Under the pieces are notes generated by a model that saw only the letters and a program-made list of their open reading frames with translations, did no database searches and was not told where the DNA came from. 34,632 bases of DNA from a virus: positions 1-34,632 of the IMG/VR virus record IMGVR_UViG_3300027917_000106; one strand, given 5' to 3'. A program made the position numbers and the translations under genes. This document shows, in pieces, positions 1 through 34,632 of the stretch; within the stretch, counting starts at the first letter, position 1; each line of letters starts with the position of its first letter.

Positions 1-894
1 TATAACGAGGTCTGGAACCCAGCTGCACCAGCAAATTTAACAGAACTTGCTGGGGCCACTCCGCTGTCCACGGTATTGGCAGATGGGGATTTAGATACTT
101 ATATCCTTAAATGTTTTACCTGGAATGATAACGGAATAGACAGCTGGAAATTTGCCACAACAAATCGTGATACATATTATGCTGCCGAATATACTGAAAT
201 AAAGAATTTGGCTGAATACTTACTTACCACTTACGCAGGAACAGGAAAAACCTTTGTCTTACAAACTAGCGAATCAGACTGGCCGTTATGTGACGCAGAC
301 AAAACAGCACACGTTGACCACCAAAGAACTCAATGGCTTGCTGGTTGGGCCCGCACTCGTCAAAACGCCGTCGAAGCTGCTCGACGTAATGTTGCCGCAA
401 ACGACGTTAGAGTCTTTAATGCTATTGAGTGTAATCTCGTCTATCAGTGTCTTGATAATCCTGACATTAATCGTATTTCTAACAAAGTTTTAAGCCGTAT
501 ACAGCCAGACTACGTGAGCTATTCCGCTTACGAAACAATTGTTGACCCAGACGGTCCGCCGTATTGGTATGGTAGTGAATCCGAGATGGTTACTGCTGTA
601 ACCACAAATCTTACTAACTGTATTCAGGAAGTTAAGCGGATGGCGCCCAATGCAGGGGTCTATATTGGGGAATGGGGTTACCCAGAACACACTATAGATG
701 ACGGCCCGGGTTATGATGTTGAAACTTTGATTGATGCTGTCTGGGGCGTCTGTACTGCTGAAGATATAGAGTGGTCTATTTATTGGCAGGTATGGTGTAA
801 CGAGGCAGACAATGGGGGACATGAAGGTTACCACTGCCAAGAAGATGATGGGACTATAACGGATGCTGGGACACAGTTAGCGACTTATGCTTAA
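1..894 (+). CDS. Glycoside-hydrolase-like TIM-barrel protein, 5' end missing
   Basis: The frame is open from base 1, so the true start lies outside the window; an internal TTG at 76 is not convincing as the start. The visible 297 residues end in TAA. Short hydrophobic strands ending in acidic residues recur in order: FVLQTSESDW, RVFNAIECN, PDYVSYSAYE, VYIGEWGYPE and IEWSIYWQVW. This is the strand-helix rhythm of a TIM barrel, and GEWG resembles the late-strand nucleophile Glu of retaining glycosidases (clan A type). In a phage such a domain may be a polysaccharide depolymerase on a tail spike or a secreted enzyme. The family cannot be named from sight. It is on the plus strand, opposite to the virion genes, and overlaps the next small ORF by one base (TAATG). 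Confidence 0.55.
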   Translation, partial: YNEVWNPAAPANLTELAGATPLSTVLADGDLDTYILKCFTWNDNGIDSWKFATTNRDTYYAAEYTEIKNLAEYLLTTYAGTGKTFVLQTSESDWPLCDADKTAHVDHQRTQWLAGWARTRQNAVEAARRNVAANDVRVFNAIECNLVYQCLDNPDINRISNKVLSRIQPDYVSYSAYETIVDPDGPPYWYGSESEMVTAVTTNLTNCIQEVKRMAPNAGVYIGEWGYPEHTIDDGPGYDVETLIDAVWGVCTAEDIEWSIYWQVWCNEADNGGHEGYHCQEDDGTITDAGTQLATYA

Positions 895-1046
895 TGTTGA
901 ACCGTAGCCCATACATTGACATTATTATATATATTTCAATGGCTGGCGGGTTCATGTTTTTCTGGCTTGTGGTCTACTGGTTGGTCCAACCTCTGTTTAA
1001 GGGAAAAAATAAAAAACCAAGGTTAAAATATGAGCGGAGAATTTGA
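894..1046 (+). CDS. Small single-span membrane protein (50 aa)
   Basis: The ATG overlaps the TAA of the preceding gene as TAATG, so translation is probably coupled; no separate Shine-Dalgarno sequence is visible. A hydrophobic stretch covers about residues 8-35 (from YIDIIIYIS through FFWLVVYWLV), followed by a lysine-rich tail (KGKNKKP). The 3' end overlaps the next gene by 17 bases. Function is not recognised. A small inner-membrane protein, possibly a holin or antiholin, is only a guess from size and topology. Confidence 0.45.
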   Translation: MLNRSPYIDIIIYISMAGGFMFFWLVVYWLVQPLFKGKNKKPRLKYERRI

Positions 1047-1242
1047 GTACATATTAACTGACGAACAGGAAAATATAAGGCATTACGCTACGAGTGCTCT
1101 TCAGGGCATAGTGATCGCGGCTATTATTACCGGTAATAAGAAATTTGAAGATCCAAAAAATATAGCAGGTGCAGCTTTTGAAATCGCCGAAGCGATGAAG
1201 GAACAGGAAGAAAAACATGCCCCTAAAAAAAGGCCGCAGTAA
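1030..1242 (+). CDS. Hypothetical protein (70 aa)
   Basis: The start ATG has AAGG seven bases upstream. The protein is mostly helical and charged, with a short hydrophobic segment ([10 protein letters not shown], residues 26-35) and a basic C-terminus. It overlaps the previous ORF by 17 bases and the next by 26, typical of compact phage operons. No family is recognised. Confidence 0.6.
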
Positions 1243-1411
1243 AAAGGCAGTTAGTGATAATATAAGTGAACTAGTTCGTTCAGGAAGACCAAGGAATCAG
1301 GCAATAGCTATTGCTATGCAAAAGGCCGGGATGTCGGGCACGTTAACCGGCAAGAAAAAACCCAAGCCTAAGATTCGGCAACGGCCAAGCAAAGAGCGCA
1401 GTGCGTATTAA
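1217..1411 (+). CDS. Small basic phage protein with KKGxSKKxxSxNI motif (64 aa)
   Basis: The protein starts [20 protein letters not shown] and continues with a glycine/arginine turn ([17 protein letters not shown]) and a lysine/proline-rich tail. From memory, this N-terminal pattern is common among small conserved phage proteins of unknown role, often seen near structural or packaging genes. AGGAAG lies about eight bases before the ATG. It is the last plus-strand gene, and its stop codon abuts the end of the convergent amidase gene. The basic tail suggests nucleic-acid contact, but that is inference. Confidence 0.65.
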
Positions 1412-1996
1412 CTACCTTAGTACGATACCGTAGTTTTCTAATATGAGATCTTTACCTAGCCTGGTCAGGTCTGTTGCAGAATTTTTTACCTTTTGGGTAA
1501 CCGATCCTCGCAGTCTGTCCATATCCAGGTTTTTCCCGGGGCATTGCTTCTCGGGATCTTTGCTTGCAAACGGTAATTCTGAATGGGAATATATTTCACA
1601 CACACCTATCCAGTGACACAGTGTTGAGCAAAGCGTAACAAGTGATTCCCACATTTCAAGAGATGGATATTCAGACCTAAAATCCCCGAGACATGCTATG
1701 CCAACACCTGCGCGTGACCACCGACGCGCATGCCATCCGGTGTCATTTAATTTTAACATTTGCTCTACCATGCCATCTCTTTTGCACAGGAAAGAGTACG
1801 GTACTTGTCCTCCGGTATATGATCCGGCAGACCACTGGTTGCTTGTGTCCTGAAACGATTTAGCTATTTCTTCAGCATTTGTCCCAAGCGAGGTGCTTAT
1901 TCTGTGGATGACTAAACATGTGACTCGGGTGAGGTTTTTCCTGATAGTCTGCCCATCATCACATTCGGCAATGCGGTTGATTACTTGCCAGCTCAT
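1412..1996 (-). CDS. N-acetylmuramoyl-L-alanine amidase endolysin (Amidase_2 type)
   Basis: Predicted zinc amidase that cleaves the bond between N-acetylmuramic acid and the stem peptide of peptidoglycan, used for host lysis. Expected zinc ligands of the T7-lysozyme/Amidase_2 family are present: His31 (CLVIHRIS), His138 (YSHSEL) and Cys152 in KQCPGKNLDM. The VPYSFL segment (about 66-70), GWHARRW (87-93) and GIACLGDF (99-106) also match conserved family positions. The protein is 194 aa, close to a single catalytic domain, with no signal peptide or separate cell-wall-binding domain, so it likely needs a holin. The start ATG has no clear Shine-Dalgarno sequence, and a 13-bp stem-loop sits 17 bases upstream. 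Confidence 0.85.
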   Translation of the reverse strand: MSWQVINRIAECDDGQTIRKNLTRVTCLVIHRISTSLGTNAEEIAKSFQDTSNQWSAGSYTGGQVPYSFLCKRDGMVEQMLKLNDTGWHARRWSRAGVGIACLGDFRSEYPSLEMWESLVTLCSTLCHWIGVCEIYSHSELPFASKDPEKQCPGKNLDMDRLRGSVTQKVKNSATDLTRLGKDLILENYGIVLR

Positions 1997-2012
1997 CTTG
2001 CGTTAACTAGGC

Positions 2013-2054
2013 GGCACATGGCCGGAAGAAGAAAGCAAGCACCGGCCATGTGCC
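2013..2054. repeat. Perfect 13-bp inverted repeat (stem-loop) upstream of the endolysin
   Basis: GGCACATGGCCGG at 2013-2025 is perfectly complementary to CCGGCCATGTGCC at 2042-2054, with a 16-base purine-rich loop. It lies in the 112-base gap between the amidase start and the end of the upstream gene. No T-run follows on either strand, so it is not a standard intrinsic terminator. It could be an RNA processing or stability hairpin, or a protein-binding site. Confidence 0.75.
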
Positions 2055-2108
2055 TGGCTGACCATCTGAACAGAAGATTTTGATTGGGGGTCCCTCCATC
2101 CAGAACGG

Positions 2109-2624
2109 TCAACGTAGGAACGGCACATCCCTAATTGGCAATGCCGGTACCGGAGTGCCTAATTTGCCGGGCCTGAGCTCCAGTTCATCAGGCAATAAAG
2201 ACCCAACAGCTTCATTGATTTGCCTGTTTGTTGGCGAGGGGCCAGGAGAAAATTGGGCTGTCCCAAAATCATAACCGCCACCCGGAAGCGGGGTAGCACC
2301 AGGACCAGGGCTTGCCATTGGTACTTCCGGGTACAGGCTTCTTCTGTTGACCGACATCATTGTTCCCGATTCTGGATGCTCTCCCCAGAACATTTCTTTG
2401 TTCCCAGGAATTTCCCATCCGCCACCAAGCGGTACTGGCATTTCGGTATTCCAGTATGAATATGCTGGAGAGATCCCCCCAATAGCCCTGTAGGGCGATG
2501 ACCTGTAGAATGTGTTAGGTTCGTCTTTATAGGCATAGCTGTAAAATTCACCCTGTGCCTCGGTGGTAGCTCTCCGAGCAATGGCCTCGGACATCTCAAT
2601 CAATGCTTCATCTCTGTCAGGCAT
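2109..2624 (-). CDS. Hypothetical proline/glycine-rich phage protein (171 aa)
   Basis: Starts at ATG 2624 (MPDRDEAL), just after the stop codon of the upstream gene; AAGGGTGGG precedes it. An in-frame GTG three codons earlier is less likely. An N-terminal helix (about 1-25) is followed by aromatic and proline-rich low-complexity sequence (PLGGGWEIPGN, SPGPGATPLPGGGYDFG). No family is recognised. It lies between the XhlA-like membrane protein and the endolysin. Composition suggests an extended virion or accessory protein, not an enzyme. Confidence 0.65.
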   Translation of the reverse strand: MPDRDEALIEMSEAIARRATTEAQGEFYSYAYKDEPNTFYRSSPYRAIGGISPAYSYWNTEMPVPLGGGWEIPGNKEMFWGEHPESGTMMSVNRRSLYPEVPMASPGPGATPLPGGGYDFGTAQFSPGPSPTNRQINEAVGSLLPDELELRPGKLGTPVPALPIRDVPFLR

Positions 2625-2625
2625 T

Positions 2626-2919
2626 TTACCCACCCTTCAATATGTACAAAACCAATGCTAGTGTCACCGGAATAATACCTGCAAGTGCTCCCCAGATACC
2701 GGCTTTGACCTGGACCCTGGCCACGTCAATTCGGAGTCCAACAAGCGTTTTACTAATAGCGTCGAGTTTGTCTTGGGTCTGATTGTCCCTTTCTTGGAGA
2801 CGTGTGAGCTCAGACAGAACGAGCATACGGTGCTCTTCCCACTTACCACTGTGTTCACCATCGGGCAGAGATACCGGCCTGTGCTTGCCAGTTGTTTCGC
2901 CCAACATGTTGCTGCCCAT
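2626..2919 (-). CDS. XhlA-like holin-associated membrane protein
   Basis: The preferred start is ATG 2919 (MGSNMLGE), preceded by GGGGGGAAAT. The 97-residue protein has a heptad-like helix (LTRLQERDNQTQDKLDAISK) and then a C-terminal membrane span, IWGALAGIIPVTLALVLYIL, ending in KGG. This coiled-coil plus C-terminal anchor layout, including the KAGIWGALAG transition, matches XhlA/hemolysin-type proteins that work with holins. Its place beside a holin candidate and upstream of the amidase supports a lysis role. Whether it forms holes or modulates another holin cannot be told from sequence. Confidence 0.65.
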   Translation of the reverse strand: MGSNMLGETTGKHRPVSLPDGEHSGKWEEHRMLVLSELTRLQERDNQTQDKLDAISKTLVGLRIDVARVQVKAGIWGALAGIIPVTLALVLYILKGG

Positions 2920-3067
2920 ATTTCCCCCCAGCGTATACCCCAAAATACTTGTTCAAGCGTAACGTGAAGTCACCCCCGCCCCCAAAAGAAATAGGCGTTG
3001 CAAAGCAATACAAATCTAACTCACCGTGCCCTGTTATTTTGAGGCTGCGCCCTATGCGGGCTTCCAA
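2855..3067 (-). CDS. Possible small beta-barrel-like protein, TTG or earlier non-ATG start
   Basis: An open frame fills the gap between the holin candidate and the XhlA-like gene and overlaps the latter by 65 bases. It has alternating polar/hydrophobic strands (LDLYCFATPIS, DFTLRLNKYFGVYAGGKYG) and ends QAGISARW, an aromatic C-terminal residue as in outer-membrane barrels. No ATG is available: TTG at 3067 has GAGG only three bases upstream. It may be a real gene with a weak start, a remnant, or a chance frame. Confidence 0.35.
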   Translation of the reverse strand: MEARIGRSLKITGHGELDLYCFATPISFGGGGDFTLRLNKYFGVYAGGKYGQQHVGRNNWQAQAGISARW

Positions 3068-3078
3068 ATCCTCAAAAT

Positions 3079-3321
3079 TTAAGCTGGCGGAGGGTTTGCC
3101 TTGGCTGCCTCTGCAAGGGCCGCAGCCTTTGCTGTCCCCACCTTGGTAAATGCCCTGGCAGCCGTATAGCCAAGTGAGGCCAATACGCTAGCCGCCAAGG
3201 TAAGCACCTTGGCAAACATAGAGCTTTCCTCAAATGCGCCTGACGCCAACAACGCTGCAATAACAGTGGTTGCTGCGGCAAGCCAGAACTCTGTAGATTT
3301 ATATCCTGGTTTGGGTTCCAT
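3079..3321 (-). CDS. Putative holin (two membrane spans, 80 aa)
   Basis: A clear AGGAG sits six bases before the ATG. Residues about 12-30 (FWLAAATTVIAALLASGAF) and 38-58 (VLTLAASVLASLGYTAARAF) form two hydrophobic alanine-rich helices, joined by a short acidic turn (EESS), with a polar alanine/lysine C-terminus. The STEFWL...ASGAF...GYTAAR pattern and size fit small two-span phage holin candidates that permeabilise the inner membrane so endolysin can reach the wall. The stop of the upstream gene is three bases away. Family assignment is by pattern only. Confidence 0.65.
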   Translation of the reverse strand: MEPKPGYKSTEFWLAAATTVIAALLASGAFEESSMFAKVLTLAASVLASLGYTAARAFTKVGTAKAAALAEAAKANPPPA

Positions 3322-3324
3322 TTG

Positions 3325-3834
3325 TTACTCCTGCTCATTCGGCAAAGTATTTGCCAGTCCTTCATGTTCCAGTTTGTGATACAGCTGTTTTAATAGCAAT
3401 TTCGTGTTGATTGTGTCTGGATCATATCTTCCAGACGAAAACCATCCATCCTCACTTCTGCACGGCACAGGTTGGCCGTCATCGATATTGCATGGGTCAA
3501 TTACGCATGGATCTTGACTATTAGGGTTTGAAGGACAGACTACGCCACCATGGCCTGGCCCATATTTACGTCCTTGCTCACAAAGTGAGCCATCTGGGAG
3601 TATGCTGCATTTTACCTCATAGTTTAAATTGCATGCGCCTGGGACTATTTTATCAACAAATGGGATAAGGTATGCACTATCTTGCCTTTGTAGAGAATTA
3701 ACCACCTTTTGAGCGTCAGCACATGTTATCCCCTCTGTCTGTGCGGATTGAATAATTGCCTGTCTTACTGCAATGCCGGAAGCCGTCAAAATAATGGCAC
3801 CAAGAAGCCAACGCTTGAGTTTATCCCTTAGCAT
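3325..3834 (-). CDS. Membrane-anchored or exported cysteine-rich protein (169 aa)
   Basis: The N-terminus is basic (MLRDKLKRW) and followed by a hydrophobic segment (LLGAIILTASGIAV, about 10-23), which is either a signal anchor or a signal peptide without an obvious cleavage motif. The rest is polar with about ten cysteines, several in short pairs (CVIDPCN, CSILPDGSLC), consistent with disulfides in the periplasm. It overlaps the upstream stop by one base (TAATG). It could be a spanin-like, receptor-masking or virion protein; none can be confirmed. Confidence 0.65.
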   Translation of the reverse strand: MLRDKLKRWLLGAIILTASGIAVRQAIIQSAQTEGITCADAQKVVNSLQRQDSAYLIPFVDKIVPGACNLNYEVKCSILPDGSLCEQGRKYGPGHGGVVCPSNPNSQDPCVIDPCNIDDGQPVPCRSEDGWFSSGRYDPDTINTKLLLKQLYHKLEHEGLANTLPNEQE

Positions 3835-5870
3835 TACCTGGCCCTCGTGATTTTAAAGTTTTTCAGGAATGCGCCGGTTAATTCACCGGCTCCGGTTGAA
3901 TATGCCCCGATGGATAAATCATTAGCACCAGCATTTGGCGCATCTGCATTAGAGCTCGAATCTTTTTCGGTGTCATCCTGGTACATATAATATAGGTCAG
4001 AACCCCAATCGGCGTTTATGCGCAATGTGGCGGCTGTCCCGGTTGTAAATGATGGGGCGGCAACGACTAGTGCATTAGTTGACCCAAAATCAATCCACTG
4101 CAGTGCTCCGGCAGTTGTTATTCGTATGTAATTATCAACATGATAATACATATATGTATGCCCTGCACTGTACTGGTGGGTGGTACATGCGAGTGTGTAA
4201 TCTACTGATATTTTTTCAAAGTCAGCCGCACTTGCAAGTAGATCTCCTGCCGTATTTGACCACAACAAGTAAGTTCCTCCACCTGTAGCTGCTGATGTAC
4301 CTGTCTCAATATATATTGGAGGCATATGATCTCTATCAAAAAATACTTGAAATAGCGCATATGCTGTCCCTGTCTGTGCAACATTGGCAAAATCGGCAGG
4401 ATGGGCTCCGCTTACCGGGCCTGCGTAGATAATTAAACTTTCACAGTCTCCGTCCTGGACTGTGTGGCTAAATATATGTGTTGACCATGTTGTAGTTGTA
4501 GCAACAGCATCAAGATCATAATTCCCAGCAGCACATGCGCCTCCAGTTTCTTCACGAAATCTCCAATCGAAACCTGATGACCCGGATCCACTTCTTACAT
4601 AAAGGACACCTACTACATCATCACCAGTATCAAGGGATGTCATATCGATACCCTGAGACAAATACTCTGCAGCACCACCGTCGTTATCTTCAAGAAGGGT
4701 TACCGGCAAATGAGTATTGTTTCTAAACGGAGAATTTGCTGTTGACGTAGCGCCTATAACTGTCCCGGCCTCTGCCCAGCTTGCACTGACATCTCTAGAG
4801 TTTTTTAGACGATTAGTTTCTGACGTAACGGAAATCATCCCGCCAGTAGATCCTGCACCGGTCAAACCTGGTGGCACACCACATCCAATCATAGGCCAAT
4901 TATCAGCAAAACATTCGAGTTTTGGGGTTGTTGCATCTGTCCAACAACAAGTATTGCCGTCTGATATGTGAGAACTTGCATATGTTGTGAATGTACCTCC
5001 AGGGCCAGGGGCCAATCCCATCCAATAAGTTACAAATGTATCAACTTGTGTTGAAGTTAATACCGTGTCGTCCCACACATAAGCAGCTACGATATCTCCT
5101 TCGTATCTAGAGGTCCCGGAAGCACCAATTCGTAAGGCGTCGCTTGAAGTGACGTTGCCAGCTGGGTGGCCTGAAGCACCACTTGCCTTAGAATTCATAT
5201 AGCTTATGATATTTCCATCCTCATCAATTGTGCCGCAACTTATTGCCCAGGTGCCCTGGTATAAAGAGGCTTCGTCATCCGTAACTGTTGCCGGGCTATC
5301 AGACTCAACCATAATGCGAGTACCAAGGGTCCCATGATATGCCAAATACCAACCATCGCCATCTCCATCATCTGTGTTGCCAAGTATGGCGTTTGCTGCA
5401 GCCGCTACTTCATTAGGGCGATGGACAACGCATGCTGACAAATCTTCATTTTCCTCATCTCCATCCCAAGAACTGCCCGTTATTTCATAATAGTCATTTG
5501 TTCCATCAAATGATTTGGCAGCAAGACAGCTCGTGCTGGACGGATCTCCGCTATCTGAAATATCAGAAAAATCTGCATCAGGGCAGAACGGAGAATCAAC
5601 AGAGCCAGGCGCCCCAGCTGCCGTAAATGTACCGCCGGCGCTTCCGTTATTTGTCGTTGGATCCCAGCCAAACCAAATAATATCCGGTGTGCCTAGTGTT
5701 GACGGTAAATCTGTTGCAGATGTTACGCCATTGGAATCAATTGATAACTCGAACAGGGTATACCAACCACCACTCTGATTTTGGTGCAACGGTCCGGGCC
5801 CGACCCCAGTTGTATATACCGCCCCAACAAGCAGCGTGGCGGCCCCAAGTAACAGCACCAATCGTTTCAT
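3834..5870 (-). CDS. Exported concanavalin/LamG-like protein (678 aa)
   Basis: Starts with a signal-peptide-like segment (MKRLVLLLGAATLLVGAVYT). Residues about 120-290 look like a LamG/concanavalin-A sandwich (KSFDGTNDYYEIT, WAISCGT, LRIGASGTSRYEGDIVAAYV, STQVDTFVTYW). A second, similar beta-rich half runs to the C-terminus (ITTAGALQWID, LSIGAYSTGAGELTGAFLKN). Such jelly rolls bind carbohydrate. GAGGTGAG precedes the ATG. It lies between ejection-type proteins and the lysis module, so it may be a fibre or adhesin carried on the virion, or a protein exported by the infected cell. The signal peptide is unusual for a virion protein. Confidence 0.65.
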   Translation of the reverse strand: MKRLVLLLGAATLLVGAVYTTGVGPGPLHQNQSGGWYTLFELSIDSNGVTSATDLPSTLGTPDIIWFGWDPTTNNGSAGGTFTAAGAPGSVDSPFCPDADFSDISDSGDPSSTSCLAAKSFDGTNDYYEITGSSWDGDEENEDLSACVVHRPNEVAAAANAILGNTDDGDGDGWYLAYHGTLGTRIMVESDSPATVTDDEASLYQGTWAISCGTIDEDGNIISYMNSKASGASGHPAGNVTSSDALRIGASGTSRYEGDIVAAYVWDDTVLTSTQVDTFVTYWMGLAPGPGGTFTTYASSHISDGNTCCWTDATTPKLECFADNWPMIGCGVPPGLTGAGSTGGMISVTSETNRLKNSRDVSASWAEAGTVIGATSTANSPFRNNTHLPVTLLEDNDGGAAEYLSQGIDMTSLDTGDDVVGVLYVRSGSGSSGFDWRFREETGGACAAGNYDLDAVATTTTWSTHIFSHTVQDGDCESLIIYAGPVSGAHPADFANVAQTGTAYALFQVFFDRDHMPPIYIETGTSAATGGGTYLLWSNTAGDLLASAADFEKISVDYTLACTTHQYSAGHTYMYYHVDNYIRITTAGALQWIDFGSTNALVVAAPSFTTGTAATLRINADWGSDLYYMYQDDTEKDSSSNADAPNAGANDLSIGAYSTGAGELTGAFLKNFKITRAR

Positions 5871-6263
5871 CTATCTCACCTCAAGCGTGTAACAAACTCC
5901 ATCAACTGCATCACGAATACCACAAACAATGTCCGCTTCTCCGTATGGGCCAGTTGCCCAATAGATAATGGTCCCTGCAGTCAGAAGAAAGTCAGTAGCA
6001 ACTGCTGTGCATGTAGCCCCGGCGTCATTCCACCGAATATGGGCATCCTGTGAGCAGGTAATCATATAGACTGTATTGCTCGATAATTGACTGCCCGATG
6101 CGCTTGCGGCTGTTGGTGAAAAGTTTGCTGACGCACCCGCTACAGGAATTTGGGCCCTAGCCTTATTCTGGGCCTCTCTTTCCGAATACATTCTACTCTG
6201 TGCCAAGGCAATACCCCCAACCAAGAGCAGGGTCACGCCTACTGATGCCAAAATTCTGATCAT
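5871..6263 (-). CDS. Exported small beta-sandwich protein (130 aa)
   Basis: An N-terminal signal peptide is likely (MIRILASVGVTLLLVGGIALAQS, with ALA-Q as a possible cleavage site near residue 21). The remainder is beta-rich (VYMITCSQDAHIRWNDAG, TAGTIIYWATG, ADIVCGIRD) and resembles small phage head or collar decoration domains such as the product at 29432-29818. GGAGGAG precedes the start, and ATGA overlaps the upstream stop by four bases. Operon position next to the concanavalin-like exported protein suggests a joint role. Confidence 0.65.
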   Translation of the reverse strand: MIRILASVGVTLLLVGGIALAQSRMYSEREAQNKARAQIPVAGASANFSPTAASASGSQLSSNTVYMITCSQDAHIRWNDAGATCTAVATDFLLTAGTIIYWATGPYGEADIVCGIRDAVDGVCYTLEVR

Positions 6264-9200
6264 TGTTCTCCTCCTATAAGGAACTCTGGGGTTTGTTTTA
6301 TTGCTCGTGCCGTTTCCTGGCCACGAAGGCGGCCCTTTTCCATGGCTCGCCGTTTTCTTTCAAGGGCTGCCCACATTGGGGAGTTTGGGTAAAGGCGATG
6401 CATAAAGGTTAAAAGATACTGGGTAGTGCTTTCGTCTGTTGCCCATTCTCCAGTAGTTAAATATCTTGCTATCAACTCTAACCCTTTGCCGGAGTTCCTG
6501 GCGGCCAGCTTGGTGGCTAAGTCCATAGTCTCTGCCGGTGTTTCTGGATTAGCAAAGTTCCAGATGTCCATCATCTCTTTCTTGAGACGGCCTATACCTC
6601 CGAACTCTGTAGCCATCTGGAATGCTCGTGATTCCCACCATTGAGTTTCTCCGCCCCAGAAGAATGGGGCCTGGCGCTCTTCTCCAGTACGTGGATCGAA
6701 CCCAAGCATAATCTCTGCCATTGCAGATGCACCCGGCCCAAGCATACGGCTCATTTCCTGAGGGTCCATTCTTCCTTTGCCAATAACTGACGCAGCGTTA
6801 TTAATGACACCGGCCAACAATGTGAGCGGGTCCTCCCGTTGCATCATAGCAAACTTGTGAGCCGTTACTCGTTTTGCCATGCCTTCGCGAATTGCTTTCG
6901 GCTGGTGCCATAGAGGGGCCGTAATCATGTGCTGACGATACGGAGAAATGGCCTCGGCATGTACCGGCACATGCTTGCCAAATGCCGCTTCCTCCATTTG
7001 TCGTTCCCGAATAACAGTCGCCAACCGAGCCATTTTCTCAGGACTGGTTACCATCCTGCCTGCCCACTGATGTGTCCAACGAAGAAATCCGTAGAAACCG
7101 AAAGCTTCTCGGATAGCTCGCTCTGCAGGACCCATTGCCGTTCCACTTACGTTACCCACCGCCCACTTCCTGGCATACTCAGCAGCCCTCATAATGTCGT
7201 TGACGTCATCAGGGTTCTTGAGTGCGCCAAGAAAGATAGCGGCCTTTTGTTGGTCATCGATTAGTTCGTTAGCCCAGTAGAAGGGGCGGAAAAAATATTC
7301 ATCCATACCTTCGCGGAATAACTGTGCTGCTTTCGGAATAAAGCCAAGGGCGCCTCGTTCAGCTTCGGCTGTAGCCCCAATGCCAATATCTAGGCCCCAT
7401 TTGGCCTTGAACCCTTTGGATAGCCCTGTATCTTTCACTATACGAGAAAACTGTTCAACGGTGAGCTCTTTGCCTGTCGGTGTAGAGATCTTGGACTTAC
7501 GTAATTTGTCGAGATGCTTGCCAATGAACTTGCCAGTTATCCTAGAATTCTTAAGAAGATCACTCCCATCCAGGGCTGCATACCAAGCTACTTTTGCGGC
7601 GTCATAGGCTTGCCCTGGGTGCAGACCACGCACACCATGCGCCATAAACTTAAGGAACGGCACAGTCGCCAACTGTGATATCTGGAAGGCTAAGCTCGGC
7701 ACTGTGACACCGGCCCTGAATACGCCCTGGATTGGGCGCAAGGATGAAATAAACCCATCGACAAGCTTATTGGCCTTAAGGAAATCACCTCTTAGGGCTA
7801 CTGCGTCAGCAACTGCATCGCCAAGCGCTTGAGGCAAAATAGCCATGGACTCACCGCGCTTTAACGGTGTGTCCACATCGCCAAGTACTCTACGCATAAA
7901 GTCAGTTGCACCAGTGACATCATCACCGAAAATCTTCTTAGCTTTCGCTGCCACTATGTCATCCAAAGAGCCCCATCTAATCCCGGTGGTAGCCGCCTTT
8001 GCCGACGCATATGCCTTGGCGGATGCTTCGTCAGTCTTGCTAAAGACTTTCATTAACCCGCCATCTTTGGCGTATTTCATCATGGTTTTCATCTTGATGC
8101 CGGCAACTCCGGCCTGCCCAGTAGTGCTCCTAAGGGTTCGCTCCCAGGCCTCAGAGGCATTCTCAAGATGACGGGCCCCGCCTATTCTTTGCTGTGCTGC
8201 TCGTGGGCCAACACCCAGATTGAAATCCGACCTTAGGGCTCGTCTGGCATCCGTTGCCCCGCCTGGCCCAATACCGGTCTTCCAGGCATCATCTGCAATA
8301 TCCATAACATGGGGAACGTATTGCTCGACTGTACCGGCAGCCCTGAGCTCTCCGGTTAATGGATCAAACGCATGTCGTTGTCCTGTTAATTCAAGATACC
8401 TGAGATGCTCATCGGCCAGCTCACGCATAGCGATCTGGGCTTTTTTGATCTTTTGATACTTGGCACCAGTATGCTTTCCGAGTTGCTGAAGAGCCTCCCC
8501 ACTTCCTTCATGGGCCAAGAACAGGGCCTCCTGTACATCATCGCCTGCGTTCTTGATGGTTCGATGCAGTTTCCACATTTTCTCTTCAAGAGGTTTGAGC
8601 TTAATGGCCTTGCCTGAGGATGTGAGAACGCCAAGACGCAAAGTTTCTGCAGCCTTGCCAGTTTCCATCCCGAGCTCAACGGCTTCATCAGCACTGGTGA
8701 TGCCTAGGTCTGCGAAGGTCCTAGCAGCTCTTGCAAGGTCCTCTCCCTCACTAGTGACGGCAATATGAGCCAACTCTTTGTGGAGTTCTGGCGCTCTTTC
8801 CGCCATTGTCGCAAGGTCCATTGACTCTGGCGCGTGCCCGAATCCCGATTGCTGCATGGCCCATCGGGCTGCTGTTCTTGCTTTCGCTTTGGCTGCTGAT
8901 GTTCCATGGGCAAACGCCTCCCCTGTCGCCGCCACACCTCTCCCGATGAACGGCACCTTACTGCCTGCCTGGACCCCCGCTTTGGCTGCAGCAAGACCAC
9001 CTTTTGCAATAGTTCCGATGAACGTTGTTGGATCTGTAAACGTTTCCACCAGGAACCTTGTTACAAGTGGATTATTAAGGGCCATCTCGCCACCATCCAT
9101 AGCGATCAGCCACTTAGTTATTTCCTTTGCCCTTTGATCCAGAAGATTTTGTTCCGGAGAGGACTCGTCTAAGTTTCGTATCCCAGTCTCTTGAACGGCC

Positions 9201-10225
9201 TTTTTGTAGGCCATATCTCGATATTTCCCGAGGCGTTTACCAAGGAACACGGCAACATCGCCTTCAGTTCCTGGCCTATCCCAGGCCTGGTACATGTGCT
9301 CTTTTATGGAATCCCAGACCTGGCCTATTCTTTCTGGCTCGGCAGCCAGGGCTGTCAGTGCCTTGCCCATGTTGAACCCGTAAGTAGCCCCCGTGGCTGA
9401 TCGGCTATCGGAACCCTGGACAACCAATGGCGCAGGGCCCATTCCGCCACCGCCGCTGTAGGCAATCTCACGCATAAGATTCACGGTGGGCTCATCTACA
9501 TTGTTCAACTCTTGTAGGGCCTGCTCTCTCTCTGCAGCGTCTGGGATTTCAATTTCCATTTCGCCAAACTGCGACAAGCCCTCAAGGGCACCAACAACAC
9601 CACCGCCACCTGCTCGGCCAAGAGTTGTTGCCCAGTTTATAAATTTCTCAAAGGCCCCCTCACTTTTTGGTGGCGGTCCAGCCGTAGGCCCTTCGTAAGA
9701 CATCATCTTCTCAAGAGTCCCAACAGACACATTGTCCCAGTCCTTATTTTTGACTGCGATTCTATCCGTAATGTCGATGCTAGAATCCTTGAGAATGTTG
9801 GCGGCTATCTCATCGTCAGAAAGTTCCCATGTTTGACCAGCCTTCATCTGCTCTCTGGCCAGGGAAGAAGGCTCGATAGCCTTAAGGGTAGTAGCGGCCC
9901 CTTCGTCAAAAGCAGTTTCGAGGCGTGTCGCCTCCCGTCTCTTTTGTTTGACCTGGGACGACATCATGATGTCGACCATATTTAAAAGATCGCTCTCTAG
10001 ATCTTTTTCGGATTTGTCCGGATACTCATAACGGAGTTTGCCAAGCGCGTAATCATATGCCTGGTCAAAATCTAACTCCTGCGTGAACTGTTTGGCCGCC
10101 TTCCTGACACTGCCCTCTAGGCGATGGTATTGACCCCTGGCTCTTCCGAAACTGCTGCGCTCTTTGAATTCTGGATCCAGATACTCAATGGTTGCCCGCT
10201 TGGCTGCTTGTCGCGGTGATGCCAC
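6260..10225 (-). CDS. Very large internal virion / DNA-ejection protein candidate (1321 aa)
   Basis: A GTG start with GGAG eight bases upstream opens a 1321-residue protein, mostly helical, charged and alanine-rich. The N-terminal third is coiled-coil-like. The centre (about 840-940) has amphipathic stretches such as VPSLAFQISQLATVPFLKFM, and the C-terminal third has AFGFYGFLRWTHQWAG. Size, composition and position after tail genes match ejection proteins of podoviruses (T7 gp16-like or other giant virion-associated proteins) that enter the host envelope with the DNA. No lytic transglycosylase motif was recognised. It could also be a polyvalent virion enzyme. Family assignment is inference. 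Confidence 0.6.
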   Translation of the reverse strand: MASPRQAAKRATIEYLDPEFKERSSFGRARGQYHRLEGSVRKAAKQFTQELDFDQAYDYALGKLRYEYPDKSEKDLESDLLNMVDIMMSSQVKQKRREATRLETAFDEGAATTLKAIEPSSLAREQMKAGQTWELSDDEIAANILKDSSIDITDRIAVKNKDWDNVSVGTLEKMMSYEGPTAGPPPKSEGAFEKFINWATTLGRAGGGGVVGALEGLSQFGEMEIEIPDAAEREQALQELNNVDEPTVNLMREIAYSGGGGMGPAPLVVQGSDSRSATGATYGFNMGKALTALAAEPERIGQVWDSIKEHMYQAWDRPGTEGDVAVFLGKRLGKYRDMAYKKAVQETGIRNLDESSPEQNLLDQRAKEITKWLIAMDGGEMALNNPLVTRFLVETFTDPTTFIGTIAKGGLAAAKAGVQAGSKVPFIGRGVAATGEAFAHGTSAAKAKARTAARWAMQQSGFGHAPESMDLATMAERAPELHKELAHIAVTSEGEDLARAARTFADLGITSADEAVELGMETGKAAETLRLGVLTSSGKAIKLKPLEEKMWKLHRTIKNAGDDVQEALFLAHEGSGEALQQLGKHTGAKYQKIKKAQIAMRELADEHLRYLELTGQRHAFDPLTGELRAAGTVEQYVPHVMDIADDAWKTGIGPGGATDARRALRSDFNLGVGPRAAQQRIGGARHLENASEAWERTLRSTTGQAGVAGIKMKTMMKYAKDGGLMKVFSKTDEASAKAYASAKAATTGIRWGSLDDIVAAKAKKIFGDDVTGATDFMRRVLGDVDTPLKRGESMAILPQALGDAVADAVALRGDFLKANKLVDGFISSLRPIQGVFRAGVTVPSLAFQISQLATVPFLKFMAHGVRGLHPGQAYDAAKVAWYAALDGSDLLKNSRITGKFIGKHLDKLRKSKISTPTGKELTVEQFSRIVKDTGLSKGFKAKWGLDIGIGATAEAERGALGFIPKAAQLFREGMDEYFFRPFYWANELIDDQQKAAIFLGALKNPDDVNDIMRAAEYARKWAVGNVSGTAMGPAERAIREAFGFYGFLRWTHQWAGRMVTSPEKMARLATVIRERQMEEAAFGKHVPVHAEAISPYRQHMITAPLWHQPKAIREGMAKRVTAHKFAMMQREDPLTLLAGVINNAASVIGKGRMDPQEMSRMLGPGASAMAEIMLGFDPRTGEERQAPFFWGGETQWWESRAFQMATEFGGIGRLKKEMMDIWNFANPETPAETMDLATKLAARNSGKGLELIARYLTTGEWATDESTTQYLLTFMHRLYPNSPMWAALERKRRAMEKGRLRGQETARAIKQTPEFLIGGEQ

Positions 10226-10236
10226 TCACGGGTCTC

Positions 10237-11136
10237 CTATCTTCCCTGGGCTTTCTTTTTTCTTTCGAAAGCTTCTCTGACAGCATCTCTGGTAGAAGTT
10301 GTAAATGGATTCTCTGCTTGTTGGACGTTAACTTGGGTGACATTGCCAGATTGGTCAAAATTAAAAGTAAGCCCAAGCTGAGATTGCAGCTTCTGGAGTT
10401 CGTCTTCAAACCATCTCTCGACAGCCATCTTCTCCACATCGGTAGATGCCATTCGCATTTTTTGCGCTGCCATCCGACCTAGCTCTTGGGCTTTCATGGC
10501 GGCAGCATTTTCCCTGGAAGGAACATCAAACTCTGTTTGCTGGATATCTTGGCCGTGTTTGTAGATAGATTGTGCAGCCTCTTTCCCTCGTCTGACGGGA
10601 TCAAACGCTACGGCACGAGCAGAGGCGGAGCCGCCGGCTCCAGCAACTTTGCCTTGATTTATCAGACGCTGGAGCTCCATCCGTCTCGCATGATCTTTTC
10701 TTGCCTCTGCCTCTCTGAGCTGGTCCTTAAGTGCAGCCATTGTTTGTTGATTTCGAAGCGACAAGGCGCTTTGCTTTTCTATGCCGCCAAAATACTTTTT
10801 CTGGGCCCTTTTATCCGCTAAGGCTTTTGCAGCTTCTTGCGCCCTGTAAGATTCACCGGCTGCCTCTGCTGTCTGTGTGTATGCAGGCCCTTCTATGTCA
10901 GCAGGTAATTCCTTGCCGGCCATCCCCATCATCTTGGCAGTGTCCAGCTTACGCTGATGCTCCGCCGCCTGTGCCTGCTGGAGCATTTCGAAGACTCTGG
11001 CTGTTTGATCAAAGGCTTGATCGTCGCGGTCCATCTTAATTTCGCGCTCACGTTCAGCCTGCATCCAGCCCTGAGTCGCTTGCTCCATTTGGGCCCGGAG
11101 CATGGCCGCGTACAATGTTTCACCGTAAGAGGCCAT
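10237..11136 (-). CDS. Internal virion protein candidate, coiled coil (299 aa)
   Basis: The likely start is ATG 11136, six bases after AGGAG; an in-frame TTG sits one codon earlier. The protein is a long charged helix rich in Gln, Ala, Arg and Glu (QMEQATQGWMQAEREREIK, KDHARRMELQRLI). It has no membrane span. It lies between a glycine-zipper protein and the giant protein, the usual place for small internal core proteins of podovirus ejectosomes. No family is recognised by motif. Confidence 0.6.
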   Translation of the reverse strand: MASYGETLYAAMLRAQMEQATQGWMQAEREREIKMDRDDQAFDQTARVFEMLQQAQAAEHQRKLDTAKMMGMAGKELPADIEGPAYTQTAEAAGESYRAQEAAKALADKRAQKKYFGGIEKQSALSLRNQQTMAALKDQLREAEARKDHARRMELQRLINQGKVAGAGGSASARAVAFDPVRRGKEAAQSIYKHGQDIQQTEFDVPSRENAAAMKAQELGRMAAQKMRMASTDVEKMAVERWFEDELQKLQSQLGLTFNFDQSGNVTQVNVQQAENPFTTSTRDAVREAFERKKKAQGR

Positions 11137-11148
11137 CAACGTCTCCTG

Positions 11149-11667
11149 CTATAGCGGTCCCAGTGAGCGCGGCATGTTAAAGCCGTATGCCATCGGTCCT
11201 CGGCCATATAGCGCCGCGACTTCCGGGCTAATGTTTGGCATACTGGCCAAGGCCGGACCGCTACTAAATAGGCCCTGCCCGGCCTGCATCCTGGCAGCGC
11301 CCTGCATGCCACCCATCATCATAGCGGCTGGGTAAACCCTAGCGTTTAAAAAGTCCGTCATGCCTGCCCTGTGGCCGACAAGACCTGCGCCAGCACCAAT
11401 ACCTGCCCCAGTTAAGGCCCCCATCGGGCCACCGGCCATGAGCCCCGTAAGTGCCCCGGTAAAAGCGCCGCCCAATGTGCCAGATAGCCAATTGCCCTCA
11501 GACCTTTTCCTGGCCTCTTCTTCACGACGACGCATTTCGGCCATGTATTGCTTGTAGCGCTCCTCAGCCTTGCGCATGAGCATATCGTTACGGGCAGCCC
11601 GAGCTGCCGCCAACTGCTGAAGGCGGCCAAGGGCAGCCTGTCTTCTGTCCTCATATGAAAGCGCCAT
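11149..11667 (-). CDS. Glycine-zipper membrane-active virion protein candidate (172 aa)
   Basis: GAGGAG precedes the ATG. Residues about 1-58 form a highly charged helix (MRRREEEARKRSEG). Residues about 60-100 form a glycine zipper (LGGAFTGALTGLMAGG, GALTGAGIGAGAGLVG) able to pack helices in a membrane. Alanine/methionine-rich sequence follows. Ejected podovirus proteins often have this make-up because they build a conduit across the envelope. Operon position between the 549- and 299-residue candidates supports this; the function is inferred. Confidence 0.6.
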   Translation of the reverse strand: MALSYEDRRQAALGRLQQLAAARAARNDMLMRKAEERYKQYMAEMRRREEEARKRSEGNWLSGTLGGAFTGALTGLMAGGPMGALTGAGIGAGAGLVGHRAGMTDFLNARVYPAAMMMGGMQGAARMQAGQGLFSSGPALASMPNISPEVAALYGRGPMAYGFNMPRSLGPL

Positions 11668-11679
11668 TGTTCTCCTCGC

Positions 11680-13329
11680 TTACGTAAAGCCACCGGGCAT
11701 ATTGATAAAGCTATTCGCTTCACCATATAGCCATTTTATAAAGTCCTCAGCAGAGTCTGAGCCAAATTCCCTTGCCTTCTTCTCGAAATCCATGCTTTGA
11801 TCCCAGCTAGGATCGCTCTGCAAATCTGCTAACCAAACCTGCTCAAAGACATCGTTAAGAATTTGTTGCTCAAATTTCTTTCTGGTCCCCTCATTGTTGA
11901 TGAATTGATCCTCAACAACATCGGCAGTTGGCTTTTCGCCGCCATGTTTCTTGGCATAATCTTCTGCCCATGCAGCGAAGGCCCTGCCTGGAACCTCTTC
12001 ATTGGTCATATACTTCTGGAATCGCCTATCCCCGCTGCTGGCCTCATAATAAGATCCAGGGGAATTAGCATAATCTGTCCGCATAAACGCATCCACCGTC
12101 TCTGCCGGTATGCCGACAGTGCTGTCCCCTACGTAATATTCGTTATTGGCTGAGTCGAATGACACATTGTTACTCCCAAATGCATCCAGGTAACGGTCAT
12201 CCGGCTCATTAAGTTCTGGGTCCTTCTGGCCCGCGTCATACTCTGCCTGAAGAGTCGCCAAAGTCTCAGCCTCTTCCCTGCCGAAGATATGGCCAAGTAC
12301 GTCACCAAAGTAACCAGCACGCGCTTCAGCATCCTGAATACCAAGACCAAGCAATGCTCCTGTACGTGCCTGTTCTGTTTGCAGGCCGTATTCTTCCGAA
12401 AGACGGTGTTCATCAATAAGGGCCCTGGCTTGATCTTGCAGTGTTTGACGTATTGTATTTTGCCTTTCAACACCTGCCCTTCCGAGCATTTCCTGAGTAG
12501 CCATCCCGGCCTGCCGCTGCCCTGCCAGGAAGCTTCCACCCAGGGAACCGGTTAGGGCAGCCCTAGACATTTTCCCGCCCTGTCTGGAAATCAGTTGCTG
12601 AGTATCCGCCCAGTCCTTATCGAGTTGGGACATGATATCCCCGTAAAGTTGCTTAATATCCTCCTCGCCACTTTCGTAACCAATCTCATCAAACAAATCA
12701 CGGATATACCCTTCTGCTTCTTCAGACGGGATAATGCTTGAGTAAGGTTCTTGGTAAGAAATTAGGTTTGGGTCTATGCCGTATTCTTCGGCCAGGCCAG
12801 AGATAGCAGTTTTAAAATCCTCGTCACGTCTTTCCTGGTCAGTCAGTCCGGCACGACGGTCTATCTCTTCTTGCCCCTCCTTTTGGGTAATTTCCTCAGT
12901 GCCTATAAGTGCTTGCGCCTTATCGTTTTCATCCGCAACAAACTGAGCGATTTGTCCTTGTTCTTTTCTGATCCTGTCTATTGCCGGTGCACGCCCAAGT
13001 TGGCCAAACTGATCAGAGGCCGGGACTGTAGACACAGGACCAAGAGCAGCCCCCGGAAGATCTCCTGCACCGCCGGCTGGCCCTGCTAATGTCACCGACC
13101 CTGTAGGGGCAGTCCTGTAGCCCGATGCCGACTCACCTCTTCTGTACGTAGGGGCCAGCGCAGGCGAAGAGGCAGGAGCAACTGTTGTCGGAGTAGTTGC
13201 CTGGGTAGGGCTATATTGAGAAAAGTAATCAGCCAACCCGCCAAGAGTAGAGCTTGGTCTCTTTTTGTTCAAAGTGCCAAGCATTGACCCGACCAGGCCC
13301 ATTGCCGTATCACCAAAGCTATACGCCAT
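11680..13329 (-). CDS. Internal virion protein candidate (549 aa)
   Basis: AGGGG precedes the ATG. The first 100 residues are low-complexity Thr/Pro/Ala/Gly (TQATTPTTVAPASSPALAP), then charged helices with many Gln, Glu and Asp. A glycine/alanine patch (SLGGSFLAGQRQAGMATQ) lies near residue 265. No catalytic motif is seen. It is the first of four consecutive genes with ejection-protein character. A tail assembly role cannot be excluded. Confidence 0.55.
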   Translation of the reverse strand: MAYSFGDTAMGLVGSMLGTLNKKRPSSTLGGLADYFSQYSPTQATTPTTVAPASSPALAPTYRRGESASGYRTAPTGSVTLAGPAGGAGDLPGAALGPVSTVPASDQFGQLGRAPAIDRIRKEQGQIAQFVADENDKAQALIGTEEITQKEGQEEIDRRAGLTDQERRDEDFKTAISGLAEEYGIDPNLISYQEPYSSIIPSEEAEGYIRDLFDEIGYESGEEDIKQLYGDIMSQLDKDWADTQQLISRQGGKMSRAALTGSLGGSFLAGQRQAGMATQEMLGRAGVERQNTIRQTLQDQARALIDEHRLSEEYGLQTEQARTGALLGLGIQDAEARAGYFGDVLGHIFGREEAETLATLQAEYDAGQKDPELNEPDDRYLDAFGSNNVSFDSANNEYYVGDSTVGIPAETVDAFMRTDYANSPGSYYEASSGDRRFQKYMTNEEVPGRAFAAWAEDYAKKHGGEKPTADVVEDQFINNEGTRKKFEQQILNDVFEQVWLADLQSDPSWDQSMDFEKKAREFGSDSAEDFIKWLYGEANSFINMPGGFT

Positions 13330-13338
13330 AATTAACCC

Positions 13339-13923
13339 CTATAAAGTCCTCAAGGCATGGCTTATCAGAACAGAAATGCACCAACTGTCACCATCGTTAA
13401 ACCCTACGCCCTGTTGAGTTATATCGAGAACGAAAAAATTCGGCCTGGTAGAACTGGTCGTGAACGTAGTTGTAAAACTAGATTCTCTAGTTTGCTGGTT
13501 GGCTATTCCTGTGCTGATACCTGTTTTAATGGTGGTCCAACCATCGGTATGATTTCCGTAGTCAAGATCAACTATCATAGCTGTTCCGCCACCGCCTGTA
13601 CCCAGAAACAGCATATGTTCAATACCTTTTATTTCGTATGTGGAATTTGCCGAGACGTATGGAACTCCGCCAACAACAAAGTACCCGCCAACTGTATTGT
13701 TAAGCCCCTCATTTGCCGTAGCGGTTCCTTCTACTGTTGTGCTTAGTACGATTTCATAGTCATCATTGGCCAACTGTGTATTCGCAATTGCGGCATTGCC
13801 AGACAAATTAGAATTATCTAAATTGCCATTTATTTTCCCAACAATATCGGAAAAATTTTGATCTAAGTCAGCTGCCGCTAACGTAGTTGTTCCAGTAAAA
13901 GTATTTGTTACAGCAAACGCCAT
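13339..13923 (-). CDS. Tail fibre or appendage protein (194 aa)
   Basis: The start MAFAVTNTFTGTTTLAAADL, then DQNFSDIVGKING, follows a pattern common at the N-termini of short phage fibres and appendages (VTNTF...G...A..VN.NF..I). The rest is beta-rich with glycine turns and no enzyme motif. GGAG precedes the ATG, which overlaps the upstream stop as TAATG. It is probably a trimeric or accessory virion protein. Confidence 0.65.
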   Translation of the reverse strand: MAFAVTNTFTGTTTLAAADLDQNFSDIVGKINGNLDNSNLSGNAAIANTQLANDDYEIVLSTTVEGTATANEGLNNTVGGYFVVGGVPYVSANSTYEIKGIEHMLFLGTGGGGTAMIVDLDYGNHTDGWTTIKTGISTGIANQQTRESSFTTTFTTSSTRPNFFVLDITQQGVGFNDGDSWCISVLISHALRTL

Positions 13924-14543
13924 TAGATCATCTCCGCAGCTTCTTGTGACAAATAAGTGACCATCGGCGCACCAATGGTTGACGCCTTAGTTAATCTGTC
14001 TATTGGTACTATCTTTGGCTGACTAGAAGTAGAAGACGCTGGGTAATATAATGGCGCCGCAATTGCCCCATTGGCTGCCACCTTACCGAGAACCCCCAAC
14101 GCCGCATTCGAACTATTAGTGCCGATAAAATATTGTCTATCATCTGTTAGGTGAACTTCTTCGTCCAACACTTCGCTTATTTGTCCGGCAGTTGCCCCTG
14201 AGAATACCGCTTCCGTATAAGGAACCTTTAACAAATCCCCAGTTCTTTCCTTGTATAAGTAAATGGCTGCCCGTATGGTAGAACCAGCCTGCGGCACATC
14301 TACACATATACGAACCTCGTAGAGTCTATACTCTTTACTGGTCAGTACCGCCGGGATAAGCACTAAGCGATCAATAGTGAACGTAATCGTATTAGCATCT
14401 GCTACCAGATGGGGGAATGTGGACAAGGCCCACCCATCACGCGAAGGAAAGCGCGTGGCCCTTTCGTCAAAGGACTCTCTGGCCATAACATCGGCATCTC
14501 GGCCAAACTTTACACCTCGGCCACCTGGTATTTGACGCGCCAT
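13923..14543 (-). CDS. Virion/tail-associated protein (206 aa)
   Basis: The start is ATG 14543, overlapping the upstream TGA as TGATG. A central beta-rich domain (ITFTIDRLVLIPAVL, YRLYEVRICVDVPQAGSTIR, AAIYLYKERTG) resembles a jelly-roll tail component. No catalytic motif is visible. It is translationally coupled to the nozzle-like gene before it and the fibre-like gene after it, so a place on the tail is likely. The family is not recognised. Confidence 0.6.
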   Translation of the reverse strand: MARQIPGGRGVKFGRDADVMARESFDERATRFPSRDGWALSTFPHLVADANTITFTIDRLVLIPAVLTSKEYRLYEVRICVDVPQAGSTIRAAIYLYKERTGDLLKVPYTEAVFSGATAGQISEVLDEEVHLTDDRQYFIGTNSSNAALGVLGKVAANGAIAAPLYYPASSTSSQPKIVPIDRLTKASTIGAPMVTYLSQEAAEMI

Positions 14544-16690
14544 CACCTTCTGCCCAATGGAACTGTGCCAAGAGCAATACTGTGCAGTTCCATTTTCTGA
14601 TTTTTAGTAGTATTCTTTATTTTTACCCTAAACCACTCTCCGTCTTCTCTGATGGAAATTCTAGATTCACGCCTAGTTTTTGGAACCAGCTCACCGGCAA
14701 CGCCAAACCCAAATCCGGTTATAGACGCCTCGACCCCAGACGGATCAGCAAATGACAAAGTATCACCAGATGAATCAAAATCTTTGTCATCAGGTTTAAC
14801 CTGCACGTCGAGACTAGCAGTTTTATTGTTGGCGTTAACCCGCAATTCCCTTGCCCTTTTTGACACAAACTCACCAAATCCGAACCTATTTGTTTCCACA
14901 TAAGACGTAATTGCTGTCCCGTGATCATGATCTCTTGGGCCAAGTTGCATCAGCTCAAATTCGCCATTGATATAGTAAAGAACTTGTTTATCATCCTGAT
15001 CTTCGGACAACAGCCAAGATGCGGCCTCAATGTTATCCCATATCCACCAAGAGCCAACCCAGCGTTGATCTTCACTCTGTTGTTTATGTTTATAGTCATA
15101 AACAAGAACAAAATTATTCGTAGGACTACCGTTGGCCGGAACCGCCAACATGTAACAATTCTTAGATCTCCAATGTGTCGCAACTGCAACGCCACTTGCA
15201 TTACTGGTTATTTTCTTAAAAAATGGATCTATGGCACCAGATATTTTAATTACGGTAGATGTCCCATTATATAGATAGATACCCTCCTCGGACATAAAGA
15301 CTAACCCATCAGGTATCCTCGCCACAGTGGCATGCGATATACAGCCGATGCCGGAGACATCCTTAACAGGCGTATAGCTGTCCAGGCCCGTATCGGTTTC
15401 CTTTCCGTTGTAGACCATTTTCCATATCGAATCGCGCTTAAAAACTATCAGTTGCTCATGGATAGATGACATGGCGGTAATTTCACTATTGTCATCTTCT
15501 ATGATTGGCTCAAAGGATACGGTTGGCCACACTCTGTGCGCTGGTATTTTCGCACTCCACCGAACCGTAGACGGCTCTCCGACTAAGCCGGCAGCCCACA
15601 GCTGGCCGTTGAAGAATGTAATTATATTGGCTCTTGGAAAGGATGATAGTTGGGCTATCCAATCTGGGTTAAAGGACGCATTTGTGCCAACAAGATTTTC
15701 TGACGTTTCCACTGTAGCCAACGTATTACTGGACGAAACAGTGTCTTCAGTAATTACATGAATATTCCCAGAATACGCCATGTAACATTCAGCAAATTCA
15801 TTAACGACAGCAAATGACGGCACCGCAACCCTTGCGCCTGTGTCTCGAATACTTTCATATGTCCTGCATCCAGCAGACACGTGAGGAGAGTCTAGTCTAT
15901 GAATAAATAAAGAATTACTTTGTCCATGGACCCTGACAATCACATATAGTTTTCTACCGGGAAACTGCGCCTCAACGGCCCCGACAAGCCTGTTGGTTGC
16001 CGAACTGGCGTTGTTTACCAAATCGCTTTGATAAAATTCAAAAGAGGCAAAGGTAGCTGTCACGTCACCGTCAGTATCGAAACCGTCATCAACCAAGGTA
16101 AATCTAAGAAACCATTTAGTTTGACTATTTACTGTGGTGGATGCCCAATCCAACGGGCAGGCAAAACTAATTGTAGTAGCACTTGTTGATCCAAAGAATG
16201 GGTCTATGGCTGTGTATGTGCCAGAAGCAGTAATGGCACCGGAATCGACATATTCTTGCGCTGGTAAGTATGTCCACGCTGAACCATTCCAATATTCGCA
16301 CTTAAAAGAAACATCTGCTGAATTCGCTGTTGCTGGGGTATATTTTACCGCTGTCGTTTTAATGTCATCTGTAGATCGCATATCTTCTGTTGAGCCGACA
16401 TACCAGCGGTCACCAACTTCAACATCGCTAAAATCTGCCGTGCCGGCAGAGTAATCAGTAAATGTACCTAAGGACACATCCTCTTTGATTACAATTTTAC
16501 CAGCAGCATTTGAATCCGTACTTGGATAATAATTACTTATACCAAGGAACCCTGGCCTTTGCTCAAGGGTGCCCTCTGGACACCAAACATTACGAGCATC
16601 CAAAACTTGATTGTACCGCGCATTCTCAGGCTCTTGGTTAATACCTCCCCGGAAATCACGCTGCTCGTAATATTTATACTCCCTTCTCAC
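14543..16690 (-). CDS. Tail nozzle / DNA stabilisation-like protein (715 aa)
   Basis: A GTG start follows AGGTGAG. The N-terminal signature RDFRGGINQEPENARYNQ, then ARNVWCPEGTLEQRPGF, matches the DF.GG.N......N......NV....G.L..RPG pattern of podovirus nozzle or tail-tube proteins (T7 gp12 and P22 gp10 type). These form a beta-propeller hexamer that closes the portal. Repeated beta motifs (LYVIVRVHGQSN, GLVFMSEEGIYLYNG, FKRDSIWKMVYNGKE) suit a propeller. It lies downstream of the adaptor candidate. The exact family is inferred. Confidence 0.65.
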   Translation of the reverse strand: MRREYKYYEQRDFRGGINQEPENARYNQVLDARNVWCPEGTLEQRPGFLGISNYYPSTDSNAAGKIVIKEDVSLGTFTDYSAGTADFSDVEVGDRWYVGSTEDMRSTDDIKTTAVKYTPATANSADVSFKCEYWNGSAWTYLPAQEYVDSGAITASGTYTAIDPFFGSTSATTISFACPLDWASTTVNSQTKWFLRFTLVDDGFDTDGDVTATFASFEFYQSDLVNNASSATNRLVGAVEAQFPGRKLYVIVRVHGQSNSLFIHRLDSPHVSAGCRTYESIRDTGARVAVPSFAVVNEFAECYMAYSGNIHVITEDTVSSSNTLATVETSENLVGTNASFNPDWIAQLSSFPRANIITFFNGQLWAAGLVGEPSTVRWSAKIPAHRVWPTVSFEPIIEDDNSEITAMSSIHEQLIVFKRDSIWKMVYNGKETDTGLDSYTPVKDVSGIGCISHATVARIPDGLVFMSEEGIYLYNGTSTVIKISGAIDPFFKKITSNASGVAVATHWRSKNCYMLAVPANGSPTNNFVLVYDYKHKQQSEDQRWVGSWWIWDNIEAASWLLSEDQDDKQVLYYINGEFELMQLGPRDHDHGTAITSYVETNRFGFGEFVSKRARELRVNANNKTASLDVQVKPDDKDFDSSGDTLSFADPSGVEASITGFGFGVAGELVPKTRRESRISIREDGEWFRVKIKNTTKNQKMELHSIALGTVPLGRR

Positions 16691-16695
16691 CTCAC

Positions 16696-17505
16696 CTATG
16701 CCTTTTCCTTTGGAGAATGCTTTTCTATGTACTCATTAAATTCAGATCGTGTAGGCAGCCGGACAGTTGGGTCGACCAGACAAAAGAACAATCTTGTCCA
16801 CACTCTGCGTTTCGCTTTTTCCACTTCAATATCTGCTTCCTTTTTATCTTTAATATTGGCCCGGATTGTATTTTCGCTTTCGCCAAGAGTTGACCCAGGA
16901 TCTGCCAACCGCAAATAAACACGCATGTTATCAAGTTCCCAGCTCATGTCTGGCTCAAAGGCAGATGGCGGCCTGCTCTTCATAAGCCTGCCACTGAATT
17001 CCTGGCCAGCAGTGCCGTCTCTTGTTAGCATCCAGCTGGCAATGTCCTTGGGGAATTGTCGCCGAGTATAGGGCGGCAACTCAATCATCACGCTTTGAAG
17101 GTTCAATCCCTCAGGCGCTCCGTCTTTGGCAACATATTCTTTTTGGCCAAGATCATATGGGCGCCTGATGGTCATGGCCTCTCTACACGGGTGCGGAACA
17201 TTACTGCGAACAATATTCCCGGCAGCCTTGCTCCAGTGCCCAGCAGTTTCTGCGGTTTCCGGAGAGTCCGGATTGCCGGTCATATTGGCCAGCCACACCA
17301 TTTCCTGTGTTGCGAGATCTGCCTCGTAGACTGTACCTATGTCGTCTGCCCTGGTGATAACTCCTCGATGAACTTCCAAGAACTTCTCTGCTACTGATTT
17401 GTCAAAATCTCCTGAACTGTGGCCATCAATAATAATTTCACGGCCACGGAACAAAATAGATTTAGCTCTAGGTGATTTATTTTGAATACCAACTAACTCA
17501 GGCAT
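16696..17505 (-). CDS. Virion structural protein, unknown (269 aa)
   Basis: GGGGG lies four bases before the ATG. The protein is mixed alpha/beta with no transmembrane segment. The C-terminal 70 residues are a charged helix (IRANIKDKKEADIEVEKAKR). It lies between the adaptor candidate and the nozzle-like gene, where head-tail joining proteins are usual. No family is recognised. Confidence 0.6.
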   Translation of the reverse strand: MPELVGIQNKSPRAKSILFRGREIIIDGHSSGDFDKSVAEKFLEVHRGVITRADDIGTVYEADLATQEMVWLANMTGNPDSPETAETAGHWSKAAGNIVRSNVPHPCREAMTIRRPYDLGQKEYVAKDGAPEGLNLQSVMIELPPYTRRQFPKDIASWMLTRDGTAGQEFSGRLMKSRPPSAFEPDMSWELDNMRVYLRLADPGSTLGESENTIRANIKDKKEADIEVEKAKRRVWTRLFFCLVDPTVRLPTRSEFNEYIEKHSPKEKA

Positions 17506-17513
17506 GGGACCCC

Positions 17514-17543
17514 CTAATAAACAAACCCGACTTCCGCGTCGGG
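17514..17543 (-). terminator. Candidate intrinsic terminator within the 3' end of the adaptor gene
   Basis: On the minus strand CCCGAC (17543-17538) pairs with GTCGGG (17531-17526) around a GCGGAA loop and is followed by TTTGTTTATTAG. A 6-bp GC-rich stem plus T-rich tail suits a partial terminator. It overlaps coding sequence, so a chance origin is possible. Confidence 0.4.
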
Positions 17544-18170
17544 ATACGCATTCTTAATGACCGGGTAATCCGTAAATGGTTTACCTCGGCTTATGGATTT
17601 CCAGTAATCAAGACGCAACTCGGCATAAGCCCCTAGCCATTCCGGGGGCGCTCCTTCATCCGCCCTGCGCCTTAAGTCTATTGCGGCTGACCAAACCAAA
17701 ACCTCACGATACACAGGCTGGACAAGATCTGGCTCATCGTCATCTGCGACCATGTCTACTGGTTCGGCATAGAACTCGAATCTAAGTGTTTTATCCTCGC
17801 TGGGCCCGCTATCACCCCACTGCAACGTGTTGCGATCTTTCCAGAACACATCTCCAGAAAAACCAGTGTCGTCAAAAACGAGATTATGACCAGGATCGGA
17901 ATTCGTGACATCTATTACCTTGATGATTGATTTTTGCTGGATGCTTGGCGGCACAGCGAATGTGGTCTCATCTGATAACCAAGTAAGCTCAGCAATGGCA
18001 TGAAAATATTTCTGTAGACCCTCCAACCATGCAGCATGCACTTCGCGGGCATAGGCCCTGTTGATAGCTTTTTTAACCTGAGCAGTACTAAAGTCCTGAT
18101 CGGTCTGGGCACTATTAAAATTGAGAAGGTCACTGACCTCATCTTGGAGATATTTAAAGTCCCAAGTCAT
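17514..18170 (-). CDS. Head-to-tail adaptor candidate (P22 gp4-like, 218 aa)
   Basis: The N-terminal helices (KYLQDEVSDLLNF, AQVKKAINRAYAREVHAAWLEG) followed by WLSDETTFAVPPSI and FEFYAEPVDMV match the layout of phage adaptor proteins: a helical bundle with a beta insertion, docking on the portal. The start overlaps the previous stop as ATGA. The last codons form a stem-loop followed by a T-rich tract on the coding strand, so transcription may partly stop here. Assignment rests on pattern and on position between portal-proximal and nozzle-like genes. Confidence 0.55.
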   Translation of the reverse strand: MTWDFKYLQDEVSDLLNFNSAQTDQDFSTAQVKKAINRAYAREVHAAWLEGLQKYFHAIAELTWLSDETTFAVPPSIQQKSIIKVIDVTNSDPGHNLVFDDTGFSGDVFWKDRNTLQWGDSGPSEDKTLRFEFYAEPVDMVADDDEPDLVQPVYREVLVWSAAIDLRRRADEGAPPEWLGAYAELRLDYWKSISRGKPFTDYPVIKNAYPDAEVGFVY

Positions 18171-18829
18171 TTAAGCGACCCCTCAATGTTTTGATTGTAA
18201 TAGTCACTCAGCTCATCTGTTCGTTGATCTAATTTTTCCAGAGATCTGAGCTCTTTCTTTGCGTGCTTCCACGGGGCAGGATTGTACTCTGCGTCTGGCC
18301 GCATAGCCCTGCTCCACAGAAAATCTCCAGCTTCACGACCAATATCATCAGCTTCTCGGTTCAGTTCTTTGGCTTGATCCCTATTCATCTCAATAATGCG
18401 ACGCTTAATCGGAACCAGCCACCACCGGATGGTCTCTAGAAACGAGCCGTTATACACATCAGCAATGCTAATTGGAGTCCCGTCCTTGTGGCTGTAATTC
18501 TCATCTAGAGTTGCAACAAAGACAGGTATGCGGAACAGTGGATCATAATCCCTTGCTGTTCCGCCCCACCGATTAAAAATCGGTCCTCTGTATATTGGTT
18601 CAAACTCAGGATCACCGTAGGGCTTCGGGATAACCGTCAACTCCCATCCTTCCCTGAAAGTATGAGGTTTATCCGGATGCCCGAAGTCCCTGCGATGATA
18701 AAGCTGAACAACGGCAAAACTGCCAGGATTCAACTCCTCCGGGTATCGGCGTTCCCTCCCCGCCCACGCCATGCGCAGTTGAGGATGAATGCGATGTAGC
18801 GCACTACATATCCAACCCGGGGGATGCAT
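18167..18829 (-). CDS. Conserved phage head-tail region protein, unknown (220 aa)
   Basis: GGAGGG lies four bases before the ATG. The start MHPPGWICSALHRIHPQLRM is a distinctive aromatic/proline motif followed by FREGWELTVIPKPYGD, then a long charged helix (about 145-190). No enzyme motif is visible. Its position between decoration proteins and the adaptor candidate suggests a structural or assembly role. The stop overlaps the next start by four bases. Confidence 0.6.
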   Translation of the reverse strand: MHPPGWICSALHRIHPQLRMAWAGRERRYPEELNPGSFAVVQLYHRRDFGHPDKPHTFREGWELTVIPKPYGDPEFEPIYRGPIFNRWGGTARDYDPLFRIPVFVATLDENYSHKDGTPISIADVYNGSFLETIRWWLVPIKRRIIEMNRDQAKELNREADDIGREAGDFLWSRAMRPDAEYNPAPWKHAKKELRSLEKLDQRTDELSDYYNQNIEGSLK

Positions 18830-18841
18830 GAGTCCCTCCGG

Positions 18842-19135
18842 TTAGCTAATTCCGCCAGCTGCCGCGTCAAACCAAATCAAGTAAACCTTGAGTGTGTCAT
18901 TCCCGTCGTCTTCGCAATCCAATGTGAATTGCGTCGTTGTCAGAGTATACACGGCATTGTCTGTCGCTGTCGGGTTAGCGCTTGCGCTTGTAACAAGAGC
19001 CATGTCCGGAACAGCTGCTGGGCCACCATGCGTAAACGCTGTCGCTGTAGTGCCGCTGGTAAACGTATACTCCCTAATAAGAAACGGCGTGGAACAAATT
19101 GTTGTACCCGTTCCTGATTGAACTGGAGCACCCAT
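18842..19135 (-). CDS. Small virion protein, paralogue of the next upstream gene (97 aa)
   Basis: GGAGG lies seven bases before the ATG. The product is Thr/Ala-rich and beta-like. It ends LKVYLIWFDAAAGGIS, which lines up with VRYWITWHAHASGGIS at the end of the gene at 19148-19477; the two genes also share the 3' bases ttagctaattcc on the plus strand. It is probably a capsid or tail decoration protein. The function is unknown. Confidence 0.6.
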   Translation of the reverse strand: MGAPVQSGTGTTICSTPFLIREYTFTSGTTATAFTHGGPAAVPDMALVTSASANPTATDNAVYTLTTTQFTLDCEDDGNDTLKVYLIWFDAAAGGIS

Positions 19136-19147
19136 TTGTCATCCTCC

Positions 19148-19477
19148 TTAGCTAATTCCACCGGATGCGTGAGCGTGCCACGTAATCCAGTATCTAACTT
19201 TGCCAGTGGTTAAGTCACCGCCGTCAACTGTGTCAAACTGGAAATACACATAGTTATTAGTTGTGTCATTATCAGCCTCAACCCAAACACACGTAATTGG
19301 ATCACGCGTGCCGGGCCGCACAGTTGTAACGAACTCAACCTTTGTTGGCTCGACGCCACTCGGTCCCAAATGAGTATGAGTGACCGTAACACCCTCTTGC
19401 AAAGTAGAATACTCCCCAGTCTCAACAACATGGGGCACATTCATAATAACCTTTTGGTTAGTTAATGTAGCAGCCAT
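19148..19477 (-). CDS. Small virion protein, tandem paralogue (109 aa)
   Basis: The start is ATG 19477 (MAATLTNQKV), overlapping the upstream TAA as TAATG; the longer frame from 19492 would run into the upstream gene. The protein is beta-rich (VTHTHLGPSG, VEFVTTVRPGTRDPITCVWV) with a C-terminus shared with the following gene. It is most likely a virion decoration protein. Confidence 0.6.
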   Translation of the reverse strand: MAATLTNQKVIMNVPHVVETGEYSTLQEGVTVTHTHLGPSGVEPTKVEFVTTVRPGTRDPITCVWVEADNDTTNNYVYFQFDTVDGGDLTTGKVRYWITWHAHASGGIS

Positions 19478-20244
19478 TACTGGTACCCCCATTCAATGTA
19501 GCTGATGATTGGCGGTGTATCCGCTGCGTTTGCGCACTTGCCAAAAATGAGCGCTGGCTGAACAACCGTTGTGTCTGCAAACGAAAACGCTACAGCCCCA
19601 GTGGATGTATCCTCAGTGCCAGCCGCCCAAATTCTGTAAGTAACAGCACCCGCCGAACTAACATTCACCTGCAGGGTCTTAACGTCATCATCAGTCCAGT
19701 CCACCGTGGTGGTATCTGTGGCCACATCGGCCCCCGCAAGAGAGGTGATGATGTCAATATCGCCAGCATTGTCACCGAGGCCCCAGCCAGCTTTTTCATC
19801 ATATGCTGCAACGAGGTTGGCTGTAGACTCGATGTTATCCACGAATGTTGCCGGCTCGATGAATCCGAAAAAGAAAACATCGTAGTCAGAGATATCCGGG
19901 ATACCAATTTGGCACTTACAAAAAAATGCTGGGCTGGTGCCTACTGTGAAGCATCCGCAGTGATCTGCATTTGAAATCTCGCCGCTTCCAAACAACAGTG
20001 TCATCCCAAGGTTGTCAGCATTGGTTGACGGAAGAGCAAGACCATTCAGGCAATCACCATCAACAGTAGGAACAAAGTTAATGTTCGTTGTGTTGTTGCC
20101 CTGGTTATACCCAAGCACTTGGTGATCACCAAACGAGAACACAGTGTCAACTGTATCCGAGCCGGTGGCCGCAGTGCCATCAATCTCACACGCGGTAGGC
20201 CGCAGTGTTTCAAAATCAAGGTAAACATATTTACGCTGTGCCAT
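19477..20244 (-). CDS. Concanavalin-like virion protein, tandem paralogue B (255 aa)
   Basis: The ATG overlaps the upstream TAA as TAATG. The protein is beta-rich with little lysine. Its second half (TLQVNVSSAGAVTYRIWA, then AFSFADTTVVQPALIFG) aligns by eye in order and spacing with the second half of the neighbouring 268-residue protein, and both end with an aromatic EWGYQ or EVGYL. A lectin-type jelly roll in a head-proximal gene suggests a decoration protein, possibly glycan-binding on the capsid surface. Two close cysteine pairs (HCGCF, FCKC) are absent from the paralogue. Confidence 0.6.
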   Translation of the reverse strand: MAQRKYVYLDFETLRPTACEIDGTAATGSDTVDTVFSFGDHQVLGYNQGNNTTNINFVPTVDGDCLNGLALPSTNADNLGMTLLFGSGEISNADHCGCFTVGTSPAFFCKCQIGIPDISDYDVFFFGFIEPATFVDNIESTANLVAAYDEKAGWGLGDNAGDIDIITSLAGADVATDTTTVDWTDDDVKTLQVNVSSAGAVTYRIWAAGTEDTSTGAVAFSFADTTVVQPALIFGKCANAADTPPIISYIEWGYQ

Positions 20245-21050
20245 TACAGATACCCCACTTCCCAGGTAATCAAATTGATTGCCCCAGCTTGTGCAGCATT
20301 CGCATGAATAAACGACACGAATGGGATCATAAGAACCCCGTCGCCCATAGTCACAGCTGCTGTTGTGGAAGGCGCTGCGCCATCAATCAAATACGTTGCT
20401 CTCCCAGCATCATCAATACGAATCTCCCAGGTGGTTGTTACGCCATCTGCAAGAGTATCTGTAGTGTCAGTTTCAACCTCTGTGCCGGCACCGGCAGTAA
20501 GTTCTGACACAACATAAATAGCTGCCGGGTTTGCCGCCGTAATGATCCCAAGGCCGCAGCGATTCTCGTAAGAATCAACCGCAGCCTCGTGAGCCTCGGC
20601 CATGCGAAAGCCGACATGGAAATCATCCGTTCCGGAAACATCAGCAATATTAAACTTGAGCCGGAAGTAAAAATCAGGGTCTCGCCCAACCTCAAATGGC
20701 CGACCAGTGGCACCAACAGAGTGAGAGAAAATTTCAATCCCCTCATTATCAGTTTGGTCAGCCGAAATGTTGAGACCTGTGGCCGTCATGGCCGGGGCCA
20801 GTGTTTGAGTTCCAATGTTTACGTAAGTAAACTTGCGTCCTGATCCAACATAACAATGGTGGTGTAGGCCATCAGTATCTGCAGCATCCACGCCGCCCAA
20901 GCCCAGGTTTTGGAAGCCCTTGGGTGCTGCTCCGTAAACACTAAAGTCTTCGCTGAAAGACACGTCGTCAAGTTTCGTCATCTTAATTCCAGCAGTGGAA
21001 CTAATATTCCGATCCTTGATACCCGAGCCGCCGCGTGTTTCTTTAGGCAT
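20244..21050 (-). CDS. Concanavalin-like virion protein, tandem paralogue A (268 aa)
   Basis: AGGAG precedes the ATG, about 70 bases after the major capsid stop and just past the terminator. Strand-like segments (DFYFRLKFNIADVSG, DDFHVGFRMAEAHE, TTTWEIRIDDAGRATYLIDG) fit a concanavalin-A-like sandwich. HHHCYVGSGRKF is near residue 64. It is probably an abundant head or appendage protein. The relation to the next gene is by eye only. Confidence 0.6.
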   Translation of the reverse strand: MPKETRGGSGIKDRNISSTAGIKMTKLDDVSFSEDFSVYGAAPKGFQNLGLGGVDAADTDGLHHHCYVGSGRKFTYVNIGTQTLAPAMTATGLNISADQTDNEGIEIFSHSVGATGRPFEVGRDPDFYFRLKFNIADVSGTDDFHVGFRMAEAHEAAVDSYENRCGLGIITAANPAAIYVVSELTAGAGTEVETDTTDTLADGVTTTWEIRIDDAGRATYLIDGAAPSTTAAVTMGDGVLMIPFVSFIHANAAQAGAINLITWEVGYL

Positions 21051-21065
21051 AATCCGCTCCTTTTC

Positions 21066-21104
21066 TAAAAGAAGAAAGAAGGGAGCCCATGTTTCAGGGC
21101 CCCC
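21066..21104 (-). terminator. Intrinsic terminator after the major capsid gene
   Basis: On the minus strand GGGGGCCC (21104-21097) pairs with GGGCTCCC (21088-21081), eight pairs with one G-U, around loop TGAAACAT, followed by TTCTTTCTTCTTTT. It lies 14 bases after the capsid stop. It likely limits read-through, or protects the 3' end, so that capsid and scaffold are made in excess of downstream proteins. Confidence 0.75.
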
Positions 21105-21117
21105 TCCAATCTAACTC

Positions 21118-22350
21118 TTAGTACGCGTTAACCGTTGTCTGGTTCAGGTCAGAGATCTTGCCTGAAGTGTTGCGCTCTTTGATGTAAAGCTCGCAAATCT
21201 CCATGGCAGTCGCCGTCCATACGCCAGCGGTGTCACTGCGCTTGAAGATGCTTCCGCCCTGACGACGCCAGGAAAGGTCCTTCTGTACGGCCCGGTAAAC
21301 CTTACCGAGGTCAACAGCAAAAATCTTGTTATACGGGGCATCCGTATCAACAATAATGTCAATACGCCCAAGTGCAGACTGGAACGATGTCATGGCAAAG
21401 CCACTTGTCTTGTCAGACGGACTCAGCCTCAACTCGCCCTCGTACAGCTCTTCCACGTTGATGGCCTGCCATGCGTTTGTCAGAACCGTCAGCCCATCTT
21501 CTGGACTATCAGAACCTGACTTGTGCATGATGCCTGCCAACAATTGGCGGAATAGTGACGGAGTCAGGTCCCGATTGGTCCCTGAGTTGTCCATCACAAA
21601 GCTGCTGTACCGTGGATAAGTCGCCGTATTAATATTCTGGAAAGTGCCAGAGTCACCAATCAACTTATCCAGGCCGGTAATAGCCCTGTTAACAGAGCCG
21701 GGCCAGACAACGTAGTCACCAGCAGAGGCTCCCGTCACAGTCTCGCCAGAGGCGAAGTTAACGATAGCCTGGTTGCTGGAGTTAGTTGCCTGCTCAACGT
21801 TACTCACGGTTGATGTGCCGTGCAGTGTACCAATAGCACCTGACGACCTAATCTCAACCCGGAGCCCGTCCCACAAAAGACGAGCATCGTACACGGCAAC
21901 ATCAGTAACTGACGATGCCAATGTAGCGTCCACCAATGTGGTCACAGAGCCAGTACCATCAAGGTACATCATCCCGTTCTCCATCTTCATGAGACCGGTC
22001 ATCATGCCCTTGATTTCGGAAGTGATAACGTCGCGGGCAACATTCTTGCCCTTGGCCGCAGTGGCCATAACGCCATCGGTTAGCTGGACAGAACCCACCA
22101 GGAATTTTCTATATGCCTTGTAGGTCTGGTAGTCTTGCTTGTCAGCTACCGGGAAAGCCCCACCGTCCTCGACATAGCCGATTCCTGTGTTACGGGCAGA
22201 ATGAACACGGCCCTCGATATGAGTACCTGTCCATTTGTCATCTCTCCGGAGTAGCTGGCGAAGCTTCGATTTCTGATTCAACGTCTCAACCACACCCTGC
22301 AAATAGCGAATAAAGGTGAGGCTGACGTCCCCAATGCCTACGCCTGCCAT
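21118..22350 (-). CDS. Major capsid protein (HK97-fold type, 410 aa)
   Basis: Forms the icosahedral head shell. Evidence is the length (410 aa) and the position directly after scaffold and directly before a strong terminator. Sequence features typical of capsid proteins are an N-terminal helix with LNQKSKLRQLLRRD, an early loop region (HIEGRVHSARNTGIGYVEDGG, like an E-loop), VIASEIKG-like text (DVITSEIKGMMTGLMKMENG) and a C-terminal half with DLGKVYRAVQKDLSWRRQGG. No Lys-Asn crosslink pair was assigned. AAGGAG lies upstream. No N-terminal pro-domain is evident, matching use of a separate scaffold. Confidence 0.85.
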   Translation of the reverse strand: MAGVGIGDVSLTFIRYLQGVVETLNQKSKLRQLLRRDDKWTGTHIEGRVHSARNTGIGYVEDGGAFPVADKQDYQTYKAYRKFLVGSVQLTDGVMATAAKGKNVARDVITSEIKGMMTGLMKMENGMMYLDGTGSVTTLVDATLASSVTDVAVYDARLLWDGLRVEIRSSGAIGTLHGTSTVSNVEQATNSSNQAIVNFASGETVTGASAGDYVVWPGSVNRAITGLDKLIGDSGTFQNINTATYPRYSSFVMDNSGTNRDLTPSLFRQLLAGIMHKSGSDSPEDGLTVLTNAWQAINVEELYEGELRLSPSDKTSGFAMTSFQSALGRIDIIVDTDAPYNKIFAVDLGKVYRAVQKDLSWRRQGGSIFKRSDTAGVWTATAMEICELYIKERNTSGKISDLNQTTVNAY

Positions 22351-22371
22351 TTGTTCCGAGTACTCCTTGCG

Positions 22372-23346
22372 CTACTCGGCTGGGGGCAACGGAGGCTCTC
22401 CATCTGCAACCCAATCGAAAGCGCTGTCATAGTTAGCTGCGCGCAGCTGCTTTTCGTTGGGCCATTTCCGGCTAACTTTTTGATTAGGCATAGTGGGGGA
22501 CATCTTCGATGCCGGTGCCCCTGCAACCTTGGGTGTTTTTTTGCCCGAGTTGGCCCGTCCTTGCATCTTCGCTTGCGCGTAGTCATCCAAGAACTGTTTA
22601 AACTGCGGGGCAGCATCCTTAGGCTCAATTCCGTATGCGGCGCAGTACGTCATAAGCACGTCCTTGGCCCGCACATCGAGTTTTGACTTAACTGTTGATT
22701 CGATGCCCTTAAGAACAACATCGCCCAACATGGCATCAGCTTGGCGGGAAAAGTGCATAACCCGTCGCTGACGCTCAGCCTCTTCCTGAGCCTTCTTCTG
22801 AGCTTCTTGAGACTCTTGTAGCTGCTTCTTAATTGACTCCAGCTCACTCTTAAGTTCGGGGTCAGATTTCTTAACCTCAGAAATAATTCCACGACGGAAT
22901 TTCTCCAACTCGGTAAGGTTGGTTTCGTCTTCTCGCTCTTGCCGCTGTCGTGCCAGTTCAAGCTGTTGCCGCTGGAGCTCAAGCTGTTCTTGTTGGTACC
23001 TCTGCTGTTGCTCTTGTTGCTGCTGTTGAACTTGGGCCAGCTGCTGCTGGAAATATTGCTGTTGACGCTCAAGGTTTTGCTGCAGTTCTTTGTTGGTGGC
23101 TACTAAGTCCTGAATTCGCTTTTGAGCCCTTGGTACTTCCTTGGGCGCAGCAACTTCTTCAGGAGCTGGCTCCTCCGCAGTTTCCTCTTCTTCGCCGGAA
23201 TCTCCGACTTCATCGTCTGGGCTGGCGACTTCCTCGGTTTCTGGCTCCTCAAACTCTGCAGGCAACCCGGTTGACCCATCGTCCTCCAGTACAAATTCGT
23301 CCTCGGTTACCAGATCTTCAGATACACCTACCCCTACTTCAGCCAT
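22372..23346 (-). CDS. Scaffold protein (324 aa)
   Basis: Starts at ATG 23346 (MAEVGVGVSED) after GGGGGATCA; a longer frame to 23388 lacks support. The N-terminal 90 residues are strongly acidic. Residues about 90-200 are a Gln/Glu coiled coil (QQQEQQQRYQQEQLELQRQ), and the C-terminus is basic with helices (GKKTPKVAGAP, SRKWPNEKQLRA). An acidic start, coiled-coil centre and basic end, directly before the major capsid gene, is the classic podovirus scaffold layout. It guides prohead assembly and leaves or is cut out before DNA filling. Confidence 0.85.
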   Translation of the reverse strand: MAEVGVGVSEDLVTEDEFVLEDDGSTGLPAEFEEPETEEVASPDDEVGDSGEEEETAEEPAPEEVAAPKEVPRAQKRIQDLVATNKELQQNLERQQQYFQQQLAQVQQQQQEQQQRYQQEQLELQRQQLELARQRQEREDETNLTELEKFRRGIISEVKKSDPELKSELESIKKQLQESQEAQKKAQEEAERQRRVMHFSRQADAMLGDVVLKGIESTVKSKLDVRAKDVLMTYCAAYGIEPKDAAPQFKQFLDDYAQAKMQGRANSGKKTPKVAGAPASKMSPTMPNQKVSRKWPNEKQLRAANYDSAFDWVADGEPPLPPAE

Positions 23347-23426
23347 TGATCCCCCAGTGGTTACGCCCACCACTCGAACAAACGGCAAGCCAACCTACAT
23401 GCGTAACGTGCACGGGCCGACTGGTC

Positions 23427-23466
23427 GCTTACCTAATCTGTAAGCATGTTAGCGTGATTAGTAAGC
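23427..23466. repeat. GCTTAC/GTAAGC inverted repeats upstream of the scaffold gene
   Basis: GCTTACCTAATC at 23427-23438 pairs with GATTAGTAAGC at 23456-23466 with one bulged base; an alternative nested hairpin pairs 23427-23432 with GTAAGC at 23440-23445. The core GCTTA-N9-TAAGC is repeated near 30320. It lies about 80 bases before the scaffold start in a 135-base gap. It is probably an operator or promoter-associated site. Confidence 0.5.
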
Positions 23467-23481
23467 AGTGTCACGCCTAAT

Positions 23482-24069
23482 TTACATGAGCCAATGAGAA
23501 CACGTTTCTGGACAAACTTGCTGGCATATACGGTACCGTATCTCTGACTCTGCACTGTCATGTTCCTTGCCCCCCCATTGCCCTGGGGTACTGTGCCCAT
23601 GGTCGAAATCGCCGGTGGCCTGGATTTGGATTACATGCATAACTTCATGAGAAAAAGCAGAGGCAGCTATACAATCCTCCTGATAATACCGAATCAAATT
23701 ATAACCATTCGTAATTGCCCAACATTTTTCCCAACCCTCGTTACTCCAGTCATAGTCACATTCAAACGGCTCTGGCTCTACATGGACCGTAATGTAACGG
23801 ACAGATTTTCTGGCCAATTTTTCCCCGTAGCCCATAAATTCATGCATGCCGAGAATAGTCTCCTCGGTGGCAATCTCTATATGTTCTTTCTTTTCGTTAG
23901 TGCCGTTTAGGCAAACGTACATTCCATGCCGAGTCTCAAAATCCGGCGAAAGACCACATGCCGCAAGGCTAACCTTCGCGACGAGACTGAACTTGAGCCA
24001 AGTTTTCAGCAGCCCTGTTAGCCTGCGCCACTTGCCCTGCAGCTTGAGATCGAAGATCTGTTTGGTCAT
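23482..24069 (-). CDS. Putative lipoprotein with HExxH zinc-metalloprotease motif (195 aa)
   Basis: SHEVMHVIQ at residues 140-148 gives the zinc-binding and catalytic HExxH signature; His157, His159 and AESEIR (about 173-178) downstream could supply the third ligand. The N-terminal region contains LVAKVSLAACG, a lipobox-like end at Cys38, so the product may be a lipid-anchored periplasmic enzyme. The ATG at 24069 overlaps the portal gene by 101 bases; a shorter start nearer the signal would need CTG. Six more cysteines suggest disulfides. It sits between portal and scaffold, where a prohead protease is often found, but the lipobox argues for an envelope role. Activity is unproven. Confidence 0.6.
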   Translation of the reverse strand: MTKQIFDLKLQGKWRRLTGLLKTWLKFSLVAKVSLAACGLSPDFETRHGMYVCLNGTNEKKEHIEIATEETILGMHEFMGYGEKLARKSVRYITVHVEPEPFECDYDWSNEGWEKCWAITNGYNLIRYYQEDCIAASAFSHEVMHVIQIQATGDFDHGHSTPGQWGGKEHDSAESEIRYRICQQVCPETCSHWLM

Positions 24070-26305
24070 TGGCAAATCTCAAATCTGTCCCTAAGTGTCC
24101 AGGATTATTAGTACTTCCCCCCTGGGCGCTCTGGTCAGGACCCCCTCTGCCAGAGCCACCCATTGTCCTCATGGGCGGAGGCGGCTGTCCTGCCTGTGCC
24201 GCCATTGCCCACTGGACGTAAAACATCCAAACCTGAGCAACCTGCTGAACGACTATCTGGTCTTCACGCCGACCAGGACCCCTCAGCCAACCCTCCAACT
24301 CTTCGGCAAAAATATGAGGCAAATCCCACATTTGTGGCTGGTGAGGGATACCCTTCTTAAAATTGTACGGAATCTGGCTAGCGGCTGCCCGCTCAGACGC
24401 CTCATGGTCATAACCTGACTCTGGCCGCTTCAAATTGGCATGTCTTGAGAAGGCCTTTTTGTCAAATACGCCAGTAGCCGGGTCCATATAGTAACCGAGA
24501 TTGGCCAAATCTGCTGCCTGTGTAAGACGAACCGCCGGGTTCCTAGACAATCCGTCTTCTTCCTCAATCTGGACATCGTAATCCCCTGTCAGATTCATCT
24601 GCTCAAACGAGTACGTCTGAGCCCCATCCGGCCCCGCGATAGTGAATTTCCGCTCAGGCCTCATCATCTTCTGGACCATAATGAGAGCCCCCTTGTGCAG
24701 GGCCCTCCACTCGGAATTATTTCTAATCACAACCGACCTAAGTTGTTGAATTGCCTCAGCATCTATGATAGCCATTGCTCGACCATTTGGGTCATTCGGG
24801 GTAACACCAGCCTCCTGATCGGTAACCCCAAACTGGCTCCGTATATTCTGTGTTAACTCGGTATCCCTGCTCCAAACATCGTTAGGGAGCGGCGCAGGGT
24901 ACAAGAACTGAGGATTCCCAGCTGCTGCATTGTACTTGATGACCTGCGCCGTGGTAGCCGTGAATTCATCAGCTGAGATACGGCTACCAATCGGGTCAAG
25001 AAGTTTGGGCTTACATATGAGCTCTACGTGCTCCCGCTTCTGGGTCTGTATCTGATTGATTTCCCTTTGTAATGGCCAGGACTGCGCCAACGGGGGCTCA
25101 TACCAGAACTCCCCACAGTTTTTATCGAATCCAAATCTATACAACGGAAACCGTCCATACCAATCGTGGCGCATGGGTTTTTCGTCAACGATTTTACTGT
25201 TGACCATCGAGATAATCCGACCCTCTGGGTACATCTGAGTAGGTCTCTCGAAGAATTTGTAGACGTAGCAGTAGTCCCGCAGATAATCGACACCACCGTA
25301 ACTATCTACAGAATTGAATCTGATCTCAGATGTTTGGTCTGCGAAAATGTCCTCTTCTGACTTGATAACATGTTGAAATTGCGGGAATTTTTTCCTTGCC
25401 TCCTGAGTCGGAACCCCCTTACGCACACACACCCACTGGGCCTCTTCTAGGGATTCTGCGCCAGGTTCTGGATAAATATGCCTAGAATCATGAAGCTCGA
25501 TGCTTACAGTGCCCTCATTAGCCTCAATGAGTGGCGGAGGTTCCATATTCTGTGGCAACGGCCCCATTTGAGGCATCGGGAGCGGAGGCATATCGGCTGG
25601 CGGTACCGGTTCCCCGGACTCCATTTCCGCCTGCACATCTTCACCAGCCTGTTTCTTCAGCATGTCCTGAGTCATGTGTTGCTGAAGGGCTATTTCCTGC
25701 TGACGCTGCATCACACAGCGAGGGCAAGGTTGCCCGACCACGTCCTTGTTAGGTTCGTAAAAATTGCATACCGGACAGTAAGCAACTGTTTCTCCGCCCT
25801 GCTCGTCCCAGTTAAGCTCAAAGAAAGCATTCCCTGCCCACGGTAAGTACTCGTGGGCATTGACATATTTCAGGTCAAGTTCCTCTTTTCGCCTGAGCCA
25901 TTGGAAGAAAAAATCTCCGACTCTTGCTGCGTGTTGTTCTTCGAAATCAGTAGTCGACGGAACCACCGTACAGGTCGGGATTGAACGAGTAAGCTTGCCC
26001 ACCAGACTACGTGCAGTAGGACGAAGAACGTTATGAACGCTACGTAGACGCTTAACGTCTTCATTCACAAGTCTCACGATCTCCCCTGTGTCTCGACTGC
26101 GTACAATGAGCTGCTCGCCCTTTAGATATAGGCGATATAGCTCCCAGTCATTCTCGTATGGTTGCCGCGCCTCGTAGGCCCTTAAAAACTCCTTATTGAG
26201 ACGCTTGCTTAACTCTTCAAGCTCAGAGTCCTGGACATAATTCTCCGGATAAGTGAAATCATCAAGGATTCCGGTAGGATCGATAGCGTCATGGGTAGTT
26301 GTCAT
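23969..26305 (-). CDS. Portal protein (P22-like, 778 aa)
   Basis: Forms the dodecameric DNA gate at the head vertex. AGGG lies before the ATG, and the start overlaps the upstream stop as ATGA. The N-terminal EARQPYENDWELYRLYLKG, the NVLRPTARSLVGKLTR segment and the C-terminal half (DPNGRAMAIIDAEAIQQLRS, NSEWRALHKGALIM) match P22-type portals by size and pattern. Unusual features are a CPVC-x13-CPRC zinc-ribbon-like pair at residues 177-197 and a Pro/Met-rich insertion (PPADMPPLPMPQMGPLPQN) at about 235-260. The C-terminus is Gly/Gln-rich. It lies downstream of the large terminase, as expected. Confidence 0.85.
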   Translation of the reverse strand: MTTTHDAIDPTGILDDFTYPENYVQDSELEELSKRLNKEFLRAYEARQPYENDWELYRLYLKGEQLIVRSRDTGEIVRLVNEDVKRLRSVHNVLRPTARSLVGKLTRSIPTCTVVPSTTDFEEQHAARVGDFFFQWLRRKEELDLKYVNAHEYLPWAGNAFFELNWDEQGGETVAYCPVCNFYEPNKDVVGQPCPRCVMQRQQEIALQQHMTQDMLKKQAGEDVQAEMESGEPVPPADMPPLPMPQMGPLPQNMEPPPLIEANEGTVSIELHDSRHIYPEPGAESLEEAQWVCVRKGVPTQEARKKFPQFQHVIKSEEDIFADQTSEIRFNSVDSYGGVDYLRDYCYVYKFFERPTQMYPEGRIISMVNSKIVDEKPMRHDWYGRFPLYRFGFDKNCGEFWYEPPLAQSWPLQREINQIQTQKREHVELICKPKLLDPIGSRISADEFTATTAQVIKYNAAAGNPQFLYPAPLPNDVWSRDTELTQNIRSQFGVTDQEAGVTPNDPNGRAMAIIDAEAIQQLRSVVIRNNSEWRALHKGALIMVQKMMRPERKFTIAGPDGAQTYSFEQMNLTGDYDVQIEEEDGLSRNPAVRLTQAADLANLGYYMDPATGVFDKKAFSRHANLKRPESGYDHEASERAAASQIPYNFKKGIPHQPQMWDLPHIFAEELEGWLRGPGRREDQIVVQQVAQVWMFYVQWAMAAQAGQPPPPMRTMGGSGRGGPDQSAQGGSTNNPGHLGTDLRFANDQTDLRSQAAGQVAQANRAAENLAQVQSRREG

Positions 26306-26562
26306 TTGCCCTGACTCCTATTCATCATCTGAGCTCGTGCTTGAAATTCTGCAGATCTAGCCGATTTCTGCAGAGCCTCCTGCTGAATCATGGTAGCAGC
26401 CTGCCTTCTCAAATCCGAAGGCAGTACCGGCTGTTCCGCAAAGGCATCTTGGTTAGCCTTATTAGCTACCATTTCTGGGTCTAAATCCTGAAGAGATGGC
26501 ATCCCCGGAGTCATTGCCTGCTCCAACATTGACCAAGCCCCTATTTGCTCTTCGCCATTCAT
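26302..26562 (-). CDS. Small hypothetical protein between terminase and portal (86 aa)
   Basis: GGAGGTGG precedes the ATG, with an ATGA overlap on both sides. The protein is mostly helical and Gln/Ala-rich (RRQAATMIQQEALQKSARSA), with no membrane segment. Position suggests a head assembly or packaging accessory. No family is recognised. Confidence 0.6.
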   Translation of the reverse strand: MNGEEQIGAWSMLEQAMTPGMPSLQDLDPEMVANKANQDAFAEQPVLPSDLRRQAATMIQQEALQKSARSAEFQARAQMMNRSQGK

Positions 26563-26924
26563 CCGACCACCTCCCAGTCCCTCAGGTCTATTTCGCGCCC
26601 ATCTGCTGTCATTACCCTTCTGGGCTCATTGTCCTTCGGCTCCTCTTCTATGTTAATCTCTGCCATCGTGTCTTCCATGGCCCTAAGCTGGATATCGTGA
26701 GATTTCCTAAGCGACTCTGCCCGAACAGCCATTTCCGTATTCTCGGCCTTGATCATCTGCATGGCATACTTGTTAGTTCTTTCGTAAGAAGCCAAAAGAT
26801 CTAACGTAGATTTTGTCATACGCTCAATCCGCCTGTCAGTCACCACAAGCAACACGCAACACAAGAGAAACATAGCAATAACAGAAATCGTAATAACAAC
26901 CTCAGGCGTCAAAAAGGTCATCAT
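26559..26924 (-). CDS. Membrane-anchored coiled-coil protein (121 aa)
   Basis: GAGG lies before the first ATG; the start overlaps the terminase 3' end by 23 bases. A single membrane span covers residues about 8-28 (VVITISVIAMFLLCCVLLVV), followed by a long charged helix (RIERMTKSTLDLLASYERTN through HDIQLRAMEDTMAEINIEEE) and a short tail. The topology resembles an i-spanin or a membrane tether, but the position in the packaging module is odd for a lysis gene. The function is unknown. Confidence 0.6.
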   Translation of the reverse strand: MMTFLTPEVVITISVIAMFLLCCVLLVVTDRRIERMTKSTLDLLASYERTNKYAMQMIKAENTEMAVRAESLRKSHDIQLRAMEDTMAEINIEEEPKDNEPRRVMTADGREIDLRDWEVVG

Positions 26925-28767
26925 CAGTTGTCCTCATCTCCCTGTGAATGTCGACCCACTCTTCATTGTAGGCCTCAGAGATTTTAGGCCTCTCGTTCTC
27001 ATACGGAATGAACGCATGAGGTGCGGCCACAGCAGTGGCACATCCGATAACTAAACTCATAACTCGGTCATCATGAGCGCCAGTAGCGCCACCAAAACGA
27101 GTATGTGTTCCCTTGTCAGATCTTTCTTGTTCATATGCTGTCATCTCACGGATAGTTGCCGAACACGGAATTGTAATGGCCCGATCTTTAACGAATCGTT
27201 GCAGGGATGAAATCATAAACGGTTTAGTCCGCACATTAGTCTCAACACCCAGCTTCCCCGCAAGCCGATGTTTTGCCTGGGCATGATTGGATTCGTCTCG
27301 GAAGATATTCCAATATGCATAATCTTGACGAAGCTTGAGCATTGTCGCTTCGCCAAAACCACCAGTGAGCTCGATGCTAACAAGGGCAGAATTATAAAAG
27401 ACTGCTAGCTTAAATAACTCTTCAGCGTAGTCCAAAGGGTTGACCCAACCATGGTACTGGGCCACCAAGTCCAAAGTAACATTAGTTCCGTAGTGAGTAA
27501 CCTTAAGAACAGACGCAGCACTGGCATCTCCGTCAGTGAGCCCACGAGCAGTATCAACACCTATGATGTAATCCGCGCCAACCGCCGGTGTCTCCCAGAT
27601 GCGTAATGGGCCTGCATCATGGGGGTCAAATTCGAGGTAGCGCCTCTCCAGCTCTTCCTCAAGAACAATGTCACCAGTAATCCTCAAATGCCCTCGGTCC
27701 GGAGGCTTCGCCTCTTCCAGCATTTCTGCCAACACCTGGCGATCAAACACAGGATTCTTGGCTAGCGCTGCCGGCTTCCCGTAGATTCTTGCCTGAATCT
27801 CAAAATAATCTAAAAGCTTTACCTCTTCGTCGATGTCTTCTTTGTTAACCAGGCCAGCATCATACATGCTGATTTGATGCATGCTAACAATTGGTCTGCC
27901 ACGAGAATCTAGGTTTTCCGGCGGCCCATTTTCATAGAGTTTCGCGAGGACTCTTTGTTCCCACGCCTCCGGCCCATGTAGCGGCGTACCAGTGACAATG
28001 AAACTAGAGTTCTTAACATTGATAAGACGGATACGGGCTTCCGAGAAGAATTCTTCCGGTATGTGTTCATCAAAGTGTCCAAGATTGTACTGGGCTCCTT
28101 GTAGAACATCTACGCCCCCTTCGTCGGAAAAGAGTGTTATCTCAGCTTTCTTATGCTTACAGCTTTGAGCCTTTCCGGCCTCGGCACAATTGGGACAAGC
28201 AATTTTTAGAACTTTGGTTTTCTCACTGTAGTGATTGAACCACTTGCCGCCAATAGGGAACATTGGGGTTAGAGGGTTCCGGGCTTCTGGCTCACCCCGA
28301 AGCATCTTGGCCTCAAAGACTCGATGGCCATACTTCGTATACGCCAAACCAATAATAAACGTAGCTATTTTATTTGTTCTTGGGTCCGGGAATTTTCTCC
28401 ACTTATGTTGCCCTGTCGCCACAAAATAATGTTCAGCATACCCACTCATAGTCTTACTGGTTCTATTCCCAGCACGGAAGTATCGAATAAAAGCAGGAGA
28501 CTTATGAAAATCCAAACTTACATCATGGGCAGGTCGGTACAGGATCATAGGATCTGCCTCGACACGTCTATCATACTCGTCGTAAAGCTTTTTCCATTCC
28601 CTTACCCACGGATTGAACCACGGCAATTGATCTCTTTGCGCCTGAGTCAAGGACTTCGCAGCCGCAGCAACCTCTTGGGAGTACGCAAGGAAGTTCTCCT
28701 CTTTCTCCTTAACCTTGGCCGCTTTCGCTATTTCGCGGCCATGCTGCATGGCTTCGTTAGAGTTCAC
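26902..28767 (-). CDS. terL: Terminase large subunit (ATPase-nuclease, 621 aa)
   Basis: Packages DNA into the prohead and cuts the concatemer. A deviant Walker A, RAGNRTSKT (residues 98-106), and Walker B, GHFDEH (230-235, Asp233/Glu234), are followed by the coupling motif IVTGTP (257-262). The nuclease domain carries IGVDTARG (402-409), ELTGG (466-470) and GAHDDR (563-568), the acidic triad of the RNase H-like fold. A CPNC...C-x-H cluster at 191-205 between Walker A and B may bind zinc. The start is GTG, overlapping the upstream TGA by four bases; an ATG six codons later is an alternative. Confidence 0.92.
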   Translation of the reverse strand: MNSNEAMQHGREIAKAAKVKEKEENFLAYSQEVAAAAKSLTQAQRDQLPWFNPWVREWKKLYDEYDRRVEADPMILYRPAHDVSLDFHKSPAFIRYFRAGNRTSKTMSGYAEHYFVATGQHKWRKFPDPRTNKIATFIIGLAYTKYGHRVFEAKMLRGEPEARNPLTPMFPIGGKWFNHYSEKTKVLKIACPNCAEAGKAQSCKHKKAEITLFSDEGGVDVLQGAQYNLGHFDEHIPEEFFSEARIRLINVKNSSFIVTGTPLHGPEAWEQRVLAKLYENGPPENLDSRGRPIVSMHQISMYDAGLVNKEDIDEEVKLLDYFEIQARIYGKPAALAKNPVFDRQVLAEMLEEAKPPDRGHLRITGDIVLEEELERRYLEFDPHDAGPLRIWETPAVGADYIIGVDTARGLTDGDASAASVLKVTHYGTNVTLDLVAQYHGWVNPLDYAEELFKLAVFYNSALVSIELTGGFGEATMLKLRQDYAYWNIFRDESNHAQAKHRLAGKLGVETNVRTKPFMISSLQRFVKDRAITIPCSATIREMTAYEQERSDKGTHTRFGGATGAHDDRVMSLVIGCATAVAAPHAFIPYENERPKISEAYNEEWVDIHREMRTTDDDLFDA

Positions 28768-29078
28768 TTGCGTTTCTTCTTAGTGACCTTCTTCTTGGTG
28801 ACCTTCTTCTTGGCCTTGGGCTTCGGTTTAGCCTTAGGCGGCTTAGAGGCAGGCATGGGAGTTTCTACCTTTGTGGCTTCACGGTATATGATTTTCGGAG
28901 GCGGGGGCTCTGAGTAAAGCTCTTTGCCCTTCTCCATAATGACCCCATCATCCCTGTTCAAAAGGCAAATCAAATACCGACCAAGCGCAACCACCTGGTC
29001 ATCGGCATCCTTTTGGAACAAGGAAGAGACCTTCACCTTATTACCGGAAGGCTCAAGAATAAGTGATAGCTTACTCAT
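28764..29078 (-). CDS. Small protein with lysine-rich tail, tandem paralogue 2 (104 aa)
   Basis: Begins MSKLSLILEPSGNKVKVSSL, clearly related to MSKLTLILETVPNGTVRASY of the adjacent upstream gene. It ends with a basic repeat (KAKKKVTKKKVTKKKRK), encoded by two perfect 15-base units at 28783-28812. The N-terminal half is a small beta/alpha domain; the middle is proline-rich. The tail resembles histone-H1 or nucleoid-type DNA-binding tails. It is coupled to the terminase (four-base overlap), so a DNA-packaging accessory role is possible but unproven. Confidence 0.65.
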   Translation of the reverse strand: MSKLSLILEPSGNKVKVSSLFQKDADDQVVALGRYLICLLNRDDGVIMEKGKELYSEPPPPKIIYREATKVETPMPASKPPKAKPKPKAKKKVTKKKVTKKKRK

Positions 29079-29415
29079 CGGTTACTTTCTTAGTGACTCT
29101 TTTAACGACTTTCCTGACGACCTTCTTTGCCGCAGGCTCCGGAGGTACTGCCTCTGGTTTGGCCCTAGCTGGCTCAGAGGGGGGAGGGGGAACTTCTTCC
29201 GGGGAGAGTTCAGGCTCGGGTTCGACTTTTGCCCTGGGTGGCTCCGGCAAGGAATGAAGCTCCTTGCAAGTGACGCTGCCATCTTGAGCAAAAAACGCCA
29301 ATAAGCTCTTTTTGAGTGATTGTACATGGTCGTCCCCCTCGACCTGTTCTTCGTAGTAACTTGCCCTGACTGTACCGTTTGGCACAGTTTCGAGTATTAG
29401 AGTTAGTTTGCTCAT
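29071..29415 (-). CDS. Small protein with lysine-rich tail, tandem paralogue 1 (114 aa)
   Basis: AAGGAAGAACTA precedes the ATG. The N-terminal 55 residues match the following paralogue in pattern (LILE...V..S...........V..L...L...), then an acidic Pro/Glu linker (EPEPELSPEEVPPPPSE) leads to a basic tail (KKVVRKVVKRVTKKV). It overlaps the next start by eight bases. This is probably a gene duplication followed by linker divergence. The role is unknown; nucleic-acid contact is inferred from the tail. Confidence 0.65.
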   Translation of the reverse strand: MSKLTLILETVPNGTVRASYYEEQVEGDDHVQSLKKSLLAFFAQDGSVTCKELHSLPEPPRAKVEPEPELSPEEVPPPPSEPARAKPEAVPPEPAAKKVVRKVVKRVTKKVTDE

Positions 29416-29431
29416 TAGTTCTTCCTTGTTG

Positions 29432-29818
29432 TTAGGTTCCGCAGATAGCTACGAGGCACTCGCAGGCCGCAGTATCTGCGGTAAGGATCAAGTCGTCGGC
29501 GACAGTGACATCAATATTTGATAGTGCGATAAAACCGAGGGCATTCACCTTGACAGTGTTTGCATCCGTATCACTCGAAAACTGCACGTCAACAAAGTTA
29601 GTAGCATCCAAGTTCCACACACAGATTGCTGTCACTGAGGCAAAGTGTCCCAGGTCAACCGTGTTACCGCCAGTGTCTGCTTGGATTTCTCTATATTCCC
29701 ATTCATCAGGAGTAAGCGCAGTTGGCGACGTTAGGTTGTTCGTATCTATAGTAGGTTCTGAGTAGTCAGAGTTTTTTGAGTAAAGAAATCTTGCACTAAC
29801 TTTTGCGTAATCAGTCAT
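29432..29818 (-). CDS. Small beta-sandwich virion protein (128 aa)
   Basis: GGTGAG precedes the ATG, which overlaps the upstream gene by eight bases. Strands repeat (ASVTAICVWNLDATNFVDVQ, VKVNALGFIALSNIDVTV, DDLILTADTAACECLVAICG) with a C-terminal cysteine-containing strand. The pattern fits small phage head-decoration or head-completion domains with an NLDATNFV-type core. A similar fold is suggested for the exported protein at 5871-6263. The exact role is not known. Confidence 0.6.
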   Translation of the reverse strand: MTDYAKVSARFLYSKNSDYSEPTIDTNNLTSPTALTPDEWEYREIQADTGGNTVDLGHFASVTAICVWNLDATNFVDVQFSSDTDANTVKVNALGFIALSNIDVTVADDLILTADTAACECLVAICGT

Positions 29819-30320
29819 GACTCACCAGCTCTTCAAAGTGGTTGCGGGCATACTTCTTATGGAAGATGCCGGTTAGAGGTGCGGATTTGTCTTGTGCGGT
29901 AGAGTGAGTAAATGGGTGTCCACCCTTAGGACCGTAGCTTCTTTTTCTTGGGGTTCTTACAATCCTTTTTGAGGCAAACATCGACAAGAGGTCGTCCACA
30001 GATTCTTCAGTCGTTGTGGGCTCTTTAGGTTTTTCAATTACTTTTGTGCCGACAAGACCGTAGGCTTTTGCTTCCAATTCGATGAGCTTGATGATGTCCT
30101 TGTCTAAGGTGATAGAGCCCTGCCTCACGCCTTCGAGCCAGGCCTTAATCGTCTCCGCCTTATTGGCATCTGTCTTATTAGGCAGTGTGCGGACATCAAT
30201 AGGCTGCCAACCACGGCTCAGGAGGTAAGCCTCGTCATCCAGCCCCAACGGTACATTAACATACAGACGCTTTGGCCTGTCATTGTCAGGCACACGGGGC
30301 CATTGTCCCCAATTGGCCAC
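29811..30320 (-). CDS. Candidate terminase small subunit or packaging accessory (169 aa)
   Basis: The start is GTG at 30320, the first possible start after an in-frame stop, with no clear Shine-Dalgarno sequence. The GTG lies inside an 8-bp inverted repeat. A helical core (KAETIKAWLEGVRQGSITLD then KDIIKLIELEAKAYGL) resembles helices of small terminases, and the C-terminus is basic (RTPRKRSYGPKGGH). It is three genes before the large terminase. No helix-turn-helix could be assigned with certainty, so this is a positional and compositional call. Confidence 0.45.
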   Translation of the reverse strand: MANWGQWPRVPDNDRPKRLYVNVPLGLDDEAYLLSRGWQPIDVRTLPNKTDANKAETIKAWLEGVRQGSITLDKDIIKLIELEAKAYGLVGTKVIEKPKEPTTTEESVDDLLSMFASKRIVRTPRKRSYGPKGGHPFTHSTAQDKSAPLTGIFHKKYARNHFEELVSHD

Positions 30321-30344
30321 GTGCTTAGGATATATGTAAGCACG
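30320..30344. repeat. 8-bp inverted repeat covering the GTG start at 30320
   Basis: CGTGCTTA at 30320-30327 and TAAGCACG at 30337-30344 are perfect arms around nine bases. On the minus strand the hairpin holds the start codon of the gene at 29811-30320 in its stem base, so it could regulate initiation. The GCTTA-N9-TAAGC core matches the site near 23428. Confidence 0.6.
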
Positions 30345-30361
30345 CTATTTGACCAGTATTA

Positions 30362-30568
30362 TTAAAAACGGTGCGGGAAAGGTGGCCGAGGGGGTAATTT
30401 CTCCTCTGGGGGGTCGTCAAAGAAGATATCTATTAAATTCAGTGTTTCCATGCAGCTATGGCAGTACACTTCCCTTTCCCTCTTTTTGCATTTATCCCGT
30501 ACTACCTCGTACAAAGGTGTATTCCTCTCATTCGCACCACATAACCGGCAAGGCCCCAATACCTTCAT
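30362..30568 (-). CDS. Small zinc-finger protein (68 aa)
   Basis: The start is ATG 30568 (MKVLGPC), five bases after GGAGG; a longer frame from 30610 lacks such a site. Cys7/Cys10 (CRLC) and Cys36/Cys39 (CHSC), with Cys27 between, suggest a zinc ribbon. The tail is acidic then proline-rich. It follows the structured non-coding stretch. It could bind nucleic acid or a host protein. Confidence 0.6.
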   Translation of the reverse strand: MKVLGPCRLCGANERNTPLYEVVRDKCKKREREVYCHSCMETLNLIDIFFDDPPEEKLPPRPPFPHRF

Positions 30569-30628
30569 TTGGCCTCCGTATGGACGGGCCCGGACAGGGG
30601 AGTCGGGCACCGCCTATTACAGTATGGC

Positions 30629-30960
30629 ATACACAGGGGGGTTGCCTAGATGTGTCTTTTGTAGAGACAAGGTGTGCGATTTGGCCTTGCCAAATCCCCC
30701 ACACAAGGCTCCGCCCTGCTGTGCCTGATAAGGACTTATACCTGCAGGGCGGAGTACCCAGCCTTGCCATGGCGCTGCTGGGTGGGTACCTGGCGTAAGT
30801 TCCCGGTTACACCAGGGGAATTAATGGCAACGTTCTCGGCTTCGACGTAGGTCCTTACGAGACTGCCACGAGGCGATCAACCCCCGCTGCTCTTTCGGTG
30901 CCCCAGTAGCCGAAGCAGAAAACGCGCCACCCAGCCGCCGAAGTGACTGGGGGGATTGAT
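30629..30960 (-). ncRNA. Candidate structured RNA, unknown class
   Basis: This stretch of about 330 bases has no convincing gene but contains at least eight successive stems. Read on the minus strand: 30960-30950 with 30885-30876 (ten pairs, one bulge) enclosing 30918-30910/30898-30887; 30867-30862/30831-30826; 30816-30807/30798-30789 (ten pairs, one U-G); 30783-30777/30762-30756; 30754-30744/30719-30709 (eleven perfect pairs); 30704-30700/30676-30672 extending 30696-30689/30685-30678 (eight pairs, loop of three); 30669-30665/30657-30653. G-U pairs in two stems fit only the minus-strand transcript. It resembles no RNA family I can name. Confidence 0.45.
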
Positions 30961-30963
30961 ATA

Positions 30964-31149
30964 TTATTGCCCTTGTAGCTGCGAATCGTCAACAAAAGAA
31001 AGTACCGGGGCCCCACAGATAACACAAAGTAAATGGGTAGTGTTGCATTCACAATTCGGGTCCTCACATGAGGAAGATTGGATATCAACATCCATCCATT
31101 TGTTACAGGGGAAGCAATAAAAACTGGCCCTATCAGTATCTATAAGCAT
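30964..31149 (-). CDS. Small zinc-binding protein (61 aa)
   Basis: The ATG overlaps the end of the upstream gene by ten bases. Cysteines at 12/15 (CFPC), 28, 33/35 (CEC) and 42/45 (CVIC) suggest one or two zinc sites. It ends immediately before the structured non-coding stretch. The Shine-Dalgarno sequence (AAGGA) is rather far upstream, so coupling is likely. The function is unknown. Confidence 0.55.
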   Translation of the reverse strand: MLIDTDRASFYCFPCNKWMDVDIQSSSCEDPNCECNTTHLLCVICGAPVLSFVDDSQLQGQ

Positions 31150-31634
31150 TGGTGCTTTTTCCTTATATGCCGCAGGTACGGGGTTTTTTGGAAGGCAACA
31201 GAAGAAATTCGGATTGAGCCATCGTTGAGGTCTTCAACCCATTTTGCTTTCAACCAGACCTCTGCTCCGTAGGCCTGGACCTTGGCGCCGCCGCGTTCCG
31301 TGAGTTCGAGGACTTTTCCTTTGGTGCGGATACAGGGGCCGCCGACACCGGTGGTAGTTCCCTGAGAGGGGGACATATGGTCGTGGTCTGGACTGAGGGC
31401 TTTGCGGAGGTTTTCAGCTATCAATTCTCCCGGGGAATAGAAAGAGCCCTTGTAGCCGACCTCGACGGTGTGTACGGTGTTTTTGCGTTTTTGCTTGGTG
31501 GTGTGGATTTTGACGCCGCTTTCGGTGCGGCCTCTTCCGGCGGTGTCTTTTGCCCCAGAGCCGCTAAGGGATTCTAGCGAATTTCGGTTTAGTTTTTGGA
31601 GGCGTTTGATGTGGCGCCGTGGGGCTTCGCTCAT
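31140..31634 (-). CDS. Hypothetical basic protein (164 aa), possibly leaderless
   Basis: The N-terminal 60 residues are strongly basic (RRHIKRLQKLNRNS, TTKQKRKNTVHTV). The C-terminal part is beta-rich (GKVLELTERGGAKVQAYGAE, VWLKAKWVEDLNDG). No catalytic motif is recognised. There is no Shine-Dalgarno sequence before the ATG, but a promoter-like TTTACA-N18-TACCAT ends five bases before it. It is the first gene after the palindrome-rich gap, so it may answer to regulators binding there. RNA or DNA binding is inferred from composition. Confidence 0.6.
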   Translation of the reverse strand: MSEAPRRHIKRLQKLNRNSLESLSGSGAKDTAGRGRTESGVKIHTTKQKRKNTVHTVEVGYKGSFYSPGELIAENLRKALSPDHDHMSPSQGTTTGVGGPCIRTKGKVLELTERGGAKVQAYGAEVWLKAKWVEDLNDGSIRISSVAFQKTPYLRHIRKKHQCL

Positions 31635-31639
31635 GAGGT

Positions 31640-31669
31640 ATGGTACACGGGAGTGTAGGGGTGTGTAAA
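31640..31669 (-). promoter_or_regulatory. Sigma-70-like promoter candidate
   Basis: On the minus strand TTTACA (31669-31664) and TACCAT (31645-31640) are 18 bases apart. The -10 ends five bases before the ATG at 31634, so transcription would begin at or next to the start codon, giving a leaderless message. Only four of six -10 bases match the consensus. Confidence 0.3.
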
Positions 31670-31776
31670 GGACGGAGGTTGCGCGAAAGGACTTAATGGG
31701 TATGTATGGGGTCCCCGTTAACGAAATCCGAAGGTACCCTATGGGGGGTAGTACCGGCGAATCCGAATCCAGGCTC

Positions 31777-31953
31777 GCCAGCCTCGGCTGGCTCGCGCTA
31801 TGACATGGATGTCATAGTGGGGTGACAAATTTTGTCACTGAACAGATGGGGGGTATGAAATTATTGCGTACTTTGGGCTGCTGTTTTGACAAAATGTCAC
31901 AAATGACGCAGTGCGTCTGACAAAATGTCACACACAATAACGCAGCGCGTTAT
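31777..31953. repeat. Array of seven palindromes with two alternating motifs
   Basis: In order: GCCAGCC-tc-GGCTGGC (31777-31792); CTATGACAT-gg-ATGTCATAG (31798-31817); GTGACAA-att-TTGTCAC (31822-31838); TGACA-aaa-TGTCA (31887-31899); GACGCA-g-TGCGTC (31905-31917); TGACA-aaa-TGTCA (31918-31930); ATAACGC-agc-GCGTTAT (31937-31953). The last four form two tandem composite units. TGACA half-sites recur at spacings of 22, 64 and 31 bases, close to whole helical turns. Likely binding sites for a dimeric regulator or initiator. Confidence 0.8.
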
Positions 31954-32070
31954 CCCCCTCTCAAGTGTAGGGCGCTGTAAGTATGGGTATATATTGGACT
32001 ATCCGGATGCGCGCCGAGATCAGATATTTCCTGTAGTGCATCTCTTCAAGAGTGGGACTTTTTTCCCCAC

Positions 32071-32400
32071 TCACTTTGCCAAAATGTCACTTTTTGACTT
32101 TTTGTCACTGCGGTTGTTGAACTTCTCACGACATCTATCCGAGCAGAATTTCTTGGCATTTCTCTTGAGCATCGGTTTGTCACATTCTGCACACTTCTTT
32201 GCCTCTTCTTCCCATCTCTCAATCACCGCTACCCGCATCTGGGCAGCACATTCAATATAGCCATCAAGTCTTTCCTTCTTAGGGCTATCCTGGGTCAGAT
32301 CTTTAGCCCTATTTGCCTCTTCGCGTAAATTGTCCAGCCCGGCCAAGAACCACTCATACGAGTCCCACCTGCCCATCTTCCTGTCGCTGCTCTCCGGCAT
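32071..32400 (-). CDS. Zinc-knuckle protein with C-terminal CxxC...CxxxC (109 aa)
   Basis: The N-terminal 60 residues are helical; CAEC (70-73) and CSDRC (86-90) form a treble-clef-like zinc site in a basic context (KPMLKRNAKKF). The ATG at 32400 has GGGGAAG close upstream; ATG 32376 is an alternative that would reduce the 47-base overlap with the nuclease gene. The 3' end carries TGTCAC half-sites like those of the adjacent palindrome array. The role is probably nucleic-acid binding. Confidence 0.6.
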   Translation of the reverse strand: MPESSDRKMGRWDSYEWFLAGLDNLREEANRAKDLTQDSPKKERLDGYIECAAQMRVAVIERWEEEAKKCAECDKPMLKRNAKKFCSDRCREKFNNRSDKKSKSDILAK

Positions 32401-32740
32401 TCTTCCCCGTCAACTCATCCCTAATCGCCCTAAACGCAGTAATCAAACCTGCAAAATCGCTTAGGGTCATTGTTACATACGCACCGTGCTCGCCCTTACT
32501 CCTGGTCACCAACACGGGCACTTCATCTCCCTTACAATACTTAACCTTAATCTCTTTTACGTAATAGTGATGCCTCCATGGTCTCGTTCTGTATTTGCAG
32601 TCAACCTTCCAAGGAAAATCTTTAACGCTCACATCATGATCTTCAACCGCCCAGTTTAAACTCCTTTTAAGGTTTCTCTCACCGCCCAACCTCCTTGCAA
32701 CCTCACGCTCTAGGTCTTTCCACGCCTGTGACTTAGCCAT
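32354..32740 (-). CDS. PD-(D/E)XK-like nuclease, possibly Holliday-junction resolvase type (128 aa)
   Basis: The start KSQAWKDLEREVARRLGG resembles archaeal-type Hjc and VRR-like enzymes, where an early Glu (Glu11) sits on the first helix. EDHD (33-36) is followed by WKVDCKYR (44-51), giving the D-x-K core (Asp47, Lys49). The size suits a single nuclease domain acting on branched or concatemeric DNA before packaging. GAGG lies seven bases before the ATG. A 13-codon leader ORF overlaps the start. Activity and substrate are inferred from motif spacing. Confidence 0.5.
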   Translation of the reverse strand: MAKSQAWKDLEREVARRLGGERNLKRSLNWAVEDHDVSVKDFPWKVDCKYRTRPWRHHYYVKEIKVKYCKGDEVPVLVTRSKGEHGAYVTMTLSDFAGLITAFRAIRDELTGKNAGEQRQEDGQVGLV

Positions 32741-32774
32741 TCATGTCCTCAACCAACTCATCTATGGTCATCAT
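32733..32774 (-). CDS. Possible 13-residue leader peptide
   Basis: ATGATG at 32774 opens a 13-codon frame (MMTIDELVEDMNG) whose TAA overlaps the nuclease start as ATGGCTAA. GAGGG lies right before the first ATG, which is close. It may serve to couple nuclease translation to the upstream gene; it may equally be chance. Confidence 0.22.
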   Translation of the reverse strand: MMTIDELVEDMNG

Positions 32775-32777
32775 CCC

Positions 32778-32945
32778 TCACTTACTCGCCAAACAATCAC
32801 CATCTGTGTTGTACCCATCATACGCCCACTCACACTCTTCAACCCAAGGACAACCATCACAGGTCCAATCAACCTTACTCAGGTCTCCACGCTTCCGGAC
32901 CCACTCTTCGTGCTCCTTTTTGTATCGGTACAATTCTTCCCTCAC
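32778..32945 (-). CDS. Small zinc-finger-like protein, GTG start (55 aa)
   Basis: GTG 32945 is preceded by GGGGGTGATCA. The product is charged at the N-terminus (REELYRYKKEHEEWVRKRG) and carries CDGC, CEWAYDG and a late CLASK cysteine. It overlaps the upstream gene by 71 bases. GTG start and size make it easy to miss. The function is unknown; cysteine spacing suggests metal binding. Confidence 0.5.
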   Translation of the reverse strand: MREELYRYKKEHEEWVRKRGDLSKVDWTCDGCPWVEECEWAYDGYNTDGDCLASK

Positions 32946-33249
32946 TGATCACCCCCGAATAATAGCGCCCTATTACTTCCCAACGATCACTCGATGCATT
33001 TTTTCGATCCCACCACTTAGGATATCCCCGCCCTTGTTTCGCCAACGTCTCCCAGGGCTCTACAAGAACTCTTTCCCTTCCATCCATAATACCCAAGCCA
33101 ATATCAGCACGCACAACACCAACACACCCTCGTCCCACAACATTCGCTTTCTTCTTTGCCCTCTTTAAAACCTCACTATAGTCGCCAACAAACTCCCCTA
33201 AATTCTCGACTTCGCCACAATCGTTTTGTACGAAGCCAATCCACTTCAT
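32875..33249 (-). CDS. Hypothetical protein (124 aa)
   Basis: Starts at ATG 33249 (MKWIGFVQND), overlapping the upstream TGA as ATGA; a longer frame to 33540 has Cys/Arg-rich sequence unlike a protein and would overlap two genes. The middle includes EVLKRAKKKANVVGRGCVGV and the end is basic. No domain is recognised. Confidence 0.55.
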   Translation of the reverse strand: MKWIGFVQNDCGEVENLGEFVGDYSEVLKRAKKKANVVGRGCVGVVRADIGLGIMDGRERVLVEPWETLAKQGRGYPKWWDRKNASSDRWEVIGRYYSGVISEGRIVPIQKGARRVGPEAWRPE

Positions 33250-33449
33250 CTGCGTCTCAGCCTTAACGGCCACAATACGTGTCCCGCAATCACGCCTAGG
33301 AGAAAAGGAACCGACGGATGATCCTGGGCAAAGCCTAGAACAACAACACTGATCGTAGCTTCTCCTCCACCCCCGTAATATGCCCACACATCCCACGCAA
33401 TCAGGACAACCGAAACCGTCACAAGAATACCAATAGTCCAAGCTCGCAT
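33246..33449 (-). CDS. Small two-span membrane protein (67 aa)
   Basis: The ATG overlaps the upstream TGA as TGATG, after GAGGGG. Residues 4-24 (WTIGILVTVSVVLIAWDVWAY) and 43-60 (VPFLLGVIAGHVLW) are hydrophobic, linked by GGGGEATISVVVLG. The ATIS...PF..GV.AGH.LW pattern looks like a conserved small phage membrane protein; holin-like or envelope function is possible. The C-terminus is arginine-rich. Confidence 0.6.
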   Translation of the reverse strand: MRAWTIGILVTVSVVLIAWDVWAYYGGGGEATISVVVLGFAQDHPSVPFLLGVIAGHVLWPLRLRRR

Positions 33450-33694
33450 CACACCCCCTCTTGATTGACCACACACGCCTCCGCCTTAACTCTCCACCTA
33501 TTCCTCCTCCCCTTCTTCTGCACCTCAACTTCTTCGTCAACCAGCTTCAAGAAGCACTTCCGAATACACGCCGAGCACACCATGCTCGCTCCGCCATAGA
33601 ACATTCTGTTCGAGGTAGCATACCCGCACCGACACATATCGCACCGGTCTCGCGCCTCGCTGTATTTGAAACGCAATTCACGCATCGAATCCAT
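33449..33694 (-). CDS. Zinc-ribbon-like protein (81 aa)
   Basis: The start is chosen at ATG 33694 (MDSMREL); ATG 33685 with GGAAG eight bases upstream is equally possible. Cysteines at 18, 21, 23 and 40, 43, 47 (CDMCRC, CSACIRKC) suggest a zinc fold, followed by a charged helix with KKGRRNRWR. Probably nucleic-acid or host-factor binding; the family is not recognised. Confidence 0.55.
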   Translation of the reverse strand: MDSMRELRFKYSEARDRCDMCRCGYATSNRMFYGGASMVCSACIRKCFLKLVDEEVEVQKKGRRNRWRVKAEACVVNQEGV

Positions 33695-33884
33695 CTTCCA
33701 TATCCCCGAAGACCTGCCTGCTCCATTTGTAACCACATACGCAGCACATCATGTGGACTGTTATCTGCCCGCTCTCCGCTTGGTCCAAACTGCAATGTCT
33801 CCGTCTCGACCCACATTGCACACACCACAAATCCCCTGTCCCCCTCCCTGTCACCTCATTCTGGTCCAGGTCGTCCAGGCTCAT
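33678..33884 (-). CDS. Zinc-ribbon-like protein (68 aa)
   Basis: The start is ATG 33884 (MSLDDLDQNEV), seven bases after AGAGG; the longer frame from 33977 would overlap the upstream gene. CVQC (21-24) and CCVCG (47-51) form a zinc-ribbon spacing with an acidic N-terminus. The function is unknown. Confidence 0.55.
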   Translation of the reverse strand: MSLDDLDQNEVTGRGTGDLWCVQCGSRRRHCSLDQAESGQITVHMMCCVCGYKWSRQVFGDMEDGFDA

Positions 33885-34107
33885 TAATCGTCCTCTCAAT
33901 GACTTTCGCCCCTGGGAATACTTCGCATACTTGTCGCTCCACTTTCTTACATTCATTCTCTCTCCTTGCCCACCCAAGGGTTTCCGCCCCTCTCCTGGTC
34001 AGCTCATCAACCAACCAAGTTGGCGCAGTAGCGCCCCAATTTCTAGGCATAATGCAAACATCACCAGCAGGAGTCTCACCAATCTCCAAACTATACGCCC
34101 TCGCCAT
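33856..34107 (-). CDS. Hypothetical small protein (83 aa)
   Basis: The start is ATG 34107 (MARAYSLEIG), nine bases after GGAGGG; it overlaps the upstream stop by 17 bases. It includes PTWLVDELTRRGAETLGW and a charged helix. No metal site or known motif is present, in contrast to its neighbours. Confidence 0.55.
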   Translation of the reverse strand: MARAYSLEIGETPAGDVCIMPRNWGATAPTWLVDELTRRGAETLGWARRENECKKVERQVCEVFPGAKVIERTINEPGRPGPE

Positions 34108-34270
34108 CTGAATCAGCCCTCCAACAGGCCTGTCCTTCGATAGCCTCCTCCTGCTCCTCATACACACCCTCCCTACATCGCCTGCACAAGTCCCCAAAAA
34201 CACTGCACACATCAGCGTCATCTTCTTCCGTAAGAGGCTCACCACACTTCTGACAGCAAGACGAATACAT
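34091..34270 (-). CDS. Small zinc-finger protein (59 aa)
   Basis: The start is ATG 34270 (MYSSCCQKCGE), overlapping the upstream TGA as TGATG after AAGGAG. Cys5/Cys6/Cys9 and CRRC (29-32) give a paired-cysteine zinc site; the rest is acidic (EEQEEAIEG). The function is unknown. Confidence 0.55.
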   Translation of the reverse strand: MYSSCCQKCGEPLTEEDDADVCSVFGDLCRRCREGVYEEQEEAIEGQACWRADSDGEGV

Positions 34271-34482
34271 CACTCCTTCGAAAACCTCTGAATTGCATCG
34301 ATCCACGCCACTTCCGCAGACTGCTTACAAAACACCACCTCTAGCATCGTCCCGTCAGGGTGACCAAGCACACACCTACCCTCGTCATGGTCCAGATCCC
34401 TACGACCACGCCTGATACACAAACGGCATCCCTTCCCTGTATCGATAGTATCCGCCTCTGATATTTTCGCGTCTAAAAGCAT
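34270..34482 (-). CDS. Small protein with CxxC site (70 aa)
   Basis: GGAGG lies about eight bases before the ATG. CRLC (19-22) and Cys37 lie in a His/Asp-containing basic segment (RRGRRDLDHDEGRC). The C-terminal part (TMLEVVFCKQSAEVAWIDAI) looks like a small beta-alpha unit. It is possibly metal binding. The function is unknown. Confidence 0.55.
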   Translation of the reverse strand: MLLDAKISEADTIDTGKGCRLCIRRGRRDLDHDEGRCVLGHPDGTMLEVVFCKQSAEVAWIDAIQRFSKE

Positions 34483-34485
34483 CCG

Positions 34486-34632
34486 CTACACCTCCATAAA
34501 CAACCCGCCCTCAAGCAGCCTCAGAAACATTCTACCCCAAGAAACTCGATTTGAGCCGTACTGAATGAGAATATCCACCATCTCCTTAATTCCCTGGTCC
34601 CCAACCAATGCCAACAAATGAACCCCTCTAGG
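34486..34632 (-). CDS. Partial hypothetical protein, start outside the window
   Basis: The frame is open from the right edge and ends at TAG 34488-34486, giving 48 visible residues (including EMVDILIQYGSNRVSWGRMF) that look helical. The stop is three bases from the next start, fitting the same operon. No family is recognised. Confidence 0.4.
   Translation of the reverse strand, partial: PRGVHLLALVGDQGIKEMVDILIQYGSNRVSWGRMFLRLLEGGLFMEV

Follow-up and report, generated by a model that had tools for sequence, protein, structure and literature searches.

The window analysed here is the IMG/VR viral contig IMGVR_UViG_3300027917_000106 over its whole length of 34,632 bases, which may be a fragment. 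It belongs to a marine phage, and its long run of minus-strand genes makes up a podovirus- or SU10-like set. The features that frame the locus are as follows.

21118-22350, minus strand: capsid gene.
23969-26305, minus strand: portal gene.
26902-28767, minus strand: gene for the terminase large subunit with a nuclease domain.
29811-30320, minus strand: gene for a conserved 169-aa pre-terminase protein, which precedes the terminase in all relatives reaching that far.
30362-30568, minus strand: downstream small Cys-rich gene (68 aa), with its ATG at 30568, GGAGG before the ATG, and CxxC pairs.
30569-30963, minus strand: hairpin-rich gap of 395 bp between two small Cys-rich genes, a candidate structured leader or non-coding RNA.
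30964-31149, minus strand: upstream small Cys-rich gene (61 aa), with its stop at 30964 and its 3' end overlapped by a promoter-like site.

From the gap on through the terminase gene, the locus forms a one-strand operon, with several small genes located upstream of the terminase gene on the same strand. Residues 386-579 of the terminase profile matched the nuclease domain of T4-type gp17 (3c6a, E 7e-8). The 169-aa pre-terminase protein is a possible candidate for the small terminase; a fold search with this protein gave no match, and hence no name was given to it. The downstream Cys-rich gene showed a weak codon score and no family match. Elsewhere in the window, at 2013-2054, a perfect inverted repeat of 13 bp around a 16-base loop lies upstream of an amidase-like gene; it is longer than any other such repeat in the window.

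A sequence-only reading of this DNA had described a gap of about 395 bases without a credible gene, and this description held for 30569-30963. All six frames had codon scores below or close to zero, and a coding reading was rejected; moreover, the gap splits no recognised gene. Its GC content is 57-60%, compared with 44-50% for most flanking stretches, and it contains few repeated motifs resembling protein sites. A 112-nt spacing common to two short repeats in the gap looked like chance once the units were read. The accompanying statement that ordinary spacers are a few bases long was not exact, since a second, larger non-coding stretch of 436 bp (31635-32070, minus strand) had been overlooked. 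This stretch carries operator-looking palindromes, e.g., TGACAAAATTTGTCA, TGACATCCATGTCA, and TGACATTTTGTCA, and the relatives described below have different palindromes at the corresponding place. It also contains a promoter-like TTTACA-18-TACCAT (31640-31669, minus strand), the third-best such site on the minus strand. A start from this site would coincide with, or lie beside, the ATG (31634) of a gene for a 164-aa basic protein, which suggests a leaderless message.

We counted perfect Watson-Crick arms that were 7 bp or longer and enclosed loops of up to 40 bases, with dinucleotide shuffles of the gap as the null. The gap contains five such arms, whereas 0.83 would be expected, and this number was reached in 0 of 300 shuffles. 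The longest perfect arm is 11 bp (p about 0.003-0.02 in the shuffles). When scored helices were compared with those of 150 shuffles, the third-ranked helix beat all of them, whereas the first (p 0.12) and the fifth (p 0.18) did not. The minus-strand folding z was -3.76 for 30569-30963, -2.77 for 30600-30980, and -2.89 for the 332 bases (30629-30960) delimited in the sequence-only reading. The plus strand gave -2.36 for 30569-30963 and -3.11 for the 332 bases; over the 332 bases it folds about as well as the minus strand, and therefore energy alone does not fix the strand. The preference for the minus strand that had been proposed was nevertheless supported by the direction of the genes and by two stems that are improved by G-U pairs existing only in the minus-strand RNA. 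When the minus strand was cut into 160-nt tiles, the lowest z within the gap was -4.2, whereas the coding tiles 21441, 18561, and 19201 reached -4.8 to -5.3. The strongest folding tile of the tiled window was 21441-21600 (minus strand, z -5.3), which lies within the capsid gene. The gap is unusually hairpin-rich, yet the signal is moderate.

The predicted fold of the minus-strand RNA consists of the following elements, from 5' to 3'.

30876-30960, minus strand: 5' domain in fold A, a closing helix (30960-30951/30885-30876) around two hairpins.
30830-30925, minus strand: 5' domain in fold B, a long-range helix (30925-30909/30846-30830) of 16 pairs with one mismatch.
30789-30816, minus strand: 10-bp hairpin, mean pair probability 0.98.
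30756-30783, minus strand: 7-bp hairpin ACCCAGC/GCUGGGU, mean pair probability 0.71, overlapped by a 7-bp alternative register.
30709-30754, minus strand: 11-bp perfect hairpin (inverted repeats I3 and I9), mean pair probability 0.98.
30672-30704, minus strand: 8-bp stem with an AAG loop (30678-30696), to which five outer pairs are added across an asymmetric internal loop.
30653-30669, minus strand: 5-bp hairpin UGUCU/AGACA, mean pair probability 0.73.
30576-30622, minus strand: 3'-terminal hairpin outside the 332 bases above, with an arm reaching the GGAGG (30578-30574) of the next gene.

Three stems of the earlier description were found as stated, namely the perfect 11-bp stem (30709-30719/30744-30754), the 8-bp stem with a 3-base loop, and the 10-bp stem (30789-30798/30807-30816), whose single G-U pair forms only on the minus strand. 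These stems and the 7-bp hairpin make up the middle of the molecule (30816-30672), which is secure in the prediction, with pair probabilities of 0.96-0.98 for three hairpins and 0.71 for the 7-bp one. A closing helix around two hairpins had also been proposed. It is present at 30876-30885/30951-30960, where it can be read either as an uninterrupted helix of 10 pairs, one of them U-G, or as a helix with one bulge. Inside it, fold A places a hairpin at 30951-30930 with a C(UUCG)G tetraloop (30943-30938) and another at about 30887-30923. However, the closing helix is not secure because the 5' domain has two folds predicted to be near-isoenergetic, the rival being the 16-pair helix of fold B. The latter is the top-scoring helix in the gap, and 12% of shuffles contain an equally good one. 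The loop of the 11-bp hairpin (30729-30738) is complementary to 30848-30857 at 9 of 10 positions; a kissing interaction between them was not significant (p 0.087) and was rejected. The predicted fold has no helix that closes the whole molecule from 5' to 3'.

At the upstream border of the gap, the following site was identified.

30963-30992, minus strand: sigma-70-like promoter, TTGACG (30992-30987), 18-nt spacer, and AATAAT (30968-30963), with 10 of 12 consensus matches.

This site ranks fourth of 34,592 minus-strand positions under an approximate weight matrix, and the transcription start expected from it, about 30957, coincides with the beginning of the first helix. Promoter-like matches in the region numbered 2 against 2.2 expected, which is not above chance; the argument thus rests on the placement of the site, noticed after the fact. 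A terminator scan detected none at the 3' end of the gap, and GGAGG and then ATG come directly after the last hairpin.

To search for relatives, we recruited contigs from IMG/VR by the capsid protein and by terminase and capsid alignments. Approximately 20 related phage contigs were obtained, with terminases 43-56% identical, and the 169-aa protein is encoded by every one of them that extends to this position. Neither the sequence nor the fold of the gap was found in any of them, and the insert composed of the two Cys-rich genes, the gene for the 164-aa basic protein, and the gap was likewise in none of them. DNA searches of phage and plasmid collections with the gap gave nothing meaningful. 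Nothing was obtained from IMG/VR scans using only the terminase or using the three insert proteins, or from two prophage scans of bacterial genomes. A single-sequence covariance model of 30672-30818 detected only the window itself in 0.6 Mb of relatives plus 13 whole records. A scan of IMG/VR for the 8-bp hairpin matched two unrelated contigs, one at a terminator and one at a probably coding stretch, and both were rejected. The sole near-identical relative (IMGVR_UViG_3300001687_000939; 99.6% over 5.2 kb) covers the capsid and portal genes but not the gap. Phage records, plasmids, the approximately 20 relatives, and the IMG/VR scans yielded no homologue, which leaves the covariation analysis asked for in the sequence-only reading, the decisive test here, with no material. 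The lineage has almost no isolated relatives.

In place of the gap, many of the relatives carry, immediately before the gene for the 169-aa protein, a non-coding element that is conserved and spans about 300 bases (14 sequences compared).

L025, L027-L037, L040, L041, and L044, about 200-450 bases upstream of the gene for the 169-aa protein (e.g., L033:5758-6151): conserved element of the relatives.

Its conserved blocks include GGGTACC..GGGTCCCAT and TTGAACACGA..TTTGAAAC. It is no more structured than shuffles (z about 0), and it is probably a DNA-level regulatory or packaging site. As it shows no sequence match and no excess structure, it was rejected as the counterpart of the gap. In the window, GGGTACC..GGGACCCCAT at 31700-31745 (minus strand) resembles the block GGGTACC..GGGTCCCAT, and the counterpart of the relatives' element may therefore lie there, upstream of the gene for the 164-aa protein; a profile search for the element did not detect this site.

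Rfam 15 gave no match in the window at the gathering score, and up to E = 10 only chance matches appeared (E 0.3-0.5). The earlier view that nothing ties the gap to GOLLD, ROOL, or phi29 pRNA thus stood at both levels. GOLLD and ROOL, which both have Rfam models (PMC12286853), were excluded as families by the lack of a match to these models. No family-model match up to E = 10 was obtained for a group I or group II intron or a ribozyme core.

These results support the structured RNA on the minus strand that the sequence-only reading had proposed, given the stem excess, the minus-only G-U pairs, and the well-placed promoter-like site. With no terminator and with a ribosome-binding site directly after the gap, a 5' leader is no less likely than a free-standing large RNA. 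Our preferred reading, tentative and somewhat short of probable, is that the gap serves the packaging-gene transcript as a structured 5' leader under the control of a promoter. RNA synthesis would begin at about 30957, driven by the sigma-70-like promoter at the 3' end of the preceding gene, and the transcript would run through approximately 390 nt of consecutive hairpins into the Cys-rich gene, the pre-terminase gene, and the terminase gene without a terminator. The most likely roles of the hairpins would be to make the message more stable and to regulate how the first gene is translated; translation control is proposed because the last hairpin reaches the ribosome-binding site of this gene. 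Processing into a separate RNA, i.e., a cleaved stable leader fragment, would also be possible. A leader of this kind accords with the minus-strand z of -3.76 and with the single strand shared as far as the terminase gene. On the other hand, it would be much longer than ordinary leaders, related phages have no structured leader before the same genes, coding tiles of the window fold with larger z, promoter-like matches are at chance level under approximate weights, and the missing homologues leave it without covariation.

A free-standing non-coding phage RNA of about 330-390 nt, with its own promoter, processed and acting in trans, e.g., on host or phage gene expression, is unlikely, although it deserves consideration. 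The promoter-like site abuts the first helix, and eight hairpins, the C(UUCG)G tetraloop, complementary loops, and the lack of a coding frame would suit such a molecule. Its 3' end, however, would have no terminator, no helix would close its two ends, and it belongs to no known family and is absent from the relatives.

We regard it as similarly unlikely that the gap is a GC-rich spacer, either decayed or evolving fast, in which the stems serve no purpose and their excess is owed partly to local composition and post hoc choice. The raised GC content, coding tiles with comparable or larger z, a top helix within the range of the shuffles, and conservation nowhere all fit a spacer. However, shuffles preserving dinucleotides still give fewer stems, and phages rarely retain 395 bp of useless DNA.

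It is distinctly unlikely that the palindromes act as DNA, as a packaging start or a replication or recombination site. The gap adjoins the packaging genes, its strands fold almost equally over the 332 bases, and the relatives carry an unstructured conserved non-coding element before the same genes. In contrast, that element was not found in the gap, protein-site-like motifs are few there, and two stems gain G-U pairs found only in the minus-strand RNA.

A new class of large phage RNA, with its own promoter beside the packaging genes, forming a multi-hairpin particle with loop-loop contacts and acting in trans in late infection, would be a long shot. A packaging RNA working on the motor like phi29 pRNA is highly improbable, since a nuclease domain is part of the terminase itself. 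Although the gap lies near the terminase gene and offers several hairpins with possible loop-loop pairing, it has no Rfam match and relatives with the same kind of terminase have no candidate RNA.

If real, the gap would represent an orphan structured RNA or leader heading the packaging operon in a marine phage lineage, and it would join the small number of phage RNAs known at such size. For now, it is a candidate from a single sequence and settles no question; neither its fold nor its job is confirmed because no relative of the sequence was found anywhere searched. As an orphan candidate, it is a reasonable subject for metatranscriptome and probing work.

Compared with known systems, the candidate resembles GOLLD and ROOL in being phage-encoded and non-coding with many hairpins and possible loop-loop pairing. 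Unlike them, it has no Rfam match, and it is approximately half the length of GOLLD or less, many GOLLD members exceeding 800 nt. GOLLD and ROOL often occur near tRNA islands (PMC12286853), whereas the window, which may be a fragment, contains no tRNA or tmRNA, tRNA proximity being an association and not a strict criterion. The prohead RNA (pRNA) of phi29, which is 174 nt long and, according to PMC11476376, confined to phi29-like phages, is likewise a non-coding RNA linked to packaging, and the candidate lies close to packaging genes. In contrast to the phi29 system, the terminase here shows a T4-type gp17 nuclease domain and not a phi29-type packaging ATPase. Compared with the usual structured 5' leaders, the candidate is longer and more hairpin-dense, with no homologue and no demonstrated switch or ligand. 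As in the structured 5' leaders of phage and bacterial operons, a promoter-like site, a non-coding run of hairpins, a ribosome-binding site, and a gene follow one another on one strand.
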